Source of the DNA: Paralichthys olivaceus
Taxonomy: Eukaryota; Chordata; Actinopteri; Pleuronectiformes; Paralichthyidae
Assembly (NCBI RefSeq): GCF_024713975.1
Contig: NC_091098.1
Span: 16,512,316-16,576,315, forward strand
Length of the DNA: 64,000 bases
Direction: 5' to 3'
The translations under genes were made by a program, and so were the position numbers. Every line of letters starts with the position of its first letter. Within the stretch, counting starts at the first letter, position 1. This document shows, piece after piece, positions 1 through 64,000 of the stretch. The notes beneath the pieces are model-generated. The model ran no database searches. It had not been told where the DNA came from and saw only the letters and a program-made list of their open reading frames with translations.

Positions 1-2700
1 TGAAAGGTTTTGATAGAGACTAAACAGATTCTACATGTTTTTCTAAAGTTGAACATGAAGATTCTAGCTCATATTTGTTGCACATTGTATTCTATATATT
101 TGCAAAAACCATGCACAGTATTACATGTAAAAAAACAAGAAGATAAATAAATCTTTGCAGTTATCCCAAAGAGCTGATATTTTACTTGAGTCTGTATTTT
201 TTGTTGACTGCTTTAGTTCTATACAGCGGAGTGTATCACGTCTGTTAGAGCAAAACAGCTGCAGTTTATTTTAGTTTCAGACCATTAATTGCTAAGCTCA
301 TCTGTTTCCAGTTGTGGCGTAACCTTGCTGTTATAGCCTCTGGAAAATACACACACTCAGACACACACAGTGGACAGGACTAATGAGAAGCTCTGTGAGC
401 CTGAGGCACATGTGCTCCAACATCCATCCTCTCATACACCTACAGGAGCTTATGTTTACACCCAGCATATAATACAGCAACGGCTGTGGATCAGCAGACA
501 CTCCTTAGTGAGGAGTAGCATATATTGTTCATTCAGGCCTGTGTGTGAGTCAAGACAAGAATATAAGAGCCAGTGTACGAGCTGTGTGCGGCTGTGGAGC
601 TCAGTGCAGGTCAGGGATAAAGGCCCAATTGTGTTGCAACTTCTCTCATTGCTGTGGAAAACCCCTAAGCTGGCCGCACCGAGTGAGTCAGCAAGAGATC
701 AGGAGCGCTGCAGGGAGCAGAGATACCCTGTGATGGATCAATGTACCAAACCGTGTTTATGTGTGCGTGTGTAGGTAGGTGTGAATACATGGGATACTGC
801 ATGTGAGGGAGACCTGTGGAGAAGCTTGATTGCATGCACACGCCTGTGGTTACCAGAGCTTGTGTGCCTGCACTCCTCAGTGGAATGTCCTCTCTAAACA
901 CCATAACCTCTGTCCAGGGTTTCTGGTTTTCTTAGAAGATAAACACAGACACTGACCTGCAATTTTTTCATAAAGCAAAGGCCAGTCCAGGGTTGAATGT
1001 TTGGACTTGTTTTTATACTGATGTCACTGCAAATAGGACAATTGCCTGATTAGTTTATCAGTGTTTGTAGAAAGAGAAAAAGTGGGTGCATACTTCTTTG
1101 ACCAGGACTCAAGATAACTTTTCAAGGGCTTCAGCAAATTGACTTGCTGTTTCAGCGTTGCACCACTAGAGGCCCATCTCTCCCCTGTAAAGTGGAGAAG
1201 TGTGTGAGACACACCTCTCCGCGGTTTTCACATTTAAGGCTACATATAATCTATTTGCTTTAAGATTAAAGCTAAATGAGCCAATGTTTCAGTTATCCTG
1301 TGAATATAATGTTTTTATGAGTATGTGGATGTGTCTTTTTTACAACCGACAGTCTGTATACGGATGTACTTTAGCCTCCATATTTACTACATACATAATA
1401 CACCTGAAATACTGAATCACTGAACGATTTCTCTTCTCTGGAAAGTTTGAATTTGTTGAACCATCATGTGTCTTTTGTTTTTTTATGTGTAACATTCACA
1501 AAACATCTTCTGTTTAAAAAGGTTAAAGACAAAAAATCTTGGCCTAAAAACTTTGACAAGTTGAAAATATATATAAGATATATAAGCAACAAAACAAGAA
1601 CAGCCCTGTGTGCATATGCAGTAAAATTAAGTTAATATAATAAAGTCATAAATATTACATTATGGGAATTTGGTCATTACCTGTATTATACAACACAATC
1701 ATTAATGTGCTCAGTACTTGTTGATGTATCTTTTATGGCGGTGGCCAAACTACCATATGACATCATCGCAGTTGTAAAAAGCATAATGGAAAAATAAGCT
1801 CTGACCACCTAACACCATAAAATGTCAACAGTAAAAATACCTTGAGCTTTTGATTCAAATTTCTAAATTATGTATCAGATACAAAGAAATGTAATCATTA
1901 AAATTATCCAATTACTTTTTGTAGTTGAAAATAAACCACATTAAGAAAACACTATTGTGAATAGTTTCTAATCAGTTCTTTGACCATAAAAGTTGCTATT
2001 GAATTCAAATGTTTTATTAGAACATTAACATTTTGTATTTATCTCAACTCATTGAAAATGTGGGACTGTTTATTCCCTAATCTACAAATCGCAGGTGGAA
2101 AAGCACTTGATCATAAAACACATGATAAAGAAACAAGTAACAGCAGGTTCCAAAACTGTGTTTTACATTTCTGTGGTGAAATTATCCCTTCGTTTTTGTT
2201 TGGGTTACTGACAACTGGATATTTCACTTTGTCAAGAAGGTTGGTCTGTTTGCCCAAAGTTTTCCCAGGAGCCACCCTGTAAGCATATCTTGTATTTTGA
2301 TCCGCCCTTTGAGATTTAGGTGTGGGTAAACAAGAGTCTACAGTCACTCTAGCAACTAGAGAATGCCAACATCAGCCTGCTAACATGTTTAAATGATCAT
2401 GTTAACATGCTGATGTTCAGTGGGTATGCTGTCTGCGAATTAGCAACACCAAGTGTTAAGTGGAATTTTGACCCGAATCTGGTCAAGTGCCCATCGAAGT
2501 TCTTTGGAATAACACTTGTGAACCAATAATGTCTCTTCAAAGTTTTGTGCCAATAATAATAACTTTTCAAAATCTAACTTACGAAGTGTTTTAAAAGGGC
2601 AGCAAAATAGTAACAGACCATAAAATCATGATTAAAGCAAAAATTAAGGGATCACAAAAATTAAGACAATATTAATTTAAAAGACATCAAATTCTTTTAA
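1..2700. other. Non-coding stretch upstream of tnni1
   Basis: No reading frame here resembles a known protein, and none is backed by neighbouring splice sites that would build a gene. The sequence is AT-rich. It contains a short imperfect palindromic stretch around 2365-2430 in which the words AACATCAGCCTGCTAACATG and CATGTTAACATGCTGATGTT face each other, a motif common in fish repeats. The far end of an adjacent gene cannot be excluded. Confidence 0.5.
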
Positions 2701-2703
2701 ATG

Positions 2704-3060
2704 ATTTTTTTAAAATTTAAATTCAATAAAAGAAAAATTTGGGATTTTTTTTTTACTATTGAAGTATGTTTTAACAAGGGATTTAAAAAAAAACACTGAC
2801 TCAGCTGACCTGATTTCCTCAGGAAGATCGTTCCAGAGTTTTGAAGCCCTCCCAGCAAACGCTCTGTCCCCTTTACTTTTCAATCTAGGGTTTGGAACAC
2901 ACAAAAGACCTCTTTTGCATTCTCGTGAATGCTTGTAAAATACTGAAAGGTCTGAAATGTAGCTGGGGGAAAGGCCATGGGGAGCTTTAAAAGTAATCAG
3001 TAAAATCAATTCTAAAACATACAGGGAGCCGTTTTAAAGACAATAGAACAGAAGTGATGT
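2704..3060 (-). mobile_element. Degenerate LINE fragment: C-terminal tail of a non-LTR retrotransposon ORF2 (L2/Rex-like)
   Basis: The minus strand translates (2710-3009) to about 99 residues that read like the end of a fish LINE polyprotein. Visible stretches are FKAPHGLSPSYISDL, then GLLCVPNPRLKSKGDRAFAG, then SKLWNDLPEEIRSAESVFFF. Tails of this form (APxYISDL, RLKTKGDRAFA, KLWNSLP) are recurrent in teleost L2/Rex-type elements. No reverse-transcriptase core or endonuclease is present, so this is a 5'-truncated or decayed copy and not an active element. The exact family is uncertain. Confidence 0.7.
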
Positions 3061-3439
3061 GGTAATGCCTGTATATCAAGATCTACTTTAAAATCAAATG
3101 GGTTCTTCCTTGGATCATGTCACACCTCTGCACAGAAATTAAATCAGTTTGTTGGTTTTTGCGTTATCCTGCTAAATGACAAACAAACCTAACCTCCTCG
3201 GCGGAGATACTAACAAAGCATCAGCTTTTCTTTTCCTTCTCAGACATTCTTTGGTTCATCCTCTGCTTTACCTTCATCGTCCTGTGCTGTGTGTGCAGGG
3301 CCAAAGCTTTGGGCTTTACAGTGAATCTGTGAAAGACAAATGAAAGTAGCAAGATTAGAGAGGAAGAGAGATGGGGTGGACTAAGAATAGCCTCCACTAA
3401 CAAAAGAGAACGAGGGAGCCAGACAATGGGTGGTGCAGT

Positions 3440-3524
3440 TATATAGAGGGACCCCGATCTCTGTTCATCACTGTTCTGTCCATCCTGCCTCTGCTGCTGC
3501 ATCTCTCTCCTGCGTCTGACACTG
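3440..3524 (+). promoter_or_regulatory. tnni1: Putative TATA box and non-coding first exon of tnni1
   Basis: A TATA-like word (TATATAG) sits at 3440-3446. A start site about 25-30 nt downstream would give a short non-coding exon ending at 3524, where ACTG is followed by a good donor (GTAAGG). The exon contains no ATG, and the next good acceptor before the start codon is the one at 5084. A non-coding first exon is usual for troponin I genes. The start site itself is inferred. Confidence 0.45.
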
Positions 3525-5102
3525 GTAAGGTCCCTTCATGGTCTTAAAGCTTTTCAGGTGTCTTCTTCCTTCTGTGTATATCTTGTTTACAAGCTGGATG
3601 ACAGTTTGAATAGATTTTTAGATTGTTGAAATTTTTTAGATCTAATGGTTTAGGATAACTGTACAGCATAAGTCCAGGAAACAAAGACATTGACAAAGAT
3701 GTATAGAGCTATAAATGAAATATACTTAGTTGCATGATTTCACTGTACCGAAACCATCACTGTTCGACCCAGAACACTCCAATCAACAGAAAATATACAA
3801 ACTATCTGGTTTATTTCTGTGGCCAAAGCAGCTGTTCAAACCAGAGACTGATGTGAACTTTCCAAACCACCTTTGGCTTTTTTTTTTGCAATGCCTAGTT
3901 GGCTGCACCACAGAGCCTCATAAGCATCCACAAGTTACTGGCGGTAAATCCCTGATCCCGACTGGGCACCCCAGAGCAAAAATCGCCCTCCACAGCTGAC
4001 TATCAGATGTCCCCTGGTCTATTTGGGGAGACAGGCCACTCTAAATTCCTCTCCACTAGATAATCCTGAGGAGAAAGATGGGGATGAGGGATGGCTATCA
4101 GTCTGGAATTTATCTAATCCACCGGGGGCATATTTTAACCCCATCTTGGCAGAAAGTCATTCACGACTCGCAAAATGAGAGGTAGGTGCGGAGAGAGAGG
4201 GTGAGATGAGGTGAGACAGAGAAGGGATGAGGGCTGTTAACTACTTGTTGATTTGTTAAAATGCAGAAGTGACTGAGACATGGAGGGAGGAGGGGTAAGA
4301 TGAGGTGATGACAAAAGGGAAAACAATTGAAAGTTAGGTTACTTAAAATACGATTAAAAAGAACGTGACCCTTTGAACCGTGTCACACTTTTCATGATAT
4401 TTCACATTTTGCAGCAATATTCTCCAGTGAGAGGGGACCCAAGGAATGTTGGTGTGAATCCAGATCAAGGGGCAAACCCACATTCTTCATTTTCTTTAAC
4501 ACAATGAGATTTTCTAGTGAATTTGGTTTCATAGTTTAAGTTTTAGCTGCAGGCAACTCAAATCCATCATAATGTTGATACAAAACACACGTCTTGATTT
4601 CCACAGTTTTAAGCCAAAACCATTATCTATTTTTTTTAAGTAAGCATTTGAACTGTTTATCTTATTTTTTTCACCAGCTTTCTTTCCACATGCCCTCAAA
4701 CAACTCTGGAAGTTACCTGACTGAAACAAAATCTTCTACAAAGTACTTTTACACAAACTTTCAATTCTTTTGCATTATTCAGAGCATTGAAAATTGGAGG
4801 CCAGTAGTCATAGAGAGATGAAAACCAACAGGAGTGTAGAAGTCAATATGAGAAGTTCCACATGATTGACCTGTTGACAGTTTACATTATACTGACACTG
4901 ACGCCACATTCTGGAAGCGTGCACAGAGAGAAGTGCGGAAAGATGACCTGATGCTCCTCAAAGCTGATGAACAAACACTGACAACTGTTCAGTGTGTGTG
5001 TGTCTGTGTGCGTGTGTGTGTGTGCATGCGTGTGTGTGCGTGTGTGTGTGTGTTTGTTTCTAATCTCTCTTGTGTCTCTTCCAGTGAGATCTCATCAGCA
5101 GA

Positions 5103-6696
5103 ATGCCTGAGCATGTGTGAGTGATCTGCCTTTGTGTTCTTTTTATAGACCATTTATTCATTCACACATAAAGAATGAAAACAAACTATTTTGACTGTTG
5201 TCTCTAAACTCTTTCTTCCTTGTCCATTCTTCTTAAACAGGCAAGAGGTGAGTCCTGTCTACTGACTATCATAACATTCTCTTATAACCAAAAACGTTTC
5301 ATAAAAGCACTTCACATTATATATATTTTAAGCTGTGTGTGATGTATTAAATCCAAACTGTGTTGATGGTATCCTGTTTCCATCCAGAGGAAACCAAAGA
5401 TCTCAGCTTCAAGGAAGCTGATGCTCAAGGTAAGAGCTCAAGGTTTGATATTTTCTGTAACACATATATTTAACCAGAGGGGAGCAGCAGATTCCATGTC
5501 CTCTGCAGCTGGACCGTCACGTATCTAAAAACAACAGCAAAGAATCCTGTAATACATTATTATATTTCCTGCTGATTCATTTCCCACTCAGAGTTTGATG
5601 GTGGCAAAGGCCAAAGAGGAACTGGAGCAGGAGATCCTTGATAAAGAGGATGAGAAACACAAGTATCTGGTAGAGAGAGCTCCTCCTCTGAACACCAGTG
5701 GTCTGAGCCAGGGACAGCTACAGGTAACTCCTCCTTAACCTCCCACAATTCCCTCATTATTCTATTCAATCACTCATTCGCTCACCTGAAGTCAACAACC
5801 AGTACAAGCACTGCACCACATATGAACAACCAATCAACAAACCTCTATGTATGTGTTTCTAATTCAGCTGTTTCATGGGATTCCAAGTAGAATAGCTTTT
5901 CAGATTCACAAATATGAAGTTGCTCTAGAAATCTGCAAAATCTGTGATTCCCAAAATATAATTCTCTCAGTATTTTTTTTCTTTGGTTGTGTTTTAATCG
6001 TGTATATGTATAGGATCTCTGCAGAGAGCTCCATGCCAAAGTAGATGTGGTGGATGAGGAGCGATATGACATTGAGGCCAAAGTCATGCTCAACACACGG
6101 GAGGTGCGTGAACGGTATCATTTCATTTCTTTAGGATTCAGCAGAATTGCCACAGCGAGACACCAACAGTTTTGTTTTCATCCCTGGCCCAGATTAAAGA
6201 TCTGAACATCAAGGTGTTGGACCTAAGGGGGAAATTTAAGAGGCCCAGTCTTCGGCGTGTTCGTGTGTCTGCTGATGCAATCCTCCGTTCGCTTCTGGGC
6301 TCCAAGCACAAAGTGTCCATGGACCTCCGAGCTAACCTCAAGTCTGTCAAGAAAGAGGACACTGAGAAGGTGTGTGCAGAAGTGAAAACACACACGCACA
6401 CACATGTATACGCACAGAGAACACTGCATGCACCTTCCTCTGGGCAGCTGGGAAGTTTCAGACACACACACACAACACGAAGAACACCACCTGAAATGTG
6501 TTTTTATGTGTGTGTGAAAGGTGTGTTAGAGATACTGAACACTAGGCCAATGCAGGGCGGTGACTGTGTGTGTGTGTGTGTGTATGTGTGTGTTTGTAAG
6601 GAAGTACACAAAACAATGATACCATTGTACAAGAAGAGTAGCTTTTGTGACCGTTTCTGCTCACTGGTCAGCGTGTTTTTATTATATGTGCAGATT

Positions 6697-6740
<44 letters not shown>

Positions 6741-7005
6741 TGTGCGTGTGTGTGTGTGTGTGTGTGGAGCTGGAAACCGGTTATTCAAGTACAGATATGC
6801 AGTGTTCTCATGGGGAATTCCCAGGTGACAACATTGGTCTTTACCTCAAGAACTTTCTCATTCTTTCACACCATCTCTCACTCCATCTATCTATCTGCAG
6901 AAGAGGCCGGTAGAAGACAGTGACTGGAGGAAGAATGTGGAAGCCATGTCAGGGATGGAGGGAAGGAAAAAGATGTTCGATGCTGCAAAAGGTCCTGCCC
7001 AGTGA
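5103..7005 (+). CDS. tnni1: Troponin I, slow skeletal type (complete, 7 coding exons, 188 aa)
   Basis: Troponin I is the inhibitory subunit of the troponin complex on the sarcomeric thin filament; it blocks actomyosin until calcium binds troponin C. Coding exons: 5103-5116, 5241-5247, 5388-5429, 5592-5723, 6014-6103, 6193-6369, 6901-7005. All join in frame at GT-AG sites. The protein opens [17 protein letters not shown] and contains the inhibitory peptide [13 protein letters not shown] (about residues 108-120), the switch segment [15 protein letters not shown], and the C-terminal [20 protein letters not shown]. The 188 aa length matches the vertebrate slow isoform (187 aa), and there is no cardiac-type N-terminal extension. 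TNNI1-like features are [10 protein letters not shown] before the last exon, RPVE...DWRKN, and position beside lad1 and tnnt2. A fast (tnni2) assignment is less likely on both sequence and synteny. The ATG lies 18 nt into exon 2. Confidence 0.93.
5241..5247 (+). other. tnni1: 7-nt coding microexon of tnni1
   Basis: The exon GCAAGAG is bounded by an acceptor ending TTAAACAG and a donor GTGAGT. It joins CATGT at 5116 to AGGAAACC at 5388, giving the frame M-P-E-H-V-Q-E-R-K-P-K. Skipping it would shift the frame, and the joined product matches the family N terminus. Troponin I genes are known to have very short 5' coding exons. Confidence 0.88.
6563..6766 (+). repeat. TG microsatellites in the last intron of tnni1
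   Basis: Two (TG)n tracts lie in the intron before the final tnni1 exon: a short one near 6565-6595 and a longer interrupted one near 6698-6766. They generate long but meaningless Cys-Val reading frames. A similar but more interrupted tract lies at 4993-5052 in the first tnni1 intron. Confidence 0.9.
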
Positions 7006-7390
7006 ACGTAAATGCAGCCATCATTGGGTAAATGCTCCTGCTAGAATGTCCCTGGACTCCCAAAATTATTTTCTACTCTTCTGTTTGCTGTTCATTAATG
7101 AGGTGTTAAAATGACTATATCCAAGTACAAAGCCATGTAGAATTATTCAAAGTGTACTCATTACTGACACTTCCCGAGTAGTTTGGCTTCTTATGTACAG
7201 AAATGCCAAAATGTGCATCTGGTATCTCTGGTAGACAAATGTGAAGTCAGGCTGAATTATATTATAGCTGATGATCTGGCTAAACTCACTTGCATATTTG
7301 CGCTGGAATGAACTGTAAGCATGGGTTGTGGTTTTATGATCTGGACAAAATGATGTGCACAGCTGTATTTTACATGAAAACTGTCACAAC

Positions 7391-7396
7391 AATAAA
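7391..7396 (+). terminator. tnni1: Polyadenylation signal of tnni1
   Basis: A canonical AATAAA lies about 390 nt after the tnni1 stop codon, followed by TG-rich sequence (GTGTGGTGTTTCTGTGG). It is the first canonical signal downstream of the stop, giving a 3' UTR of about 0.4 kb. Confidence 0.75.
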
Positions 7397-7419
7397 ACAC
7401 ACAAATTCAATCAAATTCT

Positions 7420-8522
7420 TTGCCGTGTGGTGTTTCTGTGGAAATGTTTGAGTAGTGGTCACAGTTTAGTAAAATAAGAGACGGATGTAGATGTTGAAAT
7501 AAAGTGAAAAACACACAGCTAATATTGTCGGCTGTTAGCCACCACTTTGGAAGAAGCATCTGAGTTGACTTGTATTTGGACCGGACTCGGACCGAGGACC
7601 CAGGTTTACATTAGGTCAGAGAAAACACCTTTTTTTACAGAAATTCATGATTTCCAGAGGACAAAGCTTAATCACCTTGTAGTGAATCATCTCAACAACT
7701 ATTACATTATGTCCCCCTCATGGTGACATAACATCTAATTCCACCAACAGGTCAAAATTCTATCTACATCATAAAATGAATGATGCTGCCATCAGTCTCA
7801 GCTCTACATTGTGTTCAGTGTTAATTTGCATACGTTAGCATGCTGACCTGCCTAACTATGATGGTGAACATGGCAAAGAGCCCATCTGCCATCAAATCTC
7901 TACTGTTCTTGTGGATTTTATATTAAATCGATGTGGAATTTATACACAAAACTGAAGTCAGACGAGAAATGTACAACAGAGGTTCGTACATGTTAAGCTG
8001 CATATATCTGCTGATGTGTCTACCGGGCAGTTCACTGCGGTAAAACACTTGCAGCCTGTTTTGCATGCTCATAAAGCTTGCTCTGAAAAGTGCATCCATA
8101 ATTGAACTTCAGTTTTTATCAGCTCATCCAGGTAGATAAACGAAACCTGAACAGACATTTTCATGTATGGAGAGAGTTTCACTTCCAGTTACTGTACATG
8201 GTCAGCTCCTTCCTTAAGTTAAGAAAAATTAAGACTAATATCAGGGTTAGGTACAGTAGAATGTTTACTGTAAACACTGCCAGGGCACACTGATAAAATA
8301 GGCACACATGATTGCTGATTTGGCCAAGAAGTGACACACAGATCAATTCAGTGAGATAGTATCTTCATGATGAATGTCATGACTCAGTATTCTCCTAATA
8401 TAAGTGGAGCAGGCTCATGTTTTCACAAATCCATAAAAGATGGGAGAAGCAGATGCTTCATTTTATCTACCTCATGATCGGCGCAGAATATTTAGCAGGC
8501 ACATGTGTGGCATAAAGTAATG

Positions 8523-8580
<58 letters not shown>

Positions 8581-9143
8581 GGACTGGGTCTGGGTCAGAG
8601 TCCTGCACACTGGACTCTATGACAAAAGGTGTGGCCTCCCACAGCAAAAGCAAACAGTCTGAGTCACACTGTAAAGAAACTGCCCAGAACTTCAGAGCAT
8701 CAAACCCAGTTGGACAAGTTATTTTCATTCAAACATCCAATTCAACTTAGATATATTAAATTAAATCAAATGTTTTGCATTTCATTTTGTGTATATTAGT
8801 TTACAAAGACTATGTTTTATTTTTCAGTGTTGAATTAAATTATTCCATTTGTGCATTTGATTGATTTGAAAAAAAAAAGCTATGGGTGTGATTCTTTTTT
8901 TACCTATTTAACATTTCTGTGTCATGTAGACTACAAACCCAAAATGTCCCACATGACTGAATTCCTTGAATCAAGTGTTTGATTGGATTTTAGTTGGAGT
9001 AATTGCATCACCACACTTCATTAAATTTATTGTCATGTTTTTCATTATTATTAGTCTTATTTATTACCATACAAATCCTGCAAAACAAGTAAGTAAGTAC
9101 TCTTGTCATCTACAACAACTACAACACTTCCACCATACAAGGA

Positions 9144-9188
<45 letters not shown>

Positions 9189-9340
9189 GTGGGTTGCTTA
9201 CCTTTATGGTCATGTGACTCCACCAGGGTAAAGGTGGACTTCTTTGTGTTTCACATTTGACTGCCGTCCTCTGTGCCAGTCAGTCGACTTTCTCCTGCCT
9301 GTGAGCAAAGTGCAACTTTATTTATATATTTCACTTTTAT
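7420..9340. other. Intergenic stretch between tnni1 and lad1
   Basis: No coding exon is supported here. The stretch contains a (TG)n tract (8525-8580) and a pure (TC)n tract (9146-9187). It presumably includes the lad1 promoter and 5' UTR. A candidate acceptor (TTCATTAG) ends at 9348, seven bases before the lad1 ATG, so an untranslated upstream exon is possible but was not located. Confidence 0.5.
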
Positions 9341-9354
9341 TTCATTAGGTCAGT

Positions 9355-12300
9355 ATGTCCCTCAGTCGGAAGAACTGGTCGGCTTTGTCCAGGTAAGTGT
9401 TTGCTGAGTTTTCTGAAGAGAGTCTGACACCTGTGTTTGAGAGCAGCTTCTTATGGAGTTTGACTTTATTAACATAACTGGTTTTATTCTTGGAGCCAAG
9501 CCTAGCAGTCTAAATCCAGTGTTCTAATGTTTTGAAGGGACTTAACTATCTGTAATAAGTAGCCTGTTTCATTTAGTGTCATCTTTCATATAATTACAGT
9601 CATTTCTACCTTTGCTGTGAAGTTTGAAAAAATTTAAAAACGTGATTATTTGTACGACTGCTTTAAACTTGAATGGGTCAGGTTGTCTCTGCCTGTAGTA
9701 ACGGACTCATGCGTTCTGTGTTGAACACAGGTTGTGCATAATAATAGAATGAATAGTTGATTAAAAGCTGCTTTGACAAGCAACCAACTGTGACTTTGCT
9801 CATAAAACAGTTGATGAACAAGTAAAGCAGGTTTTGTTTAACGGATATAACAACCGTTACACACAGCTAAAATCAGTACTGTAAAAACTACTGGACACTG
9901 TTTTACAAATGCATCTTCATCTTTCTCAGGCCTTTTCTTTGCCACCTTGCGTCTCGCCTTGTTAAATTCCTGTTTACGTCCCTGTTTGCTGATTCTGGTG
10001 TTGATTCTGACTCTTTATTGACTCTCAGCCTGGCACGCCAGTGGACGATGGAGGACGAGGAGGAGGTGGAGAGGGAGAGGAGGAGGAGGGTGAAAGGCTC
10101 CAGCAGTGTCGCCGACCCCGAAGCACCTCAAGATGCACCCACCAGCGACAGCCCCTTTGGGACAGAGTCCACACGTGAGACGTCCCAGGGCCTCAGCAGG
10201 TTATTATTATTATTATGATTTAATGAGACTGAATTTATTGATGTATTCTATCTGGAGGTGGATTTATAGACTGTTTTACAGTCTGATTATAACTGCTGTT
10301 GCTACGCATGTACTCTGCTTTTCATCGCTCCACTTGTTCCCCCACAGCTATTTCTACTTTTACAACTACTACTCTCCAACCCCCTCTTTTCTGTTTCTGC
10401 TTTATAAAATGGCCAGAGGGTTTGGGCTGTGTAAGAATTCATCTTCTTCGACAGTAGTCATTTTAGTGGTTGGATTTCAGAAGCAGGGAGAGAGGATTAT
10501 TAACGTGTTTGCCCTTTGGGATTGTGTCATCTGTATACTTGAACAAAACACCTGATACCGTGCATAGAAAGTATGACAAGCTGTCAGAAACACCAGCAGC
10601 TGAGGACCTGGAGCAGAATCAGTCTTCAAAGCGAGAGAGAAGAACTATGGAGGCTTTCATGAGAGAAACCTGATCAGTCACAGCAATGACAGGTTCTTTC
10701 ACCTCACTCTGGAGAATATCCATCATATATATATCGCTCATTCACGTGTGTTTATTTATCTCCAGTGCGGAGCAAATCCAGCTGGACTTTGTGGAGATGC
10801 TGCGGGTTCGTGATGAAAAGCGAAGGTTGAGACATGTGGAGACACTGAGGCGACAGAAAGAGGAAGAGGACGGTGAAGCAGAGGCAAACAGAGGAGGAGG
10901 AGGAGAGGCCAGGGTGGAGCTGCTGGGGGACGTGAATGAGGAGCCGGGCAACGTGTTTCTCCCTGTGAGAGCCACATCCAAACCACAACCACTCCCAAAA
11001 ACAGCCTCTTACAGTCCCAGCAGCAGCAACACCAGCACTGACATCACCAACAGACACGTAAGACTGGAATCACTAAGTACCCTTCAGCAAACCTTTAACA
11101 TTTCGACAGTAATCACATGTGCAACTGGAAGTCTGCTCAGAGTTCTATGCATCTATTCAAATCACACCTCATCAGATATATGTGCATATCACCTTTGCAT
11201 ATTAGTTCTCTATATTTACATATTTTCTTTCCCAAGATCCATCTCACCATACTAGAGAAACAGTGTAGATACTTTATAAGGATATCTTTGCAAGGATTGG
11301 ATAAAATTCTCATGTCTATGTTTTACTAAAATGACCAATGTTGTCATAGAAGCAAAAAAGTGACTAGGTGAAGTAAAACAGGATATAAAATCCTGAATCC
11401 AACTGAACTTCTTGGTGGAGGAAACATACAAATGAGGCTGATTGAAGTGTTGTTAATCTTGCAAGTACTTATATCAAAAAAGTATTTGTCTCAATATAAA
11501 TTTGGCTTTTGCCCTGATGGTGGCGCTAAATGGCAAGTCTAGGTGATTAGGATTCTAGGTTCTTGTTGGAACCATGAATGTCTTTATTCCTGGTTGTGTG
11601 AGCTGGGAAATCACCAAAATAATTGTGATTCACTTCTGGGTTCACTGAATGTCTGAGTAAAATTCATGGCAATGCTTCCAAAAGATATTTTGAGATATAT
11701 TTGGAGCACCATGATCGACTGTGAGAGCGATCGAGCCAAATAAACAATTCATTTAATGTGACCTCCCTTCACTGACACACAGGTAGACAGACCTCACTAA
11801 AACTGCGAATGCCACACTGAGTCATAACGCACAGTGTCACCCTGAAGTGAGGTTCATCACAGTTAACTGAGACCACACACAGAGTCATGTTAATCATCTT
11901 CTAGATTCCACAGCAACAACAACCTCTTTCACTTCCAGGAAAATACTATCATCACAAATTTCTGTAAAGATGGACACATGGATGGAAAGAGCACATTAGC
12001 AGCACTGTTTTGATGAACAAATTAAAAGAGAAATATTTTCTCTGAGGATATTAGCAGAATATAGAAATAAAAAACTGTTTTTTTCATCTTCTTTCATTTT
12101 GCTGGACTTGCACTATTGCAGTGTTCATGCAAATCATCTTTTAAACTTTGATAAGACGTGCTTGAGGTCATAATTCACAGTTGATCTTTTATTACAGTCA
12201 CAAGGCACCTTTAATTCAGCATATCTTTAAATCAGGCCATAACTGTACTGCGTTATGTAATGCAAGGTGTGTCTGAGGTGGCGCTGTACAAAAGCTTGTA

Positions 12301-15255
12301 CACTCTGTGCCAACGTTGATTGTCTCTACTTTTTGTTCCTTTGTTAGCAAGAAAATGGCGAGTCGCCGAGGGAAGACCCTGATCCCACGCTGGCGTCCAA
12401 CGCGGCTCACAAGTTTGTCAGGTTAACAAGCAGAATTTTTCACTGTCCTTTTATGATTGGTCATTAGGATTGATCAAAGAAGGATTACATTTTTAAAGAT
12501 AAGACAAAGGTTATGGAGGTTTATGGAAACAGTGAAATAACAGCCAAAGGTCAAGTAAAACTGATAATACTTAATGTCTGTTCCTTAAATAATCAGTTGT
12601 ATAAAGTATATAGGAGACATATTCATTTAGATTTAGACGTCAAATCTCTAAATACTAAGTTAACATTTGCTGACGTTGTCAGTTGATCTTTCGGTTCATT
12701 GTGGTTTCTGTTGTTTCAGTTCTGTGTCCATCTCACTCGACAAGAGTCCCTCCATCAGTGGACACACAACTCCCATGAGCCCTTGCTCCCCAACTGCCCC
12801 CCGGTCACCTCAAGAACACTGGCCCTCGCCCTGTCAGAGCCCCTCGCCCTGTCAGAGCCCCTCACCCAGCGGAGCTCAGAGCCCCTCACCCAGCGGAGCT
12901 CAGAGCCCCTCACCCAGCGGAGCTCAGAGCCCCTCACCCAGCGGAGCTCAGAGCCCCGTTCAGAACGGACACACACAGGAGGTATTCTAGAAACATTCAT
13001 AAAGTGTGGGATGGCGTCATTTACAACATAACTACATCAGCTGCATGTTTTGCTTTTCAAATGATTGCAAAGTGCTGATGCAGCTGCTTGATAGTTCAAT
13101 AAAACAACAGCACCATCTAGTATTAAATTAGTTCAAGTCATATTCTTTGTGCCAATAGTAACTAGCTATTGGCTCATAGTTATAACCAGCAGTAGGCACT
13201 TCCTCATCAGTGTTTAAGGGTAGAGAAGAGACAAGACTTGATCCCACGAAGCAGTAAAGTTGAATTTTCTTTTGTTTTTACTCAGACAAACAAGAATGGC
13301 TCTTTCTCCAACGACAACTTTGATCAGACGACTAAACCTGCCTTTGTCAGACAGAGTTCCAGGACTATATCTTTCAGGGTAAACACAACAACCCACACAC
13401 GATGTGTTCTTAAGGCAACGCCAAACATTAACTTTTGCCAATTTGACTGTTAACACTGTTTAATCTTGCATCACCTGTATCAGTTCAGGATGATTTGCTT
13501 GTGCCTCTCAAGCATCGGGCTTATGCTAATAGCTGCAGCACACATGTTCCAGCTGTGACTGCTGACTGACTGCTTTGTTAACACCCTGACACTTCACAAG
13601 AGAAAGGTTACTGACATTTGGACGACTGGTCTGCTGACAAACTCTTTTTCTGTTACTCCTGGACCTCTGCAGATGATGAGAAAGAAGGAAGAAGAGAGTT
13701 CACCCCTGCAGAGGAGGTAAAGAAACATATTTGTCTTTAATTTGAGTTGCTTTTGATTGTCTTAAGTACAAATGTTTTCATTCTGTTTCAGTGCGAGTGT
13801 GAGGGTGGCCACCAAGAAGTTTGAATCAAACACAGTAAGATAAAATGGACTTTCTCCTTATGTAAATGACTGACTAACTGACTAACTAACTACATTAACA
13901 AATATATAAATAAATAAATACATTACTAAAGATGTTGTTGTTTGTATTGTACCTCATCCAGTCAACTTAGAAAAAGAATCTGCAAACAGTTGGGAATGAT
14001 TACAAGATCACTGGCTTATTGGCTTTAAAGTATGATTTATTAAATTGTGTCTTTCCAAAATTGTTTTGGTAAAAATATGGAACACATTGTGTTAGATTGG
14101 TGCATTTTATTGTTTAAAATATTATTTGTTGCACAGATATGATTTACCATTCATGTCGCTAACATTTTGTTTCCTTGGGTTTGGACCAGGACCAAAAAGA
14201 AGATGAAGATAAATCGTCTTTCATGAGAAAGTGAGTTTATTTTGTGTATTATTTTTTTAAGTCAGAGGACGTGAGCACAGCTGGATAAGTACACACGTGT
14301 GATCTGTTTTGTGCAGCTGTAGACAGAGGATTTCATCCAGATCCATCCAGGAGAAGATGGAGCGACTGGCCCAGGCTGCACAGGTCAGACTCTGAACCCA
14401 CAAAATATCACAACTCACAAGTTTGCATCAACTGTAAGTATTACAACACAGATGGCGTTTTCTCTGCTTCCTATTCGTGCATAGAAATCGGACATAACGC
14501 GATCTCCAGATGTGACGCAGAGGACCCTTTTCCTGCTGGAAGAGGTGTCCAGGAAGAGAGGTATCTTTGAGAAGGAGCAGCAGGAAGTGGCCCCCACCAG
14601 CCCTGGGGTCTCCAGACCGGTAGAGTTAACGCTCACTATTCTATGTTCAAAGCAAAGGAGGCATACTATTCAAAATTACATTACTAAAAATAAGATGAAT
14701 AACACACAAACTACTTCTAATACTGCTACTGCTACTACTTCTACAACTACTACTACTACTAATAATAATGATAACAATATTCTCATTTTTTCTCATCTCT
14801 GGTGATGCCAGGAGTTTCAGAGCATCACGTCAGGAATGTCACACCGTATCAACCGCTGGCTCAACAAGACCAATCAAACTGTGCCTTCACACAGTCCCAC
14901 TGTACGTTCACCTGTCCATTACAACTGTCATGTAAAGAGTTATGAAAGTACAAAGTGCAGCAGCTAGAGGGCAGTCGTAGGCTGTCAGTAAAATGTGTCT
15001 CAGTTTCAGAAGCAGGAAGTTTTTTTTGCTCCTGGTGTTTATTCTTGAACTATAAAGATGTTGTAAAAACAGGCCACTGTTTGTTTAACAGTTACTGAGC
15101 TGTCAGCTGTTAACTGCCTTTTATATTAAGCATTAATATATATATTTTCTATTTTCTACTTATAGGACTTGAGACACGTGGACATCACCAGTAAGAGGAG
15201 TCTGTTTGAGAATAGAGGGGAGGACAGGGACTTAAAAGTCCATTCAAAAAAGTGA
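9355..15255 (+). CDS. lad1: Ladinin-1 (complete, 13 coding exons, 479 aa)
   Basis: Ladinin-1 is a basement-membrane and actin-associated anchoring-filament protein of epithelia, related to LSP1. Coding exons: 9355-9392, 10029-10199, 10766-11057, 12348-12421, 12720-12981, 13286-13378, 13673-13716, 13792-13834, 14190-14230, 14317-14383, 14485-14619, 14812-14901, 15166-15255. All join in frame. The start MSLSRKNWSALSSLARQ then MEDEEE.ERERRRR is the ladinin-1 N-terminal signature. The middle is disordered and Ser/Pro/Glu-rich, including a repeat in exon 5. The C-terminal third has RSIQEKMERLAQAAQ, then VTQRTLFLLEEVSRKRGIFE (about residues 384-404), and an ending with DITSKRSLFE. It sits between tnni1 and tnnt2 as in other vertebrates. 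The paralogue lsp1 neighbours fast troponins, so context favours lad1. Human LAD1 is a little longer (517 aa). The disordered middle is the least certain part of the model. Confidence 0.88.
12823..12954 (+). repeat. lad1: In-frame coding tandem repeats in lad1 exon 5
   Basis: Two 18-bp units (12823-12858) encode SPCQSP-type repeats. They are followed by four identical 24-bp units (12859-12954), each encoding the octapeptide SPSGAQSP in circular register. Both unit lengths are multiples of three, so copy-number change keeps the frame. The units are nearly perfect at DNA level, which implies recent expansion. The protein region is predicted disordered and rich in possible proline-directed phosphorylation sites. 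Confidence 0.9.
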
Positions 15256-15645
15256 AGGATGCTCAATTATATTGTCCAACAGGTATGATTACTGTCCCAC
15301 AGAACACACAACAATATTATGAAAACAGTTGTAATATTAACTATGTGAAGGCTTAACTCCAGATTTGAAAAACTTATAATTTCTTTATTTCTGTGTCGTA
15401 TAGGACTGAGAAGATGGGGAGAAGAGGTGAAAAGAGGTGGAAGATAACTGAATGAATTCTTCAAGCTTTATATGTTGTTTTTTTCTTCACTAAAGTGCAT
15501 GTGAGGAAGACAGGAGAATTTGAAAAGTGAAGTGAGTTGCAGCTTTACAGGACTGACAAAAGAAGGAATCTGCTTTTAAAGTTAGGCTTCATGCTTTTTT
15601 AACGTTAACTTTTAAAGTAACACAATTGTCTTTTTTTGAACATTG

Positions 15646-15651
15646 AATAAA
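15646..15651 (+). terminator. lad1: Polyadenylation signal of lad1
   Basis: AATAAA occurs about 390 nt after the lad1 stop codon and is the first canonical signal downstream of it. Confidence 0.65.
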
Positions 15652-16038
15652 ATAGTAAGATATTTAACTGAGTCAGGAAAAAGAGTAAAAGAGGATGAGA
15701 AAAAGAAAAAGGGGCAGTGGTTTATTTGTTTTATTTGCTGTAACTTTCTGTAATTTTTCAAGCACTTTAAACAGGTGAAGGTCTTAAAGCCAATGAAACC
15801 AATGTTTATTGAATTACACTTTTAGGAATTTTTGTCTGATCTGCCAAAACATAATGTTCATTGTGTTCTTGTGTCCTTCAGGGCAGGATGGTGTCTAAGT
15901 AATAAAATGTTTTACTACATGTGGCTGCCATGCATTCATTTTCACTGCTCACATGACTTATCTCAAAGGAGGGAGGATGTAGATAAGAGTTGTGAGTCTG
16001 TGCTTTGTCAGTGGCAGGGTGCCACACACATAGGCGAG

Positions 16039-16355
16039 GGAATGTGTGAGCGCCTCAGTGTGTGTTTGTGTGTGTGGATCATTGTCTGTGAGCAACTGCA
16101 GACTTATCTGAGTATTTTGGCCGCGCTGACACCCGCACTCGGTCACACAGCGGCCTTTTTCGGGAATGGTGATAATGGAGAGTACATGCTATCTAAAAAG
16201 TTTATTAATAACACATCAAGGGGTCCCATAGCCTCTCCCCCCCCCCCACCCCAACGCAGTAAGTCCCTTTGCCCTCTGAGGCTCAACCTCACCGAGAGAG
16301 CGAGGACCTCTGCTGCAGATCAGATCTCTTTCTCCATCACTCCATCTGATCTGAG
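16039..16355 (+). promoter_or_regulatory. tnnt2: tnnt2 promoter region with two MCAT-like motifs, and non-coding exon 1
   Basis: GGAATG, the core of the MCAT element bound by TEAD proteins, occurs at 16039-16044 and 16163-16168 upstream of tnnt2. An A/T-rich TATA-like word (CTAAAAAG) is near 16190. The non-coding first exon ends at 16355 with donor GTAAGT, and the exon carrying the ATG begins after the acceptor at 16430. MCAT dependence of cardiac troponin T promoters is established in birds and mammals. Its use here is inferred from motif and position only; a 6-bp motif can occur by chance. Confidence 0.5.
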
Positions 16356-16462
16356 GTAAGTGTCAGCAGTTGAATGTTGAAAGGGAACAGGATTTCCAGG
16401 GGAACTTACTGAGTCTGTTTAAACGCTCAGACTCACTGCTGCACACCTGAAAGCTCACTGAC

Positions 16463-17989
16463 ATGTCGGACACAGAGGAAGTTGTGGAGGAGTATGAGGA
16501 GTAAGTTCATTTTCATCTTCTACACTTAAAATAAATACACTGAATATATGTTCAAACACACCCATCTATCTGTCGTAGTGAAAGCTGCATGTTATGGTGA
16601 TGTGAGAATAGATATGTTTTGCATATTGCTTCCTGGATCTGATTATTGATGTGTGTGTGTGTGTTTGCATTTCACAGGGAGGTGGAAGGTAAGAACTCCA
16701 ATCATGACTCACTGGCATCATCACATATCTGAGTGTTATAATTTAATGTTTAAACTGAATAATCCAGAGTTTATTATTGGAAGATGCTACTAATATACCA
16801 CAAACAGCAGTAAAAGGAATATAACAGCACTTTCTCAGTTGTATCTCCCATAAGTGAAAATGTCCTGTTGTATATACAATGTGATTGAGCATTGTACACC
16901 AATGCATAATTAGCAGGTTGTTATAATGTTTTTAAAGTGTGTATATAACTTATTGAGTCAAAGATTCCTGTCACTAGATATTTTGGGGGAAAATCCACAG
17001 GATGTAAGAGTTATTTGTTTATGGTCCTTATGATGATGTCACCTTCTTGTTCTTGTTTTTCTTGCAATTATCGGCATTAGTGGTGTTATAGCGTGTGAGT
17101 GTGCGTGTGTGTGTGCGTGTAACCAGGTTCTATTACAAACCAGCTACAGTTTGCATTTCTCATTATGTGATTATATGTGTTGATTCCTCCTTTGTGTATT
17201 TCTCTGTCTGCGTGATTCAGAAGAGGAGGCAGCTGAAGGTTAGTTGTTAACTCTTCAGGGAAAATTGAACACTGACATTAATAAACAAACTATGAATTTT
17301 TTAGTCATAGATCAGTCACACCAAATGACATGAGACATTGTTCTGTCTCTCACTCTGTTGGTGGTTAAACCGCAACAACTTGGCTGATATCTACTCTGAG
17401 AATGAGTCAATCTATGATCCACTAAGCTTTGGAAGATGTGTTTTTTTCTTTCATTGTGTTTGTGTGTATGACTGTTGCTGGCTGCTTTGCTGGCTGCACT
17501 AACCACACCTGTGCTTTGCTCAGCAGAGGAGCAGGAGGTAGAGGAGGAGGAGGTGGTGGAGCAGGAGGAGGAGCAGGAGGAGTGGCAGGAGGAGGAGGAG
17601 GAGGAAGGTACCGGCTAGCTTTACGCTGAAAAATCTATTTTTTGGAGATACTCCATAGACAGTAAATGTCCAGCTGATTTTGGTGAAATTAAGACATGAC
17701 CACAAGGGCAAAGAGTTGCTTTTTCCATTCTATTAGGAATCATTTATTGTGATGACACACATGCACAGTAACTGCTCAGAGTAATGAATTTAAATTAAAA
17801 TATATATTAGAGTATTCTGGGTTCTAATATCTCAGGATCCAAACAACTATAAATGAGATCTAATACTTGAGCTCAAAATATGGACTTATATGTACAGAGA
17901 ACTAAAATATTGAATAATATTAGATTAAATACAATCTGAAGAATAAACAAATGTACAGAAATGGCAAGATAGTATTTATTATTATTATT

Positions 17990-18021
<32 letters not shown>

Positions 18022-18308
18022 ATGTGTATGTATTTACTTATTTGGGCATGTAACTATGCATTTCTGTATTTATGATAAATAGCATGTCCACAAAGCCTCT
18101 TTATGCTGACAGTAATGCAGATATTTCAAAAAGTATCACTTGATGCTGACATATATACTGTATAGTGTATATAGTATATATAGATCTTTCCAGCTTTGCT
18201 TTCCTTCTCTCTTTTTGCCAAACATTGACCCAACTGTTCAAGGACTTATGGATAAACAGTTGCTTGAGAGAGTTTTGTGTCAACCCCCCCCCCCCCCCCC
18301 CCCCCCCC

Positions 18309-18353
<45 letters not shown>

Positions 18354-19844
18354 ACCACTCCACAAGCATTTGAGTGCTTCTTATCTGCTTTAAATACCAG
18401 GGGAGGGTAGCTCATTCTGACCTATCTCACTGCAAGGCTTTCCATGGGGTTTGGACACTTATTCTAATCTGGGACACTGAGTCCATCCATCAGCCAAACC
18501 AACCTCTTCAGAAACTGTAAATAAACTCCTGCAACAGCAGGAATGAGGGGAAAGAGAGAAACATTCACGGTTTAGCGGCTGTTTTTTCATATTCCTCACA
18601 TTCCTTTTATAATGAACCTGAAGGTAATGAGTCAATTGCACACTGTGTGACTAAAAAGATTTTCTACAGAAGAAAAAACAACTCTTGATACAACTTCTCC
18701 CTCTGCCAGAGGCCATGCAGGAAGTCGACAAACCTGCTGCAGAAGAGGAGGAGGAGGCGGAGGAGGAGGCTGCTGAAGAACAAGGTGAGGGGTTTGGAAA
18801 TGGAAAACACTGCCAGGTCGTGTTTTTTAAAGCAGACATCCAGTCAGTGGCCTTATTGTGTCAGTGTTTACTCAGTGAGACAGTTTTCAAGTGATGTGGG
18901 TTCGCAGACAGCAGAGTGACAATGATTAATTTTACCCATCAGATGAGTATCTGCTCACTCAGTCACACATCACTTTGGTATGTGACAGTCTGCAGCAACT
19001 TGATAATCTCTGACATGTTTTCTTCATCTCTCCGAGTCTGTCTGAGTCATACCAGACATAGCCACTGGGTCAGAGTGATCCTCTTATTGCTCCTCAACAC
19101 TCGTACACATAAGTTAGAATCTGCTGTCACAATAAATCCGCCACGTTTAGACATTAAGTTACCTTGACACTTTGCGGACACATTTGGGTCGTCAGGTAAT
19201 GAATCAAACAGAATATGCGCAGTGTCTGCTCAGGCCACACAGCCGCTAGCCATCTAGTCGAGTACAAAGCCTGCAGCTATTGTCAAATTTGGACTAATGC
19301 TTTTGTTGTTTGTTGACTGTCATTCAGAGGTCACAGATGCCACACCCAGACATGCTTCTCTAGACAGCCTCTCTTATGTCTCTGGAGTGCTATTTATGAT
19401 ATGTGACTGTCTACTCATGCACTCTGATACATAATTTTCTCTGCGCCAAAAGACTCACAAACACTTCTCTTGTTTTGGTTTCAGATGAGGACGGGGAAGC
19501 AGAAGACGGAGAAGGTAACTATGTTGTTTTAAACTGTACCAAAATGAATGGTGGTATTTACTTCAGGTTTGCAACAAACATTCACTAGGACGAAAGGATC
19601 ACATGGGTACAAAGTCCAAAGTCACTGTGACCTCACATAATTGGGACCTCCCTTAATTCATAAATTTGTTTGTGATTACATTTCATACAAAACTCAAAAT
19701 GCTCAGTAAAAACACTTCTCTGACCATTATTTAACGCCATAACTCAGGAACTGAAACTTGGAAGTAACCTGGAGGATTATGAGCAGATCAACTTCCAACT
19801 AAATTACATTTCTGGCTGTTAGGCCCGTGCACTGAGTGGTGTGT

Positions 19845-19887
<43 letters not shown>

Positions 19888-19999
19888 TGTGTGTGCGTGT
19901 GGTCTGGAAAAGCTCATCTCTGTCTTCTCTTCTCAATTTTTGTCTCTTCAGAAGAAGAAACCAAACCAAAATTCAAGTGAGTAACACTCAGTGATGTGG

Positions 20000-20039
<40 letters not shown>

Positions 20040-23000
20040 GTTTGTACAGCTATCTTAACTATCTTATCGGCATAATGCATTCCCCAGCCCCTTACCCTAA
20101 CCATCCAAACTAAATGCCTAACCCTAACCCTTAACCTAAACTTAATTCTAACCCTAACCCCAAAACCTATTCTTGACCCCCAAACAGTGCATTAAATGGG
20201 GGGTCACAAAGTGACGATTGGCTCAAATGTTCTCACTCCATTGGTTAAAGGCTAAAACTGGTCCTCAGAAAGATAGCTGTACAAACACACACTCTTCATA
20301 TATCATATTTCTTCAAAGGTTCTTCAGGTAATCCAGTGATAATTATATTAATAACTATCATGCAGATATGACGGTGGTATCAATCTTCTTATCTACCATT
20401 TAACCCTCGACTGACTGACAACTATAAATTCAACCCCCCTGTCAATGTAACCCTGGCCTTAGGATGAACCCCTGCAAATTAATATATAACTTTTCCATTA
20501 TGAGTCCTCAGTGTTTGGAAATGCCATTAGAATATAAATGGGTTATACTCATACATTTGCAAATAAATAAAGATAAATTGATAATAAATCAATAAATATG
20601 TGGGATGTTAAAACCTAAGATTGCTTATAATCATCACCATTTAATAGTAACATCTATACAAGCAAAGTGTCGAACAACATATAGACATAAAAAAATGCTT
20701 CTGGGCATTTGCTACATGTACAGACAAAGACGTGCACGCTAACGCTAAAGGGATGTTTGTTTTGCATATTGCATATTTGCTGATGCTGCTGCTTTATTTT
20801 TTCCTCATTTGATGTCGCATTGACATTGTCTTTTTAAATTGCTTTTCAAGCCAGTTTCTTTCTTACTTACTCTTCGTTACTTTTACTTATTTGTCACTCT
20901 CTATCTTGTTCCCTCATCTCCAGGCCTTTCATGATGCCAAACCTCATCCCTCCTAAGATCCCAGATGGGGAGAAAGTGGATTTCGACGTGAGTGACTGGG
21001 AATCAACACAGTCAATCATACAGAACAAAATTTGCGTATAAGTTTCTGTCTCAAGGTATATTATGTAACATCAGTCCATACCAGGCTGGGGTAGATCTGT
21101 CTAATGGCCTTCTTTATATTATCTGATGTACTTTTTTACTGAATCAGACCGATAGGAAATACAGTATCCTGTCTTTTTGAAATGTAGAAAACAATGAAAT
21201 AAAGGCCCAAATCTCTTTTTCTGAAGGATATACATCGTAAAAGGATGGAAAAGGACCTGATGGAGCTTCAAACTTTGATCGAGGTTCACTTTGAGAGCAG
21301 AAAGAAGGAGGAAGATGAGCTCATTCATCTCAAGGAGAGGATTGTGAGTGCCCTGTGCTCTAATCGATCTCCTGCAAACTGATTCACATATACATAAAGC
21401 TAAATCTCTGTTTCAACATGGTGTGTAGGAAAAGCGCCGCTCTGAGAGAGCAGAGCAGCATAGAATCCGCAGCGAGCGAGAGAAAGAGCGACAGAAGCGT
21501 CTTGAGGTACAGTCCTGTTCCAGCTGCTTTAATATAAAACTACAGCTGCCTGGGTTTATTTATTCTCTCTCAATCCATGTTTTCCAGGATGAGAGAACTC
21601 GTAAAGAGGAGGAGGAGGCCAAGAAGAGAGCAGAGGACGATGCCAAGAAGAAGAAAACCCTCACCAGCCTCCACTTTGGAGGGTACATGCAGAAGTTGGT
21701 GAGCAAATGGGTGATTTATTGTGGCATTTCCAAGAAGTTAAAGTAGTAAATGTGAGGAATGTAGACTAGAGCCTTGAATTATTTCACTTTCCCACAGACA
21801 GAGAAACGGAGCGGCAAGAGGCAAACTGAGAGAGAGAAGAAGAAGAAGATCCTAAGTGACAGGCGCAAATCTCTAGACATCGAGAACTTCAGCCAGGATA
21901 AACTCAAGTATGAGCAGAATATGTGGATTTCGTTATGTTTGTATGGGACAGTCTTTATGATACACAACAGGAAATGGAAATGATAATAAATGACAACTCA
22001 TTTGTCTCTGTCTCACAGGGACAAGGCCAATGAGCTGTGGGAGTGGATGTATCAGCTGGAGGGAGAGAAGTTCGACCTGCAGTATCAGTTAGGCAGTCAG
22101 AAATATGAGGTGTGTGTATGCAGAGGTTTTACAACACACATCCTTGATGTATTAATGTCTTAATGTAGCATCATTACGGTGACATTGGTGTGTTGTCTTT
22201 GTTCCAGATTAACGTGCTGAGGAACCGTGTCAGCGATCATCAGAAAATGTGAGAATGAACTCCAAATCATTTCACGCCACTCTCACATATTGTTTACCAA
22301 ACTTCCTGTCCCTTGAAAGGAATTTAACTGTCCTGGAGGGGAATTCTCTCCTGAACCAGAATGTTGTGAGCATGACCTATATTTCTGTAGAACTCCTGTG
22401 TCATCCACTAGCTGCATTCCCTTTTAGCCATTTAGCCCTAAATACCAGAAACTCCATTACCACCTTTCAAGTCAAACAGCCTCAGAGAAAAAGAGAAAAC
22501 CCAGTTTGTTAACTTCCTTCATTGGTGTTTGCATAACCTAACGTTTTTAAAAGAATCCCCTGATTATTGAATTGTGTGTTTTTTTCAGGTTAGAGTTGAC
22601 ACAAAGATGGTGAATATTTTGTGAAGTTTGTACCTTGCTCTGAATCCTGACTGACAATTTTTGCAAAAACGCCATTTAGTGTTCAAACACAGGGTTACTC
22701 AATGTTTTAAATCACGATGAAAAGGTAAGTGAGTTCCATAGAGTTACAACATTTAAGTTGTAAAGAAGCTTAAACTTTGTGAGTCATTTTTCATCCAAAT
22801 GGTTGTGTAAAACAAAGACAATCGAGCGCACTGTAAAAATCCATAACACAACCATATACTCACAACACACCTAAAAACTTAACACAACCAAATATTCAAC
22901 ACAACCAAATATTCACAACCAAATACAGCACAAGCAAATACACAAATACTCACAATACAACTAAAGTGTTTCCAGGGAACACTCAAAAGTGATGAAGACA

Positions 23001-23413
23001 GATGGGCTACTATTTAGCTTACATGATGTCCTCCTCTTTCTCAGTTAATTAAAGTGTTAGACTACTTACTTAAATTGTCAGGCTCATTATACACATTAAC
23101 AGCATTTAAATGCAAAATATTTTATTTGTCTTTCAAAGCTCATCAAACCCCTGGAGGCATTTTTTAACACTGATTGGACTAGCTGGGCGCGGCAGGCAGG
23201 CGGTGCAGCTGGCACACCCAGACATGCTATAGGAGCATTTTGATGCGTCACTCGCTGTGTCGTGGGACTTGTGAAATTTGGAATGGATGATTGAGGATTC
23301 TGCTAAATGTTTTAATTCATGTGAACAAACAAGTTTGGCCTGATCTCTTCCTCATCTTCGTCGTCTTTGTTTTCAACAGATCAAAGAGGACCAAGAGAGG
23401 ACTTAGGAAATAA
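16463..23413 (+). CDS. tnnt2: Troponin T, cardiac type (complete, 15 coding exons, 308 aa)
   Basis: Troponin T anchors the troponin complex to tropomyosin on the thin filament. Coding exons: 16463-16500, 16678-16688, 17221-17238, 17524-17607, 18710-18784, 19485-19514, 19952-19976, 20924-20987, 21227-21343, 21429-21506, 21588-21698, 21798-21907, 22019-22109, 22208-22248, 23380-23413. Residues 1 to about 92 form the acidic hypervariable region, spread over many short exons suited to alternative splicing. Then come [20 protein letters not shown], the tropomyosin-binding helix [20 protein letters not shown], and HFGGYMQK. The C-terminal I-T-arm coiled coil includes [19 protein letters not shown] and INVLRNRV, and the end is [10 protein letters not shown]. 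The short basic tail is split across exons 15 and 16 as in TNNT2. Position between lad1 and pkp1 supports tnnt2 over tnnt1 or tnnt3. Reading through the exon 15 donor would stop at once (TGA). Confidence 0.93.
16678..16688 (+). other. tnnt2: 11-nt coding microexon of tnnt2
   Basis: The exon GGAGGTGGAAG lies between acceptor TTTCACAG and donor GTAAGA. It takes the frame from phase 2 to phase 1 and continues the acidic N terminus. The downstream exons at 17221, 17524, 18710 and 19485 all start and end in phase 1, so they can be skipped singly without frame loss; this microexon cannot. That fits a constitutive adaptor upstream of a cassette cluster. Confidence 0.8.
17518..17607 (+). other. tnnt2: tnnt2 Glu-rich cassette exon with tandem (NAGNAG) acceptor
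   Basis: The intron ends CTCAGCAG, offering two acceptors three bases apart (after 17523 or after 17526). Using the first includes one extra alanine codon; using the second removes it. The exon is almost entirely GAG/GAA/CAG codons with one Trp, and is low-complexity (GGA)n DNA prone to slippage. It starts and ends in phase 1. Confidence 0.7.
18281..18356 (+). repeat. Poly-C plus CA microsatellite in a tnnt2 intron
   Basis: A run of about 26 C residues (18283-18308) is followed by a (CA)n tract to about 18353. It lies in the intron between the two Glu-rich exons of tnnt2. Confidence 0.9.
20041..20285. mobile_element. Short inverted-repeat element with CTAACCC-rich interior, in a tnnt2 intron
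   Basis: A perfect 16-bp terminal inverted repeat is present: TTTGTACAGCTATCTT at 20041-20056 and its complement at 20270-20285. The interior is 213 bp and contains CCTAACCCTAACCC-like words and a TGGGGGGTCACAAAGTGA stretch. A CA tract abuts the left end. There is no coding capacity, so this is a MITE-like non-autonomous element. A related interior without recognisable ends is at about 62957-63090. Confidence 0.75.
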
Positions 23414-23589
23414 ATGCTGACATGAGGAGTGAGCAGTGAATCCACGAGCCGTTATTGTACCAGCTCAAAAAGAATCCTGGCTTTCGTGCCACACCCAGTC
23501 CCACCTGTCTCCCTAATAATACCAGTTCCCATTGTAGACACTCCACACCACTATTTTCTCATCCTGTGAATTAGATGTTTAATGGTGTA

Positions 23590-23595
23590 AATAAA
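23590..23595 (+). terminator. tnnt2: Polyadenylation signal of tnnt2
   Basis: AATAAA lies about 180 nt after the tnnt2 stop codon, followed by a TTTTTTGTGCAGGTGTATATG stretch that could serve as the downstream GU-rich element. Confidence 0.75.
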
Positions 23596-23651
23596 ACCAT
23601 TTCAGTCACTTGCTTCCTCCTGTTTCAGACCTTTTTTGTGCAGGTGTATAT

Positions 23652-23730
23652 GTTTGTATGTAAAGTGCCTTGAGATAATATATATTATGATTTGGCGCTA
23701 TACAAATAAAAAATTAAATTAAATTATTTC
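23652..23730 (+). mobile_element. 3' tail of a fish SINE/LINE (L2-type tail)
   Basis: The stretch carries TGTAAAGTGCCTTGAGATAA then GGCGCTATACAAATAAA and an A/T simple tail. This is the common 3' end shared by teleost LINEs and their SINE partners. Only the tail is present. Confidence 0.7.
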
Positions 23731-24254
23731 AGGAATTCAAAAGAAAGTTGAGTTTAAGAAATCCTTAAGAAATGAACAGTATCTTCCATCATGGCTGAAG
23801 TTGTGTAAATGCCAATGATGCACATATATCACACAAACATTTCTCCATCAATCTTTCCAGAGGCGAGTGAACCTCAGCATGACCATGTGTAGATAGGCGA
23901 TGAGAGCAGAAACCCCGTAGCGTCAGTTTCAGTATAATGTGCAGCTGTCAACCGAGGCACGTCCCCTTTATTATCTGTTCAGTTCAAAGACTATTGCTGC
24001 TGCTTAAACTCATAATTTTCAAGTTTATTGCTGAATATTTCAATACTTAATTTGTGTAGAGTGAATCAAAGTGTATGTGCACCAGTGTGTGGGTGATACA
24101 GTCATGTATTATATTCCAACCATCCTCTGGCTCTAGTTTATGCAGGAAAAGAGAATACCGGACCAAAGAAACAACGGCCTAGGATTTATACATTTTTAAT
24201 GGGTAAGTTAATGACAAAGCTACATGATACAACAAGGCACAAGGTATTCGACTG

Positions 24255-24668
24255 TAAAGGAACAGTTTGACATTTTGAGATCATTTGTTTTTTGTGGAAA
24301 TTTAGATGAGATGCTAAATGTGTAGCTACCACCAGCTCGAGCTTAGACTGGGAAACGATGGGACTCGACAGTCTGTCTGCAATGGCTACATATTTCCATT
24401 AACTCCTTATGCAATGTTTGTTTTTATGTGTAAAAAAAAATAAAAATAAAATAATAATAATCAAAACTGGATTTTGTTTGGATTAAACAACCAAAATGTA
24501 ACATGTTAGTTTGGAAGCTTTGCAGTTGCGTGCAGCTGCATTTTGTTCCTTTTCGACTGAATCAGGCTAGCTGTTTCCCTCTGTTTCCAGTCTTTGTTCT
24601 AAGCTAAGCAAACAGGGAGCAGCCTGTAGCTCCATAAACGCGTTTCCCAAAATGTTAAACTATTCAAA
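24255..24668. mobile_element. MITE-like element with terminal inverted repeats
   Basis: The left end GAACAGTTTGACATTTTG (from 24259) and the right end, read on the other strand as GAATAGTTTAACATTTTG, match at 16 of 18 positions. The interior has words typical of this fish repeat family, such as GGCTAGCTGTTTCCCTCTGT and TTTGTTCTAAGCTAAGC. No coding capacity. It lies between the convergent tnnt2 and pkp1 3' ends and may be part of the pkp1 3' UTR. A related interior without clear ends is at about 37860-37915. Confidence 0.7.
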
Positions 24669-25624
24669 CGATTTTCAGCATGGTGGTTGAATGTAGACAA
24701 CCGAATGAAGTAGCAAAAAAAAAAAAAAACATGACCAACAATGAAGCATTTCTTTGGTTTCTTGTGAAAATCCAAGTGCTGGCTCTTTCTTGACCCGAGC
24801 GTTTGCTCAGTTTTTTACATACTAAAGGTACATTCAACATATGAAACCATCGTCAACCTTCTAACTCCAAAAAATACTAAACGAACAACACAGATGTTTT
24901 TATGATATTGTTACTGACAGAAAACACTCTTTGGGTGGACAATGACAGCAGCAATATCACAAATTACACAATCTTTTTTGGTCTTCTCAGCTTCTCACAT
25001 GTTTTTCTTATAACTTTCATTTTCAGCTGCTCAGTCCTCAAGGCCACTTTAGATATTTTATCTCTTAGTCTGCTGCACAGACAAATTTGATAGCTATGCA
25101 ATTCATAAATCTGAATAAGTAATATTTCACTGAAGATAATGTCGTCTGTCCACAATATCTGGTGTACTGTGGCTCACAGGCTGTAAAAACTAGTTTTCAG
25201 TACACTTAACCTACCAAAAACACACTCACCCATACATATATAAACACACACAGAAACATATTCAAAATTAAATACATACAACACCGCAGGATTACTCATG
25301 AAATTGAAAGCTCACTCGTCTCTATAGTATGTACAATATACTATTGACTGCTAACTGGATCTTTCGGCAAAGCTATTATCAGAGGAATTTCACTCTCCTT
25401 GTTGATTGGGTGTGGCCGCAGCAGTGTCTTAACATGCTGGTTTCCATCTGCAGGTACACACATGAGCAAAAAGGAAGAACAGAGAGAGGAGAGACACAGA
25501 GAAAAGGTTTTAATCCGTTTGATACAATCTGTCCTGAATGTTTAAATCCTGACTACACAGAGTCACAAGTGGCCAGAAACTGATCGTACCTCCAGAGCCC
25601 TGTGCCGCTGCCAGTCTGTCATGC

Positions 25625-28600
25625 TCAGTCGATGACTTGTACCGACCTGTGCACTGCTTTGGTGTTCTCATTGACAAAAAGTGACTTGGCCAAACTGAGC
25701 TGTGGATCAGAGAGTTGAAAAGGAATCAGTGAAGGACGTCGCACAACTTCTACACATGAGGCAGCCTTGCACTTATCGTGAGAGGAAACACTGTTTAATC
25801 ATTGCTACTGTTCATCTGATAAGCACATTTGCTCACACTTGTATACTTTGTATAAGTTTCTAGGCAACATTCTCTCATAGTCTGTCCACCCTCATCTAAC
25901 CCGCACTGTCTTGGACTCCTCTCCATCTCTCTTCTCATTCCCATGTGTTACTTGTGCAGAAATAGACAGCGCATGCTGAAAACCCGTCTGCCAAGATTCC
26001 AGTGTGACTGTTTCTGTATTCACAGAACTCTTGGGTGTGGCAGGAGGGAAGGGAAAGTGTGTGTGTGAGCCAGAGGAGTAATAACACACACCTAACCTAT
26101 TCTGCGTGGCCCTCCCGGTGTTTGTGCAATGCAGCACAAGCCTGACGCACTAAGATGTAACCTCCTGGGTTTTATCACTGTCAACTGCACATTTCTGCAT
26201 ATTACCTCAGACTAATTTACCTTCTTCAAGACACCCTGAAAATTCTTCTCGTTCCACAAGTTGTAGAGCAGCAGCGAGGCGGCTTTGCTGCTTTTGGGGA
26301 GAGACCTGGGACGAGGGCAGAGGACAGTGAGAAAAGGTTTGCAGCACAAGACAAATAAAGAGCAGTTATAAAACATGAAAGATTTGTGGAAGCAAATAGG
26401 CACTAAAAATATCACCTGCACTTCAGGTATTTTAGACACTTTGCATAACTTCAAGTTTTACTGAGAGGCTGTTTGTGCTAAAAAAAAAAAAACCTTGACA
26501 GCAAATTGCTGCAGTTGTGATGTTACACTAGACAGTGACTTACTGTGTATTTGCTTCATATATGCTCTGTTATTTGTGAATATTTTGAAGTGGATTAAAC
26601 TCCCCTGAAGAGATGATTTACCCAAATTATGAAATAGAAACTATTTGCCTCACTTAATCTCAGCTGTATGTTCCCACAAGGACAGGTTTGGTTTTATGAA
26701 ATGTTCCTGGATACAAATACAGTGGAGGTGAATGTTATTTAATTTGCTTTATTGGTTATAAATGTTCCCAGCAGTGAAAAGGCTTCAAAGAGTCCAATAG
26801 CAGATATGTTTTAGATACTATTTATCGATCAGGATCTAAGCTTTAAAGGAGCAGAGAGAGCGAGGAAGACATGCTGCAAAGGGCCGGCTCAGAAGCGAAC
26901 CTGCTGTGGCTGCTGTAGAAGACTGAAGTCACAGTACGTCACCTGGTTCATCCTATTTATTTTTGTCAGTTGTGTGAGCAAAACAAACAAAATTCCAGAC
27001 AAAAAAAGTGGATGTGGTTGAGCAGGTAGCAATTGGTTGTCCGCTAAATGGAAGGTCAGCGGTTTAATCCCTGACTCCAGTAGTCTGCGTGTCTTAGAGC
27101 CCCTGGGCAAGATACTAAACCCTGACCACTTTGAGTGGTTGAAAAGAAAAGAGCTGGACTCAATTTGCGGATCTCAAAATATACACAGATAAAACTTATG
27201 TGAAGTAAAACAACTTTATTTATACATCCCCTTTTCAGTTAGAGAGATAGTTCAAAACCGTTTACATGAGTCAGTGAAATGCATCTAAGTTTGTCACAAA
27301 TATAAAAGCTGAAGAATAAATAAAAACTCACCCATTCTCGCTGATGTCAGCCAGTGATGTCACCAGTAGATTATTAATGACCTTCTTGCCGACCTCAGGT
27401 TCTGCCATCATCAGAGACCAAGCTGTGCCGCAAGCTGCTGATATGGTATCATCGCTTTTTCCCATTTCTCGGGGGCCAGAGGAGAGGAGCCTGGTGAGCT
27501 CCGGCAGAATCTGCTTTGCTACAGAGAAGAAATAGTAACAGTAAGATCTGATTTATACAGACTACAACTACATTTTGTAAGGATGCAACTGGTATTATCA
27601 ACGTCTCGTGTATCTCCGTACCCATGGCGGGCTGCACACTGCAGGTCCGAGACATGTTACTCAGCAGGGCCATGGCGGTCTTCTGCAGGGTATCGTTAGG
27701 CGACTTCAACAGAGGAGAAATGTGCAGCAGAGCGCTCAACTTGTGAATCAGAATCCTGGTCACACCCATGGAGCCCTGAAACAACAGCAGAACAAAGAAG
27801 GAAAGAAGAGGTTGTAATCTCCTTAATAACTCTAGATGTAAATATTTATCCTATATTTAACTTTGTAATAATTTGGTGGCAGCATTGTTACAGATTTCCC
27901 TTTTTTGAAGATCGTTCGTTCAACAATTACCACTGAATCCAGGGATACAAAGCTGTTGTGTCATTAATCCCACCACCTCTCTGCCTCTGGGGCTTTTCGT
28001 CTCTCCTAAATCAATCTGAGATGATCTTGAATGTTCGCTAGCAAAACGCACAAAGTTAGGCCTCATAATTGTCTTCTTTGCACTCACCATCCCCCGGTTG
28101 GCTGTGAGGTTCTGCAGGGCACCGCAGGTGGCCTCCAGGGTGGCGTCGTTCCGGGACGAGCCCAAAAGGGACAGGTAGGTTTTCATGGTTTTGGGATGGC
28201 TCAGGACGTTTTCGCCTGAAGGGGGGCTTACCTCTGGCAAGGCCTGATCCACATCAAACAAAAACTGAGGAGACGGGAAGACAGGAGACTGTTAGTGGGG
28301 TTCAGATTGCAAAGCTGGATGGAGGTGTGCATGCTGGTTGGTGCTCACCTCCTTTTGAAGCTTGCTGCTCCTGGGGCTGAAACATCCCATTGTGGGGCTT
28401 TTCTCACCCTCGAACTGGCCCAGGTTTTGAGGATAGTACCTGCTAAAGGCTTTTGGGGACTCCGACTCCAGTTGGTAGGTCAAGTTGTGGAGGATGCATG
28501 CACAGTTCTCCACAGACTAGAGGAGAAGAACAGAGAGGTTATTAACTATGGGCGGCTGTGGCTGAGGGGTCAAGTGTTTGTCCTCAAACCAGAAGGTCAG

Positions 28601-31600
28601 TGGTTCGACCCGCAGTCTTCCTCATCTTCCTGCCAAAGTGTTCTTGGGCAAGATACTGAACCCCTAAATGGCCCCTCATAGATGTTGAATGCACTAATTG
28701 TAAGTCCATGCAATGCATCTCTCTCCTTCTCTTCCCCTTTTTTCTCCGCTCATCCCATCTCGTCAAGGCAGATGGCCGCCCACATTGAGTCTGGTTCTTC
28801 CAGATTCTTCCAGATTCAATTAATGAGGTCGTTTTTTCTCCCCAAAGTCGCCCAAAGTGCTTACTCATTGGGAACTATTGGGTTCGGCGCTTAAAACTGA
28901 ACTGAACACCTTCGATTCAAACCTCTGCTTAATTTTCTCAAAGCTTTTACCCATGAAACACTTGCTTGTTGTAAGCTATAATGATATAAATGTATTCTAC
29001 CACATTAAAACAACAATAGACACATAAAATAGAGTCATCCACTATTCAAACATACACTGACGTTTGTATACATAACATGTCACGACATATTTAACAAGGA
29101 CATGCACCCAATAGCTTTTAATTCTGATTAGAATCTTGATACTGATCCTAAATTAAAAAGCCAGTGACACGTGTTAGTTTACTACAAGAAGCTAATGTGT
29201 CACATCTACAAACCTGACATCAAACAAACAAAGCATTTTATGTCTCAGTCTCTTATACAACTGACAATCCCACTCAGCTCCTTCATTAAAAGAGGCCTGT
29301 GTAAACAGTGCCAGCACAGACATGGAAGTAAATACACATCCACACCCCAAATTTCCACTGAAGAGAGGGCACACTAATTATATACACACTGTGGCTCTGA
29401 GGATGCATGTGAGTGTTCGCTCAATTGTTCTGTATGTGTGTACGTGCGCTTAAAGATATTTAGCGTCACACATGTGTTATACAGGAACTACGAGTACACG
29501 GCAGCATGACTACAACATAGCTCTTCTCATCTGTGCACAATTCAGTGAGACCAAGGTAGACAAAAACAAAAACATCCTGAGAGAGGAGAAAAACAATGAT
29601 TTGGCCTAGTATAGAAAAAGATAATACTTGATTACAAGATCAGCAGTGCAACTATTAGATTAATGATGTTTTAACTTCAAGTATCTAAAAGAAATGTACT
29701 GATATCAATACTGCAACTTCTGCAATATCTAGAAATAGGGAAAAATGCACAATTTTCTCAACCAAAGGTCATAGAGTTGCCTGCTTTGTCCAACCAGTAG
29801 TGAGGAATCCTACTATAGTCAGTTTACAGTGATATAAAACATAGAAAAAACAATACATCTAAAAAAGATTAGCTTATGAGACTTAGTAACTCAAATATTA
29901 AAGTTTCTAATTACTTGACAATAAGTTGGTCATCTTATGATCACTAATTGATGAATTGTTCCAATTCTACTCAACATCGTCAGTTGAACCGATGGTGCGA
30001 GGGCAGGGGAGGAGTTAAAAAGCCAACAGACAATTATTTCTGTGTACATAAAAAATGAACTCTGATAACTCAATAGTTTTTTGTCAGGAAGTTTGATAAA
30101 GGAGGTCAAATGAGCGATGGTGCTATGATGATAATAATAATAATAATAATATAATGCTACTAACGGTTTCCATTTACAAATTAGAGGTGGGTGGGTTATG
30201 TTGATGTAAATGAAAGAGGTGGTGCCACTGCGTGTTTGGAGTTGTTACCTTGTCATCAGGGTTATCCTCCGCAACACAGGACTGGATGTAACTCATGAGG
30301 GAGTCGATGAGGCCACTGCAATCTCTCATTGCGTGTCTCTCCCTCAGCTGACCACAGCTCAGGTTCCTAACAAAATCATTCAGACATTCGTTTAACTCTG
30401 CATGGAAACAAGGAGCACCTTGCACCGTACGCTATCTTCATCATCGGGATCAGGCACATGAAAATCATCCATATAAAGGTATCCTTGAAATGTTCTCACC
30501 GCAGGCATCCCGTGGTGTTGTAGAAGACATCGGGGTGAATGTTGTTGTTGGCGCTGTCGTCCGACCAGCATGTTAACGGCACCACCACATTCTCAGTCAA
30601 GGCGGGCAGTGCAGTCGCTGTGAGTTCTCCCTTCATCTCATCGGCAGACGACAGGTTCCATAGCAGGCCTACAAATTAAAAGACAAATGTAGTTGGTCAA
30701 AACATAGATTTTTTCCTACAAATGTAAATTTTGATTTTATTCTGTTTTGATACATTTTGGAAATGCTGGAGAAAATGGTCAGCACTATTAGCACATACAT
30801 TTGAATATAATACCATTGAGACAAATATTATGTGGTTTACCTAAACATCGTTTATTCTATTCGTTATTATTCTAATTCAGATGTCCTGTTTGGGATAATA
30901 AAACATTTCAAGCGGTCTAAAGGGTAAATGTGTGAGATTGTTAACATTGTTATGACAACCAACAGCTATTTTCTATGTAAAGACGTAGTGGAGTAATGAT
31001 GTCCTGAGAGAGTGAAGTCACATTCCCACTGTGTGTGTTGTAATGTTTTGGTAACCGTCCCGGGCGCACGTTCATGTTGGTGCATCCTGTGAATCTGTTG
31101 GCCCTTTCCGCGATTTAAAAGCGAGATGACTCCAGCTCAAATCTGCACTCAGTCATGCTAACCTCATTCTGAGGTAAACTTCTCCACGTTGGGATGTCTT
31201 CAGGGGACAAAACACAGTAAACACACCAGTCTCCTGCACAGTGCTTTAAAAACACCACAGCTGCATATTATCTCCATACAGCGCTAGAGACAGCACTGGC
31301 ATGTTTAGGGGGACTGGTTTTCATAGTGTGTGTAATATGGTGCAATGAATGTTTAAATCTAATGAATTGTGCTTTAATTCGGAGACTGTCGGCCTGGCTG
31401 AGGTTTGCAGTCTACTGAGTGAGATTCTAGGTCAGCTGTGGCTCTGGGTGTTTGGGGGGCTCTTTCATTGGGCTTTGCAACACCCACAGACTGTACAGGC
31501 AGCATCTTGTGAAGACCACAAGGGGAAGGAATGGTTCGAGAGGCTGGTACTAGTGTGAAATGTAGTGGCAATGAATATTAGTACATATATAGCCTTTACA

Positions 31601-34600
31601 ACCTTACTTCCCTTTATTATTATTATTCCAATTCCTTGTTACTCAATTTTAGTTTTCTCTTTTGCAAGTAACATGTACATCTGGGAAGAGAAGGATGAGT
31701 AGAATATATTTTATATACTTTTTCTGTGTACTCTGTATGATAAATTCATCCTTAACATAATGCAAACCAAGTTTGTGCATGTATATTATGTATATATTTG
31801 CCCTGGTGACCTGGTCTGTCCTATTATTTTATACTATATATATATACACATTCTATAAAAAGGCATCGTGTTGTAAAGCACATATTACTGCTCAGTGTAT
31901 GTGAGATTTTCTCCTCTCAGTTTGGGGATAGGGCATCTTTGACGTCCTACCTGTGATTTGTTTCTGAGTCTCAGTAGAATCTGTCTCCTTCAGTAGCTGC
32001 AGGGCCTTGCCTATACCACCACAGTGTTGAACCTCCAGCTTGTTGCTCTGATCCTTAAACACCAGGTTCCTCAGGGCAGCAGCAGCAGCCTGGCTCACCC
32101 CAGGGTTGGGGCTCCGCAGCAGGGTCACGAGAAGAGGGATACCCCCTAGTTGGAAAACCTGCAACACAGAAACGAGGAGGGGATGGATGAGGCGTGGCGT
32201 CAACAACAGTGAAAGTTACAAACTGAACTAATAAATTGCTTTCTCCGCCCTTTCCCTCAAGGCAGTTCACAAAAATGTCCTCACTTAGCACTCCTCTGTT
32301 TGTATCTCTACAGTCATCTATAAGACAACCTTCACACTAAACATTATTGACGTGTTTAAAGGACGTGTTTAAAGGACGCGTTTAAAGGACGCGTCTGAGG
32401 TGTTTATAGTATATTTGTGCACAGACCTGCTGTTTGGCATGCTCCTCTTTGAAGGCGGCGTGTTGGATGAAGGTGGCTCCGCACATCTGGAAATTCTCTT
32501 CAGGGTGAGACAGATACTCTACAGCCTCCTTCAGGGTCAGCTCTGATAAGTTAATCCCACTGTTCACACTGGAGAAACAGAAATTACATATTTAATTGAA
32601 TTTAATCGTAAGTTTGGTAAACAAAATGGATTTAAAGGAGACATATTACTTCCCTTTCATCTAGTGTATTAGAGGCTCTTTGTGAATGTAAAAACAGTCA
32701 CAAAGTGACAGAGAGAGCTCCTCTTCCCGACAGTTTCTATTTCGACTCTGCTCCTGAAAAGACTCATCAGCATTTTGGCCAATACTACCCCACATTTGCA
32801 TAATGCATGCAGAGTGGCTTGCCTGGCACACCCCCTAACAAAGCCAGTTAAAGTGAGAGCGGAGCCAAACATTTCCTATGCGCGCTGGAAGTGGTTGACC
32901 AATCACAACACAGTGGGCCAGCTAGCAAATCAGAGCTGCAGCAGTGGACAGTATGAGGAAAGGAATGCATTTTCTGAACATGAGAGCGTGTAAGACAACC
33001 CGAACTAAAATCGAAAACTTGAATATGAGCAGAATATGTATCCTTTAAGTTAAAGTAGGACACATTTTTCAATATATGTACAAGACTGCTGGTTGCAGCG
33101 TTCTTTGTGAAACTGTAAAAGTGACCTGCAGTAATTGAGCCATGGCAAGTGAAGACTGGCTGCAGGACTCAGACCACAGAATCCTGAAGCTGCACCACCA
33201 CTGCTGCACAAAGAGCTACTCACCTGTTTATTCAAAGTTGAGTGAAGCTCGACTCAGTACACAGACCCCGAAACTGGAGAATCCATTACTCTTGTTATAA
33301 ATGCACTGGTTGTCTGTTTATTCAAAGTTGATTGATATTGAACGCATCACTTGTCTAAGTCGCACTAAATTTGACATTGCACTTTCTTTGCTACATTGAA
33401 AAACATGGAAGTACTAAATAAAGATCGGTGCAAAATCTCGCAAAAGTATTTTTTTTTCTACCCCCAATACTTTTTTATCTCCTTGTCCCTTCCCGGGCTC
33501 CATTCTTAACAATACACATTCCAAGTGTGAAGCCGATAAGATGAACAGTCCCCAAGATATATGTTCAACAGACAGATTTGAAAACAAGGTACAAGGGGGG
33601 TGAGCTCACGCTGACTGCTGTAGATCCATCCTGGATGCTTTCATGGTTCCCATCTTGCCCTCAGTGTGGGAAGAGGGTTGCTGGACAATGCGTGCCTGGC
33701 TGTTAGTCATCTGAGTGCCGTTGGTCATGGAGTAGGTGCTGTGTCTATTGTATTGATTATGGATGGAGTGCTGGCTCAGGCCTGTCTGCCCCTTTGCTCT
33801 CTGAATAAAGAGCAATTCACATAATGATTAGCTGGTACCATGGAATAATTGTAGTTTTTTTGCTTACATTATGTTTTTTTTTTAGGGGCTTCAGTGAGAT
33901 TGTGGGTTTAAAGAATGAGAACAACTGCTCACCATGACAGGTGCAGGTGCAGCAGAAAATTGAGGAACCAAGGAGGGGTCACTGTGACTGGTTTTCAGCC
34001 CACCGGCACCCCAGCTGGAGCCTCTAATATGCTGTTCCCATCCGCTAGAGGTGCTTTGATATCTTCCTCTTGTGATTTTAGTGGACAGGGAGCGACTCTT
34101 CTGATAGTTCATCTAAAGAGAAAGACAGTGAGGTTCAGAGTAGATCACATGAAACGTTTCACTCAAAGTTCTCCAGAGAATGAGACACAGACCTTTATTG
34201 AAAAATACACATAGAAAAATATCCACCTGGACCGGTCGTGGAAAACTGAAACTTAGATTAGGCGTCACTGCTAAAATACAGCTTTACCCTGAGGCTTCTC
34301 TCTGGCAACAGTCCAGGTCAAGAAGAAAGAAGGTAACCCACTTCTTATGAGAACAGATTTCAAAAACACCCCCTGTTAAGCAAGATGGAGGAATCTGACC
34401 TGAAACAAAGCCTGCATTCCTCGTTTTTCCCTCTTTCCTTTCCCCCCCTCTCACTCATTGAGTGTAGCAGAATGCACCGAACAATCGCACAAACCAAGGT
34501 AACATTATCCGTCACTGGAGACTCACTCACGCTGTGTGTGTTATGAGACTGCTGGCACTGTTGGGCACTTTCTCACAGAGAAGCTTTGTCTGTTCAAGTC

Positions 34601-34696
34601 GTCTGACATTCACATCCTGATGTCACTAAACAACTTAATCTATTGTAATAACGTATTTTTATTATATCAATTACTTTGCCTTCGCTTTTTTAGCTT

Positions 34697-34768
<72 letters not shown>

Positions 34769-37700
34769 TGGGTGTGAGTGTGTGTGTGGGTGTGAGTGTA
34801 CAAAACACACAGTTCAAAGTATTCAAGGAAGAAACTTGGCATCACCTGAGAAAACTGACAGAACATGTCCTGCTGATGCTTTACCTATGAGTCATTTTCA
34901 AAGTTAAAGGTACAGTGTGTAGAATTCAGTGATATCTAGTGTTGAAATTGCATGTTGCAGCTGAACACCCCTCACTTCACCCTCCTCTTCCAGACATGAA
35001 AAAGAATCTGTGGCAGCCTTCATAGCCAAACACAAAGGGTCTTTTCTGGGGTAAAGAAAACTACAGTTCATACAATTTAGAGGAAACAAACTAGTGAAAA
35101 CATCTTGAGGATTATTCTACATTAAATTTCTGCCAATAGATCCCTTTCACCTAAATCTAACACACCTTTAAACCTTTGTTTCCTACTAGTTTCTGTTGAA
35201 ATGATTAAAGTAAAATCTGATTTTTGTTAGAGAAAAACCTTCCCACTGGTGTTTCACTAGTGCTAGTAAGGAAGGAAGTGTGCACCATGCTGATAAAGAA
35301 AAAGCTTCCCTCTTTCCTGCTCCCAAGAAAATCATAAACATCAACTCACAACAATTTTCCCTCAGTTAATCCCAGCATCTGACATGTAGACATTTTGATG
35401 TGCATTCATCGTTTCCTAACTTTAAATTAACTAAAACACTAACCACAACCACAGACAGCTTTAGTCCCCATTTGGACAAGCAGTCCTCAAATAAGTGGTT
35501 TTTATTCTGAAATTTGTCCACAAAATTAGCCAATGCCACATACACACACAGTATTTGTTTAAACGACCCTGTCCTCTGTCTGTGTACCGACTCCCCTTCT
35601 GTTTCAAGCTGGACTGGTTGCTTGGTTACCAGCTATATTTGAGCCCAGCTACTAAGCAGCAGAAGCATGATGGAGGTCAGATCAGTCAACAACATGCTTG
35701 ATTAGAGCTGGCAGCGGGTTTACTCTCAAAGTGCAGCTTTCTGCATCCTGTCATTTGGGTAGAAAGGGACTGAGCCACCAGGGCCTCTCATACACCAGTG
35801 TCTGCACTGGAAGAGAAGGGCGGATACAAATTCAGCAGAGCAAATACAAGCAGCACAGACGTCTGATAAGAGAACATATAGTAAAATATGAATTTACAGT
35901 CAGCAATTGTATTTAAGAGCAGTGTATACTTGTGTACTTCCAAAAAATGTTCTGAAGGAAGGAGGCAAACTGACAGCAGACATCTATAATGAGCCTAAAA
36001 ACATCATCAACCCATCAAATGTGGAACCTTTTTCTCTATCGATGAAGAAACCCAAAGTCATGTCTGACTCAAGCAGCACCAGCAGCCCAGGACTGGATTG
36101 CTTGCAGATTCTTGTTTCTAACATCTGGTTTATATTTTAAGTGCAGCTTCACTAGTCAGATAAACTGTGAGTCATGTTCTTCCATGAAAGCAGGACTTAG
36201 CAGGAAGAAAAAAAAAAGTCGACATAAGCAAGCAACAAGCTTCTGGTGTCTCTAAATTAAAATTAGAATATCAACCGAAACTGAATCGGCTGCAGGATGC
36301 TGCATAAATAAATAAATACAGATCGATAGATTTCAGACATTTGTCTAATATAAAAGCTCTGGCATCAATTGCATCTTTACAAAGTTTATAATGTTCAGAT
36401 CACCATAACATTGTCAGAAATATCTACCTTCAATTATAGGTTTATTATTGAGGTCATGGTTAAAGGTAGTAGATTATAGTTGTTTGTACAGGTGTACCTA
36501 ATAAAGTGGCCACTGTAAATCAATGGGGAGAGACGTCACGACTGTGGCTATGAACATGGACAGGATATGAGGTTATTGGCTGCGCAATTCATTGTTTACC
36601 GTGCAAATGAAATTCATTTAAAATGTATTTTTGCCTGTGACATTCAGATAAGGTGACAGAATCAACACACACATTATAAAAGAGGAGGTGACAGATACGC
36701 AAGGAGTGATGATTATGAACATTCATTTGTAAGAATTCATCACCACACTCCCTAGACATGCCTCAACTGATCGTCAGTAGGTCAGGCCGCAGCAGAGCAT
36801 TAATCCTGTGTGGAATTTGAGTTTGGTCCCGTACAAACAAGTTGAACTCAACTTGACTCTTAACGACGAGACAAGAATTAAAGCCAACACTAACAAAACA
36901 AACAAATATTTTCAGACCCAAAATGAGTAATTCACACACGCGTGGTTGTGAGATACCAAAGTTACACAAAAGTATTTTTCTGTGTATGTTTGAAAAAGGT
37001 GAAAACACATTAATAAGTGGTTCAGGGATTGAGCTGCTCACAGACATTAAATATTTACAGCCACGTAGGAACAACATGACATAAGGGAAAACATCCCACA
37101 CAAACTTATTGTCAAATCATAATTTGATCAAGAATTGTGATACTGAGTAAAAACAATGTGCAGTATCTTAACTGACATTTTCCCAAAGCATCAGCACGCG
37201 ACAGATGAATGTGTGTGTACATCTTCCACCACGAGTTCGACCAGCATCATTATGGTGTAAGGTTTCCCTGAGCAATGCCATAAATCACTCATGATGAGCG
37301 ACATGTAAACTCACTGTAAACACTGTGTGAAAAAATAAACTGCTCACAGTTCAGTTTCCTCAACTATCAGGAAGTGATGTCAGCATTTTTAAAGCATGTG
37401 TGACTGTTTTATGCTGTCTTGAAAGAATTGTTTTTGCCAAGTGCAGCTTTGTTTCCTGGACAAGAGAAGACTGATACTGTTCTAATGTGTAGATTCAATA
37501 TGAGGCTCCAGCCAGACGCTAGTAAAAGCTCCAGTGTGTAAGATTTTGGCAGAAATTCAATATAAAGTAATCCTAGTGTGTTTCATCTAAATTGTACAAA
37601 TTGTTGTTTTTGTTACCTTAAAATAGGCCCTTTATATTTAAAAACATATTTACATCGGAGCGGGTCCTCTCTACGGAGGCCACCATGTTTTTACAGTAGC

Positions 37701-40700
37701 CCAAACAGGACAAAACAAACACCTTTTGAGTTTTTATAACAACTGAAGGCTACAGGTCCTCTTCAATGTTTGGAAGGGGAGGGTGAGGTGTGGGGTATTA
37801 AGCTGCAACATCCAACTTCACCACTAGATGTCACTAAATTCTACACACTCAACCTTTAACTTAGCTTAGCATGAAGACTGGAAATAGGGTGAAACAGCAA
37901 GCATGGCTTTGTCCACTTCCAGTTCGAAGCAACATGTGCCAGTCTATTTCTTTCGCTCGTTCAGTCAATTCACTGCAACCAACCAGGAAATAGTCCTGCA
38001 CATAACTCCTTGTACAACCACAATTTGTAATTTTTATATCTGGGTATTTGTGTGAAATAACCAAACAAATGTTCAATAGTGAGCCTCTGGTTAAAGACTT
38101 TGTTGTTGTTTCCAATCTCATTAAGCAACAAAAACACAAATTTCCCTTGAACTTTATGCATAATTAGTCATAATTATTTAATAGTTAGTCTTAGTTGTGT
38201 TATCATCACATGGTAATGCAGCTCTTAGTTTGCTTTAAGAAGCTTAATCTGTATAACCAAACAAGACACAGCTTTTTTTATGCACAAACATTAATGCAGG
38301 TACATATTTATGTGAATTATCTGTTATTATGGTGAAAAACCATGACATGGTCTTTTTCTGCAGAGTCTGTGAAAGGAATTTCCACTATGATCATCTTTAT
38401 ACAATAACACACTGTGCAGTTACATGAGGAACAATTACCGCTTTGTTGAGGCCTGCTGACATGGCGGAGCTGCTGCGGTGGAAGGTGCCATTTGCTTTGG
38501 ATGGATCAAACTTGAACGTTTCAAACTCGGAATTTGTCTGCAGGGTCTGGCCTGGTGAAAGAGGAGAAGTGTGAGAAAAAGCGAAACGAACAACAGAGGG
38601 GCACAGAGGCAATGAAGGATGCAAGACAGACGTTCAGAGAGTTGTTTTACAAGGGTTAGGCCTGTTTATGATTAATGTCAGGTGGACATTCAAATGGTGA
38701 TAAAACCCGGGAGCTTCAAACACGCTGGCAAGACAAAACGAGGGTGTGGTTGGAATTTAGCCACTTAATGTGGGCAGCACAATTTCATCAGATTGAAAAT
38801 TCAGTGTGGTCATGAGAAGTACGTTATTATTTGTTATATCTATCCACGTGTTTATGGTTATATCTGCGTCCCTTGTAGTAACATTGCATTCGTCCTGAAA
38901 TAAAGAATTAACCTAAAAAAAACTGGTAGAAAAAAAATGTGATACCGAACATTGGCCCTTCATCACTTACAGAGGAATCAGACTCTGGTGTGTGTCACTG
39001 GGTAAATAGTCTGCTTCCTTGGTGTATGGTGGACAAATCAGCCTCTAATAAAAGTAATTAAATTATATAAAAGAGGACAAATTAAAGAGGGATTTAAAGA
39101 CCGCAATTAAAGAAAGTGATGTATCTATATATTATTATTATATAGAAATAAACAGCCAAATCCAAATGTCTGACTTAAAGAATGGCACATTTAAAAATTG
39201 GAAATGCATGACTGCCATTCCTTAAGTCAGACAGACATGACATCACATCAGTCACAGTCCGCAGGCTTCAAGCATGAGCTCAGGAAAATCCACCCGTCAT
39301 GAAGAAGCATGTTTCAGCACCTTCGCCCTGCCTGTCTCATCAGATGAATCATGTGAATGTGAAGCCTCACTGCCACATGGTGCCAAATGTAAGGACAGAC
39401 TTCACCATTATAGGATTATCGAAGTCATAACAGTGACATAATCATCAGGGTGAGAGTGTCTCCCACAGTCAGTCACAGCTCAGTTCATCTAAATCATAAA
39501 TACACCTGCAGTGTTTTTCTTTTCTCTTTGCCTCCGAGCAGATTGTTTTAATTTAATTTTGCCGTTCCTCTGCCCTTATCTTTGCAGAAACAATAAACCT
39601 GTTACTCTGGATAATTCCCAGACCTCACTGCTTTTTCTTCATAGAGACGAGTGCTGTGGTAGAAATGTATCACCTTATTGCACATTGAAGATGAACTAGA
39701 AACTAAAAGATTAATGAGAAGAATAAGAATAATAAAGAATAAGAGCAAACTGATTTCTAGTAGGCCTGCTTCATTGACTTTGACTACAGCGTCCCACCTT
39801 TTGTTTTAACTATAATGATTTTTCTCTCCAACCCTCCACTCTCTGTGCAGCACACACAAAAACAGTTCTCCTCCATTGTGTTGGAGCAGCAGCAGAAACT
39901 GCAGAATGATATCCTCTAACCTCCTCGGCGTTCCACAGTGCTGAGTGTCCAAATAACTGAGAATCGTTTGTTGCTGCAACAAGATTTTCTGAACAAAATA
40001 ATTAATGTATGTGTTTCTGAAACTATGTCTTTGCCTCAGCTGGATAAGCTCAAGGGCTTGAAAGGCTATTTTTGTGATTATTCAGTGTTTATCGACTGCA
40101 ATGTGTTTTATAGATATTTACCCCGAGCCAAGTATTCCCAGCCAGGATTTATACTTACACTTTTGAAGCCTTTTCTTGTCAGCTTGACAGAATCACAAAT
40201 AAATAGTTAAAGGAAAATCTGTTTCAATTGTTATATTTGCAGCAAATATGATAAAGCATTTTTTTGAAGGTTTTATTTGCGTACTTTTTTCACTAGAGAT
40301 GTTCTGATACCGATACCTGCATCGGAAATATCACTGATGCCAAAAAGCTGGGTCGGACAAGGTGTATTGTTCCGATCCGGAAATCACTTGCTGCTGTGCT
40401 GCACTGGTCACTGACCAGTGGTCTACTGTTTTCAGAGCAGCGAAGAAGAAGTGAACCATCATAAGAACCATTAGAAACGTTTTTTTATAAGGTTTAACCT
40501 GATCCAGGACATCCAGCACTGACAGCATCATAACTCCCATACAGGGTTAGTGAGGCTATTAAAATATGTTGTATAAGATGTTATTTTTTAAATGCACTGG
40601 TATCGGACCAGAACTCCAGTCCAGGTACCAGAATTAGTATCAGGAAGGGAAAAGTGATATTGGAACATAGGTGGTCGGCTTTGGGCTGAGTGATCTCATA

Positions 40701-41496
40701 TAGGCCACACTTTTCTCTGTAGAAGGCAATAATTTGAAGAGAGACAACTTTTAAACATATTTCACAGGCAACCTTCTTTGCAGATTATGAACTGAACTAA
40801 TAGTAAGCCATTTACTCCAATGGTGCCATTTAACAACCATGCACAGTATATTGCAACTCAACCAGAGGAGCTGCACACATTTCACAAGAGTTAAATATTT
40901 TGGTGGATCTGGTCCTAATCCCTCTTGCAGCAATAGTTGGGATTGTTTTGACAGACTTGAAATTTTAATTTTTAAAAATGTGTGTGTGGGATGTTGCAAG
41001 CCCAAGGGCTGCATTCCTCCGCCTGGGTGAGCAGAACATGTGTCTGACAATAATGAGCAATGAATCTCACCAACAGAACTCATCTCTGTGGTTCCAGCAG
41101 CAGCAGCCGTGGAACATGTTTCACACGTCTGTATTCTAAGGTCAGTTAGGTGACAAAAAAGAAACTTATAAACAGCTCCCCACCTGCGCCTGGGTTTCTC
41201 CCCTGAGGACGTCATCCTCTCACACTGAACTCTCAGAGTAGAAGCAGCAGAAAGCAACACAGAGAGACACCATGCAGTCCAGTTCCACCCTGGGAGGTTC
41301 AGAGAGGTTTACCTGTAGGTGGTGGAGACAGCTGACCGTTCTTCCAGGTTTTGGACTTGCCCCTCTTGATGGTGTGCACCTGATCGAGCACGCGCTGCTG
41401 TCCCGAGCGCAGCTTGTTGTCGGAGGGAAGCGCGAGCGACGTGTCCTCCACGCTCCCGATGGTCATCGCCGATCTCAGCGGCTCCACAGCCGTCAT
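25625..41496 (-). CDS. pkp1: Plakophilin-1 (complete, 14 coding exons, 716 aa)
   Basis: Plakophilin-1 is an armadillo-repeat desmosomal plaque protein that links desmoplakin and keratin to desmosomal cadherins; it also occurs in nuclei. Exons in transcript order: 41313-41496, 38439-38551, 33933-34112, 33610-33800, 32427-32568, 31951-32158, 30500-30668, 30249-30366, 28349-28516, 28088-28264, 27622-27775, 27332-27518, 26221-26305, 25625-25699. Every junction is GT-AG and in frame. The head domain (residues 1 to about 222) has TSLALPSDNKLRSGQQRV, a PKP1-type motif. Arm repeats follow, with AVEYLSHPEENFQMCGATFI, VFQLGGIPLLVTLLRSPN, GLLWNLSSADEMK, TTGCLRNLS, CSGLIDSLMSYIQSCV, ENCACILHNLTYQLE, TLEATCGALQNLTANRGM and ALLSNMSR. 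The C terminus (KSLFVNENTKAVHRSVQVID) does not match the mammalian end I know and is the least certain exon. Human PKP1 is 726-747 aa. Position beside tnnt2 supports pkp1 over pkp2 or pkp3. Confidence 0.92.
26950..27145 (+). mobile_element. tRNA-derived SINE in a pkp1 intron
   Basis: The stretch from about 27010 shows a tRNA-like head (TGTGGTTGAGCAGGTAGC, then TTGTCCGCTAAATGGAAGGTC, then GGTTTAATCCC as a degraded B box). The tRNA-unrelated body follows (CTGGGCAAGATACTAAACCC). It lies in the intron between pkp1 exons 12 and 13 and is antisense to the gene. The left boundary is approximate. Confidence 0.7.
28550..28905 (+). mobile_element. tRNA-derived SINE followed by an L2-like 3' segment, in a pkp1 intron
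   Basis: The head GGCGGCTGTGGCTGAGGGG carries an A-box-like word, and GGTTCGACCCG is a good B box; TCTTGGGCAAGATACTGAAC follows. From about 28740 the sequence switches to CGTCAAGGCAGATGGCCGCC, TGAGTCTGGTTCTTCCAGAT and CAAAGTGCTTACTCATTGGG, words of the common teleost L2/Rex 3' region. It could be one composite SINE or two nested insertions. It is antisense to pkp1, just upstream (in transcript order) of exon 9. Confidence 0.72.
32348..32392. repeat. Short tandem repeat (14-bp unit, about 3 copies)
   Basis: Units of the form GACGTGTTTAAAG or GACGCGTTTAAAG recur three times in a row, ending in a partial fourth (GACGCG). They sit in the pkp1 intron about 35 bp beyond the donor side of exon 5. 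Confidence 0.8.
32632..33048. mobile_element. MITE-like element with TTAAAGG terminal inverted repeats
   Basis: The left end TTAAAGGAGACATATT and the right end, read on the other strand as TTAAAGGATACATATT, match at about 14 of 16 bases. The element is 417 bp with no coding capacity and lies in the pkp1 intron upstream of exon 5. The terminal TTAA may be part of the target site. Confidence 0.7.
34700..34800 (+). repeat. TG microsatellite in a pkp1 intron
   Basis: An almost pure (TG)n tract from 34700 to about 34763 is followed by GGTGTG and GAGTGTG variants. Confidence 0.95.
34904..35171 (-). mobile_element. MITE family member 1 (AAAGGTnCAGTGTGTA ends), internally deleted, reverse orientation
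   Basis: The left end TTAAAGGTACAGTGTGTAGA and the right end AACACACCTTTAA face each other. The right part (CCAATAGATCCCTTTCACCT) is the reverse complement of the left part of the copy at 53716-54083, so the orientation is reversed. About 100 bp of the interior is missing relative to that copy. Confidence 0.78.
36487..36530 (+). mobile_element. Short fragment of a fish interspersed repeat (CAGGTGTACCTAATAAAGTGG)
   Basis: The words ACAGGTGTACCTAATAAAGT and GGCCACTGTAAA are the end of a widespread teleost repeat. A second copy, in the other orientation, is at about 60875-60945 (CAATGGCCACTTCATGAGGTGC). Only the end of the element is here. Confidence 0.55.
37524..37859 (+). mobile_element. MITE family member 2 (AAAGGTnCAGTGTGTA ends)
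   Basis: The copy opens AAAAGCTCCAGTGTGTAAGA, continues with GTTTCATCTAAATTGTACAA, CCCTTTATATT, CTACGGAGGCCACCATGTTT and CCTTTTGAGTTTTTATAACA, and closes CTACACACTCAACCTTTAA. It is collinear with the copy at 53716-54083 and lies in the first long pkp1 intron region. Confidence 0.82.
40294..40669. mobile_element. Probable hAT-type non-autonomous element (GATACCGATACC family)
   Basis: The left end reads AGAGATGTTCTGATACCGAT and the right end reads GTGATATTGGAACATA. Both are degenerate forms of a fish repeat whose ends run ATGTTCCGATAC. Internal words such as GGTATCGGACCAG and CCAGGTACCAGAATTAGTAT belong to the same family. The inverted ends match only partly, so the boundaries and class are tentative. 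Confidence 0.5.
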
Positions 41497-41880
41497 CTTC
41501 CGCGGCGAGAGAGAGCCCAGGGAGGGGTCGATGGGACCGGTGACCGAGAGGTAACAGAGATAAGAACAAAGCGCGGCTCCTCTAGTGCGCAGTGATCGCG
41601 GCTCCTCTAGTGCGCAGTGATCGCGGCGGACGTGTCTAGTGTGTGGATTGATTCAATGTTCCTACAGGAGCGGCGGCGAGCTCCACCCTCCCGGGACCGC
41701 GCCCCGCAGAGGTGGGACCACTGTGGGTGGGGCCGGCAGAGTTCACAGGCAGGTGTGGGGGGGAGGGGGTGGAGCAGAGCTGCGCACGCGCACAAACACA
41801 CGCACACACACAGGCACACACGCACACACACAGGCACGCACGCATGCGCACAGACACGCGCGCACCGAGGTTAAGGTGTG
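41365..41880 (-). promoter_or_regulatory. pkp1: CpG-rich pkp1 promoter and 5' UTR region
   Basis: CpG dinucleotides cluster around the pkp1 start codon (41496) and upstream of it, unlike the surrounding AT-rich DNA. The segment 41573-41622 is a perfect tandem duplication of 25 bp just upstream of the ATG. A CA/CG-rich stretch (41790-41868) follows. The transcription start is not defined by a clear TATA box. Confidence 0.6.
41573..41622. repeat. Perfect 25-bp tandem duplication upstream of the pkp1 start codon
   Basis: Two identical adjacent 25-bp units (41573-41597 and 41598-41622) begin GCGGCTCCTCTAGTGCGCAG. They lie 77-126 bp upstream of the ATG, in the probable 5' UTR or core promoter. 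Confidence 0.92.
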
Positions 41881-42208
41881 CAGTCAAGTGTGCAACATAC
41901 ACAAAAATGTGTAATGTCTGCAAAGTAACGTGTGAAATAAGTGTCGCATGCTGAGATGGTGTTTAACATCCGCACAACAGAGGATCAACCTCTTCATAGA
42001 CAGTCTATGGGATCGACTCACGGTTCCCTGCAGCCGCTCATCGTTGTGTGGCACTTCCTCTGCTCCCCTGCTGCCTGTCACAGACACAGCCACAGACACA
42101 GACACAGACAGGCCTCTATGACAGTGAACAGTGTAGATAATGTAAGAAAAGACACATTCTCAAAGTTCCTAACTGGAGCTGGAACATTTATAACTACTGT
42201 ATGTAGAC

Positions 42209-42444
42209 TCAGTTTTTGGGTAATACAATTTTCTCAGCTGGATTTATTTGACAGATGCAACTTTGTGTGGTCACTGTGTGGATTGTGTTCCGTGTGTGCT
42301 GTGTTAAATACAGAGGTCAAATGTCCCCATGTTTGCATGTTGCATGCTGTGTGTGGGACCATAAAGAGGAATCTTAATCTAAGCCTCAGTTTTTGGATAA
42401 TACAATTTTCTCAGCTGGATTTATTTGACAGATGCAATTTTGTT
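42209..42444. repeat. Direct repeat of about 60 bp, spaced 176 bp
   Basis: The segment starting CTCAGTTTTTGGGTAATACA at 42209 recurs from 42385 with only a few differences, both ending near GATTTATTTGACAGATGCAA. The DNA between the copies is unrelated to the repeat, so this is either a duplication with a spacer or a remnant of a longer tandem array. Confidence 0.9.
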
Positions 42445-42684
42445 TTTCATATTCTAAAATAAAACAATGTATCATCATTTTTGATGTTACTATAATGTTA
42501 TAATGTTACTATTCATTAATGTTTGAAGAAACGCTCATTTTCGTGTCGGTTTGCTTTAGAGGTTTCTAATACTTATTAAAAAAAAATTTAAATCAACAAA
42601 ATATATAATCTGCCTACACTAGTGCATACAACTGTATACAACAGTGTAACCACAGGAACCATATTTTGCAGTATAAATCAACAT

Positions 42685-42824
42685 ACAGTATACAAGTGTA
42701 TACTGTGAAGGTTTTCACTTATCCAGGTCATGCAGGTGAACACAGGGAACTGGACTTGCTCGTGTTTCTTAAAAGACGTTTCACCAACATGTCTCCAGGA
42801 GACAGCAGGTCCAGTTCCCTGTGT
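42685..42824. repeat. Two palindromes side by side (hairpin-forming)
   Basis: A 20-bp palindrome with 9-bp perfect arms lies at about 42686-42705 (CAGTATACA, two bases, TGTATACTG). It is followed by a perfect 16-bp inverted repeat: ACACAGGGAACTGGAC at 42740-42755 and its complement at 42809-42824, with a 53-nt spacer. The spacer contains AAAGACGTTTCACCAACATG, a word of a common fish interspersed repeat. Confidence 0.8.
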
Positions 42825-43499
42825 ACACATTTACAACTTCTGCACTTAGAGGACTTTCACTGTTGATATTCTATCACACTTTACATTCTGTTATGTTGCT
42901 GTATGGCTACTTTTACTTAGAGCTAATATGAGCACATGCTCTTTGAATAACCGGATTGCCACGTTTCTGCAGGTGATATTTTCCCACCACACCCTTCACC
43001 TCAACTTTGCCAAGATAATAAACGCATGTTATACCTGTAGTATACAGTATGTACATGTGTGAGTGTATGTGAGACAAAGTTCAGAGCCATTCAGCTGCTC
43101 TTTGTATATATTCCTACCAGATATTTGATCTGAGACAGATGGAGAAAGATGAGTCAGAGATTAGTTTAGTCTGTTGATAGCATGGTAATCTCTTTAAGAT
43201 AGGGAGATTTTAGGTTCAGGACAAGGACGAGATGATTTTGATGATAGTATTTAATAGTTGAAGATCATGATGGAAAAGGAGACTTTGCACTGATTTCAGG
43301 AGATATACCGACACAAGCAACCTGTTATCCTAGTTCAGCTATTGTCTTTCACTGCTGCAACGTTGGTATGTTTAATTGGTGAGTACCACACCCTGCCTGA
43401 TGACTCTGAGTGTGTGTGTGTGTGTCACTGTTTACCACATGCTGTTTTGGCAAAATTACCCCAACTGTGATTAATGTCTGCACACAAAAGAGCCAAAAG

Positions 43500-43550
43500 T
43501 GAGTGTGAGTGAGTGAGTGAGTGAGTGAGTGAGTGTGTGAGTGTGTGAGT

Positions 43551-43611
<61 letters not shown>

Positions 43612-43616
43612 TGTGT
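43500..43616 (+). repeat. GTGA and TG compound microsatellite
   Basis: (GTGA)n from about 43501 to 43535 grades into (GTGTGA)n, then pure (TG)n to about 43600, then a short (GA)n. Confidence 0.95.
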
Positions 43617-46016
43617 CATCTTAAGCTAAATGTCACTCGAAAGCTTTTCCACAGTTCCTGTGATTTCAAGTGTTAGCACCAACATGCTTGTGTGGACAAG
43701 AGTTCATTCATGTTTAAAAGAAATTGTTGTCACTTTGCTGAAAATAGCTCAAACAAACAAAAAATATCACATGAAGAGAAGAGACTATCGTCACCACCAC
43801 TTTGTAATTTGGATATAGGCAAAGAACTACAGCTACAGTTTATATAAAGTCAGTAAATGTACTTAGTTGCCTTCCATCATTCTTTACCCCACACCTGTAC
43901 AAATAAACACAAATGAAAATAATTATTAAATGATCATTTATTGGACTTCAATTTCAGTTGTAGTGTTTTATTTAGGTTACTGAAGTTAATTAAAGTTTCT
44001 AATAACTGCATGAGAGAGCTTCCCAAAAATTGTAGTTGAACCACCTTTTCTTTTTTAAACACTACCGCCCTGTGTGTGTGCGTGTCAAAGCTCAAATAAC
44101 ATACTCTTATGGTGTGTGTCTCTTGGAAGGCAGCCAACACACATAAAACGAGCAATATCTCTTATAGGATTTTGACAGATCATGAAAATGTTTGATCTTC
44201 CAGGTGGATTTAAAGATTTACGAGTGAAGATCCACATTATACACAACAAAGTGTATTTCTGAAGGGTTAAAAGTGGTGAGCCCGATAAAAAGCTAGTATA
44301 TATATATATTTATATGCTGATATTAGCCTTTGACAGACATATTGGTATTTGTTTGCTGACATGAATCTATAAAACTTTTATTTACAGAATAGATGTATAT
44401 TTAGGTTTACATTTTAAGAGGAAAAAACTAACTTCAAGTTCAAGTTCTTTATATTTGGATGTGTTAGTTTTTTTTTTTTTTTTTTAGTTATTTATATAAA
44501 GTTTGTGGTCAAATTATAAACTACTAAGCCTCAATCACATTCTTTGTAATAAGGAGTTCAATACAGCATCTTAGGACAATTATTTTAAAACATCGGCTGA
44601 TATATTGGCATAGTATCAGAAATGTTTTATTCTCTTACGTCAGTATTGGGCCTCCAACAACCCGTACCGTTTGGGCTCTGGTGAACAGTCCTTTGACGTG
44701 ATCTAGTCTGACAAGATAGCAGAAGCTTTACTGCTGACAGACGTCAACCTTTGCCCGTCAGCAGCAGTACATTGTATTGTAGCTGGTCTCTATCATTGAA
44801 TGTCACTTTCCCCTGCATTGTAAAAACACTCCCAGCTGTGGTGACTGTACTGCATCAGAGAAGCACACTGCACTGCTTCCACCGATATGAGTCAATTACA
44901 CTAGCGTACTTTTGTTTGCTGCTTGTTTATCAAAGACATCCAACTTCTTCAATATTTAATATTACAGAACACACGTGTGATGTGTAACCATATTGATGAT
45001 GTGTTCATTAACAATGAGAGGAAGAGACGTTATCAAAGTGATGAGAGACATACTCATTTGTTGGTGCCATAATGAAGAAGGTAACGCCTGGAGATGATGT
45101 TGCTTTCTACACAAACTGGACTGATCACATTTACTGCTGCAGCACTGTGGGGAAAATGAGGAAACAGCGCCACCCAGCAGGATAAAATGGTAACTGCAAT
45201 CTCTGAGGTGAACGATTTAACCTAAGATCAGAAGTACGGGTTAGGGATGAATATATTTATGATACTGGTGCGAGGATTAAATATTGCAAGTACAAATATG
45301 ACACTTCAACAGCTTTGTTTGAGATGGTTTTTCTATTTCAACAAAATGTCAACATAAAAGAATTTATAGTAACATTCTTAAACCTAGAAAAGTCATGAAT
45401 TAGGGGAAATCTTATAAAATATCAAGATCAAGACTGTAGTTTAGCATTTGCGTTAAATTTCCTTCCCTGACTGCTCAATATTTGATTCTGTGATACACAT
45501 CAGATGCTTCTCTAAAGGCACTGATGTTGCCTATCCAGCCCCAGGTGGAATTCCACTGAGCGTATGTGGTAATGGTTAAAATAGAGGCTTTCTTATCATC
45601 TCAACCATGGAGGTTGTTTTAATCTGACTTTGAGTATCATACAAATACTACTGGACGGATAACCACAAAACTTGAAGAGGGTGCAAAATTGGTCAGGACA
45701 AACCTATTTAACACTGTGTGCGGATGCAGATCAGGGGGGAAGATCCAGGAATGTTTTTTCCACTGAATTAAACATTGTGAGAAAGTCAAAAATGTAAAAA
45801 AATGCCCCATTTCTCAAAAAATAATTCATGGATCTTGATTTTTGAAAATCAGACCTATATAAATGTGTTACACAAGTGGACTGTTGCACATTGGCAGAGA
45901 TTTGCACTCTACTGAGTGTAACTCTACATATGGGCGAGTTGCTCTCTCTCAAGCAGCTCTTGTAATGTTTCTATCCAGACTCTAGACGCTGCACAGTTCT
46001 GCAAACACCACGTGAT

Positions 46017-46022
46017 TTTATT
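46017..46022 (-). terminator. tead3: Candidate polyadenylation signal of tead3
   Basis: AATAAA on the minus strand lies about 2.5 kb after the tead3 stop codon. The DNA between is A/T-rich, free of other gene signals, and includes repeat insertions at 47.3-48.4 kb. TEAD genes commonly have long 3' UTRs, but a shorter one using another site cannot be excluded. Confidence 0.4.
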
Positions 46023-47309
46023 GGTACAGCATAAAGGCACAGATTTCATTCACTGAGCAGATTTGACCAAAGGAGTGATGAGGCACGGCCAACCACAATA
46101 CACAGAAAGGAAAGAAATAAAACTCATAAACATAAAAACACGTTTGGCCGACCACACAGTGAATGTTAGACGATCTTGCTTAAAACTGAATCTTAGTTTC
46201 ATGATACAGAGTCAAATGATACATGGTTAAACATGATCCTGTCAGGAGGGGGTATGATAGTGTCAAATAAGATTCACAACTAAATAAAAAAAAAATAGCT
46301 GGTAGTCATGTACCAAAAATTCAAAAATATTACATAGAACAAAAAAGAACAAACAAGTGTCAGCTGGATAGTTTGTTAGTGTTAACAGGCAAAAACCCCA
46401 GTGCACCGTAGATAACCTTAGTGTGTTCCAGACATCATTTTGCATACATCAAAAAAAAAAAAGAGAAAAAAAACTGAAACACCCATCATGATGTTAAGTT
46501 TAACACTTCTAGCTGTGCTGGTAAAAAAAACAACGGCAATTCATCTTTACAAAAACAAGTCTATTTACCGTGTTTTGGCTTATAAAACAGTACCATTACA
46601 AATGTAGTGTACACATCCTATACATCAGTGCTCCTCTGGTTAAGGCTTTATATGAACCAAAGCACATTCTCATCCCAACTCACGTGGAGGTAGAAATACT
46701 GCAGCGAGCCCACACAGTCGGAGTAACAACTGGGTCGTGTCAATGAACAGTAAGGGTCGATTCAAAGTGCAGCTAACACCCAAGCGTGAACTCAATCTGA
46801 AACAGTTTGTGATTTTTTTCTAAAAGACAAGTGAGCCGAACTTTAAAAACACCTCCTTAACATTTGATCACAACCATCCTCTCCACACGAGTACCACTGG
46901 AAACCTTTTAAACTCCCTCTCTACACTCCAACACTGTGTTTTAATATAAATACGACTGGTGTAGTGCATTATATTCTAAGAGGCACACTCTTACTTTGAT
47001 TATACAAACTGTAGGTCACGACTCCACTGTAAGCAGTGATAGAAGATGCACCGTTATAGGCTCAATCATTTCCTGCTGTGGAGACGATATGAACTGTAGA
47101 AGAAAGTCACTGTGGCATAGTTTACATTAACACTGGCTACATGATTTGTTTGCCAACCTATATATTCAAACTGGTCTCACATCTGTCACACCCATGACGT
47201 AAATGCATGTGCGTGAAAAAAGTTAATTCTATTTAGTTTTAGTGTAGCACAGCTACACACTGATTGTTTGTGATTTAAGGATATCCCATCTTAACTTGAT
47301 TTAATATAG

Positions 47310-47690
47310 CTGGCAGATTCCTGTGCCTCCATCAAGGAGGTTATGTTTTCACCCCTGTCTGTCGGCAGGATAATGCAACAAACTACTCAACTGATTTCCA
47401 CGAAACTTTCTTTTCAGAGATTTTCGAGGGAATAATTAATGGATCTTGATGAGAACTGATATCTGTGTGGCTTGATTGAATCTAAGAGGAATAATGAGCC
47501 TTAGCAGCATTCTACTGAGTGCCATTCTAGTGTTTCCAGGTGTTTGTTTATTTGTTAGCAGGAGTCCACAAAAAGCACTGAACCAATTTGCACAAAACTT
47601 GGTGGAGGGATGGAGGACAGGCCAGGAAATCATTACATTTTGGTGCAGATTACCAGACTACTTCCTATTTTCTCTTATTCTTCTATTATA
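47310..47690 (+). mobile_element. Interspersed fish repeat (GGAGGTTATGTTTTCACCCC family), two partial units
   Basis: The first unit runs from AAGGAGGTTATGTTTTCACC through CTACTCAACTGATTTCCACG. A second partial unit starts near 47520 with TTTGTTAGCAGGAGTCCACA and CACAAAACTTGGTGGAGGGA. Related degenerate copies are near 45605-45745 and 55505-55625. It is a widespread teleost repeat of unclear class, inserted in the probable tead3 3' UTR. Confidence 0.6.
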
Positions 47691-47907
47691 AGAGCTAGAC
47701 ATAGGATTATTTGGCGGTGGTAGACACTACTGAGTGCCATATTAGTTTTTGTTTTCAGAGACATCAATTTCTCATTAAAAACTGTGATATTTTGAACCTG
47801 ACATTGTGCACAGAGGTTTCTGTGATTAAATAATTACACTGAATAACATAAAAATGCTTCATGATAAAGAATACATATTGTTTTGAAATCCACAAATCAA
47901 TTGTTTG

Positions 47908-48368
47908 AAAGGTCCCATATGTTATACTTACTTTACACAATACTTTTAGTTATGATTTCCATAAGAAGATATATCAGAAACCGTCAATGTAGTTTAAAAT
48001 CTCTTCTCTCACACTTCCCTCTGGAGCACCAACAGCTGGGTGACTCAGAGATGGTCATTGCAGCCTATTGCCATCACTTGGTTTAGACTCACAGGAAAAT
48101 GTAAATGAACCCAACAAGCCGTCCAAATCTGACTAAAAGGTCTGGCTGGCGGGGGCAAGGCTGAGAGGAGTGGTTTATGTTGTTGTGACATCATTAAGTT
48201 ACAGAAGTCCTGACAGCTTATTTTAAGGCAGTTTCAGAACACAGGCTGTGCACATTTCTCCATGACCTGAGCGCTTTGATACTTTCACAGTATTTATACA
48301 GCACTCGAACCAGCTTCATAATAAAAACTATCATGAAAATGTCACTTGCTACAATATGGGACCTTTAA
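47908..48368. mobile_element. MITE-like element with perfect 13-bp inverted ends
   Basis: The left end AAAGGTCCCATAT (47908-47920) and the right end ATATGGGACCTTT are exact complements. The interior is about 435 bp and non-coding. It lies about 190 bp beyond the tead3 stop codon, hence probably within the 3' UTR. Confidence 0.82.
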
Positions 48369-48552
48369 GTCATGGGATGCTGAAGAGAGATGGGAATACA
48401 TTTACATTGAACAACAGGTGTGACTACAGTGGGACTGTTGGTCTGCGTCTAGAGTAGAGGAGTGGGGTTTCTGTGTTTGAGCTGGAAATAGTGTTTATAC
48501 TCTATGTAATTAAAAAGTCTGTGGAGAGTCTCTGCATGCACGAGATGTGCTG

Positions 48553-51500
48553 CTAGTCGTTAACTAGTCTATAAACATGGTACTGCGCTCCATGTTCACT
48601 GGTGGACACTTCAAACACAAAAGCGATGCACAGCAGAGTCTCCTGTGTTTCTCTGTTGGACACCACCTAGCAAGAGACAAGAAAAGAGGAAGATATTTTG
48701 AGAGGGTCAGGATATAACAGTAAATAATATGGGAAAAGACAGCAGTCAAGAAATAGAGATGAAGAAAATGACAGAATTAACAGAACTAAGAGGAGAGGTA
48801 TTAACATCTGGAGAGCCTGTGCAGTGATAACTTTCAGCAAAACATTGGGGAAAAACTTGTGATAAAATCACAGAGCAGTAGAAACCTTCTCTAGAAACCT
48901 TTCTCTAGAACAATATTGAATATAATCTCTGCTGATCAAGAATGGGTAAGCAATGTTTTCAAGACCTCACAATAAGAGGTACAGAGACAAAAGAGTGAAA
49001 GAGAAGTTCTTGCATGAAAGAGAGAGAACTGCACTGCAAAACACTGGTGGGTACGTGCACAACTGTGGCTGAAACTACAAGGTCCGACTGAGTGGAAGTT
49101 AAAAACGTTATGGAAAAAAGCGCACGGTAGCGCATTAGCATGAGTTAGCACATGGCAAAAAGAGGTACACACAACTGTACAATGCAGCAATGAAGAAAAC
49201 ACAGCCAGGTTAGTTTTTATGTGATTATGAGAGGTATTAAACAATTTTCGGTTCGTTATGAAACTGTGGCAGAACTAATTAGAATATGGTGGCCGGCTAC
49301 AGTATAGATTATTAAGGGAAAACACTGTTCTCTACAGTAAAGTTAACTCAGCTTAAAACGGTTACACACACACCTGTAGGATGGTGAAGTTCTCCAGTAC
49401 ACTGTTCATCATGTATTTCTCCGGCAGGTGTTTGAGTTTATGGATGAAGTTGATCATGTATTCACACATGGGCGACCGATGGATGCGGAACACGTACTTT
49501 CCTCCTTCCAGATGTGCATATTCCGTCTGAACAGAAGAGGAACCCACGCAACATGCATCACGATTAGAAACACCTTTTCATACCGTTCGATATATTAAAC
49601 ACTGGGTTTATTCACATACTGGGCTGATTTTCTCACCTCAACCTTCTCCACCACCTGTTTACCAAAGGAGCAGACCTTTGTCGAGACGCTGATAGTGATG
49701 TTTTCTGTTCCACTGTACTGACTGCTCACACCGTAGAAGGCACTAGAACCCTCCTCAATGTCACTGCTCAGGTCCGCCTGGAAAAATCCGAAGTGTGAGT
49801 GTGAAAAAGAGTAGAGGAAAGTCAGAAAGTCACCCATTTATGAGTGTATTCCTTCTGTGAGAGACAGCCTCTTGATATATGAAATATGAGACAGTCAATA
49901 AAATACTTATAGGTTATTTCCTGTGATTGCTGTCTCCTCTATTAAAGGTGTGTAGAATTTTGTGACAAGTTATTGTCAAACTTGCACTATTCCCCAATGA
50001 TTCCCTGCCTTGTGGTAATTTGACTGAATTCCTTGTCTCAAACATGAATCTCAAAATTCCAGATTATTAACCAAAATCTTGTCATCTCAAAAGGCACCTC
50101 TAGTTTTATGTACTGACCCAGAACTTGACGAGGAAGAACGCATTGTGCGGCCCTTTTTCATACAGCTCCTTTAGACCGCCCTTCTTCTCAGAGAACTTGT
50201 CATAAATCTGCCTCACATCTATGGACTCCAAAACAGGGTCATTGTAGCTCGGGTTCGATGGGCCAATGTGCACGAAAAGGTGTTTATACTGTTGGAAGAA
50301 AGAGATGAAAAGGGGGGGGAAAGGTTGGAGGATTTTTTTTGTTTTTGTTGGATACATTAAAAAACGTCTGGATGTCCGTACCGCCTCTCTGTCTCTCTGT
50401 GTCTCCATAAAAGCAGAGAACTCCAGTAGCCGTAGTTTTGCAGAGGCGATGGTTCTGTCTTGCCATACAGGCGCTGCTATAGCTGCAGGGCGATGGGGCG
50501 GTAGGGGCTCATAACCTTGAACCAAGAAAAAACTGTTAACAAAACAATTATCACGATGATTAATCAAATCAGTCAGTTTGTGTCCACACTTACTGATAGG
50601 AGCAGGGGCTGGTAGTGTAGTGTATGGCGGCTGTGCAAAGGGCTTAATGCTGTTAAATAGAAAAACCAGATGAGTGGGGAATCAAAAATGTGTAACTTCA
50701 CCCAATTATTAATTGCACTTTCTCCAATTTAAACAAAAAAACCCAACTAATCTGCCAGTGATACTTACTCCTGAGAATGTCCAGGCTGTCCTGGCATAGG
50801 GCCGGGCCAAAACTACACAAAGGAAAGAAGGGAAACGGGGCAGATAGTATTACTCAGACTTTCAACCAGAAAATAAAAAAGAACAGATGTGTGTGGGTCT
50901 GTGTGTGTCTCACTCTGACTGGTGGAGGGAAGGGAGTCTGGGGTTTCATTACACTCGCAGACACAATCTGAGCTGATGAGAGGTTGGCTACTGTCTGCAG
51001 AGCCTTGTCTTTGGATACCTGGTCCTGAACATGAAAACAACAAAGTGACACACAATGAAAAATTCTCCTTCTTTCAAAATGCTGGTCATTACAGTCAGCG
51101 TAACTTAAAAGTCCACTTTAGACAACAAGCCAGCCAACTTACTTCAACATGATGCAGTAATGAGGGGAGACAGGACAGAGTGCAAAGCAGATATAGGGGG
51201 GGATGCCAAAGCAGGAGGGGCACCACACTAGCAGGCTAGAAGAGCTAACTGGAGCCATCACCAGTATTGAACTAAAGCCACTAAAAACAAGAGTAATGAG
51301 AGTTTTGAGCCTGGCAGAAGAACTGCACTGTGTAGACAAGCGGTAATGTAATGCCAACCACGAAGCACAAAGCCTGAAGGAAAAAACTGGAGTTGTATGA
51401 CCAAAACTTACCAAGTTCATGGCCTATGGCAAAAAAGACACGATATCAATTAACTTCAGTACATTCAATATGAAAGCAGGTCACAGAATCACTGTTAGGG

Positions 51501-54500
51501 CAATGAGGGAAAACACCTTGCTCACTACATACAAATCTTTATTACAAGCCTACCTCACCCCACATTCTAAGCTTTAAGCTAACATTCATCTTACATTGAA
51601 AGCACACGCTATGTCCTACTAACCTGTGCTGATATTTACACCAGGAAACATACTGACCTAAATGTGTATTAAAGTACAGCAAATGAAATCACAAAGAGGG
51701 GATGATAAAACCACAGGAAGAGTGCTATGACAGGAAAGACAAAGAACGGACGGAAATGTTCAGGAGTGAGAACATGGAGATCAGAAATGTTTCAAAGGAG
51801 AAATTCTGCAAGTCTGAACGCATGCAAGGGGCGCAATAAAAACTCCCTGTGTGTATGCAGGTCTCTGTGTGTCTTACTAGATGCCATGTACATGCTAAGA
51901 ACAACCATGCCACTTAAGCTACTGATCTCATGCAATTATCTGTCAAAGGTCAAACCTCTAACAATGTACTCAACTCAACCTCATTGCCATGCAAAAAATA
52001 AAGTAAAACCCTCGTTTCTACACTCAGCAACAACAAACAACTGTCTAATATGGACGTGAAGCAGTGAATGAGACCTTTAAAGCATAAAAGCAACCCAATA
52101 AAATATCTGACGATATGAGTTTGCAAAGACTGAGCCACACCATATTCCCACACCCACTAAACAGAACATTCTTAATGATATGATCAACTACCAAACTATT
52201 CAGAAATTAAATTCTTTCTCTTCTCCGTCAAGGTGTTCAAGTTGCTCTGGCTTGAAGCGTTTTCACACCTGAAGTCTGGTCCAAAGTTCATGTCTTTGTG
52301 ACATTGATTACTTTTGATCTAGCTTTGGTTTGATGTTGCAATTTATGGAGCGCACTCAAGACACCACTTCTTGGTCGGACTAAATTTCGGTCTGTTGTTC
52401 TGGACTGTGGTCTGGGGAATATTTCACTTCTCAAATCTGCTCAATCCCTTCTCTGGTGCTTATAATAATTGTATATTTAAATGTATTTATATTTATACTT
52501 GCACAAACACACCACAGGAAATTCCTTGTATGTGTAAACCTACTTGGCAATAAACCCTGATTCTGATATTTTGGTGTTGATTGTAGTCTAGAGTTTATTA
52601 AAATGATGAGATCTAATTTGAAAGGTTGACAGGATTGAAATAACTGAATTCAATAATTGATTTGAATAAAAAAATATTATGTATTCAACATGTCATCGTA
52701 ACATGTATTATCATGTAAATTTGTACATATATTCATTACAATATATAGTAATTACCAAAAATGTGTGAAAATGTGGGAGAAAATGGTAAAACCAATCTTA
52801 TTTTACAGGAGACAACTCAACTATGACAAAGCATCCAAGGTACGTACTGTAACACCCTAACAGAGAAGCATAAACCTACTGCCTCATTGGGTTAGGTTGG
52901 ATTTGGGCCACATGCAGAGTAAAGCAGAGGCAGTAAGCATGTGTACCTTCAGCTTAGACTGAATCTCGCGAGACTTTCTCTTGGCCAAGACTTGCAGGTG
53001 ACTAGAGACCTGAAGAAACACAGGATGAAGGAAAAGGGGGAAAGGAAAAGAGGAGCGGATGTGACTACAGAGGGAGGGGAGAACTGTTTCAGCGGGCACC
53101 CACCTTGATGCTCGCCTGGTATTCTCGTACCCTCTTGCGTGCCAGAACCTGAATGTGACTAGACACCTAAAGTGAACCCCATGAAAACATACATTCAAAG
53201 GGTGATTTCTGCAATTTTAAACAATCACGGTCTATAAATTATCTATCTATTAAAACATTGTGAAAGTATGCTGGAACCAGCAAATCATATTACATCAGAT
53301 AACATGTAAATACTCATGTCTTAATAACACCTGTGCGTACCTGTTTGCGCGTGCGTGTCTTCCCTGTTCGTAGCTTAATATAACGAGCGATTAGCTCATT
53401 TCGACCTAGAATGGAGAAACAAAAAGATAAAATCAGACAGGAACATGTAAATACACATGGTTTAGCTAAAAAACAAATGTGCTTAGCTATGATGACGGAG
53501 AGTAAGACAAGCTGGAGCTGGTACAAGCTGTTACATTTGGTCATTCTGAGTCAAATTATCAGACCTTTGTTTCGCACTGTCACAGATCTTAATGAAATTT
53601 TGGCATGTTAATTTGGTCAGAAACTCACGGAACCAAAATGTCATGATGCTCAGCTCCTCACTCAGGGAAATATAGTGAAGATTGAACTTTTTAAAGGGAC
53701 TCTGTCAGGTTGTCCCTTAAGGTCCAGTGTGTAAGCTTTAGGTGAAAGGGATCTATTGGCAGAAATGTAGTGGATGAATAACCCTCATGCTGTTTTCACG
53801 AGTTTGTTTCATCTAAATTGTATGAATTGTAGTTTTCTTTACCCCAGAAAAGGCCCTTTATATTCAAATACTTTATATTTACATCGAGGGGACCCTTTCT
53901 ACGGAGGCCGCCATGTTTTTTACATTAGTCCAGACTGGACAAACTAAACACCTTTTGAGTTTTTATGACAACTGAAGGCTTCAACAGCTTCTTTTTATGT
54001 TTGGAAGGGGATATAGGTGAGGGGTGTTCAGCTGCAACATGCAATTTCAACAGTAGATATCACACAATTCCACACACCTTTAATAGAGGAGACAGATAAT
54101 TGGTTCTCGTATAATTTCAAAGCTCTTTTCCAGCTCCGGGTTTGTCTAAACAGAATGTTATCCCCAGTAAGAAATAACAGCATTATGAGTGATTAAAACA
54201 AGTATTCCATTCTAGCCTCATCAACAGAAAAATAGTAAAAATCATGATGAGCCATAATGTTGGACCCAGTGATGCTTGCTGCTGATGTATGACAGTGTTC
54301 ATATATCCAGAGCTGATCAAATAAATATCCAAAGGTACCACCTTAGATTTATTTTCTGTGGCACATTCACAAAACAGGCCTGCATGCTTTTAATTATACC
54401 ACACTCATACAACTACTGGTGCAACCAAGCTCCTCTAAACTGCATCGAAGACAAGAATGAGCTCCAATTCATTAACATTAATCCAAACTTAATCAGAGCT

Positions 54501-57500
54501 AGATCTCAATGTTACAACGCAGCAAACAACACACTACTGAGATCATGACTCCATCATGTTTTTCAGCCTCGGACACAGTGACACAGGATTGTCAATGTAT
54601 GTTTAGGTTGGACTGAATTCACAGTTTATTTGGTATGAGGTTTTAGCTTTTGTGTTTATTTACAGTCAGATTTGGTCTTGCCTGCTGGCAGAGCTTCTTA
54701 GCAGATGGCCAAATAATGGAAACGGATGGGAAAAAAGAGAGAGAGGTTATCATAGTCAAGAGACGCCCAAAATGTGGTCACTAATAACTGCCAGCTCAGT
54801 TCTTTCGTTCTCTGCCTCCCCCTGCTCCAACCCACACCTAACGATTGACTTGTCTCTGATTATAATTCACTCAGTTCACCCTTCTGCAGAGGCCAGAAAA
54901 GCATCAAGTTTAAGGTAAAGGCGATTAAATGATTCCACTGTTGCAATCATCTAATCACATACACACACGGTTATCATCATCTACATCACCAGCCTTCTTT
55001 CTGGGAAGTGGTGTGATGCTGTTGGGACTTAGGTCACATCAGGCTGAGTCACTTCAGCTCCATGAAGTTACCAGAAGACAGAATTCCATAAAATCTACAA
55101 AAAAGGGGCTGAGTCAGACACAGCATTCTGCTCCGATTCCCAAAACAGGACACATGCAGTTTCCTGCAGTCTATCACTACTCCACATAAGGCCAAATGCT
55201 TTTTCATCAGACCTAGCTGCATGCCCCTTATTAAATAATTTACACTTCTACATGACAACACGGAGGTTGGAGGTCAGAAAACATTGTATTACGGTATGTG
55301 GATTCCAAATCATATAATTTATCCCTGTTTCAAACCCTCTTCTGCTATATAAATTAGTTTTCTTGTTGAAAGTACAGATGACATTTTAGACCCCCCACCA
55401 CCAAAAAATAAAAAATAAAATAATAAATAAAAAAGAAAGACAGTGGAAAATACAGAGTGGGCTAGTGGGCCAACAAAACTTCATAATTTTCTTCCTTTAG
55501 TCATTATTAGGTTATGAAGTTATGTCTCCATCTCATTTGTTTTATTTAGTTAGCAAGAAATGCAAAAACTACAGGATGGATTATGACAAAACTTAGTGGA
55601 GGTATGCAGTGTGGGTCAGGGAGGGTTGTATCAGTAGTTGTATGACTCAACTACCAGTGGTGAATGGAGAATACTTAAGCTGTTTTCAGACATGACCAGA
55701 GAATAGGATCTGGACTTTCTCCAGAGTTTTACTTTCACACACAAGCAAAGCAGGAGAAGACGGGCAACATATCCTCTGGAGGCTTCATGTGAGGGTGGTG
55801 CAGCAGGTAGGGGCAGCACGTAACGTATACATTCTGTTGCAGAGATCACGTTTGTCCGGTGAAAGACAGCAGAAACTCTGGAGGCTCTCACTCTGACATT
55901 TGCCTTCACACATACACTGTCTCTGGAGTTCAGTGGATGTCTGAAAGCAGCTTTACTGTCAGTAACAGCTCAACCTTGTTGTCGGTTAAAGCAAATCAAT
56001 CCCTTCTCTTACTTTTAATTGCCATAATTCTTGTTTGTATTTCCTGTAGCTAAGCATTCAACAGTACACAATCTGCTTCCTGTTTACACCAGCATACACA
56101 AAGGAAAACATGAGTATGGGTGTAGCCACAGAGACATTTGATTACCATTCAGTCTCTCATTCGCACCCATGGGCAACCATGCAAACCCCAGACAGAGAAC
56201 CTTCTTGCTGTGAGGCAACAGTGTGTTAACCACTACCAGGGTTATTCAGAGTTTCTCACAATATGCTAAGGAGCTGTGTGTGGGTAGTGGTGGTCAAACA
56301 AACTGGTTTGAAAATGGGAGACCAGTGGGTGCTTGGGTTAGACCTGTCTCTGGAGTCTGTTTTACCAGTGTGACATGGTGTTCAGGCACACACCAATTAC
56401 ATAATTTGCCCACTGGCCCCACTATCCATTTCAGTTTCTATAGACATAAAACCAATTTGGTAGATTTTTGTGCATCGGTGGTAACATCAGATTATCATAC
56501 ACTTTCTATCAATACTTGGATGCTACATTTAGAGACTGATAGTGTTCCCTTAATGTAGCAGCAGAGAATGTCCACATCGTGTCATACCTAGCATGGGTAT
56601 TACGTTCTAGGTGTCCGTGTAGCTTTACAATGTGTGAAAACGTGTCCCAGCAGGACTTTCCTTGTTTGCTGAAGGGGAAGTGGGGGTGGTCAATACAGTG
56701 AGCCCACATTTCCACAAAAGGAGAAAATGCCGCTATGCTGAAACAAACTTTCCCCTTCTGTCGCATGGGATCACATATCCTGTTCCCCCTCACAACAGAC
56801 ATACGCATACACAAATGCATAACACAGACTGCTGCAGGCGTGAATGCCAACTCTCAGCCCAAAAAATAAAAATGCTGGGAATGTTGGGTGTTCGCCAAGG
56901 TCTCCCATAAAGTAGGAAGAAATGGTCAAAATACATCAGTGCTCCACTAGCCTTCAGCCTCCAGAACAGATTCTACAAGACACAAACAAAACTCACACTA
57001 CATGTGTGCATGCACCACATGGTATGTAGTCAGTAAGTAATTAGTGCCCTGTGGGAATGAGCAATCAGGGAACTTCTGCATATGTTGATCCTAACCTGAC
57101 CTGAAATGTCAATCGGCTTTGTCCTTTGACCTCTGTCCCTGCTGAATGCACTTTAACCTCATAATGCCCTCTCCCAAAATTCCTGCAAGCACAACACCTG
57201 GGTAAAAATAAGTCTTTACAAGAAGAATCAATAAACCACTAGCTTCCAAAGTGCACATAGCAGATTCAGTCCCGGCTGTCAATCATGATGTTTCACCCCG
57301 TTTTCATAGCATCACATAACCAATCCAGTCCAAGGTGTAAACAGGGTTTGTTTACCATAGTAAATGCCTTTACACTTTGTAGATGCCATACAAAGCTAGA
57401 TTCCTGATAAAACTGCTGAAATGGTGAATGTTTACTGAAAATCAAATGTCTGAGACCATAAACGTAAGGTAAGAAAGTGTTTTCCGCCTAAGTGGAAGCT

Positions 57501-57864
57501 AGGCACCATTTTTCTACACAGAAGAATGTGCAGTACAATAGTTTATTTTTTGCAAACTGAGCAGTGAATTATTTGGGATATTCTGCTCCTTATGGTTAAT
57601 AGGATGACAACTTGTGTGTTAGGACAGAAATGTGTTGTAGTCCTCACCATACATCTTTCCCTCATCTGACAGTATGATCTTCCTCCTTCCGCAGGGAGGG
57701 TAGATGGCCAGAGCTTCCTGAAAGCTCTGCTCGATGTCTGGACTCCACACTCCCTCAGGGTCGCCGTCCAATCCACGGTCTGCCCCATCTGCCAGTCCTT
57801 CTCCATCGGCACCCTCCTCCTGCGCCCCGTCAGGGCTGCCACGGCAACTCCACTCCGACGCAAT
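48553..57864 (-). CDS. tead3: TEA-domain transcription factor 3 (12 coding exons plus one alternative exon; 426 aa)
   Basis: TEAD proteins bind MCAT sites (GGAATG) and recruit YAP/TAZ or VGLL co-factors in the Hippo pathway. Exons: 57648-57864, 53341-53405, then 53104-53166 or 52947-53009, 51412-51423, 50914-51024, 50769-50812, 50594-50649, 50382-50515, 50118-50288, 49637-49777, 49374-49526, 48553-48666. All junctions are in frame. The TEA domain (from about residue 38) has [20 protein letters not shown] and [20 protein letters not shown]. The YAP-binding domain has [65 protein letters not shown] and [20 protein letters not shown], with the family's palmitoylated cysteine. TEAD3-specific marks are the AMNL microexon, LYEKGP and REYQ. 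No in-frame AUG precedes the TEA domain, so the start is taken as ATT at 57862-57864. Human TEAD3 is 435 aa. Confidence 0.94.
51412..51423 (-). other. tead3: 12-nt microexon of tead3 (residues AMNL)
   Basis: GCCATGAACTTG is flanked by acceptor TTTGCCATAG and a strong donor GTAAGT. It encodes Ala-Met-Asn-Leu between the TEA domain and [10 protein letters not shown]. Mammalian TEAD3 has AMNL at this place, and TEAD1 has the optional VTSM. Being 12 nt and phase 0, it can be skipped without frame loss. Confidence 0.9.
52947..53009 (-). other. tead3: tead3 alternative exon 4b (TEAD1/4-like recognition helix)
   Basis: A second 63-nt, phase-0 exon, only 94 bp after exon 4a, with acceptor TTTCTTCAG and donor GTACAC. 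It encodes [17 protein letters not shown] and four more residues. It keeps the SSHxQ DNA-reading residues but has 9 of 21 residues changed from 4a. Its tail (KSREIQ then SKLK) resembles TEAD1/TEAD4 more than TEAD3. The reading frame is open and both splice sites are intact, so it looks functional. Confidence 0.85.
53104..53166 (-). other. tead3: tead3 alternative exon 4a (TEAD3-type recognition helix)
   Basis: A 63-nt, phase-0 exon with acceptor CACTTTAG and donor GTGGGT. It encodes [17 protein letters not shown] and four more residues, closest to the TEAD3 version of the third helix of the TEA domain and its following basic stretch. It lies 174 bp after exon 3. Confidence 0.88.
53716..54083 (+). 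mobile_element. MITE family member 3 (AAAGGTnCAGTGTGTA ends), longest copy
   Basis: The copy opens CTTAAGGTCCAGTGTGTAAG and closes CCACACACCTTTAA. The interior includes GTTTCATCTAAATTGTATGA, CTACGGAGGCCGCCATGTTT and CCTTTTGAGTTTTTATGACA. At 368 bp it is the longest of the three copies. It lies in the tead3 intron between exons 2 and 3. A short end fragment (AAAGGTGTGTAGAATTTTGT) is also present near 49945. Confidence 0.82.
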
Positions 57865-57889
57865 GATGACGGCTCCAGCCACAAATCAC
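57860..57889 (-). promoter_or_regulatory. tead3: tead3 translation start context: in-frame stop, then non-AUG start
   Basis: The exon begins at 57889 and has an in-frame TGA at 57886-57888. The codons that follow are TTT GTG GCT GGA GCC GTC ATC ATT GCG TCG. No ATG occurs in frame until near the end of the exon, inside the TEA domain. The ATT (57862-57864) has A at -3 and G at +4, a strong context. It aligns with the known non-AUG starts of mammalian TEAD genes (AUU, AUA, UUG) just before the Ala-Ser codons. Confidence 0.82.
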
Positions 57890-57899
57890 CTTGAACAAA

Positions 57900-60800
57900 T
57901 GGTAAAATACTTTACTAATAACATGGTGCTGTAGAAAAATTGAAGGGTTTCAGACAGTTTTTCATTCACATTATACAAACATTAGATCAAATTATCAACT
58001 ACAGTTGATGAAGTTTGACAAAAAATACATAGCAATCAGCAAGGTTCAAATAATTTGCCGTCTGCTGAAGGTTTTTTGCAATAACCGAAATCTATTGTTT
58101 TGTTAAATTTATTACGAAGGGAAAAAAAGGAAAATGCAGAATTCTATTCCTGAAAAACACTTTCTGTTGGTATCCATATGAAAATGATTGTCTGTATTAC
58201 ACTAAACTCTTAACCGACTGGACATCTTGTGAAATATATTATTTTGCAATGTGAGAGGTGGAGAAATAGACAAATGGGCTCTGAGCAGAACCGGGCAACC
58301 GAGCAGAGCTGTATGCTGTCTCAGCACCACAGAACCACACATGGGATAAAGTTATAAAATATGGTTTGACTTAGAACTAGAAGCAAATCATGGCAACGTA
58401 TTAGGGCCTGGAGATGAGGGGTTTTCCAAACAAGTTAAAGTACTGGCTTTGTTACTGACTGTGGCCACTGAGATGAGGCAATGTGACAATGGAGTTGAGT
58501 ACACAGAGTTTTAGTAACAAGGCCCAATAACAATCAAGAGTGGCCCTGAATGTCACATAGACTGATGGACAGGACCAGGATTAACTTTACAGCTGTTGAG
58601 TATGGTGAAAGGTTTCTTACAGTCCAAATGTCTCCGCACTTCACCAAGAGTGAGATCGGATTTGTCTTAAGTTGTTTACAGCTTCCATGGGTACAGGGTG
58701 TATTAATAGCCCTGGCATCTGGGGTTAAAGAACCGACAAACAAAATGGCAAAACATTAGAAGCTTGTAAATTTATGAAGTCACTGGCCAAGGTCAACAAA
58801 AGCACTGACAGTTGGTCCTGCTATTTAGATACAACAATAACATGGACTATGATAGATGACAAACTGATTCGCTATAATGGCGAGATGAGTTAATAACTTT
58901 TATGAGCTAATTGTCCCAGAGAAACTTGCTGAAAAGATAATACTCAAGCCATATGATTTTCCCAAAAGCTTTCAACCTTGCCTGCCGGGGCCACATAAGG
59001 AAATTACACATTCTTTTGTTATTGTTGAAGATGCTCCAAGTCTCCTCAAACATACGCACACATGTACAACACGAGTGCTGCCTGGTGTGTAATGTTTTCC
59101 AGAGTGTGGTTAACATGGTCCCTGCCACAGGAGAACCACAGAAGATCAGCGTGGTCGCTGAGCTTCCCTGCTGTGGTGAGCTTATTGGACACACACGGCA
59201 ACAGAGCCTTCCCAGTTTCAATCACTGCTGACGGGACTGTGCTGTTGCCATAGAGATCAGACAGGCCCTGGTGAGATGATTAGGAGAGGGCAAGGCCTGA
59301 AAGAACATTTCGATGTTTAAGGGGTCTTGAAAGTTTTACTCAGTGAGAACTCTTGTTCTGACTGGATCTGATTAACCTTCATGTTCAGGGTTAACGGTCA
59401 TAGACACCCCAGGGTCCTATTAACAGCTCAAAATTAACACTGCTTTAACCTTGCTGATACTTTGTAGCGGTGCCTTGTTTGATGATAAATACTTAAATTG
59501 AGGTTTTAGAACAACTGAATTCATCTAAGAGGGGATATTCGATACTTTGACCTGTTGGCGCATTGAAATAAATACTCTACTTTGTATGCACCTTGGATCT
59601 CATGTCCACACAATGGTGCAATGGTTCGTAGATTAATTGATGAGTCAGTCAACGGAGAATGAGTCAGGAACTACTTTTGTAATCAAATGATAAGATTAGT
59701 CATTCTTTTGATTCTCAAATATTTTAATTTAGACAATTGTCTGAATAGAAATCACCACATCAAACAACATATTATAATGATTTAACTGGAGAAGCACAAA
59801 AAAAACTTTTTATCATGAAGTAGTCACAGGAAATGCAATGTGTCTGTCCACGAACTAAGCAAACACAGCTAGTCAGAATTGCATCTAGAACAGGTTTCCT
59901 TTGACAGCAGAACAGTTTTATGGGGAGTAATGGAACAAGAGGAGCAGCCACAGCGATCTGTGAGGTGAAGAGCAACACACCTCCAACACCTCAGAGGTAC
60001 TACAGCTACTTTCACAGTGCCCTACTGTCCCTAGATTCAGGCCACGTGCAACATAAAAGCACTTGCTAACACGATGATGGGAAAATTGTCCCAACATAAA
60101 ATGATCATTTTGCAGCCCCAAGAAGTTGGTGACTTGTAGTATTAAACCACAATTGCTGTTACAACCAGTGACTAGAGGTGAAAACAAACAAAACATATGC
60201 GGTTTCTTCTTTCTAAAATGTGAGGATCTGAGGCTTTTCTTTGTCCAACATGAGTTGACTTAAGACTGTTGCTTAGACAAGTTAAGATTAATGAATGCCA
60301 CCTTTGTCTCAGGGAAATTGTTAAGGATACTGTTTTCTTCATTAAATACACTAAACTGAAAGTGTATAAACTGCTAGTAGGTTAATCAATGATAAAAACT
60401 AATCATTCTTGTATATTACTGTATATAGGCCTATACTATTGGGCACTGCTGCCATATAGGAAAATAAGCTAGGTATTTCTTTAAATGACACTTTTTGGCA
60501 AATAAAATCAACTTAAACTTGTTCATATAACACCACATATGCCCTTGTCTGATGTGACGACAATGATTTGGAATAATTTCTGCATTTTGTCCCCTAATTA
60601 AAATATAAAAGTTCCGTTATTGGCAAACGGAGGCATTGTCTTTTCAGTGCTGTTTTCAGCAGATAATGTTTGAATATGGTAAGAAACAGTATTCATCGGG
60701 GGGAAATTTGGTTGATTTTCTTAAAATTTTGTACATGTTGCAGCAGAGTCTGTGGGACCCCAACACAACAAGGAAGTAAATCCAATGTCAACACAACACA

Positions 60801-62290
60801 CGTTAACTTTGATTAAATCACTTCTGACACTGATCCAGCTGATATACATTATTGACAGAAAATAGTGAACTTCTGTGCACTCAATGGCCACTTCATGAGG
60901 TGCAAGTGTAAAAATCTAATGCAACCTAATACAACAGCTTCTTTACAAGGATAATAAAGTTGTTTTGATTGGTGGTTTTAATTTAACTACATGTTTATGA
61001 CAAAGGTTGTACAAAGGACTATATTACATTAGCAAATCTTTTGAATGTTTTTCAAAACACATTAGAGGCACTATTTATTATAATACACAATATTATCGCA
61101 CATATAACTTCACCAGACTATGACCTGAGTAAACTTAACTTTAAGAAAGTTTTAACAAAAACTAAACATGATCCTTTTCATTGGTGTGCATTATATTATA
61201 TTGGTACGCCAAATGAGGTGGCTCAGCAGTGTGTACATGGAGATTAAGATTTAGGAAATCATGCAACAACCTTTTCGCTTTTGTAATGTACTAGACTGAT
61301 GATGATGCAAAATTACAATATGAAAATTCACGGGAGTCAGTCATTAGCTCTGCCATTTCCAACATAGATAGATCCCAGTGGCCAAAAGGTCAGGTGTTCG
61401 GTGCAGAGGAGCACTGAACTAAATAAAGCAATGAGCTCAGCAAACACTGACAAGACACATGCACATTATACAGGCTGCCATCTGCTGCAATGGGAATAGC
61501 AGTGACGTTATGATAAACTAAGCTTAACTTCATCACAGCACTTTTTTAAGATTTCACCCTGCAGCTGAATATTACCACTGCTGCAGAGCTGAAGTTACCA
61601 AGCTCCAACATTAACTCAACATGACCTCAATCATCTGGTCATAAGCATCAGGGTTGGTGGTGAACAACGGTGTTATTGTGATGCTTTATCTTTGACTTCT
61701 GTTGAAACCAGTCTCACATGTTGGTGAAACTTTCACAACAAGAAATGAATCCCAGCTGCAGCTAGCACGTAGGGGTGGAGGAGGGGGGGCATGAAATCAC
61801 ATTAAGCGGCTGCTGGGAGACGTTTAGCTAAACTGTGAGTTGGCAAGAAAAAAGCCTTTGAATCGAAGGCAAAACCTCGAAAAACTTTCAAAGACAGAAG
61901 TGGAATAGTAGCGAGAACACCAGGCAAAGAGTTAACAGTGTTAATAAGAGATTTCAGTATCCTTCAGTGGAAGTTACAGGCGAGCCAGTGCTAACCCACT
62001 CGAGCTGACATGCTAGTTGGTTAGCTTGCGGGCTAATACTACCCCCCAAAAAAACAACCTCCAAACTAAGTCCGAGTCACGACAAGAAAGTCAGCCCAAC
62101 AACAGCACCGGGGAGCGGGTACATTAGAGAGGGGGAGTCCCTGCTCGACACACGAGGCTCTGAATCAACGAAGCGGCGGCGGGGAAATGCGAAATATGTG
62201 AAAAATCCCAAAACTTCAGGCGCACACGGAGCAGCAGCTGCAGCGTGAAAGTTGGTGCACACAACAAAGAAGTAGCCGAGAGCGCACTCA
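57900..62290 (-). other. tead3: Long first intron of tead3
   Basis: About 4.4 kb without a supported exon on either strand. It includes a fragment of a fish interspersed repeat at about 60875-60980 (GGCCACTTCATGAGGTGC then CAACCTAATACAACAGC). The end near 62000-62290 is G/C-rich. First introns of developmental regulators often hold enhancers, but none can be identified from the sequence alone. Confidence 0.5.
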
Positions 62291-62291
62291 C

Positions 62292-62450
62292 CTCACAACG
62301 GCTCCCCTGCCCTGCTCCTCCGGACACACACCGACCTCTTCACCGGGTGGTTTCCACCGCCGAAGCCTCCGTGTTTCACCGGCGAGAACAAAAGAAGATC
62401 GCGTTTGTGACAGGAGGAGAAAAAACGGCGGAATGCCAACTATGAGTTTT
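62292..62450 (-). other. tead3: Non-coding first exon and CpG-rich promoter of tead3
   Basis: A strong minus-strand donor (GTTGTGAG followed by GTGAGTGCG) sits with its exon end at 62292. The DNA from about 62110 to 62540 is CpG-rich in contrast to its surroundings. Splicing this exon to the acceptor before 57889 gives an untranslated leader. The 5' boundary is a guess. The coding exon supplies its own upstream stop, so the leader does not add codons. Confidence 0.55.
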
Positions 62451-62570
62451 CGTGTGGAATTAACGCGCGGAGGAAAACGCACAGAGGCGTGGCGTCGAGA
62501 GCGAGCACACGCAAAAGTTTTGTGGATCCCAGCCACGCAAACTCCTCCCATGACATCAGACTCCTGGTGG

Positions 62571-62838
62571 GAGAGGAGAGTGGTGATAGTCCGTTTATGC
62601 TTATTATACAGTAAAATAACTCGGAAAATAAAATAAAAACAAGGACATGTATAAGAGAGGGCCACAGGAGAGGAGAGGTACTGATATTAATCGTGTTGTT
62701 ATTACACAGTAAAAAAGTAAAAGATTTGTACTAGTATATACTAAATTAAAAACAAGGACATTTATAAGAGAGGGTCACAGGAGAGGAGAGGTGGTGATAT
62801 TCATCTTATTCTTATTATACAGTAAAATAACAAGTACA
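62571..62838. repeat. Tandem repeat, about 113-bp unit, 2.3 copies
   Basis: The words ACAAGGACAT(G/T)TATAAGAG, CACAGGAGAGGAGAGGT, TGATATT and TTATTATACAGTAAAATAAC recur in the same order with a spacing of 113 bp (for example at 62639 and 62752). A partial unit precedes them. The array lies just upstream of the tead3 promoter. Confidence 0.88.
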
Positions 62839-62956
62839 ATATTCGTCCTAAAATATGCTTAATATAATCCTCTAATGCTTTTTTAAATTAAGTTTGATAA
62901 TTATTAAGTTATTATACAATAATTTAAGTTATATATTTATAAGAACATCTTCTGGG

Positions 62957-64000
62957 TTAACCATCAAAACTAAATGCCTAACCCTTATACCTGAAACTAA
63001 ACCTAACCCTGAAACCAGTTGAGCCAAACAGCCCATTGAAAGTGGGTGTGAAAGTGAGGATCAGCCCAAATGTCCCCACTCTGTTGGTTATGCTCCCATG
63101 TTTTTTCTCCGACTGTGTTTTTATAGTCGCATTCTTCAGTTCTCTACTGTTTCTTCACTTTCTGTGATGAAGGCCCATTCCTGCTTTGATATATTCCACA
63201 ACATTGTGAAACTTTACAATTCACATATAGAGACCAGAGGAGGGGGTCATCAAATACAGCTTAGAGACCCACATATGCTTTTTGCTAATTTACTGCAACT
63301 ACTTTCCCATATGGACAGGGTGAGAGTATTCTGCTTGTGTAACCCACAGGCAGCAAGTACTCTGTCATAAAAGCATATGTAATGGTCTCTCGACGAAAGG
63401 TCACCTGACAGACATAAAGACTTAAATGCTGTTATTCTCAACATGCCCCTCAGCTGCTGAGAATAAGCTCCTGTTTAGTGGTACAGATTAAAAGCTTATA
63501 CCTGAATTTGAATTCTGCACCAGTCAGTTACACTTGTTTTCAACAGTTAGAGTCAGTTCAGCGTTGGTCTGTGAGGTTTGATGCAGAACTCTCAACATTA
63601 AAGAGATAGATATATTGGTCCTGAGGGAAATGTAGGTATCCAGTAGCTCCAAAACAGTCAAACACAAGAGCTCAAGAATAAATCAAGGATAAATTCATTT
63701 AATCTGTAGTGAGATGAAAGTCCATAGTCACCAGAACTACTACAAACCTGTGACTGTAAAATGCTCATGGAGATACTGACAACACAAATATTATAGTAAA
63801 AGATCATTGAACATTTGAGGCAGCAGAAGTAGAGTAAGGTACCAAATATAAAAACAGATTTAGAAATAAAGAAATGAAACACTAGAAAGTTGACTACACA
63901 TTGGACTGTAAAGTATGGTACTGCAGATGCATATGTTTTTGAAGTGAAAAGAGTGCAAGAATAAAATTACAAATGTAAAACTAGAGTTATAAAAGATTGT
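62957..64000. other. Non-coding sequence upstream of tead3
   Basis: The stretch 62957-63090 (AAACTAAATGCCTAACCC, then CCCATTGAAAGTGGGTGTGA) is related to the interior of the inverted-repeat element at 20041-20285. The remainder up to the window end is AT-rich, with no supported gene. Confidence 0.5.

Follow-up and report, generated by a model that had tools for sequence, protein, structure and literature searches.

Does a fish tead3 gene carry two alternative exons for the DNA-recognition helix of its TEA domain, and would they be used one at a time? In the Hippo pathway, TEADs form the DNA-binding end. The initial annotation of the window, i.e. the whole stretch of 64,000 nt from Paralichthys olivaceus analysed here, had assigned the gene to tead3. 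Matches to its exons, from the N-terminal to the last one, extend over 48556..57861 on the minus strand (tblastn, human TEAD3 query). The joined YAP-binding domain ranked TEF-5/TEAD3 first, and the best seven of the 43 listed chains from solved structures are TEF-5. By this similarity, the window gene is tead3. The N-terminal exon has no ATG between the in-frame stop and ASEWS, and an ATT occupies the expected start (57862-57864, minus strand). The start regions of two further TEAD genes of this genome read GCCGCCACC-ATT-GCG (tead3 on contig C2) and AAG-ATT-GAT (tead1 on C1). TEAD1 and TEAD3 are known for non-AUG starts, and this property seems to be kept in this fish.

Of the 50 stop-free frames with at least 100 amino acids in the window, 30 were scanned with Pfam. 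Upstream of tead3, two troponin gene segments on the plus strand match Pfam Troponin (6112-6825, E 2.6e-21, and 21429-21743, E 1.1e-5). A segment of an Arm-repeat gene on the minus strand matches Armadillo repeats (31895-32215, E 9.2e-16). Neither a tRNA scan nor an Rfam search at gathering scores yielded a match.

Exon 4a (53104..53166) and exon 4b (52947..53009), both on the minus strand, are each 63 nt long, open, and in phase 0, and the intron between them has 94 nt (53010..53103, minus strand). They each encode an alternative version of a 21-residue segment from the recognition helix and its extension, and are identical at 12 of 21 residues and at 36 of 63 bases; this re-reading of the sequence agrees with the annotated pair. 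The upstream partner is constant, i.e. exon 3 (53341..53405, minus strand, 65 nt), a TEA-domain match that ends with ...RTRKQ in phase 0. The downstream partner, also constant, is the 12-nt microexon AMNL (51412..51423, minus strand), which follows 1.5 kb after 4b. The splice borders are ...cactttag/gtgggt for 4a and ...tttcttcag/gtacac for 4b. Both exons had been credited with good splice sites. All of these are usable, but they are not equally strong: the donor scores are 9.8 for 4a versus 4.0 for 4b (values from an approximate matrix), while the acceptor tracts contain 58% versus 93% pyrimidines, so that donor and acceptor strengths are opposed. The two are thus adjacent homologous exons that agree in length and phase and have usable splice sites, as is characteristic of tandem duplicates.

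The complete assembly (588 Mb, 25 contigs) was searched for further copies. The Pfam TEA model has 10 exon matches, which fall in pairs into five TEAD genes. For naming these genes, a ranking against solved structures was preferred over a summed tblastn score against human TEADs. The latter was crude and omitted matches beginning before residue 112; for some genes its label was weak or conflicting, as for the second tead1 (TEAD4 254, TEAD3 249, TEAD1 218) and for tead1 on C1, with equal values of 162 for TEAD1 and TEAD4. Three of the five genes contain both 4a and 4b, open and in phase. These are the window gene, a second tead3 on C2 (TEAD3 by structure ranking), with 149 nt between the exons, and tead1 on C1 (TEAD1 by structure ranking, 89 residues compared), with 90 nt between them. 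Exon order and short spacing are common to all three. The second tead1 and tead4, both on C7, have a single exon of the 4b type only, and no relic of 4a was seen in either of them (tblastn to E 5). A genome-wide search with 4a (E up to 1) led to seven places, every one of them an exon-4 copy of the five TEAD genes; the window's own 4b was below this cut-off. The arrangement had been described as a feature of tead3: it is present there, but it is not confined to tead3.

The AMNL microexon is identical in the second tead3 and has a VTSM counterpart in tead1 on C1. The latter gene, at C1:18.4 Mb, keeps 4a, 4b, and the VTSM microexon, while neither 4a nor the microexon was found by the same searches in tead1 at C7:2.25 Mb or in tead4 on C7, the microexon pattern being a narrow one.

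We estimate a probability of about 70% that 4a and 4b are included alternatively and in a largely mutually exclusive manner, giving two TEA domains. Judged from the sequence, alternative use of the two exons is very likely, and mutual exclusion is likely. Exon 3 would be followed by either 4a or 4b, the AMNL microexon would come next, and one gene would yield two TEA domains, mostly the one or the other. Compared with 4b, exon 4a combines a stronger donor with a poorer acceptor tract in each of the two tead3 genes (approximate matrices). The choice would be set by these opposed strengths, i.e. a strong donor and a weak acceptor tract of 4a and the reverse for 4b. The short intron between the exons would help to set it, and regulators, for which PTB or RBFOX are guesses, would act on it.

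Reading frame is no barrier to co-inclusion or double skipping, as the exon lengths are multiples of three and all four combinations stay in frame. This is compatible with an alternative in which both exons are real but one is spliced as a cassette exon, so that transcripts carrying the two in tandem, or lacking the two, are normal products. A protein without either exon would have lost the recognition helix and the nuclear localization signal, and could act as a dominant-negative form. Introns of 90-149 nt are also not too short in themselves to permit joining. Two recognition helices in tandem would, however, be expected to disturb the domain, and the position of the branch point bears on the same question. 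In the alpha-tropomyosin gene, the adjacent homologous exons 2 and 3 are kept apart by a branch point that is too near the upstream donor and by a long pyrimidine tract. The geometry is a good fit to this system in tead1 on C1 only, where no A occurs ahead of the final CAG in the 38 nt that precede the 4b acceptor, so that the branch point must lie at most 51 nt from the 4a donor. This is near the donor-to-branch-point limit below which splicing fails, and it disfavours joining. In the two tead3 genes, the distances are ambiguous. The intron of the window gene has a long pyrimidine tract and two candidates: the only full match to yUnAy lies 78 nt from the 4a donor and would permit joining of 4a to 4b, while a poorer match at 42 nt would block it. 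The second tead3 has candidates at 36 and 62 nt. An EMT study reports, in its available portion, a skipped-exon event in human TEAD1 that is annotated as an internal repeat lying downstream of the TEA domain (PMC3158048); this could be an exon tandem, in line with cassette use, or something else, and it may or may not be the same matter as 4a/4b. Taken as a whole, we regard cassette use as unlikely, and prefer largely exclusive inclusion.

Several further candidate features of the switch were inspected. Exclusion by RNA structure was rejected, as no notable fold was present (z 0.11). The AG-free tracts before 4b have 53, 106, and 36 nt, compared with 19-117 nt in other TEAD introns (17 usable of 29 rows; the 12 rows left out had tracts of at most 5 nt from a misplaced AG). 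A long AG-free tract was therefore dropped as a special mark of the pair, since other introns of the same genes are equal. UGCAUG, an RBFOX-type motif, is located 31 nt downstream of 4b in the window gene (52911..52916, minus strand), where any role would be a guess. It also follows 4b in the second tead3 (at +189 and +353), and is absent within 600 nt downstream of 4b in tead1 on C1. Further copies precede 4a in the second tead3 as well as the exon of tead4, and none was found in the 300 nt after the AMNL microexon of the window. Because this distribution is not common to all genes with the pair, no common regulator is claimed.

Conversely, one of the two exons might be a conserved-looking relic that is now unused, tead3 in practice using only the other. 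The loss of 4a from the second tead1 and from tead4 would fit such a scenario, as would the weak donor of 4b in the window gene. The substitution pattern argues against it. The two tead3 genes differ by only two amino acids in 4a and by one in 4b, while synonymous sites are saturated; the respective pN/pS values are 0.04/0.83 for 4a and 0.05/0.70 for 4b. Both copies are open with splice sites, and both are conserved as coding sequence across three of the five TEAD genes of this genome, with low pN versus saturated pS. Similarity between the two tead3 genes ends at most 9 nt from the exon borders, and no intron match was reported except for the microexon. Judged by this pattern, 4a and 4b are two coding exons under protein-level constraint, and an unused relic is improbable. 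The proposal that the recognition helix with its basic extension is encoded by duplicated, alternative exons is supported by the recurrence of the pair and by the separate conservation of each type.

The same exons are informative about the age of the pair. Full-length exon alignments pair like with like, i.e. 4a with 4a and 4b with 4b, and in the best tree of the eight exons a long branch divides the two types. Five positions (100, 102, 107, 108, and 109) separate all three 4a exons from all five 4b exons, while positions 90-93, 95-98, 103, 104, and 110 are invariant across all copies. It could be argued that tead1 and tead3 acquired their pairs by parallel, independent duplications, as short exons under shared constraint could imitate common descent, and the first 28 nt do match across types (e.g. 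96% between 4a of the window gene on C6 and 4b of tead1 on C1). However, the AU test gave p 0.51 for the tree with one duplication, and rejected the trees with separate tead1 and tead3 duplications at p 0.004 and 0.003, on a basis of 63 sites that is good but not overwhelming. The separation of the types by the same five positions in every copy, and the agreement of order and short spacing in three genes, also speak against parallel events, which are highly improbable. We favour a single tandem exon duplication that preceded the split of tead1 and tead3. If TEAD1 and TEAD3 arose in the vertebrate genome duplications, the exon duplication would be older than these. The presence of the pair in three of five genes, the AU rejection, and the protein-level constraint indicate that the pair is old and functional, and not a novelty of tead3.

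Chance resemblance or an assembly duplicate can be dismissed, nothing having been found in favour of either: the two strands of the window together hold 330 open AG/63 nt/GT-or-GC segments, 4a among them, of which 4b is the most similar to 4a with 12 matches, the runner-up having 6, the maximum per window in 200 block-shuffled windows was 4 to 7 of 21, 27 of 63 bases differ between the exons, which also rules out a recent duplication, and the pair recurs on two other chromosomes, i.e. at three loci in all.

The two exons resemble different human paralogs. Exon 4a is identical to human TEAD3 at 18 of 21 residues and contains the TEAD3-type tail of helix 3 (REYQ), as had been annotated. Exon 4b agrees with it at 14 of 22 aligned residues, in an alignment that begins one residue upstream, and lacks this tail. 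Its own tail had been called TEAD1/4-like, a label that did not hold: it is nearest to TEAD2 and not specifically to TEAD1/4, with 20 of 21 residues identical by eye to human TEAD2.

Which properties of the helix would change? Helix 3 is the DNA-recognition helix and contacts the major groove (PMC12672301, PMC5876656). Its base-reading start, VSSHxQVLA, is common to both exons, and the exon sequences bear out the prediction that SSHxQ stays constant while basic and phosphorylatable residues change. Given the invariant SSHxQ, a large change of the target motif is not expected. An exon choice inside a DNA-binding domain is known from exons 18 and 18b of FOXP1, which alter base specificity. The likeness of tead3 4a/4b to this system is the location of the choice within the DNA-binding domain of a transcription factor; the difference is that in tead3 the variation falls on flanking basic and phosphorylatable residues, with the base-reading half unchanged.

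Residue 102 is Val in all three 4a exons and Ser in four of the five 4b exons (Ala in tead4), and the Ser102 of 4b is embedded in the basic context KRKS. In human TEAD1, the Ser of RRKS is presumably residue 102, and we take this Ser102 to be the PKA site of TEAD1. PKA and PKC phosphorylate TEAD and thereby inhibit DNA binding, and a figure legend in the available part of the source places the sites in the DNA-binding domain (PMC6628201). The exon choice would thus include or omit an off-switch for DNA binding that is under kinase control, with Ser102 in 4b versus Val102 in 4a, and we consider this phospho-switch plausible. The bipartite nuclear localization signal of Scalloped spans the region of this exon, as described in the accessible text (PMC3121794). 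The basic cluster that completes it differs between 4a and 4b, and both exons rebuild the signal in kind. The choice would re-tune the second half of this signal and the linker, not the core target motif.

In the literature searched, as far as its text was available, we met no description of a duplicated TEAD helix exon, and a text search for the exon peptide strings had no TEAD paper among the matches listed, as judged by titles or the opening lines of abstracts. The chicken DTEF-1A/B forms (TEAD3) are reportedly a partial precedent, which may or may not concern this exon pair. Several reports, each available in part, concern human TEAD1. Inclusion of its exon 5 is promoted by SRSF1, and its exon 6 has 12 nt, is regulated by RBFOX2, and has no effect on DNA binding (PMC10167241, a review). 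The AMNL microexon matches exon 6 in position. Upon CMV infection, an intronic region that precedes exon 5 by about 90 bases is included less (PMC12422734). The primer on the exon-5 side in that report matches the fish tead1 better in 4b (22 of 23 bases) than in 4a (11), which indicates that human exon 5 is of the 4b type. The place in the TEA domain is the same, and the reported region sits where the fish tead1, with its intron of 90 nt, has 4a; in the available part of the CMV report, it is termed neither an exon nor a duplicate of exon 5. By analogy, we infer that human TEAD1 may retain 4a upstream of exon 5.

These comparisons lead to a wider proposal, which we hold tentatively and with somewhat less than even confidence. 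The TEAD ancestor before the genome duplications would have had a two-exon switch, with a phospho-regulated helix from 4b (Ser102) and one not so regulated from 4a (Val102). This switch would persist in fish tead3 and one tead1, while the human paralogs would largely have frozen one state, i.e. 4a in TEAD3, 4b in TEAD2 and TEAD4, and 4b in TEAD1, where a 4a upstream of exon 5 would have drawn little notice; the human states are assigned from the human protein sequences and one partly available paper. If this is true, the differences between TEAD paralogs are partly partitioned splice isoforms. The pair offers a testable account of paralog differences in helix 3, and it points to a region of human TEAD1 that, in the available text, is reported as used but not named an exon. 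If the switch is true, “TEAD3” or “TEAD1” as studied in cells is a mixture, and the response to PKA and PKC as well as nuclear import could be set by splicing. The point is an evolutionary one for the whole family, and the pair is therefore more than a curiosity of a single gene.
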